This document shows positions 1-64,000 of a stretch of DNA of 64,000 nucleotides, piece after piece. This stretch comes from Providencia zhijiangensis (GTDB lineage: Bacteria > Pseudomonadota > Gammaproteobacteria > Enterobacterales > Enterobacteriaceae), in NCBI RefSeq assembly GCF_030315915.2, contig NZ_CP135990.1, positions 2,542,001 to 2,606,000 of the forward strand. Direction: 5' to 3'. The translations under genes were made by a program, and so were the position numbers. Positions within the stretch are counted from its first letter, which is position 1, and each line of letters begins with the position of its first letter. Under the pieces are notes generated by a model. The model worked only from the letters and a program-made list of their open reading frames with translations, had not been told where the DNA came from and searched no databases.

Positions 1-1
1 A

Positions 2-457
2 TCCTTTTCTGTACGTCCGGGTATTAAAGCGCCGCCTTCACTCGTCAATATGTATAAAGAGCTTGAGAAAGATATTCCTGGATTTGTCCGCCCGGAACAT
101 GGGTACCTGCTTAGCTGGGCGCAACAAGGGGTTTTACTCCTCAATACGGTATTAACTGTAGAACAAGGTAATGCGCACTCACATGCACATCTAGGCTGGG
201 AAACCTTTACTGATAAAGTGATTCAGGCGATTAATGACCATACTGAGGGTGTAATTTTTCTTTTATGGGGCTCTCATGCACAAAAGAAAGGTCGCATTAT
301 CGATACTAAACGCCACCATGTACTTAAAGCCCCTCATCCATCCCCACTGTCTGCACATCGAGGCTTTCTAGGATGTGGTCATTTCTCAAAAGCTAATCAA
401 TTGCTTGAACAACAAGGTCGCGCACCGATTGATTGGTATCCGGTTATTCCTGAATAA
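2..457 (+). CDS. ung: Uracil-DNA glycosylase, C-terminal part (5' end outside window)
   Basis: The frame is open from base 2 and ends at the TAA at 455-457, so only the last ~151 codons are seen. It reads [15 protein letters not shown], then the [10 protein letters not shown] segment, then the minor-groove intercalation loop [11 protein letters not shown], whose histidine and leucine are the catalytic His and the intercalating Leu of family-1 uracil-DNA glycosylases. In this family the enzyme removes uracil from DNA and starts base-excision repair. The internal ATG at 50 is not the real start, because homology begins upstream of it. The gene is truncated only by the window edge; the C-terminus looks complete for the family. 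Confidence 0.95.
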
Positions 458-550
458 ACACATTCTATAGCAATAAAGCTCGCCATAGAAAAATGGGATG
501 CTCTGCATCCCATTCACGTTATATACCCTAAAATTATTTATGTTCTAAAC

Positions 551-1141
551 TTATTTAGAAACAATTACCATTGCAGGGCGCAGCAGACGGTTATTCAAGG
601 TATAACCCTTTTGCATTACGTTGATCACCTGACCTGCACTATGGTCTGGGGATTCAATCATGGTCATGGCTTGGTGAACTTCAGGGTTGAATGGCACATT
701 CGCCTCATCAACAGGCTCAATACCAAACTTAGAAACGGCATCTAAGAACGTTTTCAACGTAAGATCTAAGCCTTCTAACATTGCTTTGGATTCTTCGTTG
801 TCACGATCAGCGGCTTCAATTGCACGCTCTAAGTTATCAATCACAGGCAACAATTCATTGGAAAACTTCTCAAGCGCAAACTTGTGGGCTTTTTCAATAT
901 CTTGTTCTGTACGACGACGAATATTTTCGATTTCAGCGTGAGCACGTAACATCGCTTCGCGTTCAGTTTTACGGGAAGCTTCAAGTTGCTGTTCAAGCTC
1001 AGCAATACGCGCTGCTAACGCTTGTTCTTCGGCTTGTAAATCTGCTTGTTGAGTATCAACTTCTTGCTCTGCTTGCACTTTTTGTGTTTCATTTTGCTCA
1101 GAAGCTTGCTCATCATGCATGTTTTGTTCTTTACTACTCAT
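551..1141 (-). CDS. grpE: Nucleotide exchange factor GrpE
   Basis: This 196-residue protein has the GrpE layout. An acidic, Gln/Glu-rich disordered N-terminus (residues ~1-45) is followed by a long heptad coiled coil (~45-95, [19 protein letters not shown]) and a C-terminal beta domain with the family signature around [17 protein letters not shown] and [18 protein letters not shown]. GrpE releases ADP from DnaK in the DnaK-DnaJ chaperone cycle in the cytoplasm. The ATG at 1141 has a GGAG eight bases upstream and lies behind a clear sigma-32 promoter. It is divergent from nadK, as in other Enterobacterales. Antisense open frames across it are shadows. Confidence 0.97.
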
Positions 1142-1184
1142 GAATATCTCCGCGTATTTAGCAATAATTCTATCTATGAGAGTA

Positions 1185-1212
1185 TTATGGGGATCTAATA
1201 CAGGGATTCAAG
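1185..1212 (-). promoter_or_regulatory. Sigma-32 heat-shock promoter of grpE
   Basis: Read on the minus strand, CTTGAA (1207-1212) is followed after exactly 14 bases by CCCCATAA (1185-1192). This matches the RpoH consensus CTTGAA-N13/14-CCCCAT. It lies 44-71 bases upstream of the grpE start. Heat-shock control of grpE is established in enterobacteria. Confidence 0.85.
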
Positions 1213-1242
1213 GGAAGTCATACAACGAGGAGTTAAAAAAGT

Positions 1243-2142
1243 ATGCAAAAGGCTAAGATGACACCATCTTCACAATTTAAAACTATCGGTATTGTCGGAC
1301 ACCCAAGGCACCCTGAAGCACTGGCGACCCATGAACTTATCTACCATTGGCTGATTTCAAAAAATTACCACGCAATAATTGATAAACAAGTGGCTAAGGA
1401 TTTGAAATTAAAAGATGCCAATACAGGAACTTTAACAGAAATCGGTCAGCAAGCAGATTTAGTCGTCGTTGTCGGAGGCGATGGCAACATGCTTGGAGCT
1501 GCGCGAATTTTATCCCGCTATAACAATAAAGTTATTGGCGTAAACCGTGGTAATTTAGGCTTTTTAACCGACCTAGACCCCGACAATGCCCTTCAACAAC
1601 TTTCTTGTGTTCTTGATGGGGAATATCATGAAGAACAACGCTTTTTATTAGAAGCTCAAGTTATCAAAGCGAATCAAAAAGCCCGTAAAAGTAGCGCCAT
1701 CAACGAAGTGGTTCTGCACCCAGGTAAAGTCGCGCATATGATTGAATTTGAAGTCTACATTGATGAAAAATTTGCCTTTTCACAACGCTCAGACGGCTTA
1801 ATTATTGCAACCCCGACAGGCTCAACAGCCTACTCTTTATCCGCTGGGGGTCCTATCCTTACACCAAATCTAGACGCTATTGTACTCGTGCCGATGTTCC
1901 CACACACCTTATCGTCTCGCCCATTAGTTATCAGTAGCGACAGCAGTATTCGCTTAAAATTTTTACGCACCAATATTGATTATGAAGTCAGTTGCGATAG
2001 TCAAATTATGTTACCTATCCAGGATGGCGAAGAGGTGATTATTAAACGCAGTTCGAAGAGTCTGAATTTAGTTCATCCAAAAGATTACAATTATTTCAAT
2101 ACATTAAGTTCAAAACTCGGTTGGTCTAAAAAAACTTTTTAA
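1243..2142 (+). CDS. nadK: NAD kinase
   Basis: The 299-residue protein closely tracks enterobacterial NadK (about 292 residues). It carries the [11 protein letters not shown] motif (GGDG nucleotide-binding loop), [13 protein letters not shown], the NE motif in [11 protein letters not shown], and the glycine-rich [16 protein letters not shown] loop. It phosphorylates NAD to NADP in the cytosol using ATP. A GAGGAG ribosome binding site lies about 10 bases before the ATG at 1243; a second in-frame ATG five codons later is a possible start, because the E. coli protein begins near there. The gene is divergent from grpE and followed by recN, a conserved order. Confidence 0.96.
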
Positions 2143-2161
2143 ATTTTTCGTACTGCCTCTT

Positions 2162-2181
2162 TACTGTATAAAAAAACAGTT
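2162..2181 (+). promoter_or_regulatory. LexA (SOS) box 1 of recN
   Basis: TACTGTATAAAAAAACAGTT has the CTG-N10-CAG core (2164-2166 and 2177-2179) and the TACTGTAT left half of the LexA consensus. It lies in the nadK-recN gap. Confidence 0.85.
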
Positions 2182-2183
2182 TA

Positions 2184-2203
2184 AACTGTATGAAAACACA
2201 GGT
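2184..2203 (+). promoter_or_regulatory. LexA (SOS) box 2 of recN
   Basis: AACTGTATGAAAACACAGGT contains CTG (2186-2188), ten bases, then CAG (2199-2201). It is spaced two bases from box 1, so two LexA dimers sit in tandem. E. coli recN is also controlled by more than one LexA site, which gives tight repression. Confidence 0.75.
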
Positions 2204-2227
2204 GTGTATTTAAACAGGAGAGCGCAG

Positions 2228-3889
2228 ATGCTAACCCAACTAACCATCAATAATTTTGCTATCGTTCGTGAGTTAGAAATCGATTTTCGTAGCGGTATGA
2301 CGACAATTACAGGTGAAACCGGTGCGGGTAAATCCATCGCTATCGATGCTCTTGGTTTATGTTTAGGTAACCGAGGTGAAGCCAACATGGTTCGCCCTGG
2401 TGCTCAACGTGCCGATCTGTGTGCCCGTTTTTCACTGTCTGACGCTCAAATGGCGGCAAACTGGCTCATTGAGCATCAACTTGATAATCAAAATGAATGC
2501 TTGCTTCGCCGTACCATCGCAACCGATGGGCGCTCTCGAGGCTTTATTAACGGTGTTTCCGTTCCCTTATCCCAATTACGTGAACTCGGTGCATTACTGA
2601 TCCAAATTCATGGCCAACACGCTCACCAGTTATTACTGGATAATGACCATCAGCAATCCTTACTTGATGCTTATGCTAATCAGCAAGAATTACTCGCTCA
2701 AATGAAGCAAACGTGGCAAAAGTGGCATGAGTCTTGTCAGCAATTAGCTGTTTTTCAAAAACAGATGCAAGAGCGTGAATCTCGCCAGCAATTACTTGAT
2801 TATCATTTAAAAGAGTTAAATGAGTTCCTACCCGTTCAAGGGGAGTTTGAAGAAATTGACCAAGAATATAAGCAGCTTGCTAATCACGGGCAATTTTTAA
2901 CTATTGGGCAAACGACTGCACAAATTCTGACAGAAAGTGACGATGCAAACGTCATCAGCCTTCTTAATATGGCAAAAAATGAGCTTTCTGATTTAGTCAC
3001 TCTGAATCCTAAATTTTCAGGACTATTGGATATGCTGGAAGAAGCGGCCATCCAAGTTAGTGAAGTGAGTGATGAAATTAAACATTACTGCGATCAATAC
3101 GAATTAGACCCAAATCGCTTATTCGAATTGGAGCAGCGAATTTCCAAACAAATTAGTTTGGCGCGCAAACATCATGTTACGCCTGAGGCTCTACCTGAAC
3201 TCTTTCAGCAATTAGTCGAAGAGCAAAATCAAATTGCTAATCAGAATGAAGATTGTGAAGCTTTAAATGCACAAGTCATTGCTGATCACCAAAAAGCATT
3301 AGAGTGTGCAGAACGTTTACATCATGTACGCCTGCATTACGCACAAGAACTCAGCCAACTAATTACCAGCAGCATGCACCAACTTTCAATGCCTCATGGT
3401 CTATTCACGATTGATGTAAAATTTGTTCCTGAACATTTGCAAATCGATGGTGCCTGCAAAGTCGAATTCAATGTCACCACAAACCCGGGACAACCTCATC
3501 AAGCCTTAGCAAAAGTCGCATCAGGTGGTGAGCTATCTCGCATCGCTTTAGCTATTCAAGTGATCACCGCGAAAAAAATGGATACTCCGGCGTTAATTTT
3601 TGATGAAGTAGACGTGGGTATCAGTGGCCCAACCGCCGCTATCGTCGGGAAATTGCTCCGTGAGCTTGGCGAATCCACCCAAGTTATGTGTGTGACTCAC
3701 TTGCCTCAAGTCGCAGGCTGCGGTCATCACCATTTTTATGTCAGTAAAGAAACAAACGGTGTAGAAACCGAGACTCACATGCAGTTACTGGATAAAAAAT
3801 CGAGATTACAAGAGCTTGCACGGTTACTTGCAGGTTCTGAAGTGACAAAAAATACGTTGGCTAATGCAAAAGAGTTGCTCGCAGCTTAA
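2228..3889 (+). CDS. recN: DNA repair ATPase RecN
   Basis: A 553-residue SMC-like protein. Walker A GETGAGKS lies near residue 30 after the [13 protein letters not shown] start; the Q-rich central coiled coils span roughly 160-340. The C-terminal ABC signature is [11 protein letters not shown], with Walker [14 protein letters not shown] and the H-loop in VTHLPQVA. RecN acts in double-strand break repair as a cohesin-like factor. The start at 2228 is chosen because AGGAG (2216-2220) precedes it, it gives the family length, and the longer upstream frame would run through a LexA box. Two LexA boxes upstream imply SOS induction. Confidence 0.96.
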
Positions 3890-4001
3890 ATTTCGACAAC
3901 TTTTTTTATCTCCTGTTGTCTTAGAGTCGATCTGGAAGGTTTTAAATTGTATCAATGTCGATTATCATTGATGTTCTGACTCCAAAAGGAATGAGATATC
4001 C

Positions 4002-4394
4002 ATGCGTTATAAATTGTTAACTGCTGCAGCACTATCATTCGCATTAATGTCCACGGGCTGTTCAATGATGGAACGTCTTGTCTATCATCCGGATATTAAC
4101 CAAGGTAACTACCTGACGGCGAAAGATGTTGCGAAGATTAAAAAAGGAATGACACAGCAACAGGTTGCTTATGCTTTAGGCACGCCAATGATGACTGACC
4201 CGTTTGGTTCTCAGACTTGGTTTTATGTTTTCCGTCAAGAGCTGGGGCATGACCCAGTGAAGCAAGAAACATTGACGCTGACGTTTGATCGTAACGGTAT
4301 CCTGACTGATATCAAAAACGAAAAAAACCTTGAAGCACAACAAGCCATGGAAGCTGGTGAAGTTAAAGCATCAGAACCAAAAGCAGCGGAATAA
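4002..4394 (+). CDS. bamE: Outer membrane protein assembly factor BamE (SmpA)
   Basis: A 130-residue lipoprotein: the signal peptide [20 protein letters not shown] ends in a lipobox with the lipidated Cys at residue 20. The mature part contains the BamE core ([39 protein letters not shown]). It is a periplasm-facing lipoprotein of the BAM complex that inserts beta-barrel proteins, including the usher and hemin receptor found elsewhere in this window. The Ala/Glu-rich C-terminus (residues ~108-130) is longer than in E. coli. It is convergent with rnfH. Confidence 0.95.
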
Positions 4395-4440
4395 CACCCT
4401 ATATAGCATCATGCTTGCGCGTGTATAACTTGAGTATATA

Positions 4441-4490
4441 AGTAGCTACCTGTACCGTTTAAATAATGGGATAACAAACAGGTAGTTACT
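4441..4490 (+). terminator. Inverted repeat downstream of bamE
   Basis: AGTAGCTACCTGT (4441-4453) pairs with ACAGGTAGTTACT (4478-4490) with a single mismatch across a 24-base loop. A T-rich stretch follows from about 4499. It is probably the transcript end of bamE; the long loop makes an efficient intrinsic terminator less certain. Confidence 0.45.
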
Positions 4491-4614
4491 TTAGTACTTT
4501 TATTTATCCCTTTATAATTTCTCGTCAATACATAAAAGCGCCATCTTCTACGTTCTAGCCTATCAATCGATAGCATTCATCGCACTCACAAAGAAAAACC
4601 TATAAATGAGATAC

Positions 4615-4640
4615 AAAAAAACCGAGCTTTCACTCGGCTT
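4615..4640 (-). terminator. Rho-independent terminator of the ratA-rnfH operon
   Basis: On the minus strand, CCGAG-TGAAAG-CTCGG is followed directly by a run of seven T, about 35 bases after the rnfH stop. Flanking A and G can extend the 5-bp stem by A-T and G-T pairs. Confidence 0.75.
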
Positions 4641-4673
4641 CATATCAAATTGATTCGCTCACTACGCAATATC

Positions 4674-4967
4674 TTATTTGTTATTCTCTTTCGATTTTTC
4701 AGCTCGCTTGCGGCGCAGCTCTTTCGGGTCGGCAATCAATGGGCGATAAATTTCGATTCTATCCCCTTCTTGAACGACATCACCCAATTTCGCAGGGCGA
4801 CTATAAATGCCTACTTTATTTTTCTTTAAATCGATATCCGAACGCAGCGTTAAAATACCCGATGCAATAATTGCATCTTCAATTGTGGTTCCTTCTGCAA
4901 CCTTCACAGAAAGCAAAAATTGCTTTTCAGGCAACGCATAAGTCACTTCAATATTGATATCAGACAC
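4674..4967 (-). CDS. rnfH: RnfH family ubiquitin-like protein (RatB)
   Basis: A 97-residue RnfH/RatB family protein with a ubiquitin-like beta-grasp fold. It holds the invariant block [15 protein letters not shown] and the [21 protein letters not shown]-terminus. The GTG at 4967 is chosen because it gives [15 protein letters not shown], the usual family N-terminus, with AAGG nine bases upstream and an eight-base overlap with ratA. The ATG at 4985 would add six unconserved residues. It is linked to ratA in a two-gene operon; the biochemical role of the family is unresolved. Confidence 0.88.
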
Positions 4968-5394
4968 GGTAAACGACCTTAGCACGAGACGTAAATGCTT
5001 GAACCATATTATTGGCTAGCTCTTTGAATATTTTACCGAATGCCAACTCAATCAGCTTATTGGTAAATTCAAAATCGAGATGAAACTCAATTTTACAGGC
5101 ATCGGCACTCAAAGGAATAAACTGCCATCCCCCAGATAAGGTTCTAAAAGGGCCTTCAACTAACTGCATTTGGATACGTTTATTGTCTTCCAACGCATTT
5201 TTCGTAATGAAGGTTTTGCTAATTCCCGCTTTTGAAACCTCAACCGATGCCGTCATTTCATCAGAATTTTGGCTAATAATTCGGCTTCCAACGCATCCCG
5301 GTAAAAAACTTGGATATGAAACCACATCATTCACAAGTTTATACATTTGTTCTGCGCTAAAAGGGACTAACGCAGAGCGACTAATCTGTGGCAT
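4960..5394 (-). CDS. ratA: Type II toxin-antitoxin system RatA family protein
   Basis: A 144-residue START/polyketide-cyclase-like protein. It carries the conserved N-terminus [33 protein letters not shown] and [13 protein letters not shown]. coli RatA has been reported to bind 50S subunits and block 70S formation, while mitochondrial homologues (COQ10) bind ubiquinone, so the physiological role is debated. The ATG at 5394 has AGGA seven bases upstream and the family length; the in-frame ATG at 5451 adds 19 non-homologous residues. It is divergent from smpB. Confidence 0.93.
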
Positions 5395-5547
5395 ATCAAT
5401 TCCTATCCCCAAAAACTGCGCATATAATAGCACCATTGATGGGTTACTCAAAAAACAAAACCCGTGCAGGGCAAGAAATGCACAATCGCAAAAATATCAG
5501 TGTTGAACGATTTCATTCAACGCATCTTAACGTATAATGAATGAACT

Positions 5548-6030
5548 ATGACAAAGAAAAAACCATATAAACCCGGTTCAGCAACAATTGCTATGAACAA
5601 ACGTGCTCGCCACGAATATTCTATCGAAGAGGAGTTCGAGGCGGGTTTATCCCTACAAGGTTGGGAAGTTAAATCATTACGCGCGGGCAAAGCCAACATT
5701 GGTGATAGCTACGTTTTACTGCGCGATGGTGAAGCCTATCTGTTTGGTGCCAATTTTACACCACTGACGGTCGCATCATCCCATGTAGTTTGTGACCCAA
5801 CTCGCAGCAGAAAACTGCTTCTTAATCAACGTGAATTAGATACCCTTTACGGTAAAGTTAACCGCGAAGGCTATACCGTCATCGCTCTTTCCTTATATTG
5901 GAAAAACGCGTGGTGCAAAGTGAAAATTGGCGTCGCCAAAGGTAAAAAAGCCCACGACAAGCGTTCTGATATCAAAGATAGAGAGTGGCAATTAGATAAA
6001 GCACGTATAATGAAACATTCTAATCGCTAA
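5548..6030 (+). CDS. smpB: SsrA-binding protein SmpB
   Basis: The 160-residue protein holds the full SmpB signature: [39 protein letters not shown] and the basic tail [23 protein letters not shown] that becomes helical in the decoding centre. It binds the tRNA-like domain of tmRNA during rescue of stalled ribosomes, and sits immediately upstream of ssrA. There is no recognisable Shine-Dalgarno before the ATG. A perfect TATAAT lies at 5533-5538, only nine bases before the start codon. Confidence 0.96.
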
Positions 6031-6077
6031 GTCCTAGCTTTATAGAGTTATTTTCTGTTATACTGCGCTCACAACTT

Positions 6078-6441
6078 GGGGCTGATTCTGGATTCGACGG
6101 GATTTGCGAAACCCAAGGTGCATGCCGAGGGGCGGTTGGCCTCGTAAAAAGCCGCAAAAAAATAGTCGCAAACGACGAAAACTACGCACTAGCAGCTTAA
6201 TAACCTGCTTAGAGCCTTCTCTCCCTAGCCTCCGCTCTTAGGACGGGGATCAAGAGAAGTCAAACCCAAAAGAGATCGCGTGGATGCCTTGCCTGGGGTT
6301 GAAGCGTTAAACTTAATCAGGATAGTTTGTTGATGGCGTGTCTGTCCGCAGTTGGCAAATGAAATTAAAGACTAGACTAAGCATGTAGTACCGAGGATGT
6401 AGAAATTTCGGACGCGGGTTCAACTCCCGCCAGCTCCACCA
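6078..6441 (+). ncRNA. ssrA: Transfer-messenger RNA (tmRNA, ssrA)
   Basis: The RNA starts GGGGCTGATTCTGGATTCGA and ends in the T-arm GGTTCAACTCCCGCC followed by AGCTCCACCA, so the tRNA-like ends pair (GGGGCUG with the 3' CAGCUCC). The resume codon GCA is at 6168 and the tag reads ANDENYALAA, stopping at TAA 6198-6200. Its 364-nt length matches the family. Its 3' end is the attachment site of the integrative element that follows. Confidence 0.97.
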
Positions 6442-6460
6442 AATTATCTTCTAAGGACGT

Positions 6461-6484
6461 CCAAAGAAGACTGAAAAGCCCGCT
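6461..6484 (+). repeat. Left copy of 24-bp direct repeat at element end (att-like)
   Basis: CCAAAGAAGACTG... (24 bp) is identical to 31124-31147. It lies 20 bases after the ssrA CCA end and overlaps the left arm of the ssrA terminator. The integrase gene starts ~140 bases further on. Taken as the left boundary repeat of the island; the exact crossover point is not determined. Confidence 0.6.
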
Positions 6485-6509
6485 AACTCAATGAGTTGCG
6501 GGCTTTTTT
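6474..6509 (+). terminator. Rho-independent terminator of ssrA
   Basis: GCCCGC (6478-6483) and GCGGGC (6498-6503) enclose a nested AACTC-AAT-GAGTT stem and are followed by six T (6504-6509), with AAAA on the other side. Confidence 0.85.
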
Positions 6510-6552
6510 ATGTCCTGCGCAGTCTGATGTCACCTAATTAAATCTAATCATC

Positions 6553-6605
6553 TTAGGCACCTTGATAGGCACCTCGTTAACCTTTATAGTTTTTGAGGTG
6601 CCTAA
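6553..6605. repeat. Cluster of TTAGGCACCT motifs before the integrase (candidate arm sites)
   Basis: TTAGGCACCT occurs at 6553-6562, TAGGCACCT at 6567-6575 on the same strand shifted by one base, and the inverted AGGTGCCTAA at 6596-6605. The same decamer recurs at the far end of the element (31031-31050). The arrangement resembles arm-type binding sites of tyrosine recombinases; this is inferred from position and repetition only. Confidence 0.5.
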
Positions 6606-6624
6606 AAACAATGGAACATCAAAA

Positions 6625-7866
6625 ATGGCAAGACAAACCAAACCCTTATCCGCAAAAGAGATCGACGCAGCAAAACCAAAACAGAGTGATTATGTCCTCT
6701 ATGATGGCGATGGATTAGAACTATTGGTTAAATCCAATGGCAGCAAGTTGTGGTCATTTCGCTATATTCGCCCTCTCACTAAGAAACGAGCTAAAAAGAG
6801 CCTTGGTTCTTACCCTGCCGTCAGTCTTGCTGATGCACGTAGTTACCGCCTTGAAGCAAGAACACTGCTCGCTAAACAGATAGACCCGCAAGATCACCAT
6901 AAAGAGCAAGTTCGTAACACCTTAGAAGCTAAGGCAAATACCTTTCAACTTGTCGCTGAACGTTGGTGGGAAGTGAAGAAATCCACTGTAACAGAAGACT
7001 ACGGTAATGATATATGGCGTTCACTTGAACGAGATGTGTTCCCTGCCATTGGTGACATCAGCGTGACCGATATCAAAGCCCATATATTGGTTCAAGCAAT
7101 ACAGCCCGTTCAAGCTAGAGGTGCGCTAGAAACGGTTCGGCGCCTATGTCAGCGTATTAACGAAGTGATGATCTATGCTCAAAATACTGGCTTAATTGAT
7201 GCCGTACCAAGTATCAACATTGGTAAGGCTTTTGAAAAACCCAAGAAAAAGAATATGCCAAGTATTCCCCCTGATCAGCTACCAAAGCTCATGCAGACAA
7301 TGCGTACAGCTAGTATTAGCCTATCTACTCGATGCCTGTTCATGTGGCAGCTACTCACCATCTCGCGCCCTGCTGAAGCCACTGAAGCCCGTTGGGATGA
7401 AATCAACTTTGAGACCAAGGAATGGAAGATACCTGCAGCTAGAATGAAGATGAACCGTGAACATACCGTTCCGTTATCTGAAGCGGCTTTAGCTATCTTA
7501 GAGCTCATGAAACCACTCAGCCATAATCGTGAGTTTATCTTTCCTAGCCGTATCAAGCCGACTCAACCGATGAATAGCCAAACCGTCAATGCTGCATTAA
7601 AACGCGCTGGATTCGGTGGTGTACTGGTCTCACACGGCCTACGCTCAATTGCTAGTACTGCACTCAATGAACAAGGCTTCCCACCTGATGTTATCGAAGC
7701 CGCCCTCGCCCATGTTGATAAAAACGAAGTTAGACGCGCATACAACCGTAGTGACTACCTAGAGCAAAGACGCCCTATGATGCAATGGTGGGCGGATTTT
7801 ATTGAGGAAGCAGATAGAGGAAGTATTATTGAAGGCGGGATAAGAGGGATATCGCTAGTTGGGTAA
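6625..7866 (+). CDS. P4-type tyrosine integrase
   Basis: A 413-residue P4/CP4-57-family integrase. The N-terminal DUF4102-type arm-binding domain (KEIDAAKPKQSDYVLYDGDG, then KLWSFRYIRP) is followed by a SAM-like core-binding domain (~95-190) and the catalytic domain. Active-site residues visible are the Arg in LTISRPAEATEARW, HGLRS (His-x-x-Arg), the His in AALAHVD and the Tyr in AYNRSDYLEQR. The ATG at 6625 with GGAA upstream is chosen because MARQTKPLSAKEID is the usual family N-terminus; the frame upstream overlaps the candidate arm sites. Its position next to ssrA matches the known site preference of CP4-57 integrase. Confidence 0.93.
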   Translation: MARQTKPLSAKEIDAAKPKQSDYVLYDGDGLELLVKSNGSKLWSFRYIRPLTKKRAKKSLGSYPAVSLADARSYRLEARTLLAKQIDPQDHHKEQVRNTLEAKANTFQLVAERWWEVKKSTVTEDYGNDIWRSLERDVFPAIGDISVTDIKAHILVQAIQPVQARGALETVRRLCQRINEVMIYAQNTGLIDAVPSINIGKAFEKPKKKNMPSIPPDQLPKLMQTMRTASISLSTRCLFMWQLLTISRPAEATEARWDEINFETKEWKIPAARMKMNREHTVPLSEAALAILELMKPLSHNREFIFPSRIKPTQPMNSQTVNAALKRAGFGGVLVSHGLRSIASTALNEQGFPPDVIEAALAHVDKNEVRRAYNRSDYLEQRRPMMQWWADFIEEADRGSIIEGGIRGISLVG

Positions 7867-8114
7867 CTTATTTGTACCAGCTCAAATTTGAGCTGGTACA
7901 CTAACAGCACGTAGCTATACATCACCTAGACCTCAGACCTGTACCAAATCCAGAAATTAAAATATGCTTTTAGGTCATTCTATGCACGGTCCAATCATGA
8001 CAGTTGCTACAAGATATATGTATTAGTATTTGAGTAAGGTTCTTACATAAATATAACGATGCTGATCTGTATAAGACAGTTGTAATTTACAGAAATAAAT
8101 CTTATTATTTACTT

Positions 8115-8338
8115 GCTACCACTCTGGGCACCTTTTATCCCTGCACGTTAGTCATGCTCGTACGAGGTGTACGGGGCTGGCCAGTAGTCGACTGGCGCCG
8201 TAAAAGGAGTCCGGTATGAAACAGAAAACCGTTCTGGTACGCCAGTATCAGCGTTTTCGTTTAGGCCGTTGGGAGGACGTGTGTATGCACACGCGCTCCC
8301 TACCTAAACGTTAATGTCATGTCCCCAGTAGTGGTAGC
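8115..8338. other. Inverted-repeat-bounded, multi-hairpin segment (candidate structured RNA or mobile cassette)
   Basis: The ends pair: GCTACCACT (8115-8123) with AGTGGTAGC (8330-8338), then CTGGG (8124-8128) with CCCAG (8324-8328) after a one-base bulge, then AC/GT. Inside are further helices: CTCGTAC/GTACGGG (8157-8175), GCCAGT/ACTGGC (8180-8196), and a long stem of 8, 5 and 6 bp between 8258 and 8310. The segment is GC-richer than its surroundings. It carries a small reading frame at 8216 and ends four bases before the stop of the minus-strand nuclease gene. No flanking target duplication was seen. Confidence 0.6.
8216..8314 (+). CDS. Candidate 32-residue small protein
   Basis: ATG at 8216 is preceded by AAAAGGAG (8202-8209) at ideal spacing, and the frame runs 32 codons to TAA. 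The product is strongly basic: it begins MKQKTVLVRQYQRFRLGRWE and has an Arg/Lys-rich C-terminus. I do not recognise it. The codons from ~15 to the end lie inside the long hairpin 8258-8310, so translation and folding would compete. The Shine-Dalgarno falls between two predicted hairpins. Its reality rests on the ribosome binding site and the unusual composition only; it could be a chance frame in a structured RNA. Confidence 0.4.
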   Translation: MKQKTVLVRQYQRFRLGRWEDVCMHTRSLPKR

Positions 8339-8341
8339 ATC

Positions 8342-10522
8342 TTAAATTTCAGTCATCATCATATTATAGTGTTCTATGTCCCCAGTCTCTTCAAACACTC
8401 GTTTAAACATATCGATATACACGCCTGCTGATGCCTCTTCTTGAAGACGAATGTTACGACTGTCTGCGTGTGAATTGCGGTTGATAAAACGATAAAATGC
8501 ATTAAACCTAGGTTCACGATTATTCTCTGCTAGAGTATTCAGTACACTGTAGAGGCGCTCATTTTTTCCTGAAAAACTAAAATAATGTTCAAGAATTTGG
8601 CGCATCACATTTGGAATAATCACGCCAGAAGGTGTGTCGTTACTAGCCTTACGCAATACATACCAGAGTGCTTGATAGTCATTGAGTAGTTCCTTCTCTG
8701 TAATAGTACTGACACTGCTGAATTGACCTTTAGTAATACGATACAGTTGCCAATCTGCTGGCTTCCTACCTACTGGTCGACCTCCGCTTGAGAGTAGAAG
8801 CTCCTGAAAGAAGAACAGACTATGTGTGAGTATTATCACCTTCCCGGCGTAACGAGGCTTAATAATTTCATGCTGAATTAACGCAGCTACTTCGAAAATA
8901 TAATTCTGAGATAAGCTGGATATTGGGTCGTCAATGACGATAAGACGAGGCCTATTATCCGATTGATTGCGACTGTTCCTGCCTTTACAAGCTTCGATAA
9001 AGTACAGGAATGCAATTAATGTTTTTTCACCTTCACTAAGGCTCTGAAATACCGGACAATCAGAGCTCTCACCCACTCTACTGAGCCGGTAAGACTCAAC
9101 TCCCTCATCACATCGAACGATACTGAAACTATTTATGCCTAATGAAGTTAACGCATTATTAATGTTCTGCACGGTGCTGTCTATATTGACAGTTTCTGTG
9201 TATTTCTGTGCAATTTCTTTTTCAGTATTATCTATGTTTTTCTTAAGGTCTTCTGACTCAGATTCCTGAGCTCGCCTAGTTTCTTGTAATACAGTCAGTT
9301 TAGTACGCTGTTGCTCAATTGCTTCTGAGGAAAGGTGACGTATATGTGCAAAAACACGGTTTGTCAGGGACGTACGCTCTACTGTATAGTTCTCTGCGAG
9401 GCGGTTGTTTTCATTGATTTCCCCATTTAGTTCTGAGAGTGCTTGCTGTAAGATTGTCATTTCATCAACGGTGCAACGCAGGCTAATACGTATTGAAGGT
9501 TCTATAAGCTTCTGTGAGATTGCATTCTGGTTTGATTGAGCTAATTGCTCAAATTCAGATAACCGCACGAGTATCGGTGATTCAGCACCAACTATTGGGC
9601 AGTTGTTCAGATTCTCTCTCAGACCGGGAAATAAGTTTATCCACTCTGAATAACGTTGCTCAAGCTTTTGCAGCGAACTCATAGCGGTCTCCCATGAACG
9701 ATCAAATAACGCAGTAATTTCCTTTTGGAGATGTTTACCATCTATAGATGACTGACAGAATGGGCAAACATCCCCCTCAATCCATTCTGCTCCTCGTGCA
9801 ATCCAGTCGCTATTGTTGAGGCGCCTTATAGCAGCAGCAAGAACACTGTCACCCGATGGAACTAGTGGCTCGGCTAACAAGGTAAGTTCCTCTTCTGTAA
9901 ATATGAATGGAGGAAACTCATTAATAGGTTGAACACGGCTACCTTTACTATTTTCCAGACGCTTTAGTTCCTCGCACAACGCCGTTGTACTGGTTATGAT
10001 AGTATCAGAGGATGACATGATTTTTTGGTAAAGGTTTTCAGTACGTTTTGCTCCCTCCATCAGAACAGCCGCAGTTGAAGACCTTACCTCAGCAGAACTG
10101 CTAAAAATAAGAGCTGCGCAATCGCTACGGGCCTCTTGCTGCTGAGAATCATTTTCTTGCTGAGAGAGGTTATTGGCCTGCAGTGCAACACGCAACTTGT
10201 TCACATGTGTTTCTAATACGTCTATTTCATCAGCAATAACGCTATTTTCTTCATTAAGTGTAAAGATACCGGGCTGAACAGCCTTACCGTGGAAAAGATC
10301 TTCAACAAACTGATGATTAAAGACGGTATATTGCATATCTAGTGGAGGGTGAAGAGTGCATTGTTCGTATTCATCATTATCTTGCTGGTAAAAAAATCCA
10401 GATATCGTCGATTTACCTGCCCCATTCTGACCATAAATTAAAGTGACATAGCTGCTAATATCCATCTGGGCCGCTTCATCATAGGAATAACTGCGCACTC
10501 CGCGCAGAGAAAGTATGCTCAT
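8342..10522 (-). CDS. RloC/PrrC-like ATPase-anticodon nuclease (AAA_13 family)
   Basis: The 726-residue protein starts with an ABC/SMC-like nucleotide-binding half (Walker A YGQNGAGKST, residues 30-39). It then has long coiled coils interrupted by a CPFC motif (C253, C256), like the Rad50/RloC zinc hook. The second ATPase half follows, with signature LSEGEKT (~490) and Walker B LIVIDDPISSLS (~525). The C-terminal domain contains R641-x3-E645 and His685 in RNSHAD, matching the Arg-Glu-His arrangement of PrrC/RloC tRNA anticodon nucleases. Such nucleases are usually linked to type I restriction genes and cut tRNA when restriction is compromised, and this gene lies directly after hsdR. Nuclease activity is inferred. 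Confidence 0.72.
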   Translation of the reverse strand: MSILSLRGVRSYSYDEAAQMDISSYVTLIYGQNGAGKSTISGFFYQQDNDEYEQCTLHPPLDMQYTVFNHQFVEDLFHGKAVQPGIFTLNEENSVIADEIDVLETHVNKLRVALQANNLSQQENDSQQQEARSDCAALIFSSSAEVRSSTAAVLMEGAKRTENLYQKIMSSSDTIITSTTALCEELKRLENSKGSRVQPINEFPPFIFTEEELTLLAEPLVPSGDSVLAAAIRRLNNSDWIARGAEWIEGDVCPFCQSSIDGKHLQKEITALFDRSWETAMSSLQKLEQRYSEWINLFPGLRENLNNCPIVGAESPILVRLSEFEQLAQSNQNAISQKLIEPSIRISLRCTVDEMTILQQALSELNGEINENNRLAENYTVERTSLTNRVFAHIRHLSSEAIEQQRTKLTVLQETRRAQESESEDLKKNIDNTEKEIAQKYTETVNIDSTVQNINNALTSLGINSFSIVRCDEGVESYRLSRVGESSDCPVFQSLSEGEKTLIAFLYFIEACKGRNSRNQSDNRPRLIVIDDPISSLSQNYIFEVAALIQHEIIKPRYAGKVIILTHSLFFFQELLLSSGGRPVGRKPADWQLYRITKGQFSSVSTITEKELLNDYQALWYVLRKASNDTPSGVIIPNVMRQILEHYFSFSGKNERLYSVLNTLAENNREPRFNAFYRFINRNSHADSRNIRLQEEASAGVYIDMFKRVFEETGDIEHYNMMMTEI

Positions 10523-10814
10523 CGTTCAACCCCTGTGCTTTGAATATGTCAAACATCATGTTGCTTAGAAGAAAGTCAACAGACTATCTGTACAGATAGT
10601 CTGTTGATAGTCTGTTGACCGGATGATGATAACCATATCTGCGAAATTTGAATAACACTAGAGTTAGAAAGAGAAATATAAGTCAGGACAAACCAACTCT
10701 AACGAAAAAACGCAATAAAAACTATCTCATTGAATATTTAAATATTTTCACGGTAAAAATATAACAATACACTACCAGCCTGAACTTATTCCCAAGGTAG
10801 TGAATTATCATATG
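10523..10814. other. hsdR to nuclease intergenic region
   Basis: AT-rich 292-bp gap on the minus-strand path between the hsdR stop and the nuclease start. Apart from the 32-bp palindrome at 10576-10607 and a repeat of one half of it, I see no gene or further structure. A separate promoter for the nuclease probably lies here. Confidence 0.5.
10576..10607. promoter_or_regulatory. Perfect 32-bp palindrome upstream of the nuclease gene
   Basis: Two perfect 16-base arms centred between 10591 and 10592 (core ATCTGTACAGAT). A direct copy of the outer right half (ATAGTCTGTTGA) follows immediately up to about 10618. It lies 54-85 bases upstream of the nuclease ATG, where an operator or an mRNA hairpin would act. 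No T-run follows on either strand, so it is not a standard terminator. Confidence 0.6.
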
Positions 10815-13800
10815 TTAATGTTGAGCTTCACTCGCCTTTCCTAATCCCTTCATTAACACATCAAACATCAATCCAGCAAAGCCTTTCGCTATCGCTTCGT
10901 TAGACAGGAGTTTCATTGCCATCTCATTATGAACATCCATACTCTCAATAATGGCATTATTGATTGACTCAGGGAATTGACCGAGCATGGCTTGTTCTTT
11001 TGTATTACTGCGCAGTTGATCCATAACGACTTCATTTTCTGAAATTTTGCCTGCAATGGTATTTGCGTAATTAAGCATATCATTTTCAGATAAACCATCT
11101 TCAATAAACAAGTCGTTCATTCGCTGGATGATCTCGTTAAGCAATTCAGTTTTGGGATCTTTCGGCACAGCACCTGAGCCTTCTTTTGCCGCAGGCAAAT
11201 AGGGCTTTGGTTCTTCTCCAATCATAAGGCCAAGCTGTAAATCGGCTTCGCGTTGCTCGTGAAGACGGTAGTGCGTCATCACCACATCTGATAAATCAAT
11301 TTCGTCTTCCACAACATCGAGGCGCAGCAACGGATGGAGATATTTAGCGAAAATACTCAGCTTTTCTAATTCATAATCATCAAAATTGACAATCTGAGAC
11401 GTAAATTCGTAGTAGCGATAGAACGAGATGAGGTCTTTCTTGAACACCTCAAGAATGTCTCTCGCCTCTTTCGCGTGCTTTACGCTATTTTCAGCATACT
11501 TAATTTTTTTGTCGTTCTTCTCAATTTTTGCCTTAGACAGCTCCGATTGTGCAGCTCGAAGAACTTGCGACGCTTCTTTGTAACGGACAGAAAAGCGGTC
11601 AACAGCTGGCTTACACAAATTAGCGAGTTTGGCTTGATTTGCTTGCTTGTTGTTATACGTTTCAACAAACATCTCAACCTCTCTCCATTGATAAATACCA
11701 ACTTTGTCGAGCTTTTTCATTAGTTCATAGACAATGTTTGGATCAGAGACATCAGCTAGTTCTGCCGTTTGGAAATATACTTTAAACTCTGCCAATATAT
11801 CTTCAGGATCATTAACGAAGTCGAGCACAAAGGTTTTTTCCTTACCTTTATAAGTGCGGTTTAACCTAGAAAGTGTCTGAATACACTCAACGCCTTTTAA
11901 TGGCTTATCGACATACATCGCCACTAATTTCGGCTGGTCAAAACCTGTTTGGAATTTATTCGCCACCAGCATGACCTGATAATCTGAGGTATCGAATGCT
12001 TTACGCATATCGCGACCACGGAGATTAGGGTTCATATTATTTTCAGTGAAAGCATGATCAGGGAAATCAGGATCATTCACTTCTCCAGAAAATGCCACCA
12101 TTGCATTAACGTTAGTGTAGCCCTTTTCTTGCACATATTTTTCAAAAGCCAATTTGTAGCGTACAGCCTCTAAGCGGCTACTAGTGACGACCATTGCTTT
12201 GGCTTCACCACCTAACAAATACTTAATTTTATCATTGAAATGTTCAATGATAGTTTCCACTTTTTGAGCAATGTTGTAAGGGTGAAAGCGAACCCATTTT
12301 GCCATTTTCGATGCGGCTTTTTTGCTATCTACCTCATGATCTAAATCCGGATTTTTATGCGCTAATTGGTAAGCCACTCGGTAACTGGTGTAATTTTGCA
12401 GAACATCGAGAATAAAACCTTCTTCAATCGCTTGGCGCATTGAGTAGACATGAAAAGGCTGGGGTTTATTGGTATCGCTTGCAGGCTCATAAGGATTGGG
12501 CCTACGACCAAACAACTCTAGTGTTTTTGCCTTCGGTGTTGCTGTAAAAGCAAAGTAGCTGAGTTTATTCGAGCCTTTACGAGCTTCAAGTGATAAACGC
12601 AGCATATCTTCACTGTCTAGCTCTTCATCGCCATCTAGCTGCTCAGCCATAAGGACTTCACGCAGTTTACGAGCCGTTGTCCCTGTCTGGCTGGAGTGCG
12701 CTTCGTCAGCAATCACAGCGTAACTTCGGCCCGCAAGCGTTGAGTCTTGGCGTATCGCCTCTAGTACGTGAGGAAAAGTTTGAATGGTCACGATAATAAT
12801 AGAGGTGCTAGCCTTCAACTCCCCAGCTAATTGGCTGGATTTAGAGCCTTGAGCCTCTTCGCGGTTAACACGAGCAATCATCCCTTCGCTGTGGTCAAAC
12901 TGATAAATAGTATCCTGTAGCTGACTGTCTAACACCGTTCTGTCGGTGATCACAATAACAGAATCAAATACCTTATCCCCTGCTTGCTTATCAAGCTCAG
13001 GGTGACCGATATCATAGTGTTTTGATGCTAATTGGTGAGATAACCACGCAATCGAGTTTGATTTACCTGAACCCGCACTGTGTTGAATGAGGTATTTATG
13101 GCCTGTACCTTCATGGTCTACGGTTCGGAGTAACTTAGAAACTACCGACCACTGATGGTAACGAGGAAAGATCAGCGTTTCTTTTTGACTAATTGAACCA
13201 TCTAAATTTTCAACATCTTTGACTTCAAGGTGAATATATCGCCCAAGGATAAGCAGTAAATTATCTTTTTGGAAAATTTCATTCCAAAGATAGGATGTCG
13301 CATAGCTGCCATCTTCGGGGATATCGTTCCCCTTACCACCTTCACTTGTTCCTTGGTCAAACGGTAAGAAATACGTATTTTTGCCATTCAAATGCGTGGT
13401 CATTGCCACGTTGTACTGACTAACCGCAAAGTGAACTAATGCCCCCCGTTTGAAGGTCAATAACGGTTCAGACTTATGTGTCTTCTTGTCTTTCGGTAGC
13501 CTGTCCTTCATATATTGCACTTTGGCATTATCAATTGACTGTTTAAACTCTGACTTAAGCTCACAAGTGGCAACAGCTATCCCATTCACGAATAGCGTTA
13601 AATCTAATCGACCGTCATAACCATTGGGTGAGTAAACCAGTTCTGGCACAACACGTAGAATATTTTGCTGATAACGAACCGCTGCCGTTGGGTTGAGCTC
13701 GTGATCTGGTTTAAAGCTGCAAAGATTAAACTTAGCACCTCGATTATTGACCTTGTTTCGCAATACCCAGAGTGTGCCTTCTTTTTTCAGTTCTTGCTCT

Positions 13801-14018
13801 AATGATTTGAGTAGCGCATCCGCCGTTGTATTTGGAAAGTGCTGCGCGAGTTTATCCCATTGCTCTGGCTGTGTAGCTTTCACAAACGTGATAACGTCTT
13901 CAGGATAAAGAGCCAACTCTTTGTTGTACTTGCTCGATTCGCCTAATAACCAACCGTGAGACAGCATTTGTTCAAGGATGTCGTTTTGGAATATTTTTTC
14001 TTGTGCTATATCAGACAT
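10815..14018 (-). CDS. hsdR: Type I restriction enzyme, restriction/translocase subunit HsdR
   Basis: A 1067-residue HsdR. The N-terminal PD-(D/E)xK nuclease shows D139 (GRLDLTLFVNG) and E153-x-K155 (CELKS). The SF2 motor carries Walker A HSAGSGKSNSIAW (~313-325), DEAH box in IADEAHSSQTG, motif III FTATPKAKT and motif VI QTLSRLNRTYKGKEKTFVLDF. A helical C-terminal part assembles on the methylase. It translocates and cuts DNA unmodified at the site specified by HsdS. The ATG at 14018 is preferred over 14039 because MSDIAQEKIFQ fits the family, and it overlaps the upstream gene stop by eight bases, implying translational coupling. It is the last gene of a five-gene operon. Confidence 0.95.
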   Translation of the reverse strand: MSDIAQEKIFQNDILEQMLSHGWLLGESSKYNKELALYPEDVITFVKATQPEQWDKLAQHFPNTTADALLKSLEQELKKEGTLWVLRNKVNNRGAKFNLCSFKPDHELNPTAAVRYQQNILRVVPELVYSPNGYDGRLDLTLFVNGIAVATCELKSEFKQSIDNAKVQYMKDRLPKDKKTHKSEPLLTFKRGALVHFAVSQYNVAMTTHLNGKNTYFLPFDQGTSEGGKGNDIPEDGSYATSYLWNEIFQKDNLLLILGRYIHLEVKDVENLDGSISQKETLIFPRYHQWSVVSKLLRTVDHEGTGHKYLIQHSAGSGKSNSIAWLSHQLASKHYDIGHPELDKQAGDKVFDSVIVITDRTVLDSQLQDTIYQFDHSEGMIARVNREEAQGSKSSQLAGELKASTSIIIVTIQTFPHVLEAIRQDSTLAGRSYAVIADEAHSSQTGTTARKLREVLMAEQLDGDEELDSEDMLRLSLEARKGSNKLSYFAFTATPKAKTLELFGRRPNPYEPASDTNKPQPFHVYSMRQAIEEGFILDVLQNYTSYRVAYQLAHKNPDLDHEVDSKKAASKMAKWVRFHPYNIAQKVETIIEHFNDKIKYLLGGEAKAMVVTSSRLEAVRYKLAFEKYVQEKGYTNVNAMVAFSGEVNDPDFPDHAFTENNMNPNLRGRDMRKAFDTSDYQVMLVANKFQTGFDQPKLVAMYVDKPLKGVECIQTLSRLNRTYKGKEKTFVLDFVNDPEDILAEFKVYFQTAELADVSDPNIVYELMKKLDKVGIYQWREVEMFVETYNNKQANQAKLANLCKPAVDRFSVRYKEASQVLRAAQSELSKAKIEKNDKKIKYAENSVKHAKEARDILEVFKKDLISFYRYYEFTSQIVNFDDYELEKLSIFAKYLHPLLRLDVVEDEIDLSDVVMTHYRLHEQREADLQLGLMIGEEPKPYLPAAKEGSGAVPKDPKTELLNEIIQRMNDLFIEDGLSENDMLNYANTIAGKISENEVVMDQLRSNTKEQAMLGQFPESINNAIIESMDVHNEMAMKLLSNEAIAKGFAGLMFDVLMKGLGKASEAQH

Positions 14019-14424
14019 TACAAGCACCCTTATCATCATCGCATCGATGCGAAATCCAAAGTTCGTTCAGTCGTATAGTTGGTAAATCACCATTATTATA
14101 AAATTTTATTTGTGAAAGATAGAAGCATAAACGAGCACTCGCTTCTCTAATTGACTGCGTGAGTAATTCTGTATCATTCGTCTTTGAAATTAAAGATATT
14201 AATGCTCGGGCTTCTTGCTCCGCTTTACTCGATAACTTTATTAGCAAATCACAGTCAATTACCTGAGAAATCGTAGTTCCACCAATTTTCAGTGGTTCAT
14301 TCAACCTTTTTTGGGCTTTGTTTAAAGCTTTATCTGTAACCTTTGATGAGTTATATGCTTGAATCATTGACGAAATAGCACTTAGCGAACTAACAAAAAG
14401 ATTAGCTATAGGTAGTAAATCCAT
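14011..14424 (-). CDS. Unknown 137-residue protein inside the type I restriction operon
   Basis: I do not recognise a family. The protein opens with a hydrophobic/amphipathic helix (DLLPIANLFVSSLSAISSMI), then a Lys-rich helical part and a region beginning IGGTTISQVIDCDLLIKLSS. Its helical middle ends in SARLCFYLSQIKFYNNGDLP, and the C-terminus has a Cys/His-containing tail (SHRCDDDKGAC). Its start overlaps the preceding stop (TAATG) and its stop overlaps the hsdR start by eight bases, so it is made in step with restriction subunits. It could be an accessory or control factor, or a membrane-associated partner of the DUF262 protein; that is inference. Confidence 0.85.
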   Translation of the reverse strand: MDLLPIANLFVSSLSAISSMIQAYNSSKVTDKALNKAQKRLNEPLKIGGTTISQVIDCDLLIKLSSKAEQEARALISLISKTNDTELLTQSIREASARLCFYLSQIKFYNNGDLPTIRLNELWISHRCDDDKGACNV

Positions 14425-16271
14425 TAGTTAGCTTCCTCCAAACACCATATTTGTTCCGCTATCTGGCGATACAACTCACATCGCTCTTTGATATCCGCTA
14501 CTTTCATTTCCGGATGAGCTTTAAACGCTAAGCCATTGCAAGAAAAAGCCTTATTAAAGTTAGGATTATTTTCATATGCTAATGGGTGTAGTGACTTAAC
14601 CAGTAAGTTTTCTTTGATATAGTGAGGAAGCTTATCTACATAAGTTTTATCGCTGTATGATTGATTTGTTCCTCTCTGTAACAGTACAAGTGCTCCAATA
14701 CTATTGCGTGTATTACGAAAATCATTTTGTTGCTCAAACTCGTCTTTATGATCATCGAAGTTGTTAGCCCATAAATGCTCAATCTCAAAAGGCTTACTTT
14801 TTACTGCATGATAATAAGTAGAAAAATTCGTATTCTCCCCTGCTAGACCATCTACATAACCTGATAAGCGTGAGAGTAAATATTTAACAAAACGACCATT
14901 TTGACCATGCAGGCGGAACCCCTCGAAGCCATCCCATGTCCCATCCATCTCATTAAGTTTTTTATCAAAGATAGCAAGTAGTTCACTGTATTCTTTGTTA
15001 CGTATTTCTTTAACCAGATTGTACATCGTGTAACGAATCGAACTCGCTGAGAAGTTACGAAAGTTAATCGCTCTGCGAACACAGAAAATATCAATGTATT
15101 TCGCGACAAGGTTCATTTTTTTATTGGCTAATTCAATGGAGTCTGTCGTTTTTAATGGCGCAAGCATTAAAGGATTACTTAGAGAGGTTGCTATACCCCA
15201 TTGATAGATGTAGTGAATCGAGCTAAGTTCAGGAATGATCTTTTCTTCCGCCTGACGAAGACGTTTATATGCATTCACGTAGTACTTAAATTCGGTGTTA
15301 ATAAACACATCAAACTCATTTTCACCAGCTTCAGCAAGGCCCATTCTAGAAAGATTATCTCTTACCCAATTATGAAAACGAGTACCTATTTTTTCGAAGT
15401 CTTCATTTAGTGAGCCAGCCTTACTTTGGCGGATTGATTCAGCGTATTTTGCTCTTAGCCATGCTTGCATAAATCGCTGGTCTTCTTCCTTTTCAAAAAC
15501 TTTGAGATCAATGATCGTTTGTTTCCAAAAATCATTCGCCTTTTGTCGCTTTTTATCGTCGCGATACTTAGATAACAAGAAGCCTTTCAACATTTCAGTT
15601 GGGGTTAAATTTAGGCCCCTGTCATTCATTGTCTCAAAAATGGTATAAGCATTATCATCGCTATATGCCACTATCTCAACAAGAACAACTAACTCCTTAA
15701 GCCAATCAATAAATAGAGGTAAGACCGTCTCATCAATACGATCTATGGGGAACGCATCACTGATATTTTGATAACGAGCAACCATATTAACCGTTGAAGC
15801 ATCAGCATCTTCAGGTGGCGCATACTCTCCTTTATTAAATAAAGCATCAAGACAAGCGATACGCTCTGGCACATCTATATTGAATGATTTTTGTCCGAAT
15901 TTCTCAGAGAAAATCATACCTGAAACAGCTTCATCTAAGCCAAGTTCTTGTTGTTTATTATTCAAGTAAATCAAAAATAACGTTAGCGATGTTAAGCGTT
16001 GTTGACCATCAATAATACTCCGCTTGCCTGCTTTTTCACTGAGGACAAAAGGACCTAAATAGTAACTGTTGTAATCAGCCACATCTTGACGTTGGTGTTT
16101 TGGGTCGTAGTTGTCCAAAAATGCATTACACAAGTCGGTAATGAGCTGCTCTATATGAGTTTGTTCCCAGCTATATTCACGCTGATAATAATCAACGGTA
16201 TATTTTTTATTATCGAGTACTTCTAAGATAGAGCGATTATTTGCATCAATTTTGTTTTCAAAACGACTCAT
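14424..16271 (-). CDS. DUF262/DUF1524 (GmrSD-like) protein embedded in the type I restriction operon
   Basis: The 615-residue protein carries the DUF262 (ParB/Srx-like NTPase) motifs YQREYSW (29-35) and IIDGQQRLTSL (86-96). Its C-terminal half holds a DUF1524-type HNH-like segment with FEIEHLWANN near residue 500 followed by NTRNSIGALVLL. This two-domain architecture is that of GmrSD-type type IV restriction enzymes that cut modified phage DNA. Here it sits between hsdS and hsdR, with 1-base TAATG overlaps on both sides. The ATG at 16271 has AAGGA eight bases upstream; an earlier start at 16295 would overlap hsdS more. Catalytic activity and target are inferred. Confidence 0.85.
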   Translation of the reverse strand: MSRFENKIDANNRSILEVLDNKKYTVDYYQREYSWEQTHIEQLITDLCNAFLDNYDPKHQRQDVADYNSYYLGPFVLSEKAGKRSIIDGQQRLTSLTLFLIYLNNKQQELGLDEAVSGMIFSEKFGQKSFNIDVPERIACLDALFNKGEYAPPEDADASTVNMVARYQNISDAFPIDRIDETVLPLFIDWLKELVVLVEIVAYSDDNAYTIFETMNDRGLNLTPTEMLKGFLLSKYRDDKKRQKANDFWKQTIIDLKVFEKEEDQRFMQAWLRAKYAESIRQSKAGSLNEDFEKIGTRFHNWVRDNLSRMGLAEAGENEFDVFINTEFKYYVNAYKRLRQAEEKIIPELSSIHYIYQWGIATSLSNPLMLAPLKTTDSIELANKKMNLVAKYIDIFCVRRAINFRNFSASSIRYTMYNLVKEIRNKEYSELLAIFDKKLNEMDGTWDGFEGFRLHGQNGRFVKYLLSRLSGYVDGLAGENTNFSTYYHAVKSKPFEIEHLWANNFDDHKDEFEQQNDFRNTRNSIGALVLLQRGTNQSYSDKTYVDKLPHYIKENLLVKSLHPLAYENNPNFNKAFSCNGLAFKAHPEMKVADIKERCELYRQIAEQIWCLEEAN

Positions 16272-17617
16272 TATTGAATTCCTTTTGGTTGCCAATCACG
16301 CACATCAATTTTGCCTGTTACTGCGGCTGAAATAAGAGCTGTTTTGCGTTCTTTTAATAACTCAATTGTGTTCATTACTTGTGCTTCAAGCCGCAAAAAC
16401 TTAGCTTCATTTTTTTTAATATAGTTAACTATCTCTATTTGTTCTTTTAACTGAGGAAGTATAGCGTTAATTGCAAGATAATCTTCTTTTGCTATATTTT
16501 GCATGCTACTACTAGCACCTTCTGCAGATAACGATATCTGATTTCTAAAACCTTCAACTGTCATAAAGTATGCTAAGAATTCAGCTTCTATATCAAAACT
16601 CTTATTAAAATTTGTTTGCCATAATCGATCAGGCAGGTAAATATTATCAATATCAACATTTACTAATGCACTAGCGCCAACCAATTCAGGAGTATTCATG
16701 CGACTTATGATGATTGCCCCTTTTCTGATAGGACACTTAACTCTTGGCAAGTCTTCTTGTAAAACCGTTTTATTTTCTTCTACACGAAAGCGTCTTGTAT
16801 AAACACAGCTTGTTTTTAATACACCAATTTCACCCGTTTTGGCTGGTGTATCCGCAGCATTGACGCTACATCCAGACTCTAATGATTGAATGAGATGCTT
16901 GAGTTTCAATACAACCCAATGCTCTGGCACTTCACCCAACCATTCCACACCTGAATCCTTCATTGGTACATCTGGGTTAAGCCCTTTGGTCACTGCGTGA
17001 GAAATTACTGCTTGACGTTTTTCTTTTAACAACTCAACCAGTTTTTCTTGCTTGGTGATTAGAGTGTCAACTTTGGCGGTTTCGCGATCGAGGAAGTTAG
17101 CGATTTTCTTTTGTTCTTCCATTGAAGGGCAAGGCATTTCAATATTGCTAAACGTCTCAGTTCTTACTACTTTCCTTAGCCCTGTATAAAAAGGCTTTAA
17201 ACCTTTAAATGTGTCAATATGGTAAAAATAATAATAGGCATAAGTTGGATAGCAACTATCAAAACAACCATATACATTATATGCACCAGTAATCATCCCA
17301 TTTAGTGGTGAGATACCTATAGTTCTTGGTGTTTCATCTATATCAAACAGGCAAAAAACCAGATCATTTTCATCGACTTTTTGATAAGTATCAAAGCTCT
17401 CAGGTATCTTTCCTTCACCTGAAGATATATCTCGAGGAATAATACCTTTTAGTGTTAGTGATAACAGCTGATAGTTAGATGATTTACTTCCAACAAGGCT
17501 TCTCTTCAAAAAAAACATACGCTTTGTTCTCTCAACATTCCAATTGGAAGGAATCTCCTGAAGCCACTCAACCCCTGAATCCTTATACTCAGGATAAGCC
17601 TTATAACGCCCCGCCAT
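16271..17617 (-). CDS. hsdS: Type I restriction-modification specificity subunit HsdS
   Basis: The 448-residue protein has the two-fold repeat typical of HsdS. DSGVEWLQEIPSNW (~13-26) and DSGVEWLGEVPEHW (~223-236) open two target-recognition domains. Each is closed by a conserved helix: KLVELLKEKRQAVISHAVTKG in the middle and IELLKERKTALISAAVTGKIDV at the end. The two domains recognise the two halves of a bipartite DNA sequence; their low mutual similarity implies two different half-sites. The start overlaps the hsdM stop (TAATG), and the stop overlaps the next start in the same way. Confidence 0.95.
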   Translation of the reverse strand: MAGRYKAYPEYKDSGVEWLQEIPSNWNVERTKRMFFLKRSLVGSKSSNYQLLSLTLKGIIPRDISSGEGKIPESFDTYQKVDENDLVFCLFDIDETPRTIGISPLNGMITGAYNVYGCFDSCYPTYAYYYFYHIDTFKGLKPFYTGLRKVVRTETFSNIEMPCPSMEEQKKIANFLDRETAKVDTLITKQEKLVELLKEKRQAVISHAVTKGLNPDVPMKDSGVEWLGEVPEHWVVLKLKHLIQSLESGCSVNAADTPAKTGEIGVLKTSCVYTRRFRVEENKTVLQEDLPRVKCPIRKGAIIISRMNTPELVGASALVNVDIDNIYLPDRLWQTNFNKSFDIEAEFLAYFMTVEGFRNQISLSAEGASSSMQNIAKEDYLAINAILPQLKEQIEIVNYIKKNEAKFLRLEAQVMNTIELLKERKTALISAAVTGKIDVRDWQPKGIQ

Positions 17618-19656
17618 TATGAATGTACCTCATTAAGCAATTGCATAATTTCTGCTGAGATCGCATCCAAATCAGCATCAATCTCGGCTAGTGCTCTCGG
17701 TGGTTCATAAACATAGAAATGGCGGTTAAATGGGATTTCATATCCAACAATACCCACTTCACCATCTTTCGGGTCTAGTTTACTTTCATCAATCCAAGCA
17801 TCCGGTACGTGTGGCAGAACTTCTCGAGCAAAGTAATCGGCAATATTTTCAGTGAGTGGTACGTTTTCGTTATCACGCAAATCAGGATTAGATTCAATCT
17901 GGCCTTTGGCTTTGCACACTTCAGCTTCATCGTCGTGCTCACCAAGGTGTTTGACAATCAGTTTTAACTGCACAGCACTTAGTTTAACATCCACCAGCTT
18001 GCTTTTTAGCTGCTTGAGGAATTTATCACGAGACAAATATTTTTCGGAGTCAAAGGAAGCGAGAGCATCAAGAATAGCTTGTTGGCTGATTTCATCCATT
18101 TTCAGCCAAACACTATCTGCTTGCAGAGCTTCAAGGCGTATAGCATCTTTCGGGTAAATGGCTAATTTCAGTGGGCGTTCAACCGTAATTCGACGATAGC
18201 CAAACGCTTTGTAATCAAAGATTTTACTAAAATCGTTTTCTACAAACTGACCGTATGTTTGCACGATTGTCTCAATCGCTTCTTCTGTTAGTTCTTTTCG
18301 CTTACTACCCAGTGATTTACGCATGACAGCATAAAACACGTTTTCATCATCGCCTTCAACTTCACCACCACCACTACGCCCGCGCCCACCTGTTTTCGCT
18401 CGCTCTTTTGACGCATTAATTAATTGAACCTTACCTTTGCGAGCAGTTGGCTTATGGTTAGATAACACCCAAATATAAGTGGCAATACCCGTGTTGTAGA
18501 ACATATCAGTAGGCAACGCCACAATTGCTTCGAGTAGGTCATTCTCCAGAACATAACGTCTAATTTCACTCTCACCGCTACCCGCTCCGCCAGTAAAAAG
18601 TGGGGAGCCATTTAGGATGATACCAATACGTGAACCACCTTCACTTTCAGGGCGCATTTTACTAATTAGGTGCATCAAAAACAGTAATGAACCATCAGAC
18701 ACGCGAGGTAAGCCCGCACCAAAGCGGCCTTCAAAACCTTTTTGGGTATGCTCATCAGTGATGTATTTTTGGATTTTCTTCCAATCCACACCAAAAGGTG
18801 GATTAGATAGCATATAGTCAAACTTATCACTGCGGAGCTGGTCATTCGATAACGTATTGCCCAGTTTGATATTATCGACCTTCTGCCCCTTAATCAGCAT
18901 ATCTGCTTTACAGATTGCGTATGACTCTGGGTTCAGCTCTTGACCGAATGCTGATAGAGAGGCTTTCTCGTTGAGTTTGTGGACATACTCCATACCAGAC
19001 GATAAGAAGCCACCGGTTCCTGCTGTAGGGTCATAGATTGAGCGTACCAAGCCTGAACTGGTTAACTCTTCTTCGTTAGTGAAAAGCAATGACGTTGTCA
19101 GCTCAACAATATCCCTTGGGGTAAAGTGTTCCCCTGCGGTTTCATTTGAGCTTTCGGCAAAGCGTCGGATAAGCTCTTCAAACACTAAACCCATACCATA
19201 GTTGCTAATGGCGTCAGGGTGAAGATCTGTGGTCGCAAAACGTTTTGCAACTTTATAAAGCAGGTCGGCTTCTTCCAATTTATCGATGGTATTAAAAAAG
19301 TCGAAATACTCAAAAATCTCACGGGCATTTGGGCTAAATGATTGAATATAATTCTGAAGATTATTCGCTACACCAGTTTCACCAAGACGGTTCAAATCCA
19401 TTTTTGAGGTGTTATAAAAGCTTAACTGCGCAGCATGGGTAAGTAGTTTGTCCTGCGCTTCAATCGGCATTGATTTTACTGCATCGTATTTAGCCAGAAC
19501 ATCAGCCTTTGTAGCAGCAAGGACACACTCTAAGCGCCTTAGCAAGGTGAAAGGGAGAATGATGCGTCCGTATTGAGATTGCTTGAAGTCGCCACGTAAC
19601 AGGTCAGCTACTGACCATAGAAATGCCGCTGTTGAAGAGAAATTGTTATTAGTCAT
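17617..19656 (-). CDS. hsdM: Type I restriction-modification DNA methyltransferase subunit HsdM
   Basis: A 679-residue N6-adenine methyltransferase. A helical HsdM N-terminal domain (~1-150) precedes the SAM-binding motif [10 protein letters not shown] (~209-218) and the catalytic NPPF (~285-288, NPPFGVDW). The [17 protein letters not shown] loop and long C-terminal region make it larger than EcoKI HsdM (about 530 residues). With HsdS it methylates the recognition sequence and protects host DNA. The ATG at 19656 is chosen; a GTG four codons earlier is possible, and neither has a strong ribosome binding site. It is the first gene of the operon. Confidence 0.95.
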
Positions 19657-20174
19657 TGTAATCAGCACATTGAATATTAAAAAAGTTAACTGATTGTACC
19701 TTTATAACAAGCCTAGTGGTAGAGACATACAACGCAGAAAATACAGATTATCCACCAACTTAGCCAAGTCAGTGAACATGGCCTTGATAAAACTGCAAAG
19801 CGAAATAATAACTTGCACGTCAATCATGGCCACTAAGTGAATAATTCTACAAACATATTAATAAACAAACCTCTATTCACTCACATCGTTCTCTTTGTAC
19901 TTAAGAGCCAAGTCATAATACCCATCACGATTAATATGCCAATGGAGCATACATTGCTGTACTAGCAATTTATAATAATTGTAGCGATCAACAAAAATTG
20001 GTCACAAATTTAGATAAATAGCTACTTCAATGTAAGATAACCAACGCATCAATACAAAATGTTGATATTACCGGAAACGGTTTTATCTAATATCAATTAC
20101 TGCACTTTATAAATAACGACTCTAGCGGACGTTAATGGCAGTAACGTCCGTTTCTAGTTAAGTTAGATACTCGT
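19657..20174. other. Gene-free stretch upstream of hsdM
   Basis: 518 bases with no supportable gene. It should contain the hsdM promoter (minus strand). CATGGCC occurs twice (near 19777 and 19834), and a hairpin lies at 20126-20150. Nothing else stands out. Confidence 0.4.
20126..20150. terminator. Stem-loop downstream of the YfjJ-like gene
   Basis: CGGACGTTA (20126-20134) pairs perfectly with TAACGTCCG (20142-20150) over a 7-base loop; TTTCTAG follows on the plus strand. It lies 25 bases past the stop of the minus-strand gene at 20175. There is no minus-strand T-run, so it may be an mRNA end hairpin rather than a full terminator. Confidence 0.5.
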
Positions 20175-20759
20175 TCATTGTCTACTCCTCCCAATAGACC
20201 TATACCCATCGTCATAACTTTTAGTATAGTTTTTAGCCAAATACTCCATGCGCTTTAATAGCTGGTTAAGCTTCTGTTCATAATCTTCCTTATTAATATT
20301 CAAATGAAAGACTCCACTAACAGGAAAATGTACTAATGATGAATACATAATAGAATCTAATCCTAAAGCGCTATACCATGCCTGTTGAATTAAGGCGGCT
20401 AAACTATTATCAGAATCGAACTTTCCTGCACCGTGGTATAAGTCTTTATTAAGTAATAATAAAGCATGATAATGTTTACGTCGGTTACTATTGCCTATTT
20501 CACGTACCCATATATAACGTAAACGATTTCGCCAGCGACGTCCCCAAATTTTATTTTTCCTTAGACAATCAACACGTAGTTTGGCTTTAAGTGATTCAAT
20601 AAAACGAGTTATTTCTAGACTTGAATTACTATATTTGTAATCACTTGGAAAACGTAGGTCTATCCGTAAAGCTAAAGTACGGGGAAATTCATTTACTGCT
20701 TGATTGATTACATCAACAAACACATTTTGATATTTTTTATTGTATGAGTATTCTTGCAT
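20175..20759 (-). CDS. YfjJ/YagK family inovirus Gp2-like protein (DUF3296)
   Basis: A 194-residue basic protein of the DUF3296/inovirus-Gp2 type found in CP4-57-like elements (YfjJ, YagK). Visible features are LALRIDLRFP (strand 1), and RLRYIWVREIGNSNRRKHYHALLLLNKD, whose H-Y-H resembles the HUH-like histidines of replication-initiator relatives. The C-terminal part is helical (KLNQLLKRMEYLAKNYTK). A role in element replication is inferred from the family and from the DUF3987 gene next to it. An AT-rich gap separates the two. Confidence 0.75.
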   Translation of the reverse strand: MQEYSYNKKYQNVFVDVINQAVNEFPRTLALRIDLRFPSDYKYSNSSLEITRFIESLKAKLRVDCLRKNKIWGRRWRNRLRYIWVREIGNSNRRKHYHALLLLNKDLYHGAGKFDSDNSLAALIQQAWYSALGLDSIMYSSLVHFPVSGVFHLNINKEDYEQKLNQLLKRMEYLAKNYTKSYDDGYRSIGRSRQ

Positions 20760-21153
20760 TTATTTATACCAATGATCATTGTTCTAGACCATAAAAACAT
20801 CGGTATAAATATACAATATCAAAATCTAACCATTTAAATTAAAACAACCAAAATAGAAATAAACTTTAACTACTTATCTTCATATAATGGAATGCATTAA
20901 ATTAAACTTATTAACTTAATATTGATTAATTAAATTAATAATAGATAATTCACTTAATTAAATTGATTATATATATTATATATATTACTATACCGACAAT
21001 ATTAGCCATGATAAAAACGATAGAGTTAATTAAAAAATAGCCAACTTGCCAAACATTAATAAATTCACAAGTTATAGTTTCACTCTGATATTAGCTTTAC
21101 CATTTTTAAAGTAACGTACTGTTATTTATTGCTACAATCGCAACAGTAGCAAC
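20760..21153. other. AT-rich region between two replication-type genes
   Basis: 394 bases, extremely AT-rich, without a gene. TTAATTAAAT occurs twice (near 20932 and 20956), with TTAATTAAA again near 21026 and a TATATATATTATATATATTA tract at about 20969-20989. The position between YfjJ-like and YfjI-like genes makes it a candidate origin of the element; nothing beyond composition and short repeats supports that. Confidence 0.35.
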
Positions 21154-22590
21154 TTAATAAAACGAAAAAATCGGATTGTTTGTAAAATCATTGTATCTAA
21201 ATTGAGCTCCTTCACAGACTAACCTTGCACCTTTCCGTGAATATTCAATATCAATAGCTTTAGCTTTCTCTAGATTAAATATAACTTTTTCAAGTAATTT
21301 ACCCTTTCGTAATGAGTTAGGTCCATTACGTCGAATATCATTAAATTTAATGTAATCACTATTTCGACGGGAATACTCTCGATTTAGCCATGATAATAGT
21401 AATGCTTCATAGTAACCATCTTCATAAGAAAACAGATTAATAGCCTGTTCCATATACCACTCGCATAATAACCACGCACCTTGAATATATTCTTTTTTTA
21501 TTGCACAACTCCCCTCTGTAAAATAACTGAGCAATGCCGATAGCCGAGCAACATTATTCGATAATTTTGATGCAAAGTCATTCATATTAGCGTACTTTCT
21601 ATCAGGATGAATTTGATACTCAATTTTATTATATATTTTTTCCCATTCATACTGTGCCTCTATATCTAATAATAAACATTCTCTATAACTATTTTTTATA
21701 TTCTGGCTCCCCGCCATTAATAATTCAGTTGTTTTTTGATAAAAACAACAAAGGTGTACTTGTTCATTTGAATGAGGTCGAATAAATCGTTCCCCTTGTG
21801 TCGACAAATTTTCATCGATAAAAACAGGTAAACAACGAGCAAAAAAACCACTTCCTCTCGCCTTTTCACCTTGACGTTTTAAATATAAATCAAATGGTTT
21901 CTTTTGTACCATCATAGATAAAGTAATACGACCATCTTCTATTGTAAAACTTTGGGTTGTTTTACGTTCAACATGAAAATCAACACCATCCCACATTGAA
22001 TTAATAAAACTCAGATCTTTCATAACCTGTCTATCTAATATATTAGCACCTTCATCAGCAATTAGACCTATGTTTGAAGAATGTTGTGACATAGCGGACT
22101 GTAACGCTTCCGGGGTTACATTACTATAAATATATCGCTGAGATTTAGGCCGCATAGGCTTTTCAGCTTGTAACTCTTTTAAACGTTTAGACTCTACCTC
22201 AGTGTATTGCCCTTCAGCTGTTTTTTTCTTTATTAAACCTAAAATGGCTTTTTCTTTAATTTCCCATACTTTCAATTCAATTGAGTAATTTTTATTACTT
22301 TCATCAAATTTACGTAACAAGCTCTCATCATGTTGATAAAATGGTCTCATGACCATTCTATCAACTGTCGTTTTTCTTTCTCCTGAGTTGGCTATCACAA
22401 ATAAAAATAACGATACTGGAGATTCAAAAAATGGATTAACTTTCACATTAATTAGTCTTTGGCTAGCTAATGAAATAGCACTAATTACCGATGATGCAAT
22501 TAATGGGATAGGAGCTTGCGTAAGTTCTTCAACATCTAAAATAACTTCACGTAATTTGGATGGAAATGCATTCAAAGGGAAATGGTTCAT
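21154..22590 (-). CDS. YfjI family protein (DUF3987)
   Basis: A 478-residue DUF3987/YfjI protein, a family common in P4-like satellites and CP4-57-type prophages and related to primase-helicase or RepA-like ATPases. Visible features are the start FPSKLREVILDVEELTQAPI, the P-loop-like segment VIANSGERKTTVDRMV (~64-79; the usual GxGK(S/T) appears as SGERKTT), ANILDRQVMKDLSFINSMWDG with a Walker B-like preceding strand NIGLIADEGA, and GFFARCLPVF. It is probably a replication ATPase of the element. It has AAGG upstream and is divergent from alpA, with one gene between. Confidence 0.82.
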   Translation of the reverse strand: MNHFPLNAFPSKLREVILDVEELTQAPIPLIASSVISAISLASQRLINVKVNPFFESPVSLFLFVIANSGERKTTVDRMVMRPFYQHDESLLRKFDESNKNYSIELKVWEIKEKAILGLIKKKTAEGQYTEVESKRLKELQAEKPMRPKSQRYIYSNVTPEALQSAMSQHSSNIGLIADEGANILDRQVMKDLSFINSMWDGVDFHVERKTTQSFTIEDGRITLSMMVQKKPFDLYLKRQGEKARGSGFFARCLPVFIDENLSTQGERFIRPHSNEQVHLCCFYQKTTELLMAGSQNIKNSYRECLLLDIEAQYEWEKIYNKIEYQIHPDRKYANMNDFASKLSNNVARLSALLSYFTEGSCAIKKEYIQGAWLLCEWYMEQAINLFSYEDGYYEALLLSWLNREYSRRNSDYIKFNDIRRNGPNSLRKGKLLEKVIFNLEKAKAIDIEYSRKGARLVCEGAQFRYNDFTNNPIFSFY

Positions 22591-22779
22591 GATAAAACAC
22601 CTTATTTATTTAACTTGGATACATTTAATAAATCGCAATCCTCATCGCAAGTCAATTAATAATTCCCAAATTAAAATTAAATGGTTTATATCCTATTAAA
22701 TTAGCCAAAATTAACCTATGTCATATAATTTCATATTGCATTGGACATATTTAGATTATTTATTCAAATAGAAATAAAA

Positions 22780-22822
22780 AAGAGAAGATGAATTCCCACA
22801 TAAAACGAACCAAACTTCTCTT
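22780..22822. terminator. Weak stem-loop with T-run
   Basis: AAGAGAAG (22780-22787) pairs with CTTCTCTT (22815-22822) across a 27-base loop. Poly-T follows on the plus strand and TTTATTTC on the minus strand. It lies just past the stop of the minus-strand gene at 22832 and is probably its terminator. Confidence 0.4.
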
Positions 22823-22831
22823 AAATTTTTT

Positions 22832-23536
22832 TTATTTTTTTCTGAGCACTTCATCAAAAACTTTTTTAACATTTTGATCTTGTCTAGACCAAACCATTAT
22901 CCGATTATGAATCTGGTCACTTAATTCAGACTCATCTTTAAATTTATTATTCTTATCACCTGACGAAGGCCATCCATTCTTTTCTACAAATGCATATAGT
23001 TCATACTCAATGGCTCTATACGCTTCAATTTTCTTTTTCCAGCCATCTCTTGGCTTTTTATTCTTTAATAAGCGAATGACTTCCGCTTTAACGTCATCAA
23101 AACGTGCAGCTTTTAATTTCCCTGCTTGCACTTTTTGTTGCTTTACCTCCAGTTTTCTTTGAATACCCTGTTCATGATGTAAAATCCCATTGCAATTATC
23201 TAAGTATCTAATAGCTCTAAACAAATCATCTAATCCCTCATTAGGATTAGTCTCTATTTTCCTTGTTCCAAGCCGCCAATATACTGCTGATAGTATTAAA
23301 AAATCCCCCATAGTTTCTTGAATACTTTCACTTGAGTGAAGCGATTCCGTTTTCCAACGCCACTCGGCATCATTTGTCATGCCTTCGATTAATTCATTAT
23401 GCTGTTCATCAGCCTCAGGCTCAGGAATGAAAACGTCCCAATCTAAATATTTAATTGTCTCAACTACTGAATATTTTTCATATCCATACTTATCACTTAG
23501 ACCTTTAATAAATTTTTTTAAATTAAAATCTTCCAT
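22832..23536 (-). CDS. Hypothetical protein of the integrative element
   Basis: A 234-residue soluble, charged protein; I do not recognise its family. The first half is acidic and aromatic (DWDVFIPEPEADEQH, DAEWRWKTESLHSSESIQETMGD). The middle is helical and Gln/Lys-rich (KLEVKQQKVQAGKLKAARFDDVKAEVI), and GWPSSGDKNNKF is near the end. It lies between alpA and yfjI on the minus strand and is likely co-transcribed with the replication genes. No signal peptide or membrane segment is seen. Confidence 0.75.
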   Translation of the reverse strand: MEDFNLKKFIKGLSDKYGYEKYSVVETIKYLDWDVFIPEPEADEQHNELIEGMTNDAEWRWKTESLHSSESIQETMGDFLILSAVYWRLGTRKIETNPNEGLDDLFRAIRYLDNCNGILHHEQGIQRKLEVKQQKVQAGKLKAARFDDVKAEVIRLLKNKKPRDGWKKKIEAYRAIEYELYAFVEKNGWPSSGDKNNKFKDESELSDQIHNRIMVWSRQDQNVKKVFDEVLRKK

Positions 23537-23564
23537 AAATCAACCTATTACAATTAATAATCTA

Positions 23565-23700
23565 ATGCGTAAAATTTTAGGTAATGCAAGCGTGTTTTTT
23601 TTAAAAAACTACGCTGTATTCTTCTAACTCACAGTAAGTTCAACTTTAGCAATCAGAGGATTACCGCTATGTCTTCATACAGTGTCAAAATTTTACGCAT
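23565..23700. repeat. 14-bp inverted repeat flanking the alpA promoter/start
   Basis: ATGCGTAAAATTTT (23565-23578) is repeated in perfect inversion as AAAATTTTACGCAT (23687-23700), the second copy lying inside alpA codons 7-11. Between them an imperfect palindrome (AGCGT ... ACGCT, 23589-23615) surrounds a T6TTA6 core. The layout is that of paired regulator sites around a divergent promoter. Confidence 0.5.
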
Positions 23701-23881
23701 GCCCGCTGTTAACAAAAAGCTTGGGATCGCCCCTTCTACTATTTACGATTGGGTTAATCCCAAATCTCCCCGTTACGATGAAACATTTCCAAAACAACGC
23801 CAATTAGGAAGTAAGTCTGTTGGATGGTTAGAATCGGAGATTGACGAGTGGCTTTTAAAACGAAAAATAACCACCATTTGA
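23669..23881 (+). CDS. alpA: AlpA family transcriptional regulator/excisionase
   Basis: A 70-residue winged-helix protein. The helix-turn-helix is KLGIAPSTIYDWVNP (~18-32), followed by the wing and the WLESEIDEWLLKR C-terminus of AlpA/HTH_17 proteins. AlpA of CP4-57 activates the integrase gene and promotes excision. GAGG lies nine bases before the ATG. The N-terminal SSYSVKILRMPAVN replaces the usual basic start. The gene is divergent from the replication genes, and an inverted repeat overlaps its 5' end. Confidence 0.88.
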   Translation: MSSYSVKILRMPAVNKKLGIAPSTIYDWVNPKSPRYDETFPKQRQLGSKSVGWLESEIDEWLLKRKITTI

Positions 23882-24075
23882 ATTCTTTCCAGTGGTCAAT
23901 GTTACAAAAATAACAAGAAGTTCGATACAATCATGAATATATTACACATTTCCCTAATCTTAATAATGGGAAACCTGAATATATTTTTATGTGATTAAAT
24001 GTACTAACATTTTAAAAAATTACTGAGATATATATCATTTTATTGATATCTCACCCTTGATATCTCAATAGCTAC

Positions 24076-24105
24076 CAGCCATCCATTTGGGTGGCTGATT
24101 TATTT
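24076..24105 (+). terminator. Stem-loop just upstream of the GTPase gene
   Basis: CAGCCATCC (24076-24084) pairs with GGGTGGCTG (24089-24097, one G-T pair) over a 4-base loop and is followed by ATTTATTTT. It is only 18 bases before the GTPase start codon, so it may terminate alpA transcripts or attenuate the next gene. Confidence 0.6.
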
Positions 24106-24115
24106 TGAGGTTAAT

Positions 24116-25003
24116 ATGAAAAAATTATCGGGCTATGCCCTTATTCGTCGCCATCTGCGACGCTACCCTCGTTCACTGCGTCAAACCTTATTAAAAGAAC
24201 TCAATCAGCTTGTTACCTATCAGCCTGTGATTGGCATTATGGGAAAAACAGGTGTTGGGAAATCCAGTCTGTGTAATGCCTTATTTCGCAGTCAAGTTTG
24301 TGCTGTCAATGCTATTGAAGCTTGTACTCGGCAGCCCCAACAGGTCAAATTGCGCTTTGGACGACACACACTAACGCTAGTTGATTTACCGGGTGTCGGA
24401 GAAAGCCAACAGCGTGATGAGGAGTATCGTGAGCTCTATCGTGAGTGGATACCTAAACTCGATATGGTGCTTTGGGTACTCAAAGCTGATGACCGTGCTT
24501 TCTCCATTGAAGAGCAGTTTTATCAAACAGTATTCACGGAGTATAACGGAGAGCTACCAGCTATTACTTGGATTTTGAATCAAGTTGATAAGATAGAGCC
24601 TGTCGAGCAGTGGCACTGGGCATCCGCACAGCCTTCAAAACAGCAGCAAGCTCATATCACATTGAAACGACATGTTATCGCCAAACAAATGCATATCTCT
24701 GCAGATACCATCATTCCGATATCTGTTAAAGGCCGATATCATCTCCCCCAATTGGTGGAGGCGATTATTACTCGTCTCCCAAAGCAAGCACTTAGTCCCT
24801 TAATCCCACATCTACAAAATATCTATCAGACCACAACGGTTATCAATCATGCGCGTAGCTCTTTCGGTGATACGGTCGTAGATATCATTGAGCGCGTGAT
24901 TGATTTCGCTCCACTTCCTCAAGTCGCTCGGCACGCCCTCAAATCAACAACTCATCATATTGCTAAAGCAGCGCGCTCTGTCTGGTCATTTTTCTTTAGT
25001 TAA
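24116..25003 (+). CDS. YfjP/YeeP-type GTPase
   Basis: A 295-residue Era-like GTPase as found in CP4-57-type prophages (YfjP, YkfA, YeeP). G1 GKTGVGKSS (43-51), G3 DLPGVGES (90-97) and G4 NQVDK (155-159) are intact. A basic N-terminus (RRHLRRYPRSLRQ) and a C-terminal amphipathic helix follow the G domain (VRHALKSTTHHIAKAARSVWSFFFS-like end), suggesting membrane contact. The cellular role of the family is unknown. GAGG is upstream and an intrinsic terminator follows, so it appears to be its own transcription unit. Confidence 0.85.
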   Translation: MKKLSGYALIRRHLRRYPRSLRQTLLKELNQLVTYQPVIGIMGKTGVGKSSLCNALFRSQVCAVNAIEACTRQPQQVKLRFGRHTLTLVDLPGVGESQQRDEEYRELYREWIPKLDMVLWVLKADDRAFSIEEQFYQTVFTEYNGELPAITWILNQVDKIEPVEQWHWASAQPSKQQQAHITLKRHVIAKQMHISADTIIPISVKGRYHLPQLVEAIITRLPKQALSPLIPHLQNIYQTTTVINHARSSFGDTVVDIIERVIDFAPLPQVARHALKSTTHHIAKAARSVWSFFFS

Positions 25004-25306
25004 TTCAATTAAATGATTGTCATATTGAGCCATCAGTAAACGATTTTACGTTGTCATGATCGAATTTGTCGATCGAACCGATCGGTTTTTTTCATTATCC
25101 ATACGGAAATGATGGCTATACAATCTCTCAGAGGTATTAATGACTTAAATTTATTTATAAAAATCAATGCGATAAATCGCAGGGTTTGTCACGTTATTAA
25201 GAATTGAGAGCCATCAGTTGTTTGTTGAGCACTCACTTTTTGTTCGTATTAATCAAGTCTTAGAGCCTTTTATCTGAATAGGCAAAATCACTAATTGGAA
25301 AATATC
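25004..25306. other. Gap downstream of the GTPase gene
   Basis: 303 bases holding the terminator at 25070-25092 and then probably the promoter of the following exported-protein pair. No gene seen. Confidence 0.4.
25070..25092 (+). terminator. Rho-independent terminator of the GTPase gene
   Basis: CGATCG-AAC-CGATCG (25070-25084) followed by G and seven T (25086-25092), about 70 bases after the stop codon. Confidence 0.7.
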
Positions 25307-25771
25307 ATGAAAACAAAACTTATTATTTCTGCACTTTTTATTTCGGCTTTAACACCGACATTCACTCACGCTTTTGGTAACTCACACACTTGGACGAGTA
25401 ACAAGACACAAGGCGTGACCGAGTTTGTCATTCTAGGTCAGGGCAAATCTCAGCTTTATCTGTCTTGTAATGATGACGGTCATCAGCCCGCAACAATTAT
25501 TTTTACTGATATTAATGGCCGACAAGCCCGTATGGATGCAGACCAATCCCTTGAAATGAAATTTGCAGGTGAAGAGGTTGCAAATGTGAGCGAAAGTGAA
25601 AGCCATATTGGAGCTCAATTTGTGCAGTGGGCTTGGAATATGCTACGCAGCGAGGAGCAAGTCACCGTGTTTGGCGAAGGGGTTGCTTCGAGTACCTTTA
25701 CACTGGATGGGGCTGCCGCAGTTATACCTTACTTTGGCGAAAACGGCTGTGTACCGAAATTCGTATTTTAG
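25307..25771 (+). CDS. Exported protein of unknown function
   Basis: The 154-residue product starts with a signal peptide (MKTKLIISALFISALTPTFTHA, likely cleavage after residue 22). The mature part is beta-rich with two cysteines (LSCNDDG and NGCVPKF) that could form a disulfide in the periplasm. I do not recognise a named family. ATG 25307 with GGAA six bases upstream is the start; the TTG at 25295 adds four residues only. The next gene is also a small exported protein with two cysteines, as in the yfjS/yfjT area of CP4-57, but direct homology was not established. Confidence 0.8.
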   Translation: MKTKLIISALFISALTPTFTHAFGNSHTWTSNKTQGVTEFVILGQGKSQLYLSCNDDGHQPATIIFTDINGRQARMDADQSLEMKFAGEEVANVSESESHIGAQFVQWAWNMLRSEEQVTVFGEGVASSTFTLDGAAAVIPYFGENGCVPKFVF

Positions 25772-25877
25772 TATTCCAATTCGGAAAATGGCTCAATATT
25801 AAACAATCGACTTTATTAGACGTTCCTTGAATATCATATTCAACACTATTTCTCTCTTTATCAATAGGTTTCCTATC

Positions 25878-26216
25878 ATGAAAAAACAACTTTGTGCGCT
25901 CTTATTAGGGCTCAGTACTTTTTCTGTCTATGCTGAACAAGCGCCAATTCAACTCAAATCAGGCCCCAGTAATGCAGGGCGTACATACAGTAAAGTGTAT
26001 ATTACTTCGAATGTTGATAGTGTGATTATCAAGAAAATCATCGTTAATCGAGGCAATTGTAAAGATGCAGAGTATCTCCCTTGGAAGCCAATTAGGCTGA
26101 ATTTTGGCAGCACGTATGAACGTATTTTCACAGGAAAACGAGCGGGGACACCCTGTAATGTGCTCGAAGTAGCTGTTGATACAAACCAAGGTGTATGGAC
26201 ATTTAACTTCAAATAA
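25878..26216 (+). CDS. Small exported protein of unknown function
   Basis: A 112-residue protein with signal peptide MKKQLCALLLGLSTFSVYA (cleavage about residue 19). The mature part is beta-rich with two cysteines (RGNCKDA and GTPCNVLE). It contains VYITSNVDSVIIKKIIVNRG and ends KGVWTF-like (QGVWTFNFK). The start is set by the signal peptide; the upstream in-frame start at 25827 would bury it. The role is unknown; it follows another exported protein and may be co-transcribed. Confidence 0.78.
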   Translation: MKKQLCALLLGLSTFSVYAEQAPIQLKSGPSNAGRTYSKVYITSNVDSVIIKKIIVNRGNCKDAEYLPWKPIRLNFGSTYERIFTGKRAGTPCNVLEVAVDTNQGVWTFNFK

Positions 26217-26407
26217 TCATTCTTATTTTTACCCTAATCTTGTATGGCCTGCTCAGCATAGCAGGCTACCTTATTTTGTTTATCAATGACCCCCTCTCTT
26301 ACATCTAATGTAAAGCGCATTGCTTCACGTTATTTACCAAACGCATTTTTATGCTTATTTATACCCCTCAGCGTACTTATTATTCAATTATTACATGGAG
26401 ATATCAC

Positions 26408-26848
26408 ATGTCATCCCCTTATTCAGCCTTGCAACCAAACACGCTTATGCAAGCTAGTGTTGTTCCTCTTTCTGCTAGGCCAAATTTCTGGCAAACCCAC
26501 TTTGGCACAGTAAAAGGCTTCGCCACGTTTGAAGTAGTAATTTTCACTATCATGGGCCAGTTCTGTGATGAGTACACTGGCGGCTATTGGGAGTATTGCA
26601 CCTTACCCAACGGTGGCGCATTTATTTATCCTGATTTGGACTCTGAAAAACTCACACTGTTCAATATGCACAATGGCAATGAAACGCAACTGAGCCCTGA
26701 AGCGGCAGGTGTCGCTGTCTGCTTGATGTTGTATAGCCAGTGGTCATTTAGAACGGAAAGTGAAGTACTGGTTGAGCGTTTCTACCAACTTCGTGACTAT
26801 GCCATTCAACATCCTGAAAGTTCAGCTATTTTTCATCTTATCGATTAA
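26408..26848 (+). CDS. KlcA/ArdB family antirestriction protein
   Basis: The 146-residue protein matches the ArdB/KlcA family (E. coli CP4-57 YfjX). It has the GQFCDEYTGGYWEYCTLPNGGAF core and LSPEAAGVAVCLMLYSQWSF. ArdB proteins inhibit type I restriction in vivo without touching methylation, by an indirect mechanism. GGAG (26397-26400) seven bases before the ATG at 26408 sets the start. It is carried on the same element as a complete type I restriction operon, where it could protect the element when it enters a new host or temper its own enzyme; that role is inferred. Confidence 0.88.
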   Translation: MSSPYSALQPNTLMQASVVPLSARPNFWQTHFGTVKGFATFEVVIFTIMGQFCDEYTGGYWEYCTLPNGGAFIYPDLDSEKLTLFNMHNGNETQLSPEAAGVAVCLMLYSQWSFRTESEVLVERFYQLRDYAIQHPESSAIFHLID

Positions 26849-26909
26849 CTGCATCCTTAATTTATTCTCTCAGCCTTACCTATCTTATTTATTTTCAAGG
26901 AAATTTATT

Positions 26910-27746
26910 ATGACTCGCTTAGCTTCCCGCTTTGGTGCGGCGAATAGTATTCGTCGTGACCGACCGTTAACTATTGAAGAATTGTTTCGTACTGTACCGA
27001 GTGTTTTTTCTGAAGAAAAACACGAATCCAGAAGTGACCGATACACTTATATCCCCACCATTACCTTATTAGATAGTCTTCAAAAGGAAGGCTTCTATCC
27101 GTTCTTTGCTTGTCAGACTCGTGTACGTGATACCAGTCGTCGAGAACACACGAAGCATTTGTTACGGTTACGTCGTCATGACCAAATCACAGGAATCCAA
27201 GTACCTGAAATTATTCTCTTAAATAGTCATGATGGTTCAAGCAGTTATCAAATGTTACCGGGATTATTTAGAGCTGTATGTTCGAACGGTTTAGTGTGCG
27301 GTGATACCTTTGGCGAAGTGAGAGTACCGCACAAAGGCGATGTGGTGAGTAAAGTAATTGAAGGGGCTTATGAGGTATTGGAAACGTTTGATACGGTTGC
27401 TGAAAAGCGCGAAAAAATGCAATCATTATTGTTACCACCACCAGCACAACAAGCCTTAGCACAAGCAGCTCTGACCTATCGTTTTGGTGAGGAACATCAG
27501 CCTATTACTGAGGAGCAAGTATTACAACATCGTCGCTGGGAAGATAAGAAAGATGATCTTTGGACGGTATACCAACGTTTGCAGGAGAATTTAATTAAAG
27601 GGGGGTTATCGGGCAGAAATGCCAAAGGCAAGCGCGCTCGTACTCGTTCGGTGAATGGCATTGATGGTGATATTAAATTGAATAAGGCATTGTGGGTGAT
27701 GACAGAAAAGATGCATGAGTGCTTTTCTGGAAGAGAAAGAATATAG
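26910..27746 (+). CDS. DUF932 (YfjQ-like) domain protein
   Basis: A 278-residue member of the DUF932 phage/plasmid-like family (E. coli YfjQ/YafZ type). Recognisable parts are MTRLASRFGAANSIRRDRPL, FYPFFACQTRVRD, EHTKHLLRLRR, LLNSHDGSSSYQMLPGLFRAVCSNGLV and the C-terminal R-rich KGKRARTRSVNGIDGDIKLNKALW. Function unknown; these genes recur in CP4-57-like islands. The ATG at 26910 has AAGGA upstream. The longer frame from 26760 overlaps the antirestriction gene and is not used. Confidence 0.88.
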   Translation: MTRLASRFGAANSIRRDRPLTIEELFRTVPSVFSEEKHESRSDRYTYIPTITLLDSLQKEGFYPFFACQTRVRDTSRREHTKHLLRLRRHDQITGIQVPEIILLNSHDGSSSYQMLPGLFRAVCSNGLVCGDTFGEVRVPHKGDVVSKVIEGAYEVLETFDTVAEKREKMQSLLLPPPAQQALAQAALTYRFGEEHQPITEEQVLQHRRWEDKKDDLWTVYQRLQENLIKGGLSGRNAKGKRARTRSVNGIDGDIKLNKALWVMTEKMHECFSGRERI

Positions 27747-27751
27747 AAATA

Positions 27752-27785
27752 GCAGCACATTATTTTTCATAAAATGATGTGCTGC
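27752..27785 (+). terminator. Stem-loop after the DUF932 gene
   Basis: GCAGCACAT (27752-27760) pairs with ATGTGCTGC (27777-27785) over a 16-base loop, six bases after the stop. No long T-run; probable transcript end between convergent genes. Confidence 0.5.
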
Positions 27786-27907
27786 AACCTATTTGTCAGT
27801 AGCTTTATGTTTTGTTAAACAGAAATTATTTACAGGGTCAGGGCGCTCGAACCTTCGTTTTCTCTAAATGTTTATACAAGAGCAGATGGTTCATTCACAT
27901 TAGGCAA

Positions 27908-28672
27908 TTAGTCAAATATTTTACCCCAAAGGTACTTAACACCTAAACCAACTCCAGTGGCAACGGCCACACCAACAATGACTGGTGCAGCACCTACAGC
28001 ACTTACTCCTGTTAATGCTGACAACGCGACGGTTGTTCCCCCCGAAGCTGCAACCCCACTCGTGATCCCAGCCGCACTTCCTCCAACCACACCTGCTAAA
28101 TTTGAAGCTGTAGACGTTGCCGCAAAAGAGCTAATGGCACTTGATGCTGTGGTTGAAGCAACGGTTGAATTTATTATTGTTGGTGCTGTGGTTCTTAGTG
28201 CGCTAGTACTAGCTGCATTCACAACGGTTTTCAGCAGACCAGCACCAGCTTGTGCTCCGTTTAAATATTTATATATTGTGTATCCATTGTAAGAAACATT
28301 GACAACATTAACTGTTGCTTTTACAACGGACTGTACCTGCTTACTTTCCTTTGTTCCAGTTACGCACCAGTTGGCGAAGTGTTCACAATTATTTGTAGCT
28401 ACATTGTAATCATCTTCACCTATTTTTTGTCTAGCTCTGTTAACTATTTCTTCTGGAGTGTAGATTGAGTATTCATGTTGAACAACGCCAATAAGTTGCT
28501 TCTCGCCTGAAAATTCAATAAGCGTTGTTTCTTGAATGCCGTCTTTAGAAAGACCATGTGAAAGGCCTGCATAGTGAACTACTTTATCACCGCCAATATA
28601 AATACCGTGGTGTGTGTAGCCTGTTCGTGGAGAATAAATATGATCTCCTACTTTCAGATTTAATGTGCCCAT
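27908..28672 (-). CDS. LRAT-domain (NlpC/P60-like) protein with Gly/Ala-rich C-terminus
   Basis: A 254-residue protein. Residues 1-110 form a lecithin-retinol-acyltransferase-type fold: GDHIYSPRTGYTHHGIYIGG supplies the catalytic His (H22 region) and TNNCEHFANWC supplies the catalytic Cys (C96) in the diagnostic NCEHF motif. Bacterial relatives are thiol acyltransferases or phospholipases acting on lipids. Residues ~115-250 are rich in Ala, Gly, Ser and Thr with glycine-zipper character (GVVGGSAAGITSGVAASGG, GVAVATGVGLGVKYLWG), which suits membrane insertion or assembly. There is no signal peptide. Partner genes are not obvious; an effector or phage-defence role is possible but unproven. Confidence 0.8.
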   Translation of the reverse strand: MGTLNLKVGDHIYSPRTGYTHHGIYIGGDKVVHYAGLSHGLSKDGIQETTLIEFSGEKQLIGVVQHEYSIYTPEEIVNRARQKIGEDDYNVATNNCEHFANWCVTGTKESKQVQSVVKATVNVVNVSYNGYTIYKYLNGAQAGAGLLKTVVNAASTSALRTTAPTIINSTVASTTASSAISSFAATSTASNLAGVVGGSAAGITSGVAASGGTTVALSALTGVSAVGAAPVIVGVAVATGVGLGVKYLWGKIFD

Positions 28673-29280
28673 TTTTTTACCTTTTGAAATTTTCTACTAT
28701 AAATAGTATTCTTATTTTCAATCTAACTAAAGTTAAATTTTAATTAATGTAAATCTGGTGACCTTATGGTGGCATGAAATTATGGAACTCAACATAACTC
28801 TTGCTTTACAGCCATTAAACCATCATTAGGATCAGTCTTAAAGTACAGGCGGCTAATATGCAGAACTTCATTTGGGAGAGGTCAAATCCGGCATCCATAC
28901 AACCTTAGAATAGTGTGTGGTATGTGTATCACACTCGCTTAGGGTATGGGTAGTTATTACATCACTGCCACTATCTCCTAATTTATTCTCGGTTAAAAGT
29001 TATACCCCGTAAGTTTCCGCAATTGTCACTAGTCTTGACAATTACCGGGCAGGAAGTACTACTACCTAGCCATTGTCAGCATTTACTGATTAATATGCGG
29101 TATTTATGCAGTTATTGGGTGAGTACCAGTGAGGTGATGATAGGCTCGAAATGCTTACCTATAAATATGCATTTGAATACATACATCTGATTGTTTTTTA
29201 TTCAATCTAGTTTTTAATTATTTATGATGAGAGACGGTATAGAGTGGTTGAGTTTTCTCCAACCACTCTATACTAAGAGA
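28673..29280. other. Gene-free stretch with two hairpins
   Basis: 608 bases without a supportable gene. AATTGTCA (29021-29028) pairs with TGACAATT (29036-29043), enclosed by CCCG (29006-29009) and CGGG (29046-29049). A longer hairpin lies at 29237-29273. The stretch 28740-28930 has a less AT-biased composition than the rest and may be decayed coding DNA, but no frame is convincing. Confidence 0.35.
29237..29273. terminator. 14-bp perfect hairpin after the lipoprotein gene
   Basis: GTATAGAGTGGTTG (29237-29250) pairs perfectly with CAACCACTCTATAC (29260-29273) across a 9-base loop, eight bases past the minus-strand stop at 29281. There is no T-run, so it may stabilise the mRNA end or act as a weak terminator. 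Confidence 0.6.
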
Positions 29281-30651
29281 CTAAAATAGGTTCATAAGTT
29301 TATTCAGTGCTTTTTTTCGTTTTATGATCATGTAGTCATCTATGTCATTTACATTGTTCAACGCTGCATAGATCAGAACATCAAGAGGTAAACTAGTTGA
29401 CATAGTTTTTCCACCATACTCATACTGAACTGAACCCATCTGTTTTATAATATAATCTTTAGAAATTTTATTGTATTCCCACACAATAATTTCTTCACCT
29501 TTTAAAATATGGGTAAGAGAATATCTTTTAACATTATTTTCTGCATATTGATTAGCTTCTTGTTCTTCTTCTGTCTTTCTTCCACTTGATTCAAGGAATT
29601 TTAGCTTAGTTTCAGTTTCTTCAAAGAGAACTTTATTTTTAGTTAATTCATCTGTTAATTGTGAATTTATAACATTACGAACATTTGTACTGTATTGTTC
29701 TAACAAACTATGGTACTCGGCAATTTTGCGATCTTTTTCTTCTGAACAGTCATTTGCTATTCTTTTCGTGGTTTCTTCGCTTAACCCTTGTTTTCTTACT
29801 AATTTATCGTAATCTGGCTTGTATGACCTTGAAATACAATTTTCTAATTCCTTATCGTAATCTGTGGGTTCGTAACGACTCAAATGATCAACACATATTT
29901 TTTTCATTTCTTCATTATGTTTTGAGTTTATTTCATCAATCCAGTGTTTATCATTTCTAAGCGATTGTATAGCATCGTAAGTTTCACGGGCTACGCACTG
30001 TTTGTATAAACCATAACTTTGCCCTCCCCCCTCTATTGCGAACTTGTATTTAACATGAGCACCAGAGTCAGTGTCATTTTTTTCTATAAGATACTGGTAT
30101 AGAGCATAATATTCATCAAAGTCCATGTGTAATGGACCGTTGTTAAATTCTAGTCTTGCTATTTCATCAAGTTTTTGTGCTTCTGGTGAGTAACTGTAAC
30201 TCCTAATAGCATCAAATATATATCCTTGGTATTCTTGATTTTTCCTTAGTATAAAAATATTGTTATCGTCATTTAATAATTTTGTGATAATTTCATTATG
30301 TTCTTTGATGTTACCCAGCGTATTTTTTGCTCTTTCAATTTCGCTTTCAGTTTTATCAACCGCGAGTTTTAGACCTTCTTGTTTTGAAGTGTTTCTCAGA
30401 TTATTGGCATAGCCTTCATCAAATGAGAAATGTGTTTTGCCTTTATTTAAGTTACAAGTGTACTGCACCGTTTTAGTTTCTTTATTCTCTTGCCATAAAA
30501 CACTACCGCAAACACCTCGATTATCAAGTATTTGGCCTATAGTATAATTATTGAAACCTTCGAAATGTTGATTTTTAACTTCATCGATGGGACTATCGCC
30601 ACACCCAGCTAATAGGGCGATACAGGAAGTCATTACTATTTTTTTGAACAT
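29281..30651 (-). CDS. Orphan lipoprotein of the integrative element
   Basis: The 456-residue protein starts with a lipoprotein signal (MFKKIVMTSCIALLAGC, lipidated Cys at residue 17). The mature protein is charged and largely helical, with coiled-coil-like stretches (ERAKNTLGNIKEHNEIITKLL; FEETETKLKFLESSGRKTEEEQEA). It has several cysteines, including C in DRKHIWID-flanking QCVAR, KICVDHL, ENCISR and NDCSEE. I do not recognise a family. Asp follows the Cys at +2 only as G-D (CGD), which leaves inner- versus outer-membrane sorting uncertain. A strong hairpin follows the stop. It is the last clear gene before the right element boundary. Confidence 0.75.
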   Translation of the reverse strand: MFKKIVMTSCIALLAGCGDSPIDEVKNQHFEGFNNYTIGQILDNRGVCGSVLWQENKETKTVQYTCNLNKGKTHFSFDEGYANNLRNTSKQEGLKLAVDKTESEIERAKNTLGNIKEHNEIITKLLNDDNNIFILRKNQEYQGYIFDAIRSYSYSPEAQKLDEIARLEFNNGPLHMDFDEYYALYQYLIEKNDTDSGAHVKYKFAIEGGGQSYGLYKQCVARETYDAIQSLRNDKHWIDEINSKHNEEMKKICVDHLSRYEPTDYDKELENCISRSYKPDYDKLVRKQGLSEETTKRIANDCSEEKDRKIAEYHSLLEQYSTNVRNVINSQLTDELTKNKVLFEETETKLKFLESSGRKTEEEQEANQYAENNVKRYSLTHILKGEEIIVWEYNKISKDYIIKQMGSVQYEYGGKTMSTSLPLDVLIYAALNNVNDIDDYMIIKRKKALNKLMNLF

Positions 30652-31030
30652 ATCTATTCTATGCCTTTTTTATCATAATTTTCATTATTATAAGTCATAA
30701 ATCGTATTTAAAGTAAACTTAATAAAAAGCATATATGTACGTAAATACATATTGTCGGGGGTGGACACTAGCTTTAGTGCGTATACTATAGGTTATTGGG
30801 CTACCCTCTATGACTTGACAATTTTTAAATTTATTTTGAACGACCTCACACAAGTTGTTTTTAACCAAGGAACAGAAATAAGGTAAAATCCTCATTTTCC
30901 CCTTTACCACACTAGCTAAAATATTAACCTCTGAGATAAATAGCAATTTTTGTATTTGTTGATAAAATACCAAGTTACAGTAAATAAGTGCTCCACTAAA
31001 TCTAACGCTTAAAAATCAATCAAATTATTT

Positions 31031-31050
31031 TTAGGCACCTTATTAGGCAC
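31031..31050 (+). repeat. TTAGGCACCT motif pair at right element end
   Basis: TTAGGCACCT (31031-31040) and TTAGGCAC (31043-31050) match the left-end pair at 6553-6572 in 18 of 20 positions and in the same orientation. Likely integrase arm-type sites on the right side. Confidence 0.5.
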
Positions 31051-31123
31051 TTTTGAAAAGTTGAATTGAAAATTAGCACTATAAAATCATTTAGTTAAGC
31101 GACGAATTCAGACTCCGCCAGCA

Positions 31124-31147
31124 CCAAAGAAGACTGAAAAGCCCGCT
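31124..31147 (+). repeat. Right copy of 24-bp direct repeat (att-like)
   Basis: Identical to 6461-6484. It is preceded by GACTCCGCCAGCACCA (31111-31126), which resembles the tmRNA 3' end AACTCCCGCCAGCTCCACCA. The block looks like a displaced ssrA end plus terminator, as expected for the far attachment site. Confidence 0.6.
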
Positions 31148-31171
31148 GATTATGAATTAGCGGGCTTTTTT
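31137..31171 (+). terminator. Second copy of the ssrA-type terminator
   Basis: GCCCGCT (31141-31147) pairs with AGCGGGC (31159-31165) followed by six T. The left arm and upstream sequence duplicate the ssrA terminator, while the loop differs. The plus-strand T-run points out of the element towards zinT. Confidence 0.75.
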
Positions 31172-31236
31172 ATATCCTACTCAGCCTAATATTACCTAAC
31201 TCCCCCCAATCACTTTAGGCTGCCTACAATAACCCA

Positions 31237-31881
31237 TCAATGCTCCATCATTTCATGCACAATATCCTTACCGCTCATAGAATATGGATAATACGTTGGC
31301 CAATTCTCTAATTGAGTCAATAAAGCCTCCTGAGATTCATCCCCCATATAAAGATGGAAATGCCCGGCTTTCTCTGGGGCAATAATATGGTCGCTAAACT
31401 GGATAAACTTCGGAGCTTGGCTCTTTTTATCCTTACACTCAAATAAATAACGGACGCCCTTCTTGCCTGAAGAATAATTTAAAATTCGGTAACCCGCGTA
31501 ATCATATTGGCACTGAGCAACCTTATCCCCACGGTGGAATTCAATAATATTATTCTCAATACCAATCATATCCACATCAGTTTTATACCCTTTGGCATAA
31601 TAATCTCGATACTCTTGCGCGGTTTTATCCTTATTCTTTGCAGCCTTATCCTTCATTACCGAGTCTAATGTTCCATTAGCAAGATAAGGCTCCACTGATT
31701 GCCAAACACCGTCCCAATCACTCAATTGACGATCTTTAACATCACTATTCTCAAAAATACCTTTTGCCGCATTGCGTTGCGCTTCCGTTTGCGGTTTATC
31801 ATGATGATGTCCATGTGCCATCGCTGTGTGACTGAATAAACTGGCTAATACAAGCAGTGAAAGAATATTTTTTGTCATCAT
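31237..31881 (-). CDS. zinT: Periplasmic zinc-binding protein ZinT
   Basis: The 214-residue protein has a signal peptide ([22 protein letters not shown]) and a His-rich mature N-terminus (HGHHHDK). The ZinT/YodA domain follows, with [32 protein letters not shown] and the metal-binding histidines in [18 protein letters not shown]. It binds zinc and cadmium in the periplasm and delivers zinc to ZnuA. Its ATG overlaps the rpmE2 stop (ATGA type), so the two are translated as a pair under the Zur box upstream. The first or second Met may be used. Confidence 0.95.
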
Positions 31882-32141
31882 TTTTCCTCTCTGGTTTGAA
31901 CAAAATTCCCAAAACGCTTATTAAAGCGAGCAACATTCCCTTCCTGTGAATGGGTTTTCTGTTTCCCGGTATAAAACGGGTGAGAATGCGAGGACACATC
32001 GAGAGGAACATACGGATAACTTTTCCCTTCAAACTCAATGGTTCTTTCTGTTTTTATGGTTGATCCAACCTTGAAATAAGCATCTGCCGCGGTATCGTGA
32101 AAGATCACCACTCGGTAATCTGGATGAATATTTGGCTTCAT
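31878..32141 (-). CDS. rpmE2: Type B 50S ribosomal protein L31 (zinc-independent)
   Basis: The 87-residue protein matches type B L31 (YkgM): [40 protein letters not shown], and RVNKF-like [11 protein letters not shown]. It lacks the cysteine motif of zinc-binding L31, so it can replace that form on ribosomes and free zinc when zinc is scarce. It is directly downstream of a Zur box and overlaps zinT, a coherent zinc-starvation operon. Confidence 0.95.
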
Positions 32142-32760
32142 CGCCAGCTCCTTTTGTTATGTTATAATATAACATTAATATTTTTTGGCGCAATTGACCA
32201 CTCTTTTTTAACCATGATTTTTATATGGATAATAAATATGGGATACATTTCCTTCCCATACACATGACGCTGTACATACCTAGATAACCCGCGTGATGCG
32301 TATTATCTAAGCAGCAACATAAGCTACGAAAAATTGAATTTAATGGAGGGAGAATAAAACCACTACCTAATCACTTTATATCCTCATAGTTCTTTATTCG
32401 TTGAAACTTCATTACTCAAACTCTACTTTTAATTACGTATTAATCCAATATAACCACTTTAAAGTTATCGGCCAGTCAAAAAAACTGTATTTTTACATTA
32501 GTAAGGATAAACATCCGTATTTTACCTTCCCTTTTACCTGAAAAATGATGCCATACTCTATGATTGTTTCATTAAATTTAATATAAGAATAAAGAAACAA
32601 CCTAAATTAGTCTTAACCAAACAATTTTAATAAAAAAAACTAATGATTATTTTTATATTTTACTCGTCTACTCTTTTGAGGTTTTATACTTATTTAATTA
32701 GAATTTTTGCCTATTGATGTTAAGCACTACTCAAACTTATATGTCATGAAGGAAATGAAA
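32142..32760. other. Divergent intergenic region rpmE2 / XRE regulator
   Basis: 619 AT-rich bases. The rpmE2 side holds the Zur box; the rest, about 32180-32740, should contain the promoter of the XRE regulator but shows no gene or clear repeat. Confidence 0.4.
32157..32178 (-). promoter_or_regulatory. Zur box of rpmE2-zinT
   Basis: The sequence TTATGTTATA-A-TATAACATTAA is a palindrome with perfect eight-base arms from 32159 to 32175. It matches the enterobacterial Zur consensus (TGTTATA-N-TATAACA core) and lies 16 bases upstream of the rpmE2 start. It predicts repression by zinc-loaded Zur. Confidence 0.88.
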
Positions 32761-33027
32761 ATGACAGGAAAATATCCTATTGCCAAAATAGTGGGGAGCA
32801 GAATAAAGAAACTTAGAAAAGAATACGGATTAACAGGAACAGAAGTTGCAGCGTATCTCAATGTGAGTCAACAACAGTATTCTCGTTATGAGCGTGGTAT
32901 CAATAGAATTGATATAGACTCGCTCGTTATAATAGCTGACTTTTTCAAAATAAGTATACATTACTTCTTTGAAGAAGTTTCCATCGCACAAGTAAATAAC
33001 ACAGCGGTACAAGCAGAAATATATTAA
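32761..33027 (+). CDS. XRE-family regulator, MrpJ-like
   Basis: An 88-residue helix-turn-helix protein. The HTH is LRKEYGLTGTEVAAYLNVSQQQYSRYERG (residues ~18-45), followed by INRIDIDSLVIIADFFKISIHYFFEEV. The SQQQYSRYERG segment is the hallmark of MrpJ-type fimbrial regulators of Proteus and Providencia, which repress flagellar genes when fimbriae are made. AAGGAA lies six bases before the ATG at 32761; ATGs at 32746 and 32755 are alternatives. It lies 238 bases upstream of the fimbrial major subunit in the same direction. Confidence 0.82.
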   Translation: MTGKYPIAKIVGSRIKKLRKEYGLTGTEVAAYLNVSQQQYSRYERGINRIDIDSLVIIADFFKISIHYFFEEVSIAQVNNTAVQAEIY

Positions 33028-33181
33028 TAATGAATAAATACTTGCACTCGAAGTTACGCTCAAAATTTTAAGGATCTCCTTATATTTATTCAGTCATTTA
33101 ACGAATAATCTATGCTCATGTTTTCGGGCACTATAATTAATTAGCATTAATGAATATTACGTTTCCATTAAATTACTGTGG

Positions 33182-33197
33182 TATCAATATATTGATA
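33182..33197. promoter_or_regulatory. 16-bp perfect palindrome upstream of the fimbrial operon
   Basis: TATCAATATATTGATA lies 69 bases before the major subunit start codon, in the promoter region. It is a candidate regulator site, perhaps for the upstream XRE protein. Short AT palindromes can arise by chance in this composition. Confidence 0.4.
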
Positions 33198-33265
33198 TCA
33201 CGTTATTAACCTGCTAAGACACAGTCTTGGTCTATTAAAATTAGTATTACATAAAGGATTTAAAA

Positions 33266-33799
33266 ATGAAAAAGACATTATTAACCACTTCAATTATCGC
33301 ATTAACTTTAGGTGCGGCATCGACTGCATTTGCAGCTGATGTAGGAAGCGGTACAATTGAATTTAATGGTACAGTGAATACCGGTGCTTGCACTATTGCG
33401 CCTTCTTCAGTAAATAAAGAAGTTCAATTAGGTTCTGTACCAGTAGCATCATTAAAAACAGCTGGAGCGCAAGGTCCAAACGTTGACTTCACTTTAGAAT
33501 TATCTGACTGCGTATTAGATCCAACTGAAAGTGAAACAGACTATTCTAAAGTTAAAGTAAGCTTTACTGGTCAAATGGATACAGCTGGTAACTTATGGGC
33601 GAGTACAGGTACGGCACAAAACGTAGGTGTCTTATTCCAAAATGATGCAGGTCAAAGCATCAAAACTGGTGACACTATTACGCAAAACCTGAATGCAGGT
33701 GCAAATACAATTCACTTATCTGCACGTATGCAAGCATTAGGACAAGCAACTTCAGGTTCTGTTAAATCAACTGTTGCATACGTTTTAGATTATCAATAA
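33266..33799 (+). CDS. Fimbrial major subunit
   Basis: A 177-residue type 1-family pilin. Signal peptide MKKTLLTTSIIALTLGAASTAFA ends near residue 23. The mature part begins ADVGSGTIEFNGTVNTGACTI, with the conserved first cysteine, and the second in LELSDCVLD. The C-terminal beta-zipper ends VAYVLDYQ, with the penultimate Tyr used for chaperone recognition. It is exported by the Sec pathway and polymerised by the usher/chaperone encoded next. AAGGA precedes the ATG. A strong hairpin follows, which should favour high subunit expression. Confidence 0.95.
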   Translation: MKKTLLTTSIIALTLGAASTAFAADVGSGTIEFNGTVNTGACTIAPSSVNKEVQLGSVPVASLKTAGAQGPNVDFTLELSDCVLDPTESETDYSKVKVSFTGQMDTAGNLWASTGTAQNVGVLFQNDAGQSIKTGDTITQNLNAGANTIHLSARMQALGQATSGSVKSTVAYVLDYQ

Positions 33800-33849
33800 T
33801 TTTTAATATTACTATTCATCGTAATAAACCTTAATTAGTAATTAATTTA

Positions 33850-33886
33850 CTGGATATGCTACGCCTAAAATCCATAGCATATCCAG
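33850..33886 (+). terminator. Hairpin between major subunit and usher (attenuator)
   Basis: CTGGATATGCTA (33850-33861) pairs perfectly with TAGCATATCCAG (33875-33886) across 13 bases, followed by TTATTATTTAAAT. In fimbrial operons such a structure lets most transcripts stop after the abundant subunit. Confidence 0.75.
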
Positions 33887-33947
33887 TTATTATTTAAATA
33901 AAAATCAACAACAATAATGTTTTTATATAATATTCCGGTTAATTAAA

Positions 33948-36422
33948 ATGAACAAATTTAAAAAAAACATAGTGGCGAGTTTAATCTCTAGCTTATTTTT
34001 ATATTCAAACTATGTAAATGCAGACTCTGTTCAATTTAATCAGGATGCTTTATCTATTTCTGGCGACACAAATATTGACTTAAGTTCATTTGAGAAACAC
34101 GACTCACAGGAAGGAGCATATTTTTCTAGCGTGTCAATTAACGGTAGAAAAACAAACTTTTTTGATAAAATTGATTTCTTTAATAAAGAAGGATCTATAC
34201 AACCCTGCATTTCACAAAAAATAATAGCCGTTATTGGCTTAAAAGAAGAGTTCATCAATAAAATACCAACATGGTCAGATGGCCAGTGCTATGATTTATC
34301 AGCACAGGACAATAATATTTCATCACTCTTTGATGATGAAAAGCAAGAACTCTCATTATCAATACCACAAGCTTATTTTCTATACTCAGATGAAAATTGG
34401 GTACCGCCTATGCAACGTGAAGTAGGCATTAATGCACTAGTATTTGATTATAATATTGTAGAAAATTACATAAAATATAAAAACGCTCAAGATACAAATA
34501 ACTTAAGCTCATTTGGTGCTATTGGTACAAACATGGGGCGTTGGAGATTTCGTAGTAACTATCAATTCCAAAAAGATTTTAATAATAGTGATAACGATAG
34601 TTTTAAATGGGTTCAAACCTATCTTTTTACTGATTTACCTGACTTATCGGCTAAGTTCTTTGTAGGAAGATATTATACAGCAAGCCAGATCTTTGATTCT
34701 GTACGCTTTAATGGAGTCAGTGTTTTCACTGACGACAATATGCTGCCATCAATTCTAAGAGGTTATGCACCAAATATAACCGGTACAGCAACCAGTAACG
34801 CGACTGTCGTTATTTCTCAGAATGGACGTATATTAAGCCAAGTAAAAGTTGCTCCTGGGCCTTTTTCTATTGATAACTTGAGTTCTGCTTTATCGGGAAC
34901 ATTAGACGTCAAAATTACGGAAGAAGATGGTTCAGTTAGAGAGTACCAAATATCATCAACTAACATCCCATTTTTAACTCGACCAGGTATGTTTCAATAT
35001 AAATTAAATGCCGGCCGATTAGCACCAATGGGTGAGAAAAATGTTGATAATGATTTTATTTCAACTGAATTTTCTTGGGGATTATTTAATAACTTATCCG
35101 CTTTCGGTGGATTATTTGCAACATCAGATAGTGAATATACTGCTTATAATGCGGGTATCGGTATAAACATGGAGCGCTTAGGGGCAATATCATTTGATAT
35201 TACACAGTCTAAGAATCGCTTACATACTACAAATTCAAGTACAGGTGAAAGCTATAGAATCAATTATGCAAAAAGATTCTCTAACTCCAGTCGACTTGAT
35301 TTAACTGGATATCAGTTCTCAAATGAAGGATTCATGTCCGTTAATGATTTTATTTTTACGAAAGGTAACCCATCGAACCTTCACTTTCGTCAAAAAAATG
35401 TTTTTACAACATCATTTACACAGCAAATACCTGATTTTAATGCTGATGTAAGCTTAAGTTATTCAAGAGAAAGTTATTGGAATGAACCTAAAAACAACGA
35501 CACTTTAAGTCTATCGTTTAATAAAACAATTAAGAATGATTTTCTTGATAACGCACTTTTATCATTATCAATCAGTGAAAGTAGTTATGTGAGAGGAAGT
35601 CAATCTAAGCAGGCTTATCTTTCATTAAGTATTCCTTTTGTTGGCGAAAAAAATTCGCGATTACAATATTTTAGTTCATACAATGACCAAGATAAAAAAT
35701 ACAGTAATAATGTTAATTACCATACAAAAATGGATAGCAATAATTTAAGCCTAGGACTTTCAACAAGAGACTTTTTTGAAAGCACAACTATAAATGCATC
35801 TGCATCTCGTGATACTCAATATGGGACAGCACAGATAACAGGTTCATTTGGTGATGATTATCGTACATTAAGCGGGACGCTCGATGGCTCATTAACTATT
35901 ACAAGCCAAGGCCCTGTTTTACATAGAAGAGTCTATGACAATCAAGCAAGAATGGTGATTGATACCGATAATGCTAAAGATGTTTCCATCAATCAAAATG
36001 AGTCAATTACAAATAGATTTGGCTTAGCGGCAATTAGTAATGTGCCGACATATTACAAATCAACTCAATATGTTGATCTGAATAATATACCTGAAAATGT
36101 CAGTGTGGATGATAGCGTCATTGAATCAACTTTAACTGATGGCGCCGTTGGTTATGCAAAACTAAATACGATTATTGGCGAAAAAGCATTAATTACCATC
36201 CAGTTTCCTGATGGACAAACACCGCCGTTTGGAGCTTTAGTTTATGACTCGGTAAAAGATACCGTATTAGGTATGGTTGCTGAGAATGGTCAAGTTTATT
36301 TAACCGGAATTCAACCGAACCAAAAATTAATAGTTAAATGGAATGGTGGGCAATCATGTCAATTAGTGACGAATAGCCAGATCATTCAAAACATCAATAA
36401 TGTAATTTGTAATAAAGAATAA
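33948..36422 (+). CDS. Fimbrial outer membrane usher
   Basis: An 824-residue usher. A signal peptide of about 25 residues is followed by the N-terminal chaperone-binding domain with VQFNQDALSI. A 24-stranded barrel begins about residue 140 with the plug domain (VVISQNGRILSQVKVAPGPFSIDNL), and the C-terminal domains include FGALVYDSVKDTVLGMVAENGQVYLTGI. Paired C-terminal cysteines are present (SCQLV and NVICNKE). It forms the secretion pore for the fimbria in the outer membrane and needs the BAM complex. Slightly shorter than FimD/PapC. It is followed after six bases by its chaperone. Confidence 0.95.
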   Translation: MNKFKKNIVASLISSLFLYSNYVNADSVQFNQDALSISGDTNIDLSSFEKHDSQEGAYFSSVSINGRKTNFFDKIDFFNKEGSIQPCISQKIIAVIGLKEEFINKIPTWSDGQCYDLSAQDNNISSLFDDEKQELSLSIPQAYFLYSDENWVPPMQREVGINALVFDYNIVENYIKYKNAQDTNNLSSFGAIGTNMGRWRFRSNYQFQKDFNNSDNDSFKWVQTYLFTDLPDLSAKFFVGRYYTASQIFDSVRFNGVSVFTDDNMLPSILRGYAPNITGTATSNATVVISQNGRILSQVKVAPGPFSIDNLSSALSGTLDVKITEEDGSVREYQISSTNIPFLTRPGMFQYKLNAGRLAPMGEKNVDNDFISTEFSWGLFNNLSAFGGLFATSDSEYTAYNAGIGINMERLGAISFDITQSKNRLHTTNSSTGESYRINYAKRFSNSSRLDLTGYQFSNEGFMSVNDFIFTKGNPSNLHFRQKNVFTTSFTQQIPDFNADVSLSYSRESYWNEPKNNDTLSLSFNKTIKNDFLDNALLSLSISESSYVRGSQSKQAYLSLSIPFVGEKNSRLQYFSSYNDQDKKYSNNVNYHTKMDSNNLSLGLSTRDFFESTTINASASRDTQYGTAQITGSFGDDYRTLSGTLDGSLTITSQGPVLHRRVYDNQARMVIDTDNAKDVSINQNESITNRFGLAAISNVPTYYKSTQYVDLNNIPENVSVDDSVIESTLTDGAVGYAKLNTIIGEKALITIQFPDGQTPPFGALVYDSVKDTVLGMVAENGQVYLTGIQPNQKLIVKWNGGQSCQLVTNSQIIQNINNVICNKE

Positions 36423-36428
36423 AATATT

Positions 36429-37148
36429 ATGAAAAAATTTAAATTAATCATCAGTAGCTTATTATTAGTTAGTACATATACACATGCATCAATTTCAGCA
36501 GACCGTACACGAGTCATTTATAATGAAGCCAGCAAAGGCGTTAGTATTGTTGTTGAAAATACTGACAGTAAAGATCCTTTTTTAGTTCAATCTTGGATCG
36601 AAGATGAAAATGGCCATAAAATTTCTGATCCATTAATAGCATTACCATTATTGCAGCGTATTGAGCCCAATCAAAAGAAGCAAGTCAGAATCAGCACTAC
36701 GAAAGATAATTTGAAAGCTCCAAGTGATAAAGAATCATTATTCTACTTTAATGTACTAGGAATACCGCCAAAAAGTGAACTAGAGAATGCAGTAGAAATT
36801 GTTATTCAATCTAGGTTTAAACTTTTTTATCGCCCAACAGGATTGAAAAAATACCCTGATAATAACTGGCAAAAGGAACTGAAAATTGAAAAAGCAGGTA
36901 ATTCATTAAAATTAACAAACCCAACCCCTTACCATGTTGTTATCATTAACATTAATGATAATGCGAGTAAAGTTGAAAATTTCCAAGAAATAGTTATTAA
37001 ACCAAATGGTAATGCCAGCTACTCTTTGAATGATAAAAAAATAAAGTCATCCAACATGGTATTAACGTATATTGATGACTATGGAACACCAAAACTATTA
37101 AATTACACCTGCCAAAGTACAACATGTTCATTGGTTAATGAAAAATAG
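36429..37148 (+). CDS. Periplasmic fimbrial chaperone
   Basis: A 239-residue PapD-like chaperone with a signal peptide (MKKFKLIISSLLLVSTYTHA). The first Ig-like domain carries ADRTRVIYNEASKGVSIVVEN, whose Arg pairs with the pilin C-terminus, VQSWIEDENG, PLLQRIEPNQKKQVRI and FYFNVLGIPP. The second domain holds FYRPTGL and LTNPTPYHVVI. It folds and delivers subunits to the usher. A C-terminal cysteine pair (YTCQSTTCSL) suggests a disulfide in domain 2. It is tightly linked to the usher and adhesin genes. Confidence 0.94.
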   Translation: MKKFKLIISSLLLVSTYTHASISADRTRVIYNEASKGVSIVVENTDSKDPFLVQSWIEDENGHKISDPLIALPLLQRIEPNQKKQVRISTTKDNLKAPSDKESLFYFNVLGIPPKSELENAVEIVIQSRFKLFYRPTGLKKYPDNNWQKELKIEKAGNSLKLTNPTPYHVVIININDNASKVENFQEIVIKPNGNASYSLNDKKIKSSNMVLTYIDDYGTPKLLNYTCQSTTCSLVNEK

Positions 37149-37157
37149 GACGAGATC

Positions 37158-38144
37158 ATGAAACCCTATTTTAATAAAGTAGTATCAATTATTATAATTT
37201 CGCTTTCATTTTTAAGCTTTAATGCACTTGGAGCCGTAGCAAACTGCAAACCCGCAGCTGGTGGGACATCGATACAACAAGATATTAAATTTGATATTAC
37301 AAGCAATAGTAGCGCTATAACAACCGGAACACGATTAGCGACTGCATTATCTTCTTTTATGTCTTTACAATGTGATTTTACAGGAAGCGTAGCTACACCT
37401 AATCACGTTTATTTTAAAAATGTTGTCCCTCAACAAACTAAAACACTATTAATAAATAGCGGCGTTACCGTTACTCAGCAAAGCGCAATTGGTGGAGGTA
37501 CAATTGCAACAATTACCAACGCCAGCGTACCTAATATTGACTTAGGATATTGGAGCCAACCTTCAGTAGGCACTGCTGTAAATATTGGCATCATGTATAA
37601 TTTTGCCGTCCTAAAAGGTAGTAATGCATTAAAACCATTTGATACAGGTAATTTTTTATTAGGTTATCATGAAGATTACCAAGGTAAATATATTGGTGCT
37701 CCTGTATATGCACATATTATTGGTAATTTAACGTTACTCTGCCCTACTCCTGAAGTCAGTGTGACTACATCAAATGGAGGAACTGTTGGCTTTGGTACTA
37801 TTTCGCCAAAACAAATGAATGCAGGGGAAGTTGTTAGCCGTACATTTAATATAGGTATGTCAGTTCCACAAAATTGTGAAACAGGATTAAATGTATCTGT
37901 TCGATTTGAACCAAATAATAATTCGATATTGGGAAATAAATACCTTGATATGGGAAATGGATTACAGACCGTAATTAAAAGTAATTCAACCGAACTCGAA
38001 TTTAACCAAAATTATGCTATTGGAGAGATTAAACCTCAAGCACCTGTAAATGTGCCATACACTGCAACTTTAAGTCAAATTAGCGGGCGCTCAATTACGT
38101 CTGGTCCATTTTCTAAAACAATACGTGTCGTAGTTTCTTATTAA
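37158..38144 (+). CDS. Fimbrial tip adhesin
   Basis: A 328-residue two-domain adhesin. After a signal peptide (~25 residues) residues ~27-195 form a receptor-binding lectin-type domain with a cysteine pair (NCKPAAGG, LQCDFTG). A pilin domain (~195-328) starts at NLTLLCPTPEVSVTTSNGG and has the second cysteine in PQNCETGL, ending IRVVVSY as a donor-strand acceptor. The length and last position in the operon fit a tip adhesin of Pap/Mrp-type fimbriae. The receptor is not predictable from the sequence. Confidence 0.85.
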   Translation: MKPYFNKVVSIIIISLSFLSFNALGAVANCKPAAGGTSIQQDIKFDITSNSSAITTGTRLATALSSFMSLQCDFTGSVATPNHVYFKNVVPQQTKTLLINSGVTVTQQSAIGGGTIATITNASVPNIDLGYWSQPSVGTAVNIGIMYNFAVLKGSNALKPFDTGNFLLGYHEDYQGKYIGAPVYAHIIGNLTLLCPTPEVSVTTSNGGTVGFGTISPKQMNAGEVVSRTFNIGMSVPQNCETGLNVSVRFEPNNNSILGNKYLDMGNGLQTVIKSNSTELEFNQNYAIGEIKPQAPVNVPYTATLSQISGRSITSGPFSKTIRVVVSY

Positions 38145-38151
38145 TAATTCG

Positions 38152-38196
38152 AGGCATCTGTGATAACTGATTTTTTATCATTAATGCCTTTCTTTT
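38152..38196 (+). terminator. Rho-independent terminator of the fimbrial operon
   Basis: AGGCAT (38152-38157) pairs with ATGCCT (38184-38189), and inside it TGATAA (38161-38166) pairs with TTATCA (38175-38180). TTCTTTT follows. Confidence 0.7.
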
Positions 38197-38247
38197 AAAA
38201 AACAGCCTTAAATAGACGATCGTTATTTGACATTTTTTGGGTGTTGC

Positions 38248-38266
38248 TGTAGTAAGTACAACTACA
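38248..38266. promoter_or_regulatory. Inverted repeat upstream of the response regulator gene
   Basis: TGTAGT-AAGTACA-ACTACA, 21 bases before the start codon. Candidate regulator site or leader hairpin; weak evidence. Confidence 0.3.
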
Positions 38267-38286
38267 CATAATAAGGAGTAACTTAG

Positions 38287-38940
38287 ATGAAAAAGTTAAC
38301 CTTAGCCTTAGTTGATGACCACCCGATTGTCTTATCAGGCTTAAAAGAAACACTATCCCAATCACACAACTTATCCATCGAAGGTGCATTTACCAGCGAT
38401 GCTGAGTTGTTTTCTTTTTTAAATCACCATACTGTTGATGTCATTGTTACTGACTATATGATGCCCAATAACACGCAATCAAGTGATGGGCAGAATTATA
38501 TCCAATTTCTACAGCGTAAATACCCAAATACAGCGTTAGTGGTATTAACGATGATATCTAACCCAATGATTATCCAAACGTTATACGATAACAATGTCAA
38601 TGCTGTTGTCTCGAAGGAAGCGCCACTGCCAGAGCTAATCAAAGCCATTACCTTAGCGGGTCAAGGAAAACAATACCGTCAACCTATTGCAGATTTAACG
38701 ACAACAATAAAAAGCCGTAAAGCTTCGACCCTTGATGAAAGAGTGAAAACACTCTCGCCTCGAGAGTTAGAAGTATTGCGCTTATTTGTTCAGGGAAAAC
38801 CGATTGTTGAAATTGCCAAATTGCTCAATAGAAGTGATAAAACCATTAGTCTGCAAAAAAATGCAGCCATGCGTAAATTAGGTGTTGAAAATAACCAAGC
38901 TCTAATCAGTTATTGCATTACACACCATTTGTTTGACTAA
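38287..38940 (+). CDS. RcsB-like response regulator (NarL/FixJ family)
   Basis: A 217-residue regulator. The receiver domain has acidic pocket D10/D11, phospho-acceptor D56 (VTDYMMP), T88 and K110. The C-terminal LuxR-type HTH (~146-210) reads LSPRELEVLRLFVQGKPIVEIAKLLNRSDKTISLQKNAAMRKLGVEN, closely similar to RcsB in VTEIAKKLNRSIKTISSQK and MMKLGVEND. AAGGAG precedes the ATG. It follows the fimbrial operon and is convergent with a hybrid kinase gene, overlapping it by 23 bases, so it is the probable partner. Likely targets are the adjacent fimbrial genes; that is inferred. Confidence 0.9.
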   Translation: MKKLTLALVDDHPIVLSGLKETLSQSHNLSIEGAFTSDAELFSFLNHHTVDVIVTDYMMPNNTQSSDGQNYIQFLQRKYPNTALVVLTMISNPMIIQTLYDNNVNAVVSKEAPLPELIKAITLAGQGKQYRQPIADLTTTIKSRKASTLDERVKTLSPRELEVLRLFVQGKPIVEIAKLLNRSDKTISLQKNAAMRKLGVENNQALISYCITHHLFD

Positions 38941-41900
38941 GCTTATTTAGCCAAAACGTTAATTCATCGCAAATCACTTTATAGGTATCGGCTATGTTTA
39001 AGTTTGGTTTTTCCATATTCAACAACTCTTCAAGCACGTGAAGTCGACTAGCAAGTTCACGCTGTTCCACGCTCACTAATGCGCCCCGAATACGATGTGA
39101 CAGCTGTTTTACTGCCTCTATGTTATTATTTTTCACCGCTTCGCAAAGATCATGAATATCAGCAGTAAAATGTTGAATAATATTATCTCGGTCATTGCTA
39201 TCAAGTGGGTTAATAAATGCCATAGTGGCAGAATCAGAGGGAAGCGTAGAAGAATAGGTAGGGAAGAAACGGTTGAATAATTGCGCTAAAGTGTCTAGCT
39301 CAATTGGCTTAACTAGCCAGGTATCCATCCCTGCGGCTAAACAGCGATCTTCTTCATCCTTCAAACCATTTGCCGTAACACCAACAATCGGACAAGTTTC
39401 ACCTTCACTGCGTAACTGTTTAGTTAACTCATACCCATTACGGTAAGGCATATTGACGTCAGTTAAAACAATATCAATGACTTCGTTATCCCAAATAACT
39501 AAGGCCTCTTCGCCATCGCTAGCCATAAAGACTTCGCAACCAAGTAATTCTAGCTGTTCCTGCAGTATAACCTGATTAATTGGATTATCTTCTGCAACTA
39601 AAACACGTAAAGAGTATTCATTCGCATAAGATGGTGCCTGTTGAATTGGACAGCTTAAAGGCAATATTGAATTTTCATCATTTTGTAGTAAGAAAAGCTG
39701 TTGATTTAATTCAGATAAACGGAAGCTTGCTTCATCACTTATCCATATTTTTCCTGGCCAATTTTTAGGCAATGAAAAGTTCTCGATTAAAATGCTTACG
39801 GCAATAACCAATGATGTGTCTTCAGGCAACTCAGCCTCTGTGAAATAGACTTTTGCTCCCCAACGAGTTAGCCAATCATACACATTGTTGGTTAGTAGAG
39901 GATCTATTGTCCGCAGCCAAATGTCTGAACCTGTTAAACTCTTCCAATGTATATTGTTGTGGCCTAATTCTAACGGCAATATCACTTTAAAAGAGCTACC
40001 ATGCATCAGATCACTTGCTACGCTGATTTCGCCCCCCATCAGCTTGACTAATTTTGAGCAGATAAATAAACCTAAGCCTGTTCCTCCGTAGGTATGGTCC
40101 CCTGAGTGTGCTTGATAGAAAGGTTCAAATAACTTTTCCTGCTCTTCTTTGCTAATTCCAACGCCAGTATCGTTTACAAATAATACGATATTGTTATTGT
40201 CGCCATTTTTTAATTCAATCGTCACTTTGCCATGATGTGTAAACTTAATAGCATTATTGACCAGGTTACCGAATATTTGTTGTAATCGCGCTGTATCACC
40301 AATTCTAATGGCATAGATATTAGGATCAATAATGGCAAATAACTGAAGTTTCTTCTGTTGAGCTAAGCCTTGATATAACTGAACGGTTTGCTGTATTAAA
40401 TCAAGTAGATCAAATGATTGGTGTTGGATATGAATTTGATTGGCTTCTATTTTACTGATATCAAGAATATCCCCAATAAGATGCATTAATAAATGCGATA
40501 TTGTAGACATCCTATCAATAAAATGTTTTTGCTTAGGCGTTAACGCTGTATTTTCTAATAATTCTAATGTCCCAATAATACCATAAAGCGGAGTGCGTAT
40601 TTCATGGCTCATCGTGGCTAAAAAGGTTGATTTCGCTTGATTAGCTTCTTCAGCTAAACGCTTAGCATGATTAAGCTGTTCTTCAGTTTCAGCTTGTATA
40701 GTGATATCAGTAAATGCGCATAAAATAACAGGGCGTTGCTGATAATGGGTTGCAGTACTCACAACATAGATAGCATGCATCCCTGATTTTAAAACAGTTG
40801 TAACCTGCTTTTGTTCAGAAACAACACGGCCAAGTAATTCATTATATTCAATAGAATCATGAGGATGGGAAGTGTCAGGAATTTTTAGCCAGTGCTGAGC
40901 TAGTTCGTTAGCAAAACGAAGGTCTAGTGTTTCTTTATCAATAACACAAAGCCCTATAGGTGTGGTTGCAATCAATGTTTGATTAAACTCTTCACTTTCT
41001 AGAATAACTTGTTGTGAATGTACTGCAGGTTGTAATATTTTTTTATGGTACCAATGTTTATAGCCCCAACCACAGAAGATGCTAAACAGAAGAGATATAA
41101 TAAGACTAATTGGCAACCACAAATTATCTTCAAAAAATGCAGCATAACTAATTCGGTAATAGCCCACCCAATCTGTATTTTCAAAGCTTAATTTCATGAC
41201 TAAGCCATTTTGTGTATAAAAAATACCCTCTAATGGCTCAACAGGAACAGCGGACTCTCCCAATAATAGACCAAAATCTTCATGCAATAGCCAGAATTCA
41301 TGTCTCAATGTTGGGTTTAACATTTTCTCTAGCACACTAAGATGATCTTTACTTAACAGGGAAACTGCATAAATATCTTTTGGTGAAAGATGAGCATTTT
41401 TCCACAAATTAACATTGAAGCCTGCAGGAACAATGCCCATTAAATTATCTTTAAAATTTTCTGCTTTTAGCCAAATAACTGGGGATTCTTGCTCATTTTG
41501 TTTTATATCAGCAAACTTCTTATTTATTAATGGTAAATTTTTTCTAACACTATCGGTTACTGAGCGAAACAATTCAGGCGAAATAGCCTCTCCCCCCATT
41601 AAAGTACCGACGGATGGAACGCTAATGCTAATATAGTCATGTTCGTTAACAAAAAATACAGCAGCGGCTGGATAGTATGAGCGCCCCCAAAATGTGGAGT
41701 AAAAATCAGCTAAATAAGCCCCTAACGAAAATAAAATACTCGGAACTCTGGAACACTCCAAATTAGTTCCACAAGCTAAAGTAAATGGCATAGCGACTAT
41801 AGACTCCTTACCTTCTAATAGTCTTAATGGCCATTCTTTCGGCAAAAATTGATCATTGATGGAATAAGTTCGGCTTTCAAGCAGTTCAGATAAATCTTGG

Positions 41901-42130
41901 TTCTGTTTGTTCAGTGCTTTTAAAAAAGTTTCTTGTTCAATCAAATAACCAATAAAAGACTTAAATTCAACTTCTAAGCGCCTGGTTTCTTGTTGAACAA
42001 TCCTATCAGCACTCCAAAATAATGTTGTGATTAATACAAATAAAAGAGGCAGAGTAACTGTTAATATACTATTAGTACGCCCAGAACTGCGCGTTATACG
42101 AGAAAAAGCAGTTGGTGATTTATTTGGCAT
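38918..42130 (-). CDS. Unorthodox hybrid histidine kinase (HisKA-HATPase-REC-Hpt)
   Basis: A 1070-residue membrane sensor. TM1 lies near residues 20-42 (VTLPLLFVLITTLFW) and a ~290-residue periplasmic sensor region follows. TM2 is near 335-357 (LPISLIISLLFSIFCGW), and a PAS-like region spans ~375-490. HisKA carries H509 (TMSHEIRTPLYG), and HATPase_c has NLVNNAIKFTH, DTGVGIS and GGTGLGL. An RcsC-like linker precedes the receiver domain with D891 (LTDVNMPYRNG), and the C-terminal Hpt has H1012 (LSHRIRGAL). The full His-Asp-His relay would phosphorylate the RcsB-like regulator encoded convergently. The signal is unknown. Confidence 0.93.
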   Translation of the reverse strand: MPNKSPTAFSRITRSSGRTNSILTVTLPLLFVLITTLFWSADRIVQQETRRLEVEFKSFIGYLIEQETFLKALNKQNQDLSELLESRTYSINDQFLPKEWPLRLLEGKESIVAMPFTLACGTNLECSRVPSILFSLGAYLADFYSTFWGRSYYPAAAVFFVNEHDYISISVPSVGTLMGGEAISPELFRSVTDSVRKNLPLINKKFADIKQNEQESPVIWLKAENFKDNLMGIVPAGFNVNLWKNAHLSPKDIYAVSLLSKDHLSVLEKMLNPTLRHEFWLLHEDFGLLLGESAVPVEPLEGIFYTQNGLVMKLSFENTDWVGYYRISYAAFFEDNLWLPISLIISLLFSIFCGWGYKHWYHKKILQPAVHSQQVILESEEFNQTLIATTPIGLCVIDKETLDLRFANELAQHWLKIPDTSHPHDSIEYNELLGRVVSEQKQVTTVLKSGMHAIYVVSTATHYQQRPVILCAFTDITIQAETEEQLNHAKRLAEEANQAKSTFLATMSHEIRTPLYGIIGTLELLENTALTPKQKHFIDRMSTISHLLMHLIGDILDISKIEANQIHIQHQSFDLLDLIQQTVQLYQGLAQQKKLQLFAIIDPNIYAIRIGDTARLQQIFGNLVNNAIKFTHHGKVTIELKNGDNNNIVLFVNDTGVGISKEEQEKLFEPFYQAHSGDHTYGGTGLGLFICSKLVKLMGGEISVASDLMHGSSFKVILPLELGHNNIHWKSLTGSDIWLRTIDPLLTNNVYDWLTRWGAKVYFTEAELPEDTSLVIAVSILIENFSLPKNWPGKIWISDEASFRLSELNQQLFLLQNDENSILPLSCPIQQAPSYANEYSLRVLVAEDNPINQVILQEQLELLGCEVFMASDGEEALVIWDNEVIDIVLTDVNMPYRNGYELTKQLRSEGETCPIVGVTANGLKDEEDRCLAAGMDTWLVKPIELDTLAQLFNRFFPTYSSTLPSDSATMAFINPLDSNDRDNIIQHFTADIHDLCEAVKNNNIEAVKQLSHRIRGALVSVEQRELASRLHVLEELLNMEKPNLNIADTYKVICDELTFWLNKLSQTNGV

Positions 42131-42221
42131 CGTACTATTCTCTGCTATGATAGGGATAATCCAATATATCTATCATAATATAAAATAAGCCAAGTAAACA
42201 GAAAAGTTTTTACTTTAATAT

Positions 42222-42557
42222 TTATACAATTGCAGATGTATAATAATCTTTTAAGTCATCTAATTCCCAACCAAAACCATTTAAACCTGAAATATACATA
42301 GATAATTTAGGATGACGCCCAATTATATAGAATAACCTATTATAAAACTCAGGGAAATTAACCTCAATAATTAATAGATATTTGAATAACACATCAACTG
42401 TAAGCGCATTTTCGCCACGCTCATATCTTGATAATTGTTGTTGACTAATACCTAACTTTTTTGCAACACATTCCCCACTAATACCTTTTTCAATACGATA
42501 TTTTTGCATACACTTTCCTATCAGTTGGCTGATATAATATAATTTTTCTTTTTTCAT
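42222..42557 (-). CDS. XRE-family regulator, MrpJ-like (second copy)
   Basis: A 111-residue HTH protein with MQKYRIEKGISGECVAKKLGISQQQLSRYERGENALTV-type HTH; the SQQQLSRYERG part is shared with the regulator at 32761. The C-terminal part (FPEFYNRLFYIIGRHPKLSMYISGL) is longer. It is 91 bases upstream of the hybrid kinase on the same strand. The ATG at 42557 is used; the ATG at 42581 would add eight residues, and neither has an ideal ribosome binding site. A regulator of fimbriae/motility switching is likely by family. Confidence 0.8.
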   Translation of the reverse strand: MKKEKLYYISQLIGKCMQKYRIEKGISGECVAKKLGISQQQLSRYERGENALTVDVLFKYLLIIEVNFPEFYNRLFYIIGRHPKLSMYISGLNGFGWELDDLKDYYTSAIV

Positions 42558-43605
42558 GATAGATAACAACCTTAATGTCATAAATTAAACCTACTGCCTA
42601 GCGCCAAATTATACTAGGTTAGAATTCCTATAATATAAGGTATTCCTTATTTGATGACCAACAAAGATAACAAATTGAAAAATCAGGATTTTACATTAAT
42701 AAATTAAACAATATGCTTGCAAAAGCACAGTTTACTCTTTACTTATAAAGTATAATAAATACGTAAGGTGAATATTAATGAAAAGCTTTAATCTTTCATA
42801 CAACACTATATTTTATTTAAATATTCGTTAAGTACAACAACATACTATAAAAAATAACATTCTGTTTTTTTTAATTAAAAACCCTACTTTCTTGTATATA
42901 AAAAATCACTTTTATATACATAAATAAAATAAGCCACTAAATCAAACACCAATAAAGAGTGATGATAAGTATTATCCTTACGCTTACAATGCTGAGTTTT
43001 AGACTAAAAACATACCGGTATAGCTTTGAGTATTAAAATATAAACCAAATCAAGAGATAAATCTGATAGTATTCCAAAAAAGACTTTTATATGAATTTAA
43101 TAAATAAAACTTACATATCACACCATAAAAACATAGCTAGGTAAAAAATCCACTTTGACAAAAAGTGCGAAAGATTTCATCACTATTTTCGTATCATAGT
43201 AAATACAAGAGCTTAATTAATTATCAAAATAAAAAACTTCATATTATAATCATATTTTACTAGTGAAATATTCAAAGTAGCAGACTAGAACATTAAGAAT
43301 TCAATATTATTTAAATATAAAACTAATATTTTTGCCATCTAATCAGCTCAAAAAATGAATTGCATTAAATCGTCAACAAGCACACAGAGCCAAAGTGAAC
43401 CCCATCTATTTACCTTCCCCCTCATCATGAACTTTCTTCATGTTCGAAATGAAATTAAGTCGCTTTAACTCCCCGCTCCGCTCTGGCATAAATTAAACAT
43501 ATTAACTTACTGGCTACATAAAAATTGATTAGTGAGAAAACGTGCAACATCTCTGTAATCAAGAAATAAACGCCGTTTTCCTATTAGAGCTAGGATGCAA
43601 AAATC
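42558..43605. other. 1-kb gene-free, very AT-rich region
   Basis: No supportable gene in 1,048 bases. Frequent A and T runs, no obvious tandem repeat. The last ~150 bases are less AT-rich and probably hold the mesX promoter. This could be a silenced regulatory region (H-NS-type composition) or decayed DNA. Confidence 0.4.
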
Positions 43606-44583
43606 ATGAATACAGAATTTACCTTTAATATTACGCGCAGCCTTTTTGATGAAAATTACAACCCATCGGAAAACACGCGAATTACCACCAACTTTGCGAA
43701 CTTAGCCAGAGGCAAAAGCCGTCAAGAAAACCTGCGTAACGCATTGTCGATGATCAACAACCGCTTCAATTCATTGGTGTATTGGGATAACCCTAAAAGC
43801 TCGCGCTATGCTGTTGAGTTGGAAATTATCTCTGTCGAGATGAATATCGAAGAAAAAGACAGCGCCTTCCCTGTCATTGAAATCTTAAAAACCAACATCA
43901 TTGACAAGAAAACGCAGCAACGTATTGAAGGAATTGTGGGGAATAATTTTTCATCCTACGTACGGGATTATGATTTTAGCGTTTTACTGTTGGAACATAA
44001 TAAAAACCAAGCAGAGTTTAGCATTCCGACTAAATTTGGCTGCCTGCATGGCAATATTTTTAAGTCGTTTATTAATTCCAAAGAGTACAAAGCGAACTTT
44101 AATAAATCTCCAGTGATCTGTTTGAGTGTCTCAAATAGAGATACCTATCATCGCACTGGGAATCAACACCCTATATTAGGCATTGAATATCAGCCAAGTA
44201 ACGCCTCTTTAACGGAGCAATACTTCGGAAAAATGGGCTTACAGGTTCGTTACTTTATGCCGAAAAATAGCGTTGCCCCTTTAGCCTTTTATTTTACGGG
44301 AGACTTGCTGAGCGACTACACCAACCTTGAGTTAATCAGCACTATTAGCACCATGGAAACGTTCCAAAAAATTTATCGTCCTGAAATTTATAATGCCAAC
44401 ACGGTGGCGGGTGAATGTTATCAACCGAGCTTAAATCAGCAGGATTACTCATTAACCAAAATTGTTTATGACCGTGAAGAGCGCAGCCAACTTGCCATTG
44501 AACAAGGTAAATTTACTGAAGAACACTTCATTAAACCTTACCAAACAATTTTGGAAAAATGGTCTGCAAGCTATTCCGTTTAA
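43606..44583 (+). CDS. mesX: MesX (DUF1852), accessory protein of methionine synthase MesD
   Basis: A 325-residue DUF1852 protein. Characteristic stretches are FNITRSLFDENYNPSENTRITTNFANLARG, ENLRNALSMINNRFNSL and LEIISVEMNI near the N-terminus. Family knowledge: DUF1852 proteins (MesX) are needed, together with oxygen, for the folate-independent methionine synthase MesD in bacteria such as Acinetobacter. The next gene, 63 bases on, encodes a MesD-type protein, so the pair is coherent. Cytosolic, no signal peptide. AGGA precedes the ATG at 43606 at long spacing. Confidence 0.88.
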   Translation: MNTEFTFNITRSLFDENYNPSENTRITTNFANLARGKSRQENLRNALSMINNRFNSLVYWDNPKSSRYAVELEIISVEMNIEEKDSAFPVIEILKTNIIDKKTQQRIEGIVGNNFSSYVRDYDFSVLLLEHNKNQAEFSIPTKFGCLHGNIFKSFINSKEYKANFNKSPVICLSVSNRDTYHRTGNQHPILGIEYQPSNASLTEQYFGKMGLQVRYFMPKNSVAPLAFYFTGDLLSDYTNLELISTISTMETFQKIYRPEIYNANTVAGECYQPSLNQQDYSLTKIVYDREERSQLAIEQGKFTEEHFIKPYQTILEKWSASYSV

Positions 44584-44646
44584 TAGGAATAGGTCAATTT
44601 AATAAAATCGCGTATTTATAAAAAATAAAATAAAAGGTCACCTGCA

Positions 44647-45675
44647 ATGAAAATATTATTACCCACTTCCACCGCCGGCAGCTTGCCGAAACCATCTTGG
44701 TTAGCAGAACCAGAAAAACTCTGGTCGCCATGGAAATTGAACAACGAAGAACTTATCGCTGGCAAACAAGATGCCCTGCGTTTATCTCTGGACGATCAAT
44801 TACGTGCGGGCATCGACATCGTTAGCGATGGCGAACAAACTCGCCAACACTTTGTGACTACCTTTATTGAACACTTGAGTGGCGTGGATTTTGAAAAACG
44901 CCAAGTCGTCAAAATTCGTGACCGTTACGATGCCAGTGTACCAACCGTTGTGGGCGCTGTTGCTCGCCAAAAGCCAGTGTTTGTGGATGATGCCAAATAT
45001 CTGCGTCAACTCACTGACAAGCCGATTAAATGGGCACTGCCGGGTCCAATGACCATGATCGACACGCTCTATGATAGCCACTATAAAAGCCGTGAAAAAT
45101 TGGCGTGGGAGTTTGCTAAAATTCTTAACCAAGAAGCCAGAGAGTTAGAAGCCGCAGGCGTCGATATCATCCAGTTTGATGAACCGGCATTTAACGTATT
45201 TTTTGATGAAGTGAATGACTGGGGAATTGCTACCCTCGAAAGAGCCATTGAAGGACTGAAATGCGAAACTGCGGTACATATCTGTTATGGCTATGGCATC
45301 AAAGCCAATACCGATTGGAAAAAAACGTTGGGTTCTGAGTGGAGACAATACGAAGAAGCTTTCCCGAAACTGCAAAGCTCGAATATCGATATCGTTTCAC
45401 TGGAATGCCACAACTCCAACGTTCCAATGGACTTAATTGAACTTATCCGTGGTAAAAAAGTGATGGTCGGCGCGATTGATGTGGCAACCAACACTGTCGA
45501 AACCCCAGAAGAAGTCGCCAATACATTGCGAAAAGCCCTACAATTTGTTGATGCAGACAAACTTTATCCATCAACTAACTGCGGCATGGCGCCATTATCT
45601 CGCGATGTTGCCAGAGGGAAACTTAACGCTTTAAGCGCAGGCGCGGAAATCATCCGAAAAGAACTAGGCGCATAA
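44647..45675 (+). CDS. mesD: Methionine synthase MesD (core-MetE type)
   Basis: A 342-residue protein equivalent to only the catalytic C-terminal barrel of cobalamin-independent MetE. It has STAGSLPKPSW at the start, SDGEQTRQHF, ALPGPMTMIDTLYD, IIQFDEPAF, VHICYGYG (His and Cys zinc ligands), ECHNSN and STNCGMAPLSRD (second zinc Cys). It lacks the N-terminal folate-binding half of MetE, so the methyl donor is not methyltetrahydrofolate polyglutamate. Downstream of mesX; a strong terminator follows. The physiological methyl donor of this subgroup is not established. Confidence 0.88.
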   Translation: MKILLPTSTAGSLPKPSWLAEPEKLWSPWKLNNEELIAGKQDALRLSLDDQLRAGIDIVSDGEQTRQHFVTTFIEHLSGVDFEKRQVVKIRDRYDASVPTVVGAVARQKPVFVDDAKYLRQLTDKPIKWALPGPMTMIDTLYDSHYKSREKLAWEFAKILNQEARELEAAGVDIIQFDEPAFNVFFDEVNDWGIATLERAIEGLKCETAVHICYGYGIKANTDWKKTLGSEWRQYEEAFPKLQSSNIDIVSLECHNSNVPMDLIELIRGKKVMVGAIDVATNTVETPEEVANTLRKALQFVDADKLYPSTNCGMAPLSRDVARGKLNALSAGAEIIRKELGA

Positions 45676-45686
45676 TAAATTACCCC

Positions 45687-45727
45687 AGATTTGGCGCTCT
45701 CACCCATCGCCAAATCTCATCATTTTT
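45687..45727 (+). terminator. Rho-independent terminator of mesXD
   Basis: AGATTTGGCG (45687-45696) pairs perfectly with CGCCAAATCT (45708-45717) across 11 bases; CATCATTTTT follows, 12 bases after the stop. Confidence 0.75.
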
Positions 45728-45899
45728 AAACCTTTCATAGCCACTCACACCCCTTATTCGTATTTACTGAAAATATCTGAAATTCTTTCAGCCATTATCA
45801 CAGAAACCCTCTATCAATGTTGCTGTCTATGTATTTTCCCTCCTATACTTTTTTTGCTCAAAAAGTGACTAATAACAAAATAACTGGAAGGAAATAATC

Positions 45900-46928
45900 A
45901 TGAAATTATCTCTACTAGGATGTTTATTGGCAGCTTCATTTTCTTTGCACGCTTATGCCGCAAGCGAGCCACCAATCCGATTAGTGATCCACGGGGGAGC
46001 AGGTACCATTACCAAAAGCACCATTACTCCAGAACAAGAAAAAGAGTATCAAGCAAAACTGACCGAAGCCTTAGAAGCAGGCTATGCGGTGCTCAACAAA
46101 GGCGGTAGTAGCCTTGATGCAGTACAAGCCTCTATTAACGTGATGGAAGATTCCCCACTATTTAACGCAGGAAAAGGCGCTGTATTTACCCATGAAGGTA
46201 AAAATGAAATGGATGCGTCGATTATGGATGGTAGCAACCGTAAAGCGGGTGCTGTAGCTGGCGTCACCAACATTAAAAACCCGATTAATGCCGCTTATGC
46301 TGTCATGACCAAAAGTCCTCATGTCATGATGGTTTCTAAAGGTGCCGAACAATTCGCTGCGGAACAAGGCCTTGAAATCGTTGACCCATCGTATTTCCGC
46401 ACTGACTTCCGTTGGCAGCAACTTCAAAAAGCCAAAGAAAAAGAGAAAGTGGTACTCGACCATGACGGTAAAACTGCCGCTCTCTTTATTGACCCAATGA
46501 TGTATGACTACAAATATGGCACCGTTGGCGCGGTCGCTCTCGATAAAAACGGTAATATCGCTGCAGGAACATCCACCGGAGGCATGACCAACAAACGCTT
46601 CGGGCGCGTCGGTGACTCCCCAATCATTGGTGCAGGGAACTACGCTGACAACAATACCGTCGCCGTTTCAGCCACAGGCTCCGGCGAAATGTTTATCCGT
46701 ACCGCCACCGCCCACAATATCGCCGCCCAAGTCAAATACAACAAAACACCTATCGACCAAGCCGCCCGTAATGCGCTGGATGAAGTCAAAGAGCTGAACG
46801 GAAGTGGGGGTGTGATTGTGTTGGATAAAACCGGTAACTACGCGATGGAGTTTAACTCAGAAGGGATGTACCGCGGAACAATCGGTAATGATGGTAAACC
46901 GCAAGTCGCGATTTATAAAAACGATTAA
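45900..46928 (+). CDS. Secreted isoaspartyl peptidase / L-asparaginase (Ntn-hydrolase)
   Basis: The 342-residue protein has a signal peptide (MKLSLLGCLLAASFSLHAYA). The plant-type asparaginase fold follows: LVIHGGAGTITKST, NAGKGAVFTHEGKNEMDASIMDG, then the autocleavage site G-T208 in KYGTVGAVALD, with TSTGGMTNKRFGRVGDSPIIGAG supplying substrate residues. It should self-process at T208 into alpha and beta chains and hydrolyse isoaspartyl dipeptides and asparagine. Most enterobacterial IaaA are cytosolic, so the signal peptide indicates periplasmic action. AAGGA precedes the ATG. It stands alone between two terminators. Confidence 0.92.
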   Translation: MKLSLLGCLLAASFSLHAYAASEPPIRLVIHGGAGTITKSTITPEQEKEYQAKLTEALEAGYAVLNKGGSSLDAVQASINVMEDSPLFNAGKGAVFTHEGKNEMDASIMDGSNRKAGAVAGVTNIKNPINAAYAVMTKSPHVMMVSKGAEQFAAEQGLEIVDPSYFRTDFRWQQLQKAKEKEKVVLDHDGKTAALFIDPMMYDYKYGTVGAVALDKNGNIAAGTSTGGMTNKRFGRVGDSPIIGAGNYADNNTVAVSATGSGEMFIRTATAHNIAAQVKYNKTPIDQAARNALDEVKELNGSGGVIVLDKTGNYAMEFNSEGMYRGTIGNDGKPQVAIYKND

Positions 46929-46966
46929 GTTCCTAGTATTTAAATTTGCTATACCATAAAAATACA

Positions 46967-46988
46967 AAAGCCCACCAATGTGGGCTTT
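46967..46988. terminator. Bidirectional terminator
   Basis: AAAGCCCAC (46967-46975) pairs with GTGGGCTTT (46980-46988) over a 4-base loop, with A and T on both flanks. It lies between the convergent asparaginase and amidohydrolase genes. Confidence 0.7.
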
Positions 46989-47059
46989 ATAAACTATATC
47001 TATAAGCACGTTTCTATAAACTATGTCTCTACGGACTATGCCTCTATAAACAACGGCCC

Positions 47060-48442
47060 TCAGCCCAATGACTTTTCAACTGTGCCACTGGCCAAATACC
47101 CTTTATGGAACGCAGCTTGTCTTGGAGAAATACGCGCAACCGCCTCTGCTGAGCAAGAGGCATCCACCAGCACAAAACTGGCATCATCTCCTTTTGCTGG
47201 CCACACTTGCTGGCCCTTTTCATCCAGTGGCAATACATTGCCCGTGGCGATAGCAAGGGAGCGAGATAATGCCAACTCATCAGGGCGCGTGTACAACTGC
47301 GCATATAAATTGGCTTTTTCTAACATATCCCCGAGACCAAATGGCGACCAGTGATCAATCACACTGTCAGTCCCTGTCATCACAAACACACCATTTTTAT
47401 TCAACGTTTTTAATGGCATATGCAATGTCCCGATAGGCACGGTCGACGCTATAGTGATCTGCTGCTCAGCCAAGCGTTTTGCCATCGCATCGGCATCTTC
47501 AGGATTTAATATAGCTAATGCAAAGGCATGACTAATTGTCACCTTGCCACGCAAGCTACGGTTTTCATCCACGGTTTTTATCATATAGTTGATAGCCGCA
47601 AGCCCCGCTGGGCTTGTCTCATGCAGGTGGATATCAACCCCTTTGTTATAATCCAGTGCAATCTGGAACATCGCATCAAGGGATTTTTCCATCGCACCAT
47701 CAACATTAGTCGGATCTAGCCCGCCCACATAGTGTGCCCCCGCTTGCATCGCTTCTCGCATCAAAGGGACTGATTTGGATAGCAGTAAACCATGTTGTGG
47801 GAAAGCCACAATTTCGCACGTGAGATCTTGCTGACGCTTATCCAACACCGTTTGCAGTGCTTCAAGGTTTTTCAATCCAGAAACAGGCTCAATGTTGCAA
47901 TGGCTGCGTGCGATGGTCGAACCATGAGATTGAATTAAATCAATCAACGCATGCGCCCTTTCTTGCGTAAAAGGCTGTAATTCAGGCAACATTTTTTGTT
48001 CAAGGGTTATCATATCCATAATGGTTTTTCCTTCACGGGACTGTGGCGCTTGCCAAGGTCCTCCGTAAAAGGTTTTATCCAGATGAATATGCATATCTCG
48101 AAATGCAGGAAGCATCAATTTGCCTTGCGCACTGTACGTATTCAAAACGGCATTTGGATGCTGTTTATTGGGTAACACCGCCACGATTTTTCCATCATTA
48201 ATTTCGATGGTTTTTAGCTCAGTTTGCGTCCCAATCACCGTACTATCACGGAAATTAAAACCAGTTTCGAGTAGGGCATCATCAAGATAATAATGTTTAT
48301 CTGTAATACGAGAAACACCGGACTTCGGTGCGCTTTGAGCCGCCGCTCCCGCAGATACTGAACCTAATAATGTACAAGCGGCCACCACTTTTGCACTTGT
48401 CGTCAGAAACTCTCTGCGACCAGACAACTGTTCTGAATTCAT
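47060..48442 (-). CDS. Tat-exported amidohydrolase (cytosine deaminase-like)
   Basis: A 460-residue TIM-barrel amidohydrolase. A twin-arginine signal (SGRREFLTTSAKVV, Arg9-Arg10) precedes an Ala-rich h-region. Metal ligands are H118 and H120 in DMHIHLDKTF, later HLHETSP, SHAFAL and the Asp in VMTGTDSVIDHW. This is the CodA-like group that hydrolyses cyclic amides or deaminates rings. Position after carbamate kinase, permease and AllFGH suggests that it opens or deaminates a ring compound that ends up as a carbamoyl donor. AAGGAG precedes the ATG. The substrate is not deducible; the periplasmic location is inferred from the signal. Confidence 0.85.
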   Translation of the reverse strand: MNSEQLSGRREFLTTSAKVVAACTLLGSVSAGAAAQSAPKSGVSRITDKHYYLDDALLETGFNFRDSTVIGTQTELKTIEINDGKIVAVLPNKQHPNAVLNTYSAQGKLMLPAFRDMHIHLDKTFYGGPWQAPQSREGKTIMDMITLEQKMLPELQPFTQERAHALIDLIQSHGSTIARSHCNIEPVSGLKNLEALQTVLDKRQQDLTCEIVAFPQHGLLLSKSVPLMREAMQAGAHYVGGLDPTNVDGAMEKSLDAMFQIALDYNKGVDIHLHETSPAGLAAINYMIKTVDENRSLRGKVTISHAFALAILNPEDADAMAKRLAEQQITIASTVPIGTLHMPLKTLNKNGVFVMTGTDSVIDHWSPFGLGDMLEKANLYAQLYTRPDELALSRSLAIATGNVLPLDEKGQQVWPAKGDDASFVLVDASCSAEAVARISPRQAAFHKGYLASGTVEKSLG

Positions 48443-48463
48443 AGCAACTCCTTATCATCGAGA

Positions 48464-48490
48464 GTTCGACCTCATCGTATGAGGTCGAAC
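48464..48490. other. 12-bp perfect hairpin between carbamate kinase and amidohydrolase genes
   Basis: GTTCGACCTCAT (48464-48475) pairs with ATGAGGTCGAAC (48479-48490) around a CGT loop. It lies nine bases past the carbamate kinase stop and has no T-run. Likely an mRNA processing or stability element within the operon. Confidence 0.7.
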
Positions 48491-48498
48491 GACTAGGC

Positions 48499-49449
48499 TT
48501 AGCCTTGAATAATATGGGTTCCCGTCTCGCCACGTAATGCCGCAGGTAGCGCTTCAGGAGTCGTGATAATCACGCGCTTACCGCCATTAGCGATAAACGA
48601 TAAACTGGCTTCGATTTTCGGTAGCATGCTCCCCGCTGGGAAATGCCCCTCTGCCATATAACGTTGCATATCGGTCGTGGAAGTTTCACCAAGGGCTTTT
48701 TGTTCCGGTTTGCCAAAGTGAATACACACTTTTTCGACGCCCGTAGTGATGATCAAAATGTCCGCATTGAGCTCTTTCGCCAGTAGCGTGGTCGATAAGT
48801 CTTTATCAATAACGGCATCTACACTTTGATAACCGCCCTGCCCATTATTCACCACAGGGATCCCACCACCGCCTGCCGCAACAACTACATAATCATGTTC
48901 GGTCAATGTGCGAATTGCCGCTGATTCGATGACTCGTTTAGGTTCAGGGGATGCCACTACACGGCGATATCCACGCCCTGAATCTTCAACAAAGTGCCAA
49001 TCTGGGTTTTCCTGCTGCAATACTTCCGCTTGTTCTTTACTGAAAAATGCGCCAATCGGCTTAGTCGGTGCCGCAAAGTTTGGGTCATTTTTATCGACTT
49101 CCACTTGGGTCACTACCGTTACCGCTTGGCGATGTTGCTGTTTCGCTAATACGTTAGTGAGTGCTTGCTGGACTAAATAGCCAATCCCTCCTTGAGTATC
49201 TGCTACACAGTTAGCCAGAGGTGTTAACGGTAAGCCTTCCGTCACATGAGCGATTTCAGCGCGACGCAAATCCAACCCTACCTGCGGCCCATTACCGTGA
49301 GTCAGCACAATATTGTAATTACCTTTAAGCATATCGCTGATGTGCTGAGCCACTTCCTGAACCGCTTTTTCTTGAGCTTCAATGGATTGGCTGCTGTTAT
49401 CTTTAATAATACTGTTGCCCCCGATGGCAACAACCACGAGTTCTTTCAT
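48499..49449 (-). CDS. allK: Carbamate kinase (catabolic, AllK-type)
   Basis: A 316-residue amino-acid kinase family protein. Key parts are VVAIGGNSI, LTHGNGPQVGLDLRRAE, PLANCVADTQGGIGYLVQQAL, SPEPKRVIE, VAAGGGGIPVV and DKDLSTTLLAKELNAD. It converts carbamoyl phosphate plus ADP into ATP, CO2 and ammonia. Gene context with AllFGH homologues corresponds to E. coli allK (ybcF) rather than arcC of arginine deiminase operons. ATG 49449 with AGGA nine bases upstream is used; the longer frame to 49503 is not family-like. Confidence 0.9.
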   Translation of the reverse strand: MKELVVVAIGGNSIIKDNSSQSIEAQEKAVQEVAQHISDMLKGNYNIVLTHGNGPQVGLDLRRAEIAHVTEGLPLTPLANCVADTQGGIGYLVQQALTNVLAKQQHRQAVTVVTQVEVDKNDPNFAAPTKPIGAFFSKEQAEVLQQENPDWHFVEDSGRGYRRVVASPEPKRVIESAAIRTLTEHDYVVVAAGGGGIPVVNNGQGGYQSVDAVIDKDLSTTLLAKELNADILIITTGVEKVCIHFGKPEQKALGETSTTDMQRYMAEGHFPAGSMLPKIEASLSFIANGGKRVIITTPEALPAALRGETGTHIIQG

Positions 49450-49481
49450 GATTAAGGATCCTGATACCGAATATTTAGCAG

Positions 49482-49510
49482 ATAGTGGGTGTACCGCGCA
49501 CACCCACTAT
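49482..49510. other. 11-bp perfect hairpin between permease and carbamate kinase genes
   Basis: ATAGTGGGTGT (49482-49492) pairs with ACACCCACTAT (49500-49510) around seven bases. It is intercistronic within the minus-strand operon, without a T-run. Confidence 0.65.
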
Positions 49511-49539
49511 AAAGATTGGCGTATTACACTGATTTACTC

Positions 49540-49588
49540 AGCTTTTCAGCTTTTCAGCTTTTCAGCTTTTCAGCTTTTCAGCTTTTTC
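49540..49588. repeat. Octanucleotide tandem repeat (AGCTTTTC)
   Basis: Five perfect AGCTTTTC copies (49540-49579) and a sixth with one extra T (49580-49588). The permease stop codon (49562-49564) lies inside the array. The unit length is not a multiple of three, so the C-terminal tail (EKAEKLKS) is read through the repeat and stopped by it. Confidence 0.9.
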
Positions 49589-51118
49589 AGCTTGTTGCTG
49601 CTCCACTGATTGGCGACCATCTAAAAAGTGTTTGATAACAAACAAAGCCGCCATCATGAGGTATGCGTAGACAAACATCAATGCCGAACCTGTTGCAATA
49701 CCTACAGCTGGGGAATGGATGATGCCAAAGAAGACCAATACCGCCCCCACTGCCGCCGCAATCGCACCACGTAACGGCTTGTTTAAGATAGCGAAGATAG
49801 CAATACAGCCCCATAACATACTTGCCAGTGGTGCACCGTTACCTAAGTGAACCAGGCCTTGATAGTAAACACCTTTGTGTAACAGAACTTCCGTACCAAT
49901 CGCGCTTGCAGACGTCCCTGCCGCTCCCATGACACTATTAACCATCGTCAGTGCCCAGTTCGCAATCCATGGGAATAGACAGATAAAAATCACAGGCACT
50001 TCGACTTTCGGTGTTTCTCGCACCACTTGGTTGGCAGTCACCACACCAATAAATACTAAGATAGGGACAATGGCCGTCATTGGGATCACCGCGAGCATAA
50101 ATGCGCCGATACCAAATAACGGTACGATAAACATGGTGATACCGGATGCTAAGGTATAACCCACACTCGCGCCCATCGCTTTCCAACCCGCATGACCCAC
50201 ATACACAGTCACAGGGAATGGGTTGCCTAGCACGACGCCCACAGTTGAAGATAAACCGTTTGCTAGCATCACTTTACGTGTGTTGTATTCATCACCCGCT
50301 GCGTGAGCACTTTCAATATTTTCAAGGTCAAAGATGTAGTTCGCTAAACCTAAAGGTACCGCTGAGGCTAAGTACGGCAGTGCGTGAGGTAAACCTTGGA
50401 AGAAGCTATCCACATGGATACTTGGCGGGTTAAAACCAAATGATGCCATTGATGCTGTAATCGCTTCTGGGCTTTGTAAGCCCGAAATCCATGCTAAGGC
50501 AGAACCCGCAATAAGCAGCAGCAACCCTGTAGGAATACGTGCAAAGATAGGCTTTTTACCAAACCAGTTGATGAAAATTAACAGCAGGACAATAAACGAT
50601 ACCGTTGGCGCTTCAAATGCTTGCAACATCGGGTTCATTGCCAGTAACAATAATCCTAGACCCGATAAGCACGATAATAATACGGTACGTGGGATCATCT
50701 TACGGATGGTTTCACCGAGGAAAGATCCACCCACTAAAATCATTGATTCCACAAAGCACCAGACCAACGCAATTTGCAGAGCAAATTCAGGATCTTTGGT
50801 GGTTTGGTAAACCGGCATGATCACTAAGAAGGTTACGGTGAAAATAGAAGGTGCGCTTGGCCCTGATGGCAGTGCCGTGACGTCATTTCGTCCCGTTTGT
50901 TTGATCATCTGCTGACCAAAGTAAGCGTAACTTACACTGGCAAGCAATACAGCAAAACCAAACGCTGGCGCGATACGACCATAAACAATTTCCGCTGGGA
51001 TGCCGACAACAAAAATCAGTAAGCCCATCATGGTGAGTAGGTTCGTGAGGTTATTGGTCATCAAACCAAAATAGGCCGCCAAATCACCACGTTTCCATTT
51101 AATATTTAATAGACTCAT
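49562..51118 (-). CDS. NCS2-type nucleobase/xanthine-uracil permease
   Basis: A 518-residue inner-membrane protein with about 12-14 hydrophobic segments (LTMMGLLIFVVGIPAEIVYG, AFGFAVLLASVSYAYF, LFVIKHFL near the end). The family-like TALPSGPSAPSIFTV segment follows TM2, and AAGTSASAIGTEVL lies in a loop. It belongs to the xanthine/uracil permease superfamily by layout; the specific substrate is unknown but is likely the compound degraded by the neighbouring operon. ATG 51118 (MSLLNIKWKRGD) has GGGAG upstream; the longer frame to 51154 is unlikely. The C-terminal tail is encoded by the octamer repeat. Confidence 0.85.
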   Translation of the reverse strand: MSLLNIKWKRGDLAAYFGLMTNNLTNLLTMMGLLIFVVGIPAEIVYGRIAPAFGFAVLLASVSYAYFGQQMIKQTGRNDVTALPSGPSAPSIFTVTFLVIMPVYQTTKDPEFALQIALVWCFVESMILVGGSFLGETIRKMIPRTVLLSCLSGLGLLLLAMNPMLQAFEAPTVSFIVLLLIFINWFGKKPIFARIPTGLLLLIAGSALAWISGLQSPEAITASMASFGFNPPSIHVDSFFQGLPHALPYLASAVPLGLANYIFDLENIESAHAAGDEYNTRKVMLANGLSSTVGVVLGNPFPVTVYVGHAGWKAMGASVGYTLASGITMFIVPLFGIGAFMLAVIPMTAIVPILVFIGVVTANQVVRETPKVEVPVIFICLFPWIANWALTMVNSVMGAAGTSASAIGTEVLLHKGVYYQGLVHLGNGAPLASMLWGCIAIFAILNKPLRGAIAAAVGAVLVFFGIIHSPAVGIATGSALMFVYAYLMMAALFVIKHFLDGRQSVEQQQAEKAEKLKS

Positions 51119-51218
51119 ATTCTTACTCCCATTCCCCTCACACCTTAGCAGCACGTTGTTGACGGTCTATCTCTTATGCCACTGAACAATTCAGGGAATG
51201 CGTTGCTTTATTTTTATC

Positions 51219-51236
51219 GCCCGACCGAAGCCGGGC
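51219..51236. other. Stem-loop between AllG and permease genes
   Basis: GCCCG (51219-51223) pairs with CGGGC (51232-51236). ATTATTTTTT follows on the plus strand only, so for the minus-strand operon it is not a normal terminator. Confidence 0.5.
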
Positions 51237-51273
51237 ATTATTTTTTGCTTAGTGAGTTTTGGGCTCAATACCA

Positions 51274-52689
51274 CTATGCATAGTGTTTCGCGTAAGACAG
51301 CATCGCTTTTTCGAAGCAATCAAACGGAGGGTGTACAATCCCTGCCCCAATCATTCCAATACCTGCATCTTTATGTGCAATCGCCGTGTTAATCACCGGA
51401 AGAATGCCACTAGCTGCGACTTTCGTGATATCAATCGCTGTCGGAATTCCCATAAAACCTAATAATGGAATGGTGACGTTCGGGTTCTCTCCAAGGGTGA
51501 TCTCTCGCATTTGGCGAGAGAAATCCACCGCTTCCTCAACGGTTCCCCCAACGAGCGCCACGATAGCCGGTGCTGTTGCCATCGCAAATCCACCAATCCC
51601 GTAAGTTTCTGTGATAGCCGAGTCACCAATATCTAAACCTGAGTCTTCCGGTTTATAACCTGCGAACATTGGACCAATCACTTGCTGAGAAGGGCCTGTA
51701 AACCACTGCCCCGGCAAGCCGCTAATGCGTAAACCAAACTCATAACCATTACGCGCCATGGTGGTCACAACAGTACTGTATTCAATACCGTGTGCTGCAT
51801 CCATTGACGCTTTACACATTGCCATCCATGTAGGGCCAGAGAAATAGTCGCTACTTGCCACGAAATCAAAGACTTCTTTTTGCTGTGCAACCGTAAAATT
51901 GGTTTGAATAATTCCTGTTGTTAATGCTTGGATCAGCAATGTTGTTCCCGCATTGTTACGGTTATGGCATTCATCACCCATATGTAACGCTTGCGCCAAC
52001 ATTAAACGCAGGTCGATTTCACCGACGATTTTCATGGCGTCACGCAGCATTGGCCCCAGCACATCGCGCATCCAATTCAAGCGGTCAATAACGCTTTGGT
52101 CATTGGCACCCATGCGCAAGATTTTTGCCATCTGCTCACTCAAGTTAGTGAATGCGCGGTTGCCGTAAGTTTTGTTTTCGACAATATGCATAAACATCGA
52201 TGCCGATGTCACACCCGCCATTGAACCTACGCAATCATGTTCATGGCATGGGGAAAAGATAATTTCACCAGAAGCTGCTACACGTTCCGCATCCGCTAAG
52301 TCTTTCGCCAATCCTTCAAAAACTAAAGCACCTGTTACCGCGCCTTTCATCGCACCACACATATCTTTCCATGCCACTGGCGGACCGGCATGTAGGATGG
52401 TGTTTTTCGTCATGCCCGGTACCACATTAATGGCTTGGTCATAACCCACGAGTACTGGCTGGGACTGAATAATGCGCTCAAGCGCTTGTGCGTTCGCTTC
52501 TGCGATTTTTTCTTGTAACGCTGCGTTGCCTTCAATTTGGTCAAGCGCGCGAATCACCGCAACGTTACCTTGACCCGGCGGCGTCCAATTCAGTTGAGTC
52601 ACCGGAACGTGCTGTTTTTTCAGATCATCACTGAACATCTCAATGCCGATATTGATAACATTCAATGGTTGTTTAAATAATGAAGTCAT
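51274..52689 (-). CDS. allG: AllG (YlbE, DUF1116), oxamate/ureido transcarbamylase subunit
   Basis: A 471-residue DUF1116 protein. It has GIEMFSDDLKKQHVPVTQLNW, MTKNTILHAGPPVAWKDMCGAMKGA, CHEHDCVGSMAGVTS, QALHMGDECHNRN and GPTWMAMCKASMDAAHG. In E. coli, AllF, AllG and AllH (formerly FdrA, YlbE, YlbF) together make the oxamate transcarbamylase of allantoin degradation. Its start overlaps the allF stop by one base, so the subunits are translated together. The Cys/His-rich CHEHDC and GDECHN segments suggest a metal site; that is an inference. Confidence 0.88.
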   Translation of the reverse strand: MTSLFKQPLNVINIGIEMFSDDLKKQHVPVTQLNWTPPGQGNVAVIRALDQIEGNAALQEKIAEANAQALERIIQSQPVLVGYDQAINVVPGMTKNTILHAGPPVAWKDMCGAMKGAVTGALVFEGLAKDLADAERVAASGEIIFSPCHEHDCVGSMAGVTSASMFMHIVENKTYGNRAFTNLSEQMAKILRMGANDQSVIDRLNWMRDVLGPMLRDAMKIVGEIDLRLMLAQALHMGDECHNRNNAGTTLLIQALTTGIIQTNFTVAQQKEVFDFVASSDYFSGPTWMAMCKASMDAAHGIEYSTVVTTMARNGYEFGLRISGLPGQWFTGPSQQVIGPMFAGYKPEDSGLDIGDSAITETYGIGGFAMATAPAIVALVGGTVEEAVDFSRQMREITLGENPNVTIPLLGFMGIPTAIDITKVAASGILPVINTAIAHKDAGIGMIGAGIVHPPFDCFEKAMLSYAKHYA

Positions 52690-54239
52690 TACGCTTTCTC
52701 CCCTTTCCAGACAAATTCACGTCCTAATAAACCTGTATTGGTACTGCTACTCGCCCAAATCACACCTGCGTCAGTGAGCATCTTGACCTGTGCATCCATC
52801 GATGGCGTATCTTGGTCAGTACCCAGCACATAGCCAAGGATCACCAGTTCACGTCCTTCTTGTTTCGCTATCTCTTTTGCTGTTTTGATAGCGTCAATCA
52901 TCACACCGACCGGATCTTCATGAGAGCCAAAGCCAAGCACGAAATCCATCATGATCACGCCAACTTCTGGATCACGAGCTTCTTGCAGTAAACGCTCGAT
53001 GCGGTTTGTTGGATCGATCATTGGGTGTGGCTTACCGTTGGTAAAATCATCATCGCCAAAGTCGAGGAAGGTATGGGCGACACTTTTATTGATATCTTTC
53101 AGACGGTAGTCAGGATTAGGTTGAATATTGCTGTAGACGTCATCGTATTTTTCCAGCGCTGCAAACATGGCTTCATCACACAATGTACCGCCACAGAAAA
53201 GACCACGAATGTATTTTTGTTCCGGTTTGAGTAACGCTCTAACTTCATCAATTAAAGGTAAGTTGAGAGGGTGAAGGTCTAAATCTTCTTTACGAATGCC
53301 AGTCAGTAAAACCGCTTTCAAAGCAGCTTCTTTGGTACCTTGGGCAAAAGTTAAGCCTGGTTTATCATCCGGCAACGGTTGACTACCTAAGAAACAAACC
53401 ACCACTGGCTTATGGCATTTTTCAGCTTGTTCTAACACTTTTTTGGCAACCATAGGTGCTGGTGGCTTAGAAATGAGTGCAATGACTTGGGTTTCATCAT
53501 CCGCATCCAGCATTTTCAGTGCATCAATCATCATGATGCCGCCAATTTTTTCACTTAGGTCACGACCCCCCGTACCGATTAGCTGAGAAACTCCGGCGCC
53601 AAATTCATGGATGCGCACACTCAGTTCTTGGCTCCCCGTACCGGATGCCCCAATAATTCCGATGCTACCGCGACGAACATTGTTACCAAAACACAGGGCT
53701 GTCCCATTGATGATCGCTGTCCCACAGTCTGGTCCCATCATCAACAGCCCTTTTTGGCTCGCTAACTGTTTCAGCGCCAGCTCATCGTCAATCGAGACGT
53801 TATCGGAGAACAGCATCACGTTGAGATCATTTTCCAGTGCAATACGCGCTTCACGAGCCGCAAATTGCCCATTAACCGAAATAACCGCTAAGTTAGCATC
53901 AGGAATGTGTGTTTTTGCAGAATTGATTGTGGCGTATTTGGCTTCATGCTGCCCGCCACCTTGGTTTTTCTTGTTAAACAGCTCTTCGATAGCAATCAAT
54001 GTCGCATCATTGGCTTCATCGCTAGGCCCTTTAATCACTATCATTAAATCGCCGTTTTTGGCTTCTTCTAATTCTGGTGTTAATAAACCTAAGTTTCTTA
54101 ATACACCTTTATTCATTTCTGTTGCCATTGCCACAAAGGCTTGCTCAACATTTTCAAGTTGGTTGGCTTTGGTGGAAATAGACATCAATGACACGGAATC
54201 AAAATAGGTATTCTTTTTTATGACCACTTTAGTCGACAT
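52689..54239 (-). CDS. allF: AllF (FdrA), transcarbamylase subunit
   Basis: A 516-residue FdrA-family protein related to succinyl-CoA synthetase alpha/beta. It has LLMMGPDCGTAIINGTALCFGN, GSIGIIGASGTGSQELSVRIHEFGAGVSQLIGTGGRDLSE, and MMDFVLGFGSHEDPVGVM with the GSHEDP segment typical of the family. It was annotated historically as an acyl-CoA synthetase but is now known as one of three subunits of oxamate transcarbamylase in E. coli. It overlaps allH by 11 bases and allG by one base. GGAG lies seven bases before the ATG. Confidence 0.9.
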   Translation of the reverse strand: MSTKVVIKKNTYFDSVSLMSISTKANQLENVEQAFVAMATEMNKGVLRNLGLLTPELEEAKNGDLMIVIKGPSDEANDATLIAIEELFNKKNQGGGQHEAKYATINSAKTHIPDANLAVISVNGQFAAREARIALENDLNVMLFSDNVSIDDELALKQLASQKGLLMMGPDCGTAIINGTALCFGNNVRRGSIGIIGASGTGSQELSVRIHEFGAGVSQLIGTGGRDLSEKIGGIMMIDALKMLDADDETQVIALISKPPAPMVAKKVLEQAEKCHKPVVVCFLGSQPLPDDKPGLTFAQGTKEAALKAVLLTGIRKEDLDLHPLNLPLIDEVRALLKPEQKYIRGLFCGGTLCDEAMFAALEKYDDVYSNIQPNPDYRLKDINKSVAHTFLDFGDDDFTNGKPHPMIDPTNRIERLLQEARDPEVGVIMMDFVLGFGSHEDPVGVMIDAIKTAKEIAKQEGRELVILGYVLGTDQDTPSMDAQVKMLTDAGVIWASSSTNTGLLGREFVWKGEKA

Positions 54240-55152
54240 GTGTTTCTCCGAAATAATGAGTCAGAAACAGCGCATCGCGAATGCCAAATAGCATGTCGCA
54301 ACCTGAACTAGACCCGATATTTAAAATCTCTAAAATTTGTGGATAAATATTTGTTTCTCGCCCATCAACTAAACATTGAATTAGTTGATACATATTTTCG
54401 CGATACTCTTGGTTTAATGCTTTTTCTAACGTGATGGCGCTGATGGGTGTTGTATTCGCCTTGCTTTGATAAATTCCTTGATAAAAACTCTGATAGAAGG
54501 AATTTGCAGGGTGATGTTTCAACAACAAAAAAGCCATCAGTCCCACTAAATAATCATCTCCCGAAGGTGTTAACCCAATTCCTAACCCAACAAACTGGCT
54601 CACAATATTAGTTAATGCTTGGTGCCGTTTATTGATTAATAAATTAATTAATCTGGAGCGTAATTCATTTAATTTTTTTGATGATTCAAGATAAAAACCA
54701 TTATCCCCTTGGTAGTTAAACAGAGAGTGTGTTTTATCATTTAAAATAGAATCAATTTCGTTAATTTTAGACTGAAGAAAATAACGGTATTTTTCTTCGG
54801 CTAATTTTTCATTAATAAAATAAACCGTTGGTGGGTTCCATTTTTTACATAATAAAAATGAAATAGCATATTTCTCACCAATATGGATTTCATTATTTAA
54901 AATACAAACAGAATCCCCCGCCATTATATTTAACGGTAAAAAATCCTTATTAATTATTCGGCAGCTATTAGGTGCATTATCCGTTTGCGAGCCAAGCAAG
55001 GTATAAAGTTGGTTATCAATCGAAAAATTAATGGCTTTATTAAAAACTTGCTCTACATTCCCTGTTAATAATGGCTGATGCAAAAGATCCAAGAAATGCG
55101 CATCAGCCGTTAACCCATAAATGCTTTGCCGCTGAGATTGGTGTCTGTCCAC
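54229..55152 (-). CDS. allH: AllH (YlbF, DUF2877), transcarbamylase subunit
   Basis: A 307-residue DUF2877 protein with the hallmark FVGLGIGLTPSGDDYLVGLMAFLL and a C-terminal SSGCDMLFGIRDAL. In E. coli AllH is the third subunit of the oxamate transcarbamylase. The start is a GTG at 55152 with AGGGGGA just upstream. The N-terminal half is more AT-rich and less conserved than AllF/AllG. It is 18 bases from the ankyrin gene and overlaps allF. Confidence 0.87.
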   Translation of the reverse strand: MDRHQSQRQSIYGLTADAHFLDLLHQPLLTGNVEQVFNKAINFSIDNQLYTLLGSQTDNAPNSCRIINKDFLPLNIMAGDSVCILNNEIHIGEKYAISFLLCKKWNPPTVYFINEKLAEEKYRYFLQSKINEIDSILNDKTHSLFNYQGDNGFYLESSKKLNELRSRLINLLINKRHQALTNIVSQFVGLGIGLTPSGDDYLVGLMAFLLLKHHPANSFYQSFYQGIYQSKANTTPISAITLEKALNQEYRENMYQLIQCLVDGRETNIYPQILEILNIGSSSGCDMLFGIRDALFLTHYFGETHVD

Positions 55153-55170
55153 AATCCCCCTTATGGGTGG

Positions 55171-55776
55171 TTACGCACCCGCTGCAATCAGTAATTCAGC
55201 GATTTCGTGATAGCCTTTTTCCTGTGCCAGCTCTAACGGTTTTTTGCCATATTTGTCCGTCATATGTGGATTAGCACCGTGCTCTAACAGCATTTTTACG
55301 ATTTGCTGCTGTTTTACACCACCATCATTCAGCACAATCGCTTCTAGCAATGGAGTCCAGCCGACAAAGTTGGTGTGGTTAACATTAATGTCCGTGTTTT
55401 CCAGTAATTCACGCACAATTTCCACATGCCCTTTTTCACTCGCTGGCGTGATCCCAACACCACCAAAACGGGTTAACAAATCTAAATTAGGATTAGCCGG
55501 TAATACTAAACGTAATAATGTTAAATCATTATTTAGGCAGCTTAATAAAAATGGATTAAAACAAGTTTGGTCTTGTTTATTAATATCAGCACCCGCATGA
55601 ATAAGAAAATCAACACACTCATAGTGCTGATTTAAACTCGCATTTACAATAGCAGTGCGACCTTGGCGATTGGTGCTATTAATATCAACACCTTTTTCAA
55701 GGCAACTTTTTAAAATAGCTAATTGGCCTTGTTCTGCGGCTTTAAGAAAATCTTGAACGAGTGTTTTTTCTGTCAT
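55171..55776 (-). CDS. Ankyrin-repeat protein at the head of the all-type operon
   Basis: A 201-residue cytosolic protein made almost only of ankyrin repeats: GQLAILKSCLEKGVDINSTN, GRTAIVNASLNQHYECVDFLIHAGADINKQD, RFGGVGITPASEKGHVEIVRELLEN, and GVKQQQIVKMLLEHGANPHMTDKYGKKPLELAQEKGYHEIAELLI, about five units. No enzyme domain is seen; ankyrins bind proteins, so it may help assemble the transcarbamylase or regulate it. ATG 55776 with GGAG upstream is chosen over 55788. It is the first gene of the operon, divergent from a LysR regulator. Confidence 0.85.
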   Translation of the reverse strand: MTEKTLVQDFLKAAEQGQLAILKSCLEKGVDINSTNRQGRTAIVNASLNQHYECVDFLIHAGADINKQDQTCFNPFLLSCLNNDLTLLRLVLPANPNLDLLTRFGGVGITPASEKGHVEIVRELLENTDINVNHTNFVGWTPLLEAIVLNDGGVKQQQIVKMLLEHGANPHMTDKYGKKPLELAQEKGYHEIAELLIAAGA

Positions 55777-56376
55777 AATGCTCTCCACATTTAGCTATTT
55801 AAATTTTCTAATAGCCAAATTAAACATGAATTAAAGATTATTTAGCATGGTTAGAGCATAGCAATTGCTATTAATAAATAGAATCCATTTAAATTTAATT
55901 CATCAATCTGCCACCTTATTATTGATTTAAATTCAACAATCAAGCATTTTTGTGCGTGAAAGCATCCTTCACTGACCTTTATTGATGTTTTTTTGTCTAT
56001 TTTCTATGCAATTTGACCAAATTATTTTGTTAATCTGTTTGCCAATTTATTCTTTCTTCAATTTTGTGACAGCCATCAAATCAAAGGTTTTAAAATTGTT
56101 AACATTGTGATTTTTTTGTTTATTAACCCGATATTCCATAATGGCTAATTTCTCATTAAATTCAATAATATTAATTAGTTTGAATGTAAACATGCATTTC
56201 ATTAGTTGCTTTTTATGGTGACATAAATTAAATAGTATTTATTGTACAGAATAGATAAATATCCCCGCAGAGGGCTATCAAAAACAATCAATAAAAAGCC
56301 TGTTTTTTAAGCTATTGAATTGTATTCACAGAAAACGTTATTTAGGCTAATTTTCACGCACTTTGGGACACAACAC
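55777..56376. promoter_or_regulatory. Divergent promoter region, ankyrin-all operon / LysR regulator
   Basis: 600 AT-rich bases between divergent start codons. A 14-bp perfect palindrome ATAGCAATTGCTAT lies at 55858-55871, 82 bases upstream of the ankyrin start. It is a candidate LysR-type or other operator. No gene is seen. Confidence 0.45.
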
Positions 56377-57312
56377 ATGAACTCTATTTTTACCGAAGAA
56401 AATTTATTGACCTATACCACCGCGGCTAAATTTGCCAGTTTTAGTAAAGCGGCCGAAGAACTTGGAATTACCACTTCCGCGGTGAGCTACACTATAAAAC
56501 GTATCGAAACCTATTTAGATGTCGCACTGTTTATCCGCGATACCCGTAATATTGAATTGACCGAAGCGGGATACTATTTTTATCGCAAAGCCACCGACCT
56601 TCTGAATAATTTTCATCTCATCAAAAAAAGTATCGATTCCATTGAACAAGGGATTGAAGCCCGTGTTCGCATCTGTATCAATCAGTTGATCTACACCCCT
56701 TACCATACGGCAAAATTGCTGCAAATCTTGAAAAAGCAATTTGGTACCTGCCAGATAACTGTGACCACGGAAGTGTATAACGGTGTTTGGGATGCCATTA
56801 TCAATAACCATGCGGATATTGCGATTGGGGCGCCAGGTACACTCATGGATGGTGGCGGGATTGATTACACCGAAATTGGTGCCATACACTGGCAATTTGC
56901 CATAGCGTCTAGTCACCCTTTAGCTTTAATGCCAGAGCCCATTGCCGAAAGCCAACTGCGCCTCTACCCAAATATTATGGTGGAAGATACCGCGCATACC
57001 ATCAATAAACGCGTTGGATGGTTACTACACGGGCAAGAGGCGATTCAAGTGCCCGATTTCAATACCAAATGCCAGTGCCAAATCTTAGGTGAAGGGATCG
57101 GATTCTTACCCGACTATATGGTCAAAGAACATGTGAAAACCGGTGTCTTAGTCACTAAGCAAATACAAAACCCAAGGCAGGATTCTCACATGCTATTAGC
57201 CACCCAACACTCTGCGACAGGGCTAGTCACCCAATGGATCAGGAAAGAATTTATGGCAAATGGAGTCTTAACGGAACTTTACAGTGATTTGCTCAAGCCC
57301 ATCGCCAATTAA
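56377..57312 (+). CDS. LysR-family regulator, probable activator of the all-type operon
   Basis: A 311-residue LysR-type regulator. The winged HTH is YTTAAKFASFSKAAEELGITTSAVSYTIKRIETYLDVALFIRDTRNIELTEAG (~11-63), followed by a linker helix and an effector domain from residue ~90 (VRICINQLIYTPYHTAKLLQIL). It is divergent from the ankyrin-AllHFG-permease operon across 600 bases, the normal layout for a LysR protein and its target. ATG 56377 is preferred because MNSIFTEENLLTYT is LysR-like; 56320 adds 19 residues. The inducer is probably the unidentified operon substrate. Confidence 0.9.
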   Translation: MNSIFTEENLLTYTTAAKFASFSKAAEELGITTSAVSYTIKRIETYLDVALFIRDTRNIELTEAGYYFYRKATDLLNNFHLIKKSIDSIEQGIEARVRICINQLIYTPYHTAKLLQILKKQFGTCQITVTTEVYNGVWDAIINNHADIAIGAPGTLMDGGGIDYTEIGAIHWQFAIASSHPLALMPEPIAESQLRLYPNIMVEDTAHTINKRVGWLLHGQEAIQVPDFNTKCQCQILGEGIGFLPDYMVKEHVKTGVLVTKQIQNPRQDSHMLLATQHSATGLVTQWIRKEFMANGVLTELYSDLLKPIAN

Positions 57313-58163
57313 CGCGGTTCTAATTGATGAGCTAACTGCGCCGCCAATACTGAAACCATCTCCGATGATTCTTTGTGGAAATGCATCGCCAGTTCCATCT
57401 CTTGGGCAGGAGGAAACCCCTCTTCTGCTGTCAAGATTCGATGCTGAGGTAATTTAGCGCGTACGGGTAACAGGCTAACACCTAATCCGTCGGTAATCGC
57501 ACTTTGGATTCCCGCCAGACTGGTACAGGTGTATGTAATGTGCCAAGGGCGTTGCTCATTATCTAACAACCTAAACATATCATTCCGGTACAGCCCATTT
57601 TCTGGAAAAACAATCAGAGGAACAGAATCCGTGGGAAGAACATATTGCTGGCGACTCGCTAGCCAGCACAGAGGCTCTGACCAATGATAATCACTATGAA
57701 ACTCCCCTTTTCGTTGTTTCACAATGATCAAATCCAACTCACCGTGCTGATAGCGTTGCTGTAGTTGGCGACTCAATCCGCTAGTCACCTCTAATCGGAC
57801 ATTCGGATGCGCTTGTATAAAGGCCGCCAACGTTGGTGTCACTAAGCCTGATGCCAAATCTTCAGGAAACCCTAATCGCAGAGTTTGAATAATCGCATTT
57901 CCTGTTATTTTCATAAAAAACGTATCATTAAGTGCCAGAATATTTTTCGCATATCCCAGCAACACTTCCCCTGTTTCTGTCAGGGTTAACATCCGGTGCC
58001 CCCTGACAAACAACGGTTGCCCAACAAGACTTTCCAATCGCTGAACTTGCTGGCTCAACGTCGATTGCGTTGAATTTAATTGCTGTGAAGCCACCGTAAA
58101 ATTTCCCGTTTCTGCAACGGTAACGAATGTTTTCAATAACACAAAGTTAAGCAACGAATTCAT
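57309..58163 (-). CDS. LysR-family regulator divergent from deaminase/MFS genes
   Basis: A 284-residue LysR-type regulator with HTH LLKTFVTVAETGNFTVASQQLNSTQSTLSQQVQRLESLVGQPLFVRG and effector domain (LRLGFPEDLASGLVTPTLAAF). It is convergent with the preceding LysR gene, overlapping by four bases, and divergent from the deaminase gene, its likely target. It ends in LAHQLEPR. It is unlike the regulator at 56377 in sequence, so the two respond to different signals. Confidence 0.9.
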   Translation of the reverse strand: MNSLLNFVLLKTFVTVAETGNFTVASQQLNSTQSTLSQQVQRLESLVGQPLFVRGHRMLTLTETGEVLLGYAKNILALNDTFFMKITGNAIIQTLRLGFPEDLASGLVTPTLAAFIQAHPNVRLEVTSGLSRQLQQRYQHGELDLIIVKQRKGEFHSDYHWSEPLCWLASRQQYVLPTDSVPLIVFPENGLYRNDMFRLLDNEQRPWHITYTCTSLAGIQSAITDGLGVSLLPVRAKLPQHRILTAEEGFPPAQEMELAMHFHKESSEMVSVLAAQLAHQLEPR

Positions 58164-58320
58164 TTTTTTAATACCTGAGATTTAATTATTTAATTTTTAA
58201 ATATCACAATTTTTGATTAGATTGAAGGGAACAACGCATTTGATGGACATTACTGAAATGACACCATGTCAACTCATCAGTAATCTTATTAGAATACTCG
58301 ATAAATCAGGAGCACAAGTC

Positions 58321-58788
58321 ATGCTCGATAAACAATTTTTACAACATGCAATCACCCTCGCCTCTGACAATGTCGCCGCAGGTGGACGCCCATTTGGTGC
58401 AGTGGTCGTCAAAAATGGGCAAATTATTGCCACTGGCGTGAACCAAATGTTGGAACGACACGACCCGACTGCACACGCTGAATTACTCGCATTACGCCAA
58501 GCGGGAGAGGCGCTAAATAGCATCAGACTCGATGATTGCACCGTCTATGCTAGCGGTCAGCCTTGCCCGATGTGCCTTGCTGCGATCCGGATGTCTGGCA
58601 TTAAACGTGTCGTTTATGCCTATTCGAACCAAGATGCTGAACCTTTTGGATTGTCGACAGAGGCGATAGCTGAAGCATTAAGAGTTTCTCCTGACCAACA
58701 AAGTGGTTTGCAATTTATCCAATTAAAACCAAAGGATGAGACGCAATCCATGCTATATCAAACTTGGTGGCAACGGCATCACGCGTAA
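58321..58788 (+). CDS. Nucleobase/nucleoside deaminase (CDA fold, guanine deaminase-like)
   Basis: A 155-residue zinc deaminase. H52-A-E54 (THAELLAL region, catalytic Glu) and P81-C-P-M-C85 zinc ligands are present, together with GGRPFGAVVVKNGQI. It lacks the extra motifs of tRNA adenosine deaminase TadA and is closest by pattern to small guanine deaminases or generic nucleoside deaminases. AGGAG seven bases before ATG 58321 sets the start; the earlier in-frame start at 58213 adds 36 unconserved residues. It is followed after two bases by a transporter, and regulated by the divergent LysR protein. Confidence 0.88.
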   Translation: MLDKQFLQHAITLASDNVAAGGRPFGAVVVKNGQIIATGVNQMLERHDPTAHAELLALRQAGEALNSIRLDDCTVYASGQPCPMCLAAIRMSGIKRVVYAYSNQDAEPFGLSTEAIAEALRVSPDQQSGLQFIQLKPKDETQSMLYQTWWQRHHA

Positions 58789-58790
58789 AC

Positions 58791-59975
58791 ATGAAAAAAC
58801 CACTTTCTGCCTCTTTTGGCTTGATTCTGACGATTGCCCTTGTCGGTATCAATTTACGCCCTTTTATGACAGGGCCTGGGCCCGTCATCGATAATATCAT
58901 TCAAACCACCGGAATGAGCTACCAGAGCGTTTCGCTGTTAACGCTGATCCCCATGTTACTCATGGGTTTTGGGGCTTTGGTCGTCCCCGCGTTAAATCAA
59001 AAATTGGGCGATAAATTGGGGATTAGCCTCGCGATGTTACTGCTGCTGATAGGCTCTTTCTGCCGATTATTTGTTTCTGATGCGAACGCACTGTTAATGA
59101 CCGCATTTTTGTGTGGAATGGGAGCAGCTTATATTCAAGCGGTTTTTCCCGGCTTGATAAAGTTTTCGTTTCCGCAAAAAATGGCCGCCATGACGGGGTT
59201 ATATTCAGCCACGCTCATGGTCGGTGGCGCGCTGGGAGCGCAATTAACACCGCTAATTACCCACATTTCTGGGAATTGGCAAAGTGGGCTCGCATGGCTT
59301 GCATTGCCAGCACTGATCGCTCTGATTGCCGTCATCATAAATATTCGTTCTTCAGACACGAAAAATATACCTGCTCAGCTGAGTGTATTAACCTATCTTA
59401 AGCAGCCCAGAGCGTGGCTATTAATGGCGGGATTTGGTTTAGTGAATGCGGGTTACGCAACTGCCGTGACATGGCTGGCGCCTTTCTTTCAACAACAAGG
59501 TTTCAGTGCTACAAAAAGCGGTTCTCTGGTGGCGGTTTTAACCATTTTCCAAGCGGCTGCGGCACTGATGATCCCGATATTAGCGTCCCATAATATTGAC
59601 CGCCGTTTTTGGCTCACTGTGACGCTGGTAAGCCAAGCCTTGGGATTTGCCGGGTTAATCCTGTTTCCTAACTCGATACCGTTGCTGTGGGTGGGTCTAT
59701 TGGGCTGTGGTTTGGGTGGCTGCTTCGCCTTAACCATTATTACCTCTTTAGATCATATCCCCCACCCTGCTAGCGCGGGGATCCTGACGGCCTTAATGCA
59801 AGCAGGCGGCTTTATCATCGCCGCTTTTGGACCTTTAGTTGCGGCAGCATTACAGCAATTTAGCCACAGTTTTACCCCTGTTTGGTTGCTGCACTGTGTC
59901 CTGGTTATGATGACTTTACTGCTATTTTTGCGTTTAAATCCTAAAGTATATCACCAGATTTTTAGCGTGAAATAA
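58791..59975 (+). CDS. MFS transporter, CynX/NimT family
   Basis: A 394-residue major facilitator with 12 hydrophobic segments. The CynX-type N-terminus is SFGLILTIALVGINLRPFMTGPGPVI, and LPAYIQ-like AAYIQAVFPGLIKF lies in the first half. YeaN/CynX-type proteins are H+-driven permeases for small anions or 2-nitroimidazole. Start 58791 is two bases after the deaminase stop without a clear ribosome binding site, so it is translationally coupled. It probably imports or exports the deaminase substrate or product. Pairing with the deaminase is the main clue to its role. Confidence 0.87.
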   Translation: MKKPLSASFGLILTIALVGINLRPFMTGPGPVIDNIIQTTGMSYQSVSLLTLIPMLLMGFGALVVPALNQKLGDKLGISLAMLLLLIGSFCRLFVSDANALLMTAFLCGMGAAYIQAVFPGLIKFSFPQKMAAMTGLYSATLMVGGALGAQLTPLITHISGNWQSGLAWLALPALIALIAVIINIRSSDTKNIPAQLSVLTYLKQPRAWLLMAGFGLVNAGYATAVTWLAPFFQQQGFSATKSGSLVAVLTIFQAAAALMIPILASHNIDRRFWLTVTLVSQALGFAGLILFPNSIPLLWVGLLGCGLGGCFALTIITSLDHIPHPASAGILTALMQAGGFIIAAFGPLVAAALQQFSHSFTPVWLLHCVLVMMTLLLFLRLNPKVYHQIFSVK

Positions 59976-59986
59976 GCTTAATAACC

Positions 59987-60014
59987 AAGGAGATGGCCTC
60001 ATTGCCATCTCCTT
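59987..60014. terminator. 11-bp perfect hairpin between convergent genes
   Basis: AAGGAGATGGC (59987-59997) pairs with GCCATCTCCTT (60004-60014) over CTCATT. It serves the MFS gene and, 5 bases past its stop, the PACE gene. The T-runs are poor. Confidence 0.65.
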
Positions 60015-60018
60015 CACT

Positions 60019-60459
60019 TTATGCAGTGGTTTCTTCTTGCGCCAATGCGGATTTTGGTAACCCAAAAATTTTGTCAAATGCCCAGTTAAAGAAAAAGGTA
60101 TAAATCGGGATAAAGATAATCAGGGCAAAATCTAAAATAAGCGCCTGCCAGAGCGATATTGATAGCCACCATGCAATCAGTGGGATCAAAAATACCACCA
60201 GCGTTAGCTGGAATAACACCGCATGGGCGAAACGACGTCTAAATGTTCTAATTCTTGATTTCTGCTTTGATTCCCAATATTCAAATGCCACATTGAAAAT
60301 AAAATTCCATGTCACCGCTATCGTGGTGATCACCAGCGCTAAAGGCCCCGTGGTTCCCGCGGAATTCCCCGAAAGAAAAGCCAGTGCCAACGATGAAATC
60401 ATCCAGCCAATGACTTCGTAGCTCGTAATAAAAACCACTTTACGTTTAATACCTTGCAT
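60019..60459 (-). CDS. PACE-family multidrug/biocide efflux transporter
   Basis: A 146-residue membrane protein with two bacterial transmembrane-pair domains, four helices in all: KRKVVFITSYEVIGWMISSLALAFL, ITTIAVTWNFIFNVAFEYWE, RRRFAHAVLFQLTLVVFLIPLIAWWL and LILDFALIIFIPIYTFFFNWAFD. The NxxFN and FEYWE motifs and the RFAHA segment are typical of AceI-type chlorhexidine and biocide pumps driven by protons. Glu at the membrane face of helix 1 (YEVIGW) is the conserved charged residue. It is divergent from a LysR gene that probably controls it, as AceR controls aceI. Confidence 0.9.
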   Translation of the reverse strand: MQGIKRKVVFITSYEVIGWMISSLALAFLSGNSAGTTGPLALVITTIAVTWNFIFNVAFEYWESKQKSRIRTFRRRFAHAVLFQLTLVVFLIPLIAWWLSISLWQALILDFALIIFIPIYTFFFNWAFDKIFGLPKSALAQEETTA

Positions 60460-60556
60460 TTTTTATCTCATATTCTGTTTGCCGAAGACTGGTAAATTAA
60501 ATCAACATTAATGATAATAAAAGTCAGCTACTATCAACAAAACTGAAAGGTCTAAG

Positions 60557-61441
60557 ATGCCATTTAATAGCGAAAACCTGATGATTTTTCTCACCGTGCT
60601 CGATAAAGGCTCTTTTTCCGCAGCGGCTAGATCGCTGCATAAAGTCCCTTCCGCGGTTAGCATGGCGATTGCCAACCTTGAAGCTGAACTTGGTTTTTCG
60701 CTGTTTGAGCGCCATACGCGAGAACCCAAACCTACAGAACAAGCGCTTTCCCTCGCCCCTTATGCCCGAAATATTGTGGATAACTTGCGTCAGTTGAATG
60801 TTTTCTCACGGGAACTTACCCAAGGCGTGGAAAGCACGCTCACGATCGGTGTGGCTGAAGGGGTTAATCCCAATGTGTTAGTTGATGCCTTGAATACACT
60901 GAGCCAACGTTACCCGTTGATGCATGTGGAGCTGATCACTGCGCCTCAAGACGATATTTTGCCGTTACTGCACAGCGAACGTCTTCAGCTAGCTATTGCC
61001 TTTGGTGGGTTATATGTCAATGCTCAGGAACAATTCGAATGTATTGGTTATGAATCATTAACAGCGACCATCAGCACCGATTACCCCTCTAATAAACCGA
61101 ATAATGCGCTGTATATCGAAGATCTCGTTCAAACACGCCAAATTATTGTCGCGAGCCCTCACCATCCTATCAGTGATTTTCGCTCTATCGTTTCTAGCCA
61201 TTATTGGCGCACAGATAGTTTCACGATGGCGTTAGATTTGGTTAAAAGAGGGATGGGTTGGGGAAATTTACCCGCTTCATTAATCAAAACTGACTTAGAG
61301 GCAGGTTTACTCAAGCGTTTAGAATTTAAAAACACCCCAAATGGCTTAGTGCTTCCTGTCCATGTCGTCTGTTTAAAAGGCCAAGTACTCAAACGTGGCG
61401 CTCAAGAGTGTATAGAGCTTTTAAAAACGAATATGTACTAA
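60557..61441 (+). CDS. LysR-family regulator of the PACE transporter
   Basis: A 294-residue LysR-type protein. The HTH is FLTVLDKGSFSAAARSLHKVPSAVSMAIANLEAELGFSLFERHTREPKPTEQA (~10-62), and the effector domain begins LTIGVAEGVNPNVLVDALNTLSQ. The 97-base divergent gap to the PACE gene makes it the expected regulator. Family position and spacing support this; no operator could be defined. Confidence 0.88.
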   Translation: MPFNSENLMIFLTVLDKGSFSAAARSLHKVPSAVSMAIANLEAELGFSLFERHTREPKPTEQALSLAPYARNIVDNLRQLNVFSRELTQGVESTLTIGVAEGVNPNVLVDALNTLSQRYPLMHVELITAPQDDILPLLHSERLQLAIAFGGLYVNAQEQFECIGYESLTATISTDYPSNKPNNALYIEDLVQTRQIIVASPHHPISDFRSIVSSHYWRTDSFTMALDLVKRGMGWGNLPASLIKTDLEAGLLKRLEFKNTPNGLVLPVHVVCLKGQVLKRGAQECIELLKTNMY

Positions 61442-61606
61442 TAATTTTGAGTCATTTCAGGAGTAGTTCAATCCCCCCTCCAAAAGTCGGGTAAATCTCT
61501 ATTTACATCATAAATATAGGTCCCATTCGCGATACGACACTTTTGTTGGTGAATTATGTTTGTTGATCAATTGTGAAAATCACTTGATATTGCCAATGCT
61601 TTTAAA

Positions 61607-61625
61607 GATAATAATTATCAATATC
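61607..61625 (+). promoter_or_regulatory. Fur box upstream of hemP
   Basis: GATAATAATTATCAATATC matches the 19-bp Fur consensus GATAATGATAATCATTATC in 15 positions and lies 37 bases before the hemP start. It indicates iron repression of the hemP-hemin receptor operon. Confidence 0.8.
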
Positions 61626-61661
61626 ATTCTTATTGACAACAAAATTTCTGTGGTGAACAAC

Positions 61662-61853
61662 ATGACCAAGCCACTTTCTGACATTATTGAAGAAACCACA
61701 AAATCAACCTCATTGACTGATTTTGCTGCTAAAAATGGGCTTATTGAAAGTCAAAAATTATTAGGTGCATCAGGCAAAATTTCCATTGAGCACCGAGGTG
61801 AAATTTATCAATTGCGCCAAACTCGCACAGGTAAATTAATTCTGACCAAATAG
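61662..61853 (+). CDS. hemP: Hemin uptake protein HemP
   Basis: A 63-residue HemP/HmuP family protein. The C-terminal half holds LIESQKLLGASGKISIEHRGEIYQLRQTRTGKLILTK, with the typical L..G..I.I.H.G..Y.LR.TR.GKLILTK pattern. HemP/HmuP is a small activator or accessory of hemin uptake genes. The ATG at 61662 gives the family length; the frame upstream crosses the Fur box. It is followed by the TonB-dependent hemin receptor gene, 394 bases on. Confidence 0.9.
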   Translation: MTKPLSDIIEETTKSTSLTDFAAKNGLIESQKLLGASGKISIEHRGEIYQLRQTRTGKLILTK

Positions 61854-61856
61854 TTT

Positions 61857-62247
61857 TTAGTCTTCACAACGTAGTTTGCATTAAAAAGACTGTTTGTTTC
61901 AAAAATACAATTAGCTTTAAAAACACAATTAGCTTTAAAAACACAATCTATCTCGCAAGCCACCTAAGTCGTCATACTAGGCAGCCAGCTTAACTCTATA
62001 CATCAGGACACAGTTTCTTATGGTGTTTATTACGGGCTTTGCTGCTGTAAATCTGGATAACCTCAAGGCGAACTTTCGAACCCTATCATCGCTTGTTGGG
62101 TTCAAATACCCCTTTTCCCCTATTCCGTTGAAAGCGTCTTTGTCTCAACACCCTATAAACACGCCATAACGCTCTGATGATAAATCTGTTTTTAACGGTG
62201 CATCGCACTCATCAAAGAGTTAACAATTTTTAGGGAGTATCACCTGT
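61857..62247. other. hemP to hemin receptor intergenic region
   Basis: 391 bases without a gene. An 18-bp unit (ACAATTAGCTTTAAAAAC) is present in two perfect tandem copies at 61907-61942. The receptor ribosome binding site AGGGAG is at 62232-62237. No second Fur box was found. Confidence 0.5.
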
Positions 62248-64000
62248 ATGTCTCAAGTATTACGCTTATCTGTGCTGGCGAGTGCCTTGCTGCCTCTAAT
62301 GGCAACCGCACAGACTGAAAAATCTCCAACTAACAATAATCATTTAACTAACAGTCACCACGATGTGATGACGGTTTATGCCACGGGTAATGAGCGAGAT
62401 AGCTTTAATACGCCGATGATGGTTACCGTCATTAAAAATGATTCACCAGAAACCAAAACAGCCAACAATGCTAACGATATTTTGCGCAAAGTGCCGGGTA
62501 TTGCACTCACGGGAACTAGCCGCACTAACGGCCAAGATATCAGCATGCGCGGTTTTGACCGTCGTGGAATTTTGACGCTCGTCGATGGCGTTCGCCAAGG
62601 TACAGATACTGGGCACATTAACGGCACATTTCTTGACCCTGCGCTTATCAAACAAGTAGAAATTATTCGTGGTCCGTCCGCGCTTTTATACGGCAGCGGC
62701 GCTATGGGTGGCGTGATTGCTTGGGAAACCGTGAATGCGAAAGATTTACTGCGTGAAGGTCAAAACCAAGGTTTCCGTGTCTTTACTCAAGGCGCAACAG
62801 GGGATCACAGCTTTGGCTTTGGCGGCTCCGCTTTTGGTAAAACCGATGACTTTGACGGCCTATTCAGCTTTGTGACGAAAGAAAGCGGTGATGTTCGTCT
62901 TGGCGGCGGCGAAAAAATGGATAACAAAGAAACCATTGCCAATATGCTCGGTAAAGGAACATGGCAGCTGGATGATGCACAAACCCTGTCTGGGCAGATT
63001 CGTTATTACAATAATGATGCCTATGAGCCAAAAGACCCGCAACAACTCGCCACCAGCAAAGATAATAAACAGGTTAACCGCACGACGCGTCAGCGTGACT
63101 TGCAAGCCACCTATCAGTTAAATCCAGACGATAATTCATGGCTCAATTTAAAAGCGACTCCGTATTACTCTGATGTGAATATCACATCCAAAGGGAAAGA
63201 GTCTAACTACGAAGGTCGCAGCCAAAAAACGTATGGTATCAAGTTGGATAACCGCTCCGATATCTATGAGTTACCACTCGCTGCACATAACTTCACCTAC
63301 GGTACTGAAGCATATCGACAAAAACAGACCCCTTACGCTGGCACCACTCAGTTCCCTGATGCAGAGATCACCTTTGCCGCTGGCTTTATTCAGGATGAAA
63401 TCACCTTAAAAGATTTACCTGTTTCCTTCATTTTGGGTACCCGCTATGACAACTACAAGTCCACCGCTAAGGGCAATAAAGATGTCAAAGAAGATCAATG
63501 GTCATCAAAAGCGGCGGTGAGCATCACGCCAACCGATTGGTCAATGCTGTTTGCGTCATACTCTGAAGCCTTCCGTGCCCCAACGATGATGGAGATGTAC
63601 AACGATTCTCTTCACTTCAAAGGCGGCCCTATTTCCAACTATTGGCGCCCTAACCCAGACTTAAAACCTGAATCCACACGTACTGCGGAATATGGTTTTG
63701 GTTTACGTTTTGATGACTTACTTATGGCTCGCGATAACCTGCGCTTCAAAGCCAGCTATTTCGATACGAAAGCCAAAGATTACATTAACACCTACGTCAA
63801 TACAGACCGTGTTAACTGGAATAATAACTACACCACATCCATCAATACCAAGCGTGCCAAAATTTGGGGAACGGATGTGTCATTGGATTACACCACCGAC
63901 TACTTTGCGTGGGGGCTCGCTTATAACCACACAGTCGGCGTCAATGAATATACTGGCAAAGCCATTGAATCCATTAAACCAGACTCGCTTACCAGCAACC
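62248..64000 (+). CDS. TonB-dependent hemin/hemoglobin receptor, partial (3' end outside window)
   Basis: The open frame from ATG 62248 (AGGGAG upstream) runs 584 codons to the window edge. A signal peptide (MSQVLRLSVLASALLPLMATA) is followed by the TonB box DVMTVYATGN. The plug domain (NNANDILRKVPGIALTGTS, MRGFDRRGILTLVDGVRQG, RGPSALLYGSGAMGGVIAW) precedes barrel strands. YASYSEAFRAPTMMEMYNDS matches the FRAP/NPNL-type motif of HemR/HmuR hemin receptors, here FRAP and RPNPDLKPEST. It is Fur-controlled with hemP. It lies in the outer membrane and takes up hemin with TonB-ExbBD energy. The rest of the hem operon is presumably beyond the edge. Confidence 0.93.
   Translation, partial: MSQVLRLSVLASALLPLMATAQTEKSPTNNNHLTNSHHDVMTVYATGNERDSFNTPMMVTVIKNDSPETKTANNANDILRKVPGIALTGTSRTNGQDISMRGFDRRGILTLVDGVRQGTDTGHINGTFLDPALIKQVEIIRGPSALLYGSGAMGGVIAWETVNAKDLLREGQNQGFRVFTQGATGDHSFGFGGSAFGKTDDFDGLFSFVTKESGDVRLGGGEKMDNKETIANMLGKGTWQLDDAQTLSGQIRYYNNDAYEPKDPQQLATSKDNKQVNRTTRQRDLQATYQLNPDDNSWLNLKATPYYSDVNITSKGKESNYEGRSQKTYGIKLDNRSDIYELPLAAHNFTYGTEAYRQKQTPYAGTTQFPDAEITFAAGFIQDEITLKDLPVSFILGTRYDNYKSTAKGNKDVKEDQWSSKAAVSITPTDWSMLFASYSEAFRAPTMMEMYNDSLHFKGGPISNYWRPNPDLKPESTRTAEYGFGLRFDDLLMARDNLRFKASYFDTKAKDYINTYVNTDRVNWNNNYTTSINTKRAKIWGTDVSLDYTTDYFAWGLAYNHTVGVNEYTGKAIESIKPDSLTSN

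Follow-up and report, generated by a model that had tools for sequence, protein, structure and literature searches.

The segment at 8115-8338 of the window, the 64,000-nucleotide stretch of Providencia zhijiangensis DNA analysed here (from a genome of 3.8 Mb), is almost certainly a structured mRNA that codes for a genuine protein. Comparison of its relatives indicates that this RNA-peptide module is co-inherited with an RloC-type anticodon nuclease in one enterobacterial clade. The module is probably a functional partner of RloC. Our favoured reading overall, to which we give about an even chance, is that this structured mRNA encodes a small protein which regulates, and probably restrains, ATPase-type defence nucleases. 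The link to RloC is the main point absent from the first-pass annotation, which had offered two readings of the segment, a non-autonomous mobile cassette or a structured regulatory RNA, possibly with a peptide. The second of these held up, with helices that covary and a peptide under selection; the first did not survive the single copy, fixed position and co-inheritance described below.

The segment lies on the + strand between the integrase gene and rloC, which is on the opposite strand. Its closing stem, P1, pairs 8115-8131 (GCTACCACTCTGGGCAC) with 8321-8338 (GTCCCCAGTAGTGGTAGC) through 9+5+2 = 16 pairs, with one bulged T and one C-C mismatch. Inside it lie the hairpins P2 (8157-8175, CUCGUAC-GAGGU-GUACGGG, 7 bp between 8157-8163 and 8169-8175) and P3 (8180-8196, GCCAGU-AGUCG-ACUGGC, 6 bp between 8180-8185 and 8191-8196), followed by a Shine-Dalgarno sequence that is also present in homologues (8202-8209, AAAAGGAG) and a 32-codon gene (8216-8314, MKQKTVLVRQYQRFRLGRWEDVCMHTRSLPKR; ATG at 8216, stop codon at 8312-8314). 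The 3′ half of the reading frame forms a further hairpin, P5 (8258-8310), of 8+5+6 bp in the minimum-energy fold. The same fold predicts a possible anti-Shine-Dalgarno segment at 8132-8139 (+ strand) with its partner at 8200-8207; by eye, comparable complementarity is visible in certain other lineages. At 54.0%, the G+C content exceeds that of the island (41%) and of the gap before the segment (33%), and 3 bases separate the segment from the nuclease stop codon (8342-8344). The sequence thus agrees with what had been described earlier, namely a 224-bp segment closed by 16 pairs, three inner helices, a ribosome-binding site and frame within it, a G+C content above that of the island, and abutment on the nuclease stop codon. 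Fold energy z-scores for the + and - strands were -5.0 and -7.0, and none of 200 dinucleotide shuffles equalled the segment.

Homologues indicate that the RNA fold is under selection. RNAalifold recovered P1 and the hairpin of the reading frame from 27 sequences, with changes on both sides at 17 of 27 pairs. When the named structure of 25 pairs was scored over the 27 sequences, 91.4% of cells were paired, compared with 79.1% after column shuffling and 31-42% with slid partners, a comparison biased in favour of the structure against its slid versions because it was derived from the same alignment. The covariation score was 0.423 against 0.234 ± 0.013 in shuffled alignments (0 of 500), controls that correct only partly for phylogeny. 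Each of the seven core P1 pairs showed double changes, with more changes within the coding region, several of them at P5 pairs. In an alignment-free arm swap, cognate P1 arms paired at a mean of -28.5 kcal/mol and arms taken across clades at -17.4, so that both arms of P1 are supported by sequence, fold, covariation and arm swap. A P2 stem was present 55-65 nt upstream of the ATG in 10 of 10 representatives, mostly with a different sequence, and a P3 stem 33-39 nt upstream in 13 of 13, one with a single mismatch. P2 and P3 pairing was lost on swapping strands, a test that is descriptive here because these helices were picked out by eye. Reading frames folded more stably than their synonymous shuffles in 15 of 16 cases, two of them marginal. 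Compensatory changes in homologues had been named beforehand as support for an RNA, and this is what the alignments returned for P1 and the reading-frame hairpin, with P2 and P3 persisting.

The inverted repeats at both ends and a G+C content above the surroundings could also suggest a MITE-like non-autonomous mobile element bounded by terminal inverted repeats. This candidate was rejected and is very improbable, being largely refuted by the data. The genome holds one copy, the arms diverge among lineages and covary so that the ends stay complementary, no terminal sequence is conserved, no target-site duplication was seen by eye, and the position is fixed relative to RloC.

Transcription of the module is predicted to start from a sigma-70 promoter at 8080-8108 (+ strand, TTGTAA-17-TATTAT; 9 of 12 consensus matches, 1.5 expected by chance), which would put the first transcribed base near G8115, at which the closing stem begins. 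In 20 of 21 elements, P1 is preceded at 5-9 bases by a -10-like box, the sequence read for L029 being too short. Given this spacing, the transcript most likely starts with P1, and the closing stem would probably form the 5′ end of the RNA.

The encoded peptide carries 6 R and 3 K (9 K/R) against 2 D/E in its 32 residues. Ten columns were invariant among 15 aligned rows (M1, K4, V6, V8, R13, G17, V22, R27, S28 and P30). Nonsynonymous divergence was below synonymous divergence in all 153 pairs of 18 representatives (median pN 0.27, median pS 0.75), with pN/pS of 0.07-0.49 among the 16 pairs listed, and about half of the differences in the peptide gene fell at third codon positions. The four peptides compared with the PHROG 21154 profile all matched it (E 1e-5 to 1e-11), as did peptides among the relatives. 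Together these comparisons indicate that the peptide is a real gene under protein-level selection. The same profile was also matched in the control genome, that of E. coli. The small gene lacked annotation at almost all loci inspected, so surveys relying on protein annotation would miss it.

Database searches placed the module outside named families. With Rfam 15 at both thresholds, the tmRNA was the only match in the window and the segment had none; the best candidate in the region, RAGATH-31, reached 23 bits where the threshold is 71.8. The peptide matched nothing in Pfam or NCBIfam, and the literature searched gave no description of the peptide or the RNA. The claim that no described family has this layout therefore needs one amendment: Rfam, Pfam and NCBIfam bear it out, and the peptide does match PHROG 21154, a family annotated as uncharacterised with no mention of RNA structure or RloC. 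The RNA-peptide module thus appears new, being absent from database families and from the papers found.

The neighbouring gene (rloC, 8342-10522, - strand, convergent to the module) encodes a 726-aa protein that matched Pfam AAA_13 (E 5e-100) and, in PADLOC, PDC-S06 and more weakly PrrC. A C253-P-F-C256 hook of CxxC type and an R-E-H triad (R641, E645, H685) were invariant among 39 aligned homologues, and the triad corresponds to the R692/E696/H737 pattern of GkaRloC (PMC2610378). Because these invariant motifs match the published zinc hook and catalytic triad, the neighbour was named RloC; it would be an RloC-type anticodon nuclease, for which excision of the tRNA wobble base is predicted. 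An AlphaFold2 model (mean pLDDT 83, pTM 0.46) placed long helices on either side of the hook, and Rad50 was its best PDB fold match. The surrounding order is a tmRNA gene (6078-6441), the integrase gene and then a defence island with rloC, hsdR, a GmrSD-like gene, hsdS and hsdM. At 10815-19668 of the window, a 137-aa gene that matched no family and the GmrSD-like gene (14424-16295) split the type I restriction operon. The tmRNA 3′ end (6419-6441) does not recur within the window even with up to 3 mismatches allowed, so the other end of the island was not found.

The pairing of module and nuclease recurs across enterobacterial replicons. In E. coli chromosomes, the segment was found in 7 genomes at 93% over the full stem-to-stem unit and in 31 at 80-90%; it was also found on plasmids of Rahnella, Enterobacter, Salmonella and Pantoea. 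The first six sites opened all placed it at the end of an RloC gene, in convergent orientation, and loci searched through RloC alone again showed the module adjoining RloC in the clade concerned, where the convergent pair is spaced by a few to about 40 bases. A P2-prophage type of the element occurred in 92 of 5426 E. coli genomes, and all 60 listed records of it touched an AAA ATPase gene, the query itself extending into the final bases of that gene. Within P2-like prophages, the module and RloC sit as a pair between the portal and replication-endonuclease genes.

A tree of 62 RloC proteins gathered the 39 module-bearing members into one clade (SH-aLRT 98), with the 23 outside it lacking the module at that site. 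Some of the 39 were found via the peptide, which biases the clade toward presence; it was RloC or the DNA segment that led to the plasmid, E. coli and genome loci. When three rows from the genus of the window (L130-L132), found via the peptide family, were added, the minimum number of changes on the tree was two. Among ten RloC-bearing genomes drawn from across the order, all four whose RloC fell in the clade or was at least 33% identical had the peptide, and the remaining six gave no convincing peptide match anywhere in the genome. RloC-protein and module distances were correlated (r = 0.92, 0 of 2000 permutations), and module DNA identity was still 45-69% where RloC identity was 31-48%.

Away from RloC, the peptide was found in phages and prophages, other gammaproteobacterial chromosomes and plasmids. 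None of 26 records or genomes with stand-alone copies gave an RloC match, with no virus record among them rated at least 90% complete. Roughly one in four of the stand-alone copies inspected has an XRE-ImmA pair upstream of it; by our own reading, those in L058, L059, L067, L069, L085, L087 and L108 follow putative XRE and ImmA/IrrE genes, and L108 carries an extra 161-aa gene that is putatively PIN-like. In L062, L081, L096 and L110 the peptide lies near a putative IS1595-family transposase. On a phage contig (L092:4986-5093) the peptide and closing stem stand beside putative nrdA/nrdB; we regard this copy as a candidate counter-defence gene. The closing stem is present in several stand-alone copies (L084, L092, L096, L111, L112) and missing in others, such as the XRE-ImmA group. 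Most stand-alone relatives are not near any recognised nuclease, which may point to a broader function of the peptide.

A second defence association was found with PDC-M12. The full P1-P2-P3-ORF-P1′ arrangement lies divergent from a PDC-M12A/B pair in three lineages, namely 4-kb E. coli plasmids (L135/L136) and two Acinetobacter lineages (L138 and L165), these too on small plasmids; M12A resembles AbiLi. Its occurrence in E. coli and both Acinetobacter lineages indicates that association with defence ATPases has arisen on more than one occasion. The peptide is absent from the PDC-M12 loci L164 and L166, which rules out PDC-M12 as its universal partner. At L137:1853-3974, the peptide module comes after a type VI retron (HTH_VI, RT_VI) and faces a DUF3800 gene that converges on it. 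The peptide was absent from all 11 strong RT_VI loci and from the Acinetobacter retrons L167 and L168, so L137 looks like a one-off, and membership in type VI retrons, which this locus had suggested, was rejected. Type VI retron DNA reportedly derepresses a small antiviral protein.

These neighbourhoods bear on whether the module is cargo, that is, a small gene with its own role that settled once beside an ancestral RloC and was kept by linkage. Peptide relatives beside many unrelated genes (XRE-ImmA, IS1595, nrdAB) and on plasmids are what cargo would predict, as are the six genomes with a stand-alone copy and no RloC match. Set against this, the module was kept in 39 of 39 clade members at the same place even though RloC diverged to about 30% identity, it diverged in close step with RloC, and it joined another defence ATPase, PDC-M12, separately. 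We consider mere cargo improbable.

Two exceptional sets of loci uncouple the components. In L129, RloC has shrunk to about 80 residues next to an intact module, a situation that fits a restrainer outliving its target, as an orphan antitoxin might. In L101 and L102, RloC is intact and identical to that of L094, the RNA still folds with P1, and the peptide is frameshifted by a one-base deletion (~5000-5066). These two loci are identical over 10 kb and hence count as one allele; the peptide is therefore not strictly required where RloC is present.

The L101 RNA, which keeps its P1 fold despite a broken peptide, would suit a model in which the RNA is the active part, as an anticodon-nuclease decoy or as an antisense to the 3′ end of rloC mRNA, with the peptide secondary or the function dual. 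The both-side changes inside the coding region at P5 and the stability of reading-frame folds relative to synonymous shuffles point the same way. Further, the module faces rloC and no terminator was found on the rloC strand; a transcript reading through rloC would be antisense to the module. The peptide, however, is conserved beyond what the RNA would need, as the pN/pS values above indicate, stand-alone relatives keep the peptide while many have no P1, and no anticodon-arm-like hairpin was noticed by eye. An RNA acting in its own right is rather improbable.

We instead favour a partnership centred on the small protein. The + strand segment would form one transcription unit, a structured mRNA of about 224 nt with its ends locked by P1, and the product would be a 32-residue basic protein that partners the adjacent defence ATPase-nuclease. 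The P1-closed mRNA would set its own lifetime and translation level, P1 more likely protecting the RNA ends. In healthy cells the protein, perhaps with the RNA, would most likely restrain the nuclease, as the type I restriction enzyme masks PrrC; once infection halts host gene expression, the short-lived product would be lost and RloC released. We infer this direction of effect, restraint rather than activation, at near-even confidence. It is favoured because of the PrrC precedent, the module's persistence where RloC is lost, and the phage-borne copies, which could be phage-borne inhibitors. Several points weigh against any partnership: the L101/L102 allele tolerates an intact RloC with a broken peptide, RloCs outside the clade and the PDC-M12 relatives in L164 and L166 do without the module or peptide, and passages searched on experimentally studied RloCs ascribe to them a zinc-hook and DNA-end switch of their own, naming no partner of this kind (PMC2610378, PMC3874168).

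The opposite sign of regulation was also weighed. The peptide could be an activator or second effector, encoded by an mRNA that is silenced by its structure and translated upon infection, the peptide then switching RloC on or being itself toxic. The short T4 peptide Stp turns on the anticodon nuclease PrrC (PMC2610378), in several lineages pairing takes up most of the Shine-Dalgarno region (mean unpaired probability 0.24-0.72), and the tolerance of RloC for a broken peptide would agree with activation as well. In the energy model, however, deleting the 3′ arm of P1 did not open the start region and closed it further in many lineages, so Hok-like activation through 3′ processing gained no support. 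The Arg-rich peptide is unlike hydrophobic type I toxins, and it persists after RloC loss. Overall, activation seems unlikely.

RloC is a widespread suicide tRNase that needs silencing, and the same two papers ascribe its control to an internal switch (PMC2610378, PMC3874168). If a restraining partnership is correct, a conserved RNA-peptide partner would provide external control for a large RloC clade spanning enterobacterial plasmids, islands and P2-like prophages. Somewhat doubtful, though still a possibility to consider, is a broader scheme: a transferable RNA-peptide control cassette, conserved in fold and in a peptide of about 31-38 residues, that joins different ATPase defence nucleases as regulator or trigger (convergent with RloC, divergent from the PDC-M12/AbiL-like pair) and that phages carry alone, possibly for counter-defence. 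The module makes restraint of defence ATPase-nucleases directly testable in E. coli K-12.

The general idea of a small structured mRNA controlling a toxin is already known, and four systems invite comparison. Retron msr-msd RNAs are likewise structured, closed by inverted repeats and furnished with internal hairpins, and the relative at L137 adjoins a type VI retron. The RloC loci differ in having no reverse transcriptase: none is annotated in the stretches shown around L002-L007 and L038-L048 (L045 being without annotation), none was noted among the ORFs of the window, and the RT_VI profile was not found in its genome. The module also encodes a conserved protein. Type I toxin-antitoxin mRNAs (hok, aapA, tisB) are short and strongly structured, encode a small protein and form long-range 5′-3′ pairing. 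The module shares this short, structured small-protein mRNA with 5′-3′ pairing, but its peptide is basic and not a membrane toxin, and removal of the 3′ arm leaves the modelled start region closed; with 9 K/R and 2 D/E in 32 residues, assignment to this class through a hydrophobic small toxin was rejected. The PrrC/EcoprrI/T4 Stp system offers an anticodon nuclease of the same superfamily with linked partners and a short peptide involved. There the mask is the type I restriction enzyme and the peptide is phage-derived, whereas here peptide and RNA are encoded beside the nuclease. The fourth is RloC itself, with which the neighbour shares the ABC ATPase core, CxxC zinc hook and R-E-H triad (Davidov and Kaufmann 2008, PMC2610378; PMC3874168). 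The published RloC is described as self-regulated by its zinc hook and DNA ends, the passages searched in both papers mentioning no linked peptide or RNA (PMC2610378, PMC3874168), whereas the RloC described here is adjoined by a module that encodes both.

Follow-up and report, generated by a model that had tools for sequence, protein, structure and literature searches.

A type I restriction operon of Providencia zhijiangensis as a new example of a known arrangement, with a GmrSD-type gene and a probable one-off passenger between hsdS and hsdR

Introduction

Are the two additional genes that stand between hsdS and hsdR in a type I restriction operon of Providencia zhijiangensis parts of one defence system, or were they collected separately? 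In type I systems, the HsdM2S complex methylates DNA and, together with HsdR, cuts DNA without the host methylation. Type I operons are known to accommodate further defence genes in the hsdS–hsdR interval, and the locus described here, located in a stretch of 64,000 nucleotides (the window), offers a clean comparative case of this. Four congeneric operons, in which hsdM and hsdR hardly differ, DUF262 falls into two allele groups and hsdS is divergent, allow a direct test of what the slot does, and one of the four has an extra gene, here named X, at a stop-start joint with every reading frame unbroken. The system is a new example of a known arrangement, with X as an unexplained one-off passenger. 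The reading that we favour, to which we assign a probability of about 0.7, is that of a type I operon with a cargo slot, which contains an autonomous GmrSD-type nuclease, and with X as a late and independent hitchhiker. X would represent a family not yet characterised if it proved functional; otherwise, it shows such operons in the act of collecting cargo.

Results

Operon organization

Five intact open reading frames, all on the minus strand, follow one another in the order hsdM (17617..19656, modification subunit), hsdS (16271..17617, specificity subunit), a DUF262/DUF1524 gene of the GmrSD type (14424..16271, 615 aa), gene X (14011..14424, 137 aa, without known family) and hsdR (10815..14018, restriction/translocation subunit). 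The order and the overlaps of 1, 1, 1 and 8 bases given in the initial annotation were read directly in the sequence: TAATG joins, with 1 shared base each, the stop of hsdM to the start of hsdS (17617), the stop of hsdS to the ATG of DUF262 (16271) and the stop of DUF262 to the ATG of X (14424), and the stop of X (14011), formed by the first codons of hsdR, makes an 8-base overlap with the hsdR ATG at 14018. A mechanical ORF list gives longer frames for hsdM (in-frame GTG at 19668, 5' of the ATG at 19656), DUF262 (TTG at 16295) and hsdR (ATG at 14039); since the hsdR frame of the congeners has a TAA two codons upstream of ATGTCTGAT, the ATG at 14018, the same in the congeners, is favoured over that at 14039.

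A terminator-like hairpin with a 14-pair stem (10576..10607, minus strand) follows hsdR and is a possible end of the operon; terminator-like sites overall were not above chance (9 found vs 7.0 expected, sd 2.4), nor were the hits of the promoter scan (32 found vs 26.3 expected, sd 5.1). After the hairpin lies an AAA_13 ATPase gene (8342..10522, minus strand; Pfam AAA_13 5e-100, PADLOC PDC-S06 1.5e-233), a candidate neighbouring defence gene that we take as outside the operon. When the end of the tmRNA gene (12 bases or more) was used to look for an att site, no exact second copy turned up within the window, so that the far end of the island is not placed.

The type I subunits are adjacent and intact and have the domains expected of the class: HsdM matches N6_Mtase (3e-58) and HsdM_N (3.4e-25) in Pfam and MTase_I (1.8e-285) in PADLOC, HsdS matches Methylase_S in two stretches, and HsdR matches HSDR_N, SWI2_SNF2, ResIII and T1R_D3-like. 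Identity to the three congeners is 98% for hsdR and 96–97% for HsdM, but just 36–44% for HsdS. Homologues were found for each protein and DUF262, hsdM and hsdR are under purifying selection, which argues that the operon is more than a chance assembly; it was unmatched in 5,426 E. coli genomes searched in 'near' mode only.

The DUF262/DUF1524 protein

Both domains of GmrSD are present within the single protein encoded by the third gene, GmrSD_N (1.2e-32, 114.1 bits, cut-off 33.2) and GmrSD_C (4.2e-9, 36.9 bits, cut-off 23) in Pfam. The QR, DGQQR, FxxxN and E-H-N-N nuclease motifs (the last as EH..N..N), defined from published descriptions, are all found in it, and QR, DGQQR, FxxxN and EH are kept in 13/13 aligned relatives. 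Its best PADLOC family is HEC-06 (1.1e-37, matched in three stretches); among the sequences of solved structures, its best match is a 596-aa DUF262 protein (9jfl, 3.5e-12), and SspE gives a weak partial match (0.003).

The DUF262 gene is a conserved member of the operon under purifying selection: it is present in each of the four genomes of the genus whose hsdR is 98–100% identical, its product is 99%, 90% and 90% identical to the proteins of the three congeners, and dN/dS against these is 0.012–0.053. Eight relatives from a plasmid collection were inspected, and four of them are found apart from type I genes (Pantoea 55%, Rhodococcus 42%, Lacticaseibacillus 36% and E. coli 29% identity), which speaks against the earlier suggestion of a modulating role of this protein for the type I enzyme. 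Association with type I-like partners is also common in these eight records, as the Deinococcus relative (35%) comes after hsdM-hsdS, with an HsdR-like match further on, and the two from Aeromonas (59% and 36%) precede a gene for a large SNF2/HsdR-like helicase; the remaining one is at the edge of its record.

The hsdS–hsdR interval in distant operons

We collected 40 hsdR places above 440 bits, with about two candidates scored per genome, so that a second or third operon of a genome may have gone uncounted. The window accounts for one of the 40, and another, a fragment at a contig start (G227:C60), was left out; 4 of the 38 used are cut by a contig end (L072, L074, L085 and L093) and were excluded, leaving 34 operons with hsdS and hsdR visible. 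According to gene orders obtained with a purpose-made ORF script, and not from annotation, the gap between hsdS and hsdR contains other cargo in 16/34, is empty in 18/34 and contains X in 0/34. The cargo includes RhuM, YhcG, DUF4268, Schlafen-AlbA and GmrSD proteins, among more kinds, with DUF262 cargo of any type in 4/34 and DUF262 pairs in three (L084, L086 and L088). In this count, L075 was scored as cargo but is doubtful, because ORFs are hard to call in DNA of high G+C content. Antisense ORFs (L067 and one in L061) were not scored, L076 and L077 nearly duplicate each other at the junction, and hsdR is split into two ORFs in L057 and L071. Two of the excluded loci also have a gene before hsdR, encoding a RhuM-like protein (L072, by likeness to L057) and Fic (L085).

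Nor are start-stop overlaps confined to the extra genes: TAATG or ATGA occurs at the hsdS stop in 10 of the 17 operons in which, by the same script, hsdS directly precedes hsdR, and the ATG of that overlap is in the hsdR frame in 8 of these 10; in 6 it is the hsdR start as called, and in 2 it falls 51 bases into the called ORF. Because overlaps are so frequent where no cargo is present, we do not take them as a sign that genes are functionally integrated.

Gene X and its relatives

The single X protein has no match in Pfam or PADLOC, and neither a DUF262 nor an AAA_13/PrrC match was found in these collections, so that X is not PrrC-like by this measure. Its family gave just scattered weak single-member matches against Pfam and PHROGs, the best E-value against PDB sequences was 0.12, Foldseek searches of the X models against PDB (two models) and viral models returned none at E<=0.001, and the best VIA-align Z, 7.4, is within the range that the tool calls common for helical bundles. 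In both models X is all-helical (mean pLDDT 86.4 and 83.6) and its N-terminal region is packed as one of the helices. X had been described as having an N-terminal hydrophobic helix and no known family; the second part holds, and the helix is uncharged, with borderline hydropathy (Kyte-Doolittle 19-residue maxima of 1.6–1.9).

Homologues of X, 40–46% identical, are present in five of 295 genomes of Neptunicella's family (Alteromonadaceae). X keeps the 32 positions that do not vary among the six members of the family, LW.S..C near the C-terminus among them; its homologues stop at SHRC, SNRC, SNQC or SHGC, or one residue beyond, short of an extra C-terminal tail that in X was created by the hsdR junction, the last seven residues of X having pLDDT <50. 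At the five places the neighbours are LysE, an AcrB-type pump (two), RapA/PhoH and an OmpA-like/Na-Ala symporter, and the 18-kb stretches around the homologues (about 9 kb each way) contain no match to hsdM, hsdS, DUF262 or hsdR of the window.

In genome samples that overlap, hold one genome per species and are no census, X was found, its own genome included, in 2/394 of the order, 2/398 of the phylum, 1/274 of the class and 1/24 of the genus. Against genome contigs, a 2-row alignment recovered only Neptunicella marina and the single protein nothing useful; X was not found in plasmids, also with a homologue from Neptunicella's family as query, or in phages, nor in viral contigs with the 2-row or the 6-row alignment. 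Six-frame peptides of 41 hsdR loci gave a match only in the window itself and X is missing in the three congeners; on these grounds we rejected the idea that X is a partner conserved together with DUF262 or HsdR.

X as an insertion

The same operon, with DUF262 and without X, occurs in three congeneric genomes, where DUF262 runs directly into hsdR at TAATG; DUF262 is thus the conserved member and X an insertion. The inserted segment, 406 bp long (14019..14424, minus strand) and missing from the DUF262-hsdR joint of the three congeners, is present in 1/24 genomes of the genus and has TAATG at both edges. GGAGG, a putative ribosome-binding site, precedes X, and AAGGG stands 8 bases 5' of the hsdR ATG. 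After the insertion the hsdR frame is still open and preceded by a plausible ribosome site, and X has likewise stayed open; X may therefore serve some use inside the operon.

The proposal that two extra genes are built into the operon is consequently upheld for DUF262, stable in 4/4 genus genomes, but not for X, missing from the other three. Integration of X, or of both genes as a unit, is not supported, as X is missing from the three congeneric and the 38 distant loci and its homologues have no relatives of the operon nearby. The suggested search for the order hsdM-hsdS-DUF262-X-hsdR recovered the DUF262 order in three congeners, but with X only in the window. Homologous operons that mostly lack the two genes, which the initial annotation had named, together with unchanged phage restriction on deletion, as evidence against itself, are what we observed for X, and for DUF262 only outside the genus.

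Discussion

Proposed mechanism and alternatives

We propose that the hsdS-hsdR interval of the type I operon acts as a cargo slot, which would hold an autonomous, one-protein GmrSD-type (type IV) nuclease. Judging from its relatives, the DUF262 domain would sense a modified base, nucleotide binding/hydrolysis would license the DUF1524 His-Me nuclease, and the two enzymes would separately cover unmodified and cytosine-modified phages. A shared transcript would suffice to keep both enzymes together and co-expressed, with no need for physical coupling. Such a dual defence from one operon, against unmodified and modified phages, is plausible and already known in kind. X would have been acquired late and once, as a free-standing small gene that entered where the stop of DUF262 meets the start of hsdR; DUF262 would keep its own stop, X would take over the old GGAGG and hsdR would gain the new AAGGG, if these sites are used as their positions suggest. 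Tentatively, we regard X as an independent helical protein that probably associates with the membrane and hitchhikes on operon transcription, and not as a subunit of either nuclease. Membrane association is hinted at by the uncharged N-terminal stretch, the hydropathy of which is, however, borderline and which the model packs as one helix of an all-helical protein.

Alternatively, X and the DUF262 protein could be the two components of a TgvAB-like type IV system, with X either required by the DUF262 protein or shifting its substrate range. X does follow DUF262 with a start-stop overlap, TgvA and TgvB are mutually required (PMC11411939), and DUF262 pairs fill the same slot in the three distant operons mentioned above; however, X has no DUF262 match, the DUF262 protein already contains both domains, its 99%, 90% and 90% identical counterparts persist without X in three congeners, and no DUF262 relative lies near the X homologues, which makes such a system improbable. 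It is likewise unlikely that the type I enzyme is under the control of the DUF262 protein (or X), for instance through sensing of the enzyme's state, as with PrrC, held by EcoprrI: DUF262 relatives exist without type I genes, phage protection in V. cholerae is independent of HsdR nuclease activity (nuclease residue; PMC11411939), and X has no AAA_13/PrrC match, against which stand the position between hsdS and hsdR and the precedent of PrrC, whose gene lies within a type I locus and which becomes active on inhibition of EcoPrrI (PMC12707154).

Two other alternatives concern X itself. Under the first, which departs from the favoured reading on X only, the gene would be debris without function or a neutral passenger whose frame has yet to decay; the single copy in 1/24 genus genomes and the poorly modelled, junction-made C-terminal tail are consistent with it, but the full-length frame with its 32 family-invariant positions, LW.S..C included, speaks against it, and we regard this alternative as possible, if doubtful. 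Very improbable, in our assessment, is that X is the founder of a small helical family hiding a membrane-inserting N-terminal helix (HeLo/BELL-like) that kills or arrests the cell, caught here at the type IV/type I joint and firing when either nuclease is engaged or inhibited, as a third, abortive layer.

Comparison with known systems

X resembles BELL/HeLo-type membrane-acting domains, BELL being small and all-helical with a hydrophobic N-terminal helix (PMC7889193), in its size, all-helical model and N-terminal hydrophobic helix, but Pfam, PDB-sequence and Foldseek (E<=0.001) searches gave no support, though such a fold may have escaped them. The DUF262+DUF1524 architecture is shared with BrxU, SspE and the solved DUF262 proteins; SspE, however, pairs with phosphorothioate modification genes and BrxU stands beside BREX. 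HEC-06, the best PADLOC family of the protein studied here, comprises GmrSD-like proteins embedded in Hma clusters and said to act independently (PMC11411939), whereas the host cluster here is type I.

GmrSD genes are enriched near type I genes (PMC4619093), and C. jejuni RloF is a DUF262 protein encoded between hsdS and hsdR (Miller et al., 2005; PMC4619093; PMC11411939), the position that the DUF262 gene occupies here; the likeness is positional and by description, and the passages on RloF describe no X-like gene. C. jejuni DUF262 proteins are also treated in PMC8713573.

A close published arrangement is TgvAB, a GmrSD-like pair inside the type I operon of V. cholerae VPI-2 (VC1765-69), where TgvAB, in phage assays, restricts phages with modified cytosine and HsdR restricts unmethylated plasmid DNA (PMC11411939). 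TgvA and TgvB both have DUF262 and need each other, and tgvAB alone gave 10- to 100-fold less protection than the whole cluster against several phages, for which the authors suggested stoichiometry (PMC11411939); interplay with the rest of the cluster may also be reflected. The operon studied here does not encode two adjacent DUF262 proteins; next to its one DUF262+DUF1524 gene stands X, for which neither DUF262 nor any other Pfam family is matched and which is missing in the congeners. By the published description, and not by alignment, both loci are five-gene type I operons interrupted by two extra genes, one of them combining DUF262 and DUF1524, and a similar phage-modification logic is expected for the two.

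Operon organization and genomic location

The reading frames and junctions, read directly in the window, bear out the order and overlaps that the initial annotation had proposed. On the minus strand, hsdM (19656-17617; Pfam N6_Mtase/HsdM_N), hsdS (17617-16271; Methylase_S), the DUF262/DUF1524 gene (16271-14424; GmrSD_N/GmrSD_C), the gene for the 137-residue protein X (14424-14011; no Pfam family) and hsdR (14018-10815; HSDR_N/SWI2_SNF2/T1R_D3-like), all intact, follow one another with overlaps of 1, 1, 1 and 8 bases. The first three junctions read TAATG, and the stop codon of X is a TGA within ATGTCTGAT, the opening codons of hsdR. These overlaps had been taken as a sign that the extra genes are built in, a reading weakened by the start-stop overlap of hsdS and hsdR in 8 of 17 operons lacking extra genes.

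The operon lies within an island adjoining the tmRNA gene (6078-6441), which, with the tyrosine integrase gene that follows it (6562-7866), marks the island entry point; the far end was sought and not found. Between integrase and operon is an AAA_13 ATPase gene (8342-10522, minus strand; a strong match, at 775.8 bits, to the PADLOC phage-defence candidate PDC-S06), and a terminator-like hairpin lies between it and hsdR. In the congeneric locus L016 the integrase is 99% identical, a tmRNA gene again stands in the corresponding position, and a different 495-residue gene occupies the place of the AAA_13 gene; the fetched stretches of the congeneric loci L017 and L018 contained no tmRNA gene. Further along, the window encodes a GTPase of the dynamin/MMR_HSR1 type and a protein with an LRAT domain (24116-25003 and 27908-28672).

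The operon in congeneric genomes

The DUF262 protein was matched in 8 of 24 genomes of the genus, at 90-99% identity in three besides the window's own. These three loci (L016, L017 and L018) keep the window order, with hsdM 96-97%, hsdS 36-44%, hsdR 98% and DUF262 99, 90 and 90% identical, respectively. Since these four are the only genomes of the 24 with an hsdR at 98-100% identity, every genome with this hsdR (4/4) also has the DUF262 gene. The high divergence of hsdS is expected from exchange of target specificity. The dN/dS of DUF262 (0.012-0.054; six pairs, four genomes) is similar to that of hsdM (0.050-0.069) and hsdR (0.026-0.042), and its sequences form two allele groups (window/L016, dS 0.23; L017/L018, dS 0.37), between which dS reaches 0.92-1.32, versus 0.24-0.37 for hsdM and hsdR, a pattern that would fit a swap of slot content by recombination between conserved ends, the slot being the hsdS-hsdR interval.

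X was found in one of the 24 genomes. In L016, L017 and L018 DUF262 joins hsdR directly, at TAATGTCTGAT, and a 406-bp segment flanked by two TAATG copies sets the window apart from them. The GGAGG that precedes hsdR in the congeners precedes X in the window, where hsdR has an AAGGG inside the end of X, 8 bases from its ATG; both motifs are putative ribosome sites. A single gain in the window lineage is the simplest history of X, the alternative being separate losses elsewhere.

Relatives and predicted structure of X

A profile search of 295 genomes from the family to which Neptunicella marina (genome G183) belongs, the Alteromonadaceae, placed relatives of X in five. They are 40-46% identical to X, with 32 invariant positions in common, and terminate at SHRC, SNRC, SNQC or SHGC, or one residue beyond; X continues with the tail DDDKGACNV. 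Their neighbours are a LysE transporter and a protein of no family (G183), an AcrB-type pump on one side in G899 and a 95% identical pump in G881, with 7TMR-DISM and HTH_3 proteins on the other side in these two, RapA and PhoH (G928), and an OmpA-like protein and a sodium:alanine symporter (G780). When the window's hsdM, hsdS, DUF262, hsdR, AAA_13, integrase and two other island proteins were compared by tblastn, together with X, with 18-kb stretches at the five homologues, only X matched. The gene for X is rare and elsewhere free-standing, and its presence in the operon is best read as a one-off insertion.

In X and its five relatives alike, an N-terminal stretch of 22-25 residues carries no charge. 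The AlphaFold model of X is all-helical (mean pLDDT 86.4 with two sequences and 83.6 with six; below 50 for the last seven residues) and gave no convincing match against solved and viral structures. A likeness in sequence style to BELL/HeLo domains is offered only as a lead. Such domains are described as small helical bundles with a hydrophobic helix (PMC7889193). Our tentative best guess for X is a protein that might associate with the membrane, independent of the operon that carries it.

Content of the slot across the order

A search for hsdR in 394 genomes of the order led to 38 fetched loci, 34 with both hsdS and hsdR visible. The slot held extra genes (cargo) in 16 of these (L075 counted without a Pfam scan) and was empty in 18. 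By Pfam, the cargo comprised RhuM (L057, L089), YhcG nuclease (L064), DUF4268 (L083; near-identical proteins by sequence in L084, L087 and L088), Schlafen-AlbA_2 (L078), DUF3800 (L061), DUF5655 (one of four slot genes in L058), a set of three genes in L071 (a GmrSD_N-only protein, AAA_21 and one more), pairs of DUF262 proteins (L084, L086; in L088 identified by BLAST) and proteins assigned to no family (L056, L068, L080). DUF262-type cargo occurred in 4/34, none a close relative of the window protein (best local match 38%), and in L062, L069 and L092 DUF262 relatives (24-28%) immediately flank the operon. Given this variety, the slot is general, and the window's DUF262 is a resident of the genus version. 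Of the complete order that was to be sought in other genomes, the DUF262 part thus recurs (4/4 in the genus), and X does not (1/24 in the genus, none in the distant slots).

Fic is also among the varied type I operon cargo of the order, and YhcG lies between hsdM and hsdS in L059. Four consecutive small genes occupy the L058 slot (L058:7813-9826), one encoding a 137-residue protein with no Pfam match and, by eye, a C-terminal hydrophobic stretch; it did not match X. In L056 (9426-9998) and L068 (7248-8000) the family-less cargo directly before hsdR has, by eye, apparent transmembrane segments.

The DUF262 protein and comparison with known systems

The 615-residue DUF262 protein has all the GmrSD motifs, as defined in PMC11411939 and PMC4619093 (QR, DGQQR, FxxxN and the nuclease residues EH..N..N), and 13/13 aligned relatives keep QR, DGQQR, FxxxN and EH. 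Its closest PADLOC families are HEC-06, Orf5 and SspE, and among solved chains the DUF262 protein 9jfl is nearest to it in sequence (3.5e-12). It matched 510 records of a plasmid collection, 33 with at least 80% coverage, and neighbours were inspected in eight of these. The stretches shown of the Pantoea, Rhodococcus, Lacticaseibacillus and E. coli records had no hsd gene annotated or detected, the annotation of the collection being incomplete. The Deinococcus record has hsdM-hsdS, the DUF262 relative, then RelE, HigA, Fic and an HsdR-like match; in Aeromonas caviae (gene unannotated there) and A. media the relative precedes a large SNF2/HsdR-like helicase gene, and in Synechocystis it lies at the record edge. 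Short of proving autonomy, these contexts favour an enzyme that may act alone and has also been recruited into larger clusters.

The initial annotation's central idea, one operon countering phages with modified and with unmodified DNA, is already established in kind by precedents. Type I domains are the commonest defence neighbours of GmrSD, and RloF is cited as lying between hsdS and hsdR (PMC4619093); PrrC sits in a type I locus and is activated by inhibition of that enzyme (PMC12707154). A V. cholerae type I operon of the same kind of architecture contains two GmrSD-like genes, tgvAB, both required for activity against Tevenvirinae in E. coli; this activity is independent of the HsdR nuclease residue, and tgvAB alone protected 10- to 100-fold less than the whole cluster against several phages (PMC11411939). 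That the window operon is a type I operon with an embedded one-protein GmrSD, of a known kind, is well supported; whereas the V. cholerae operon has two GmrSD-like genes, the window operon has a one-protein GmrSD and X.
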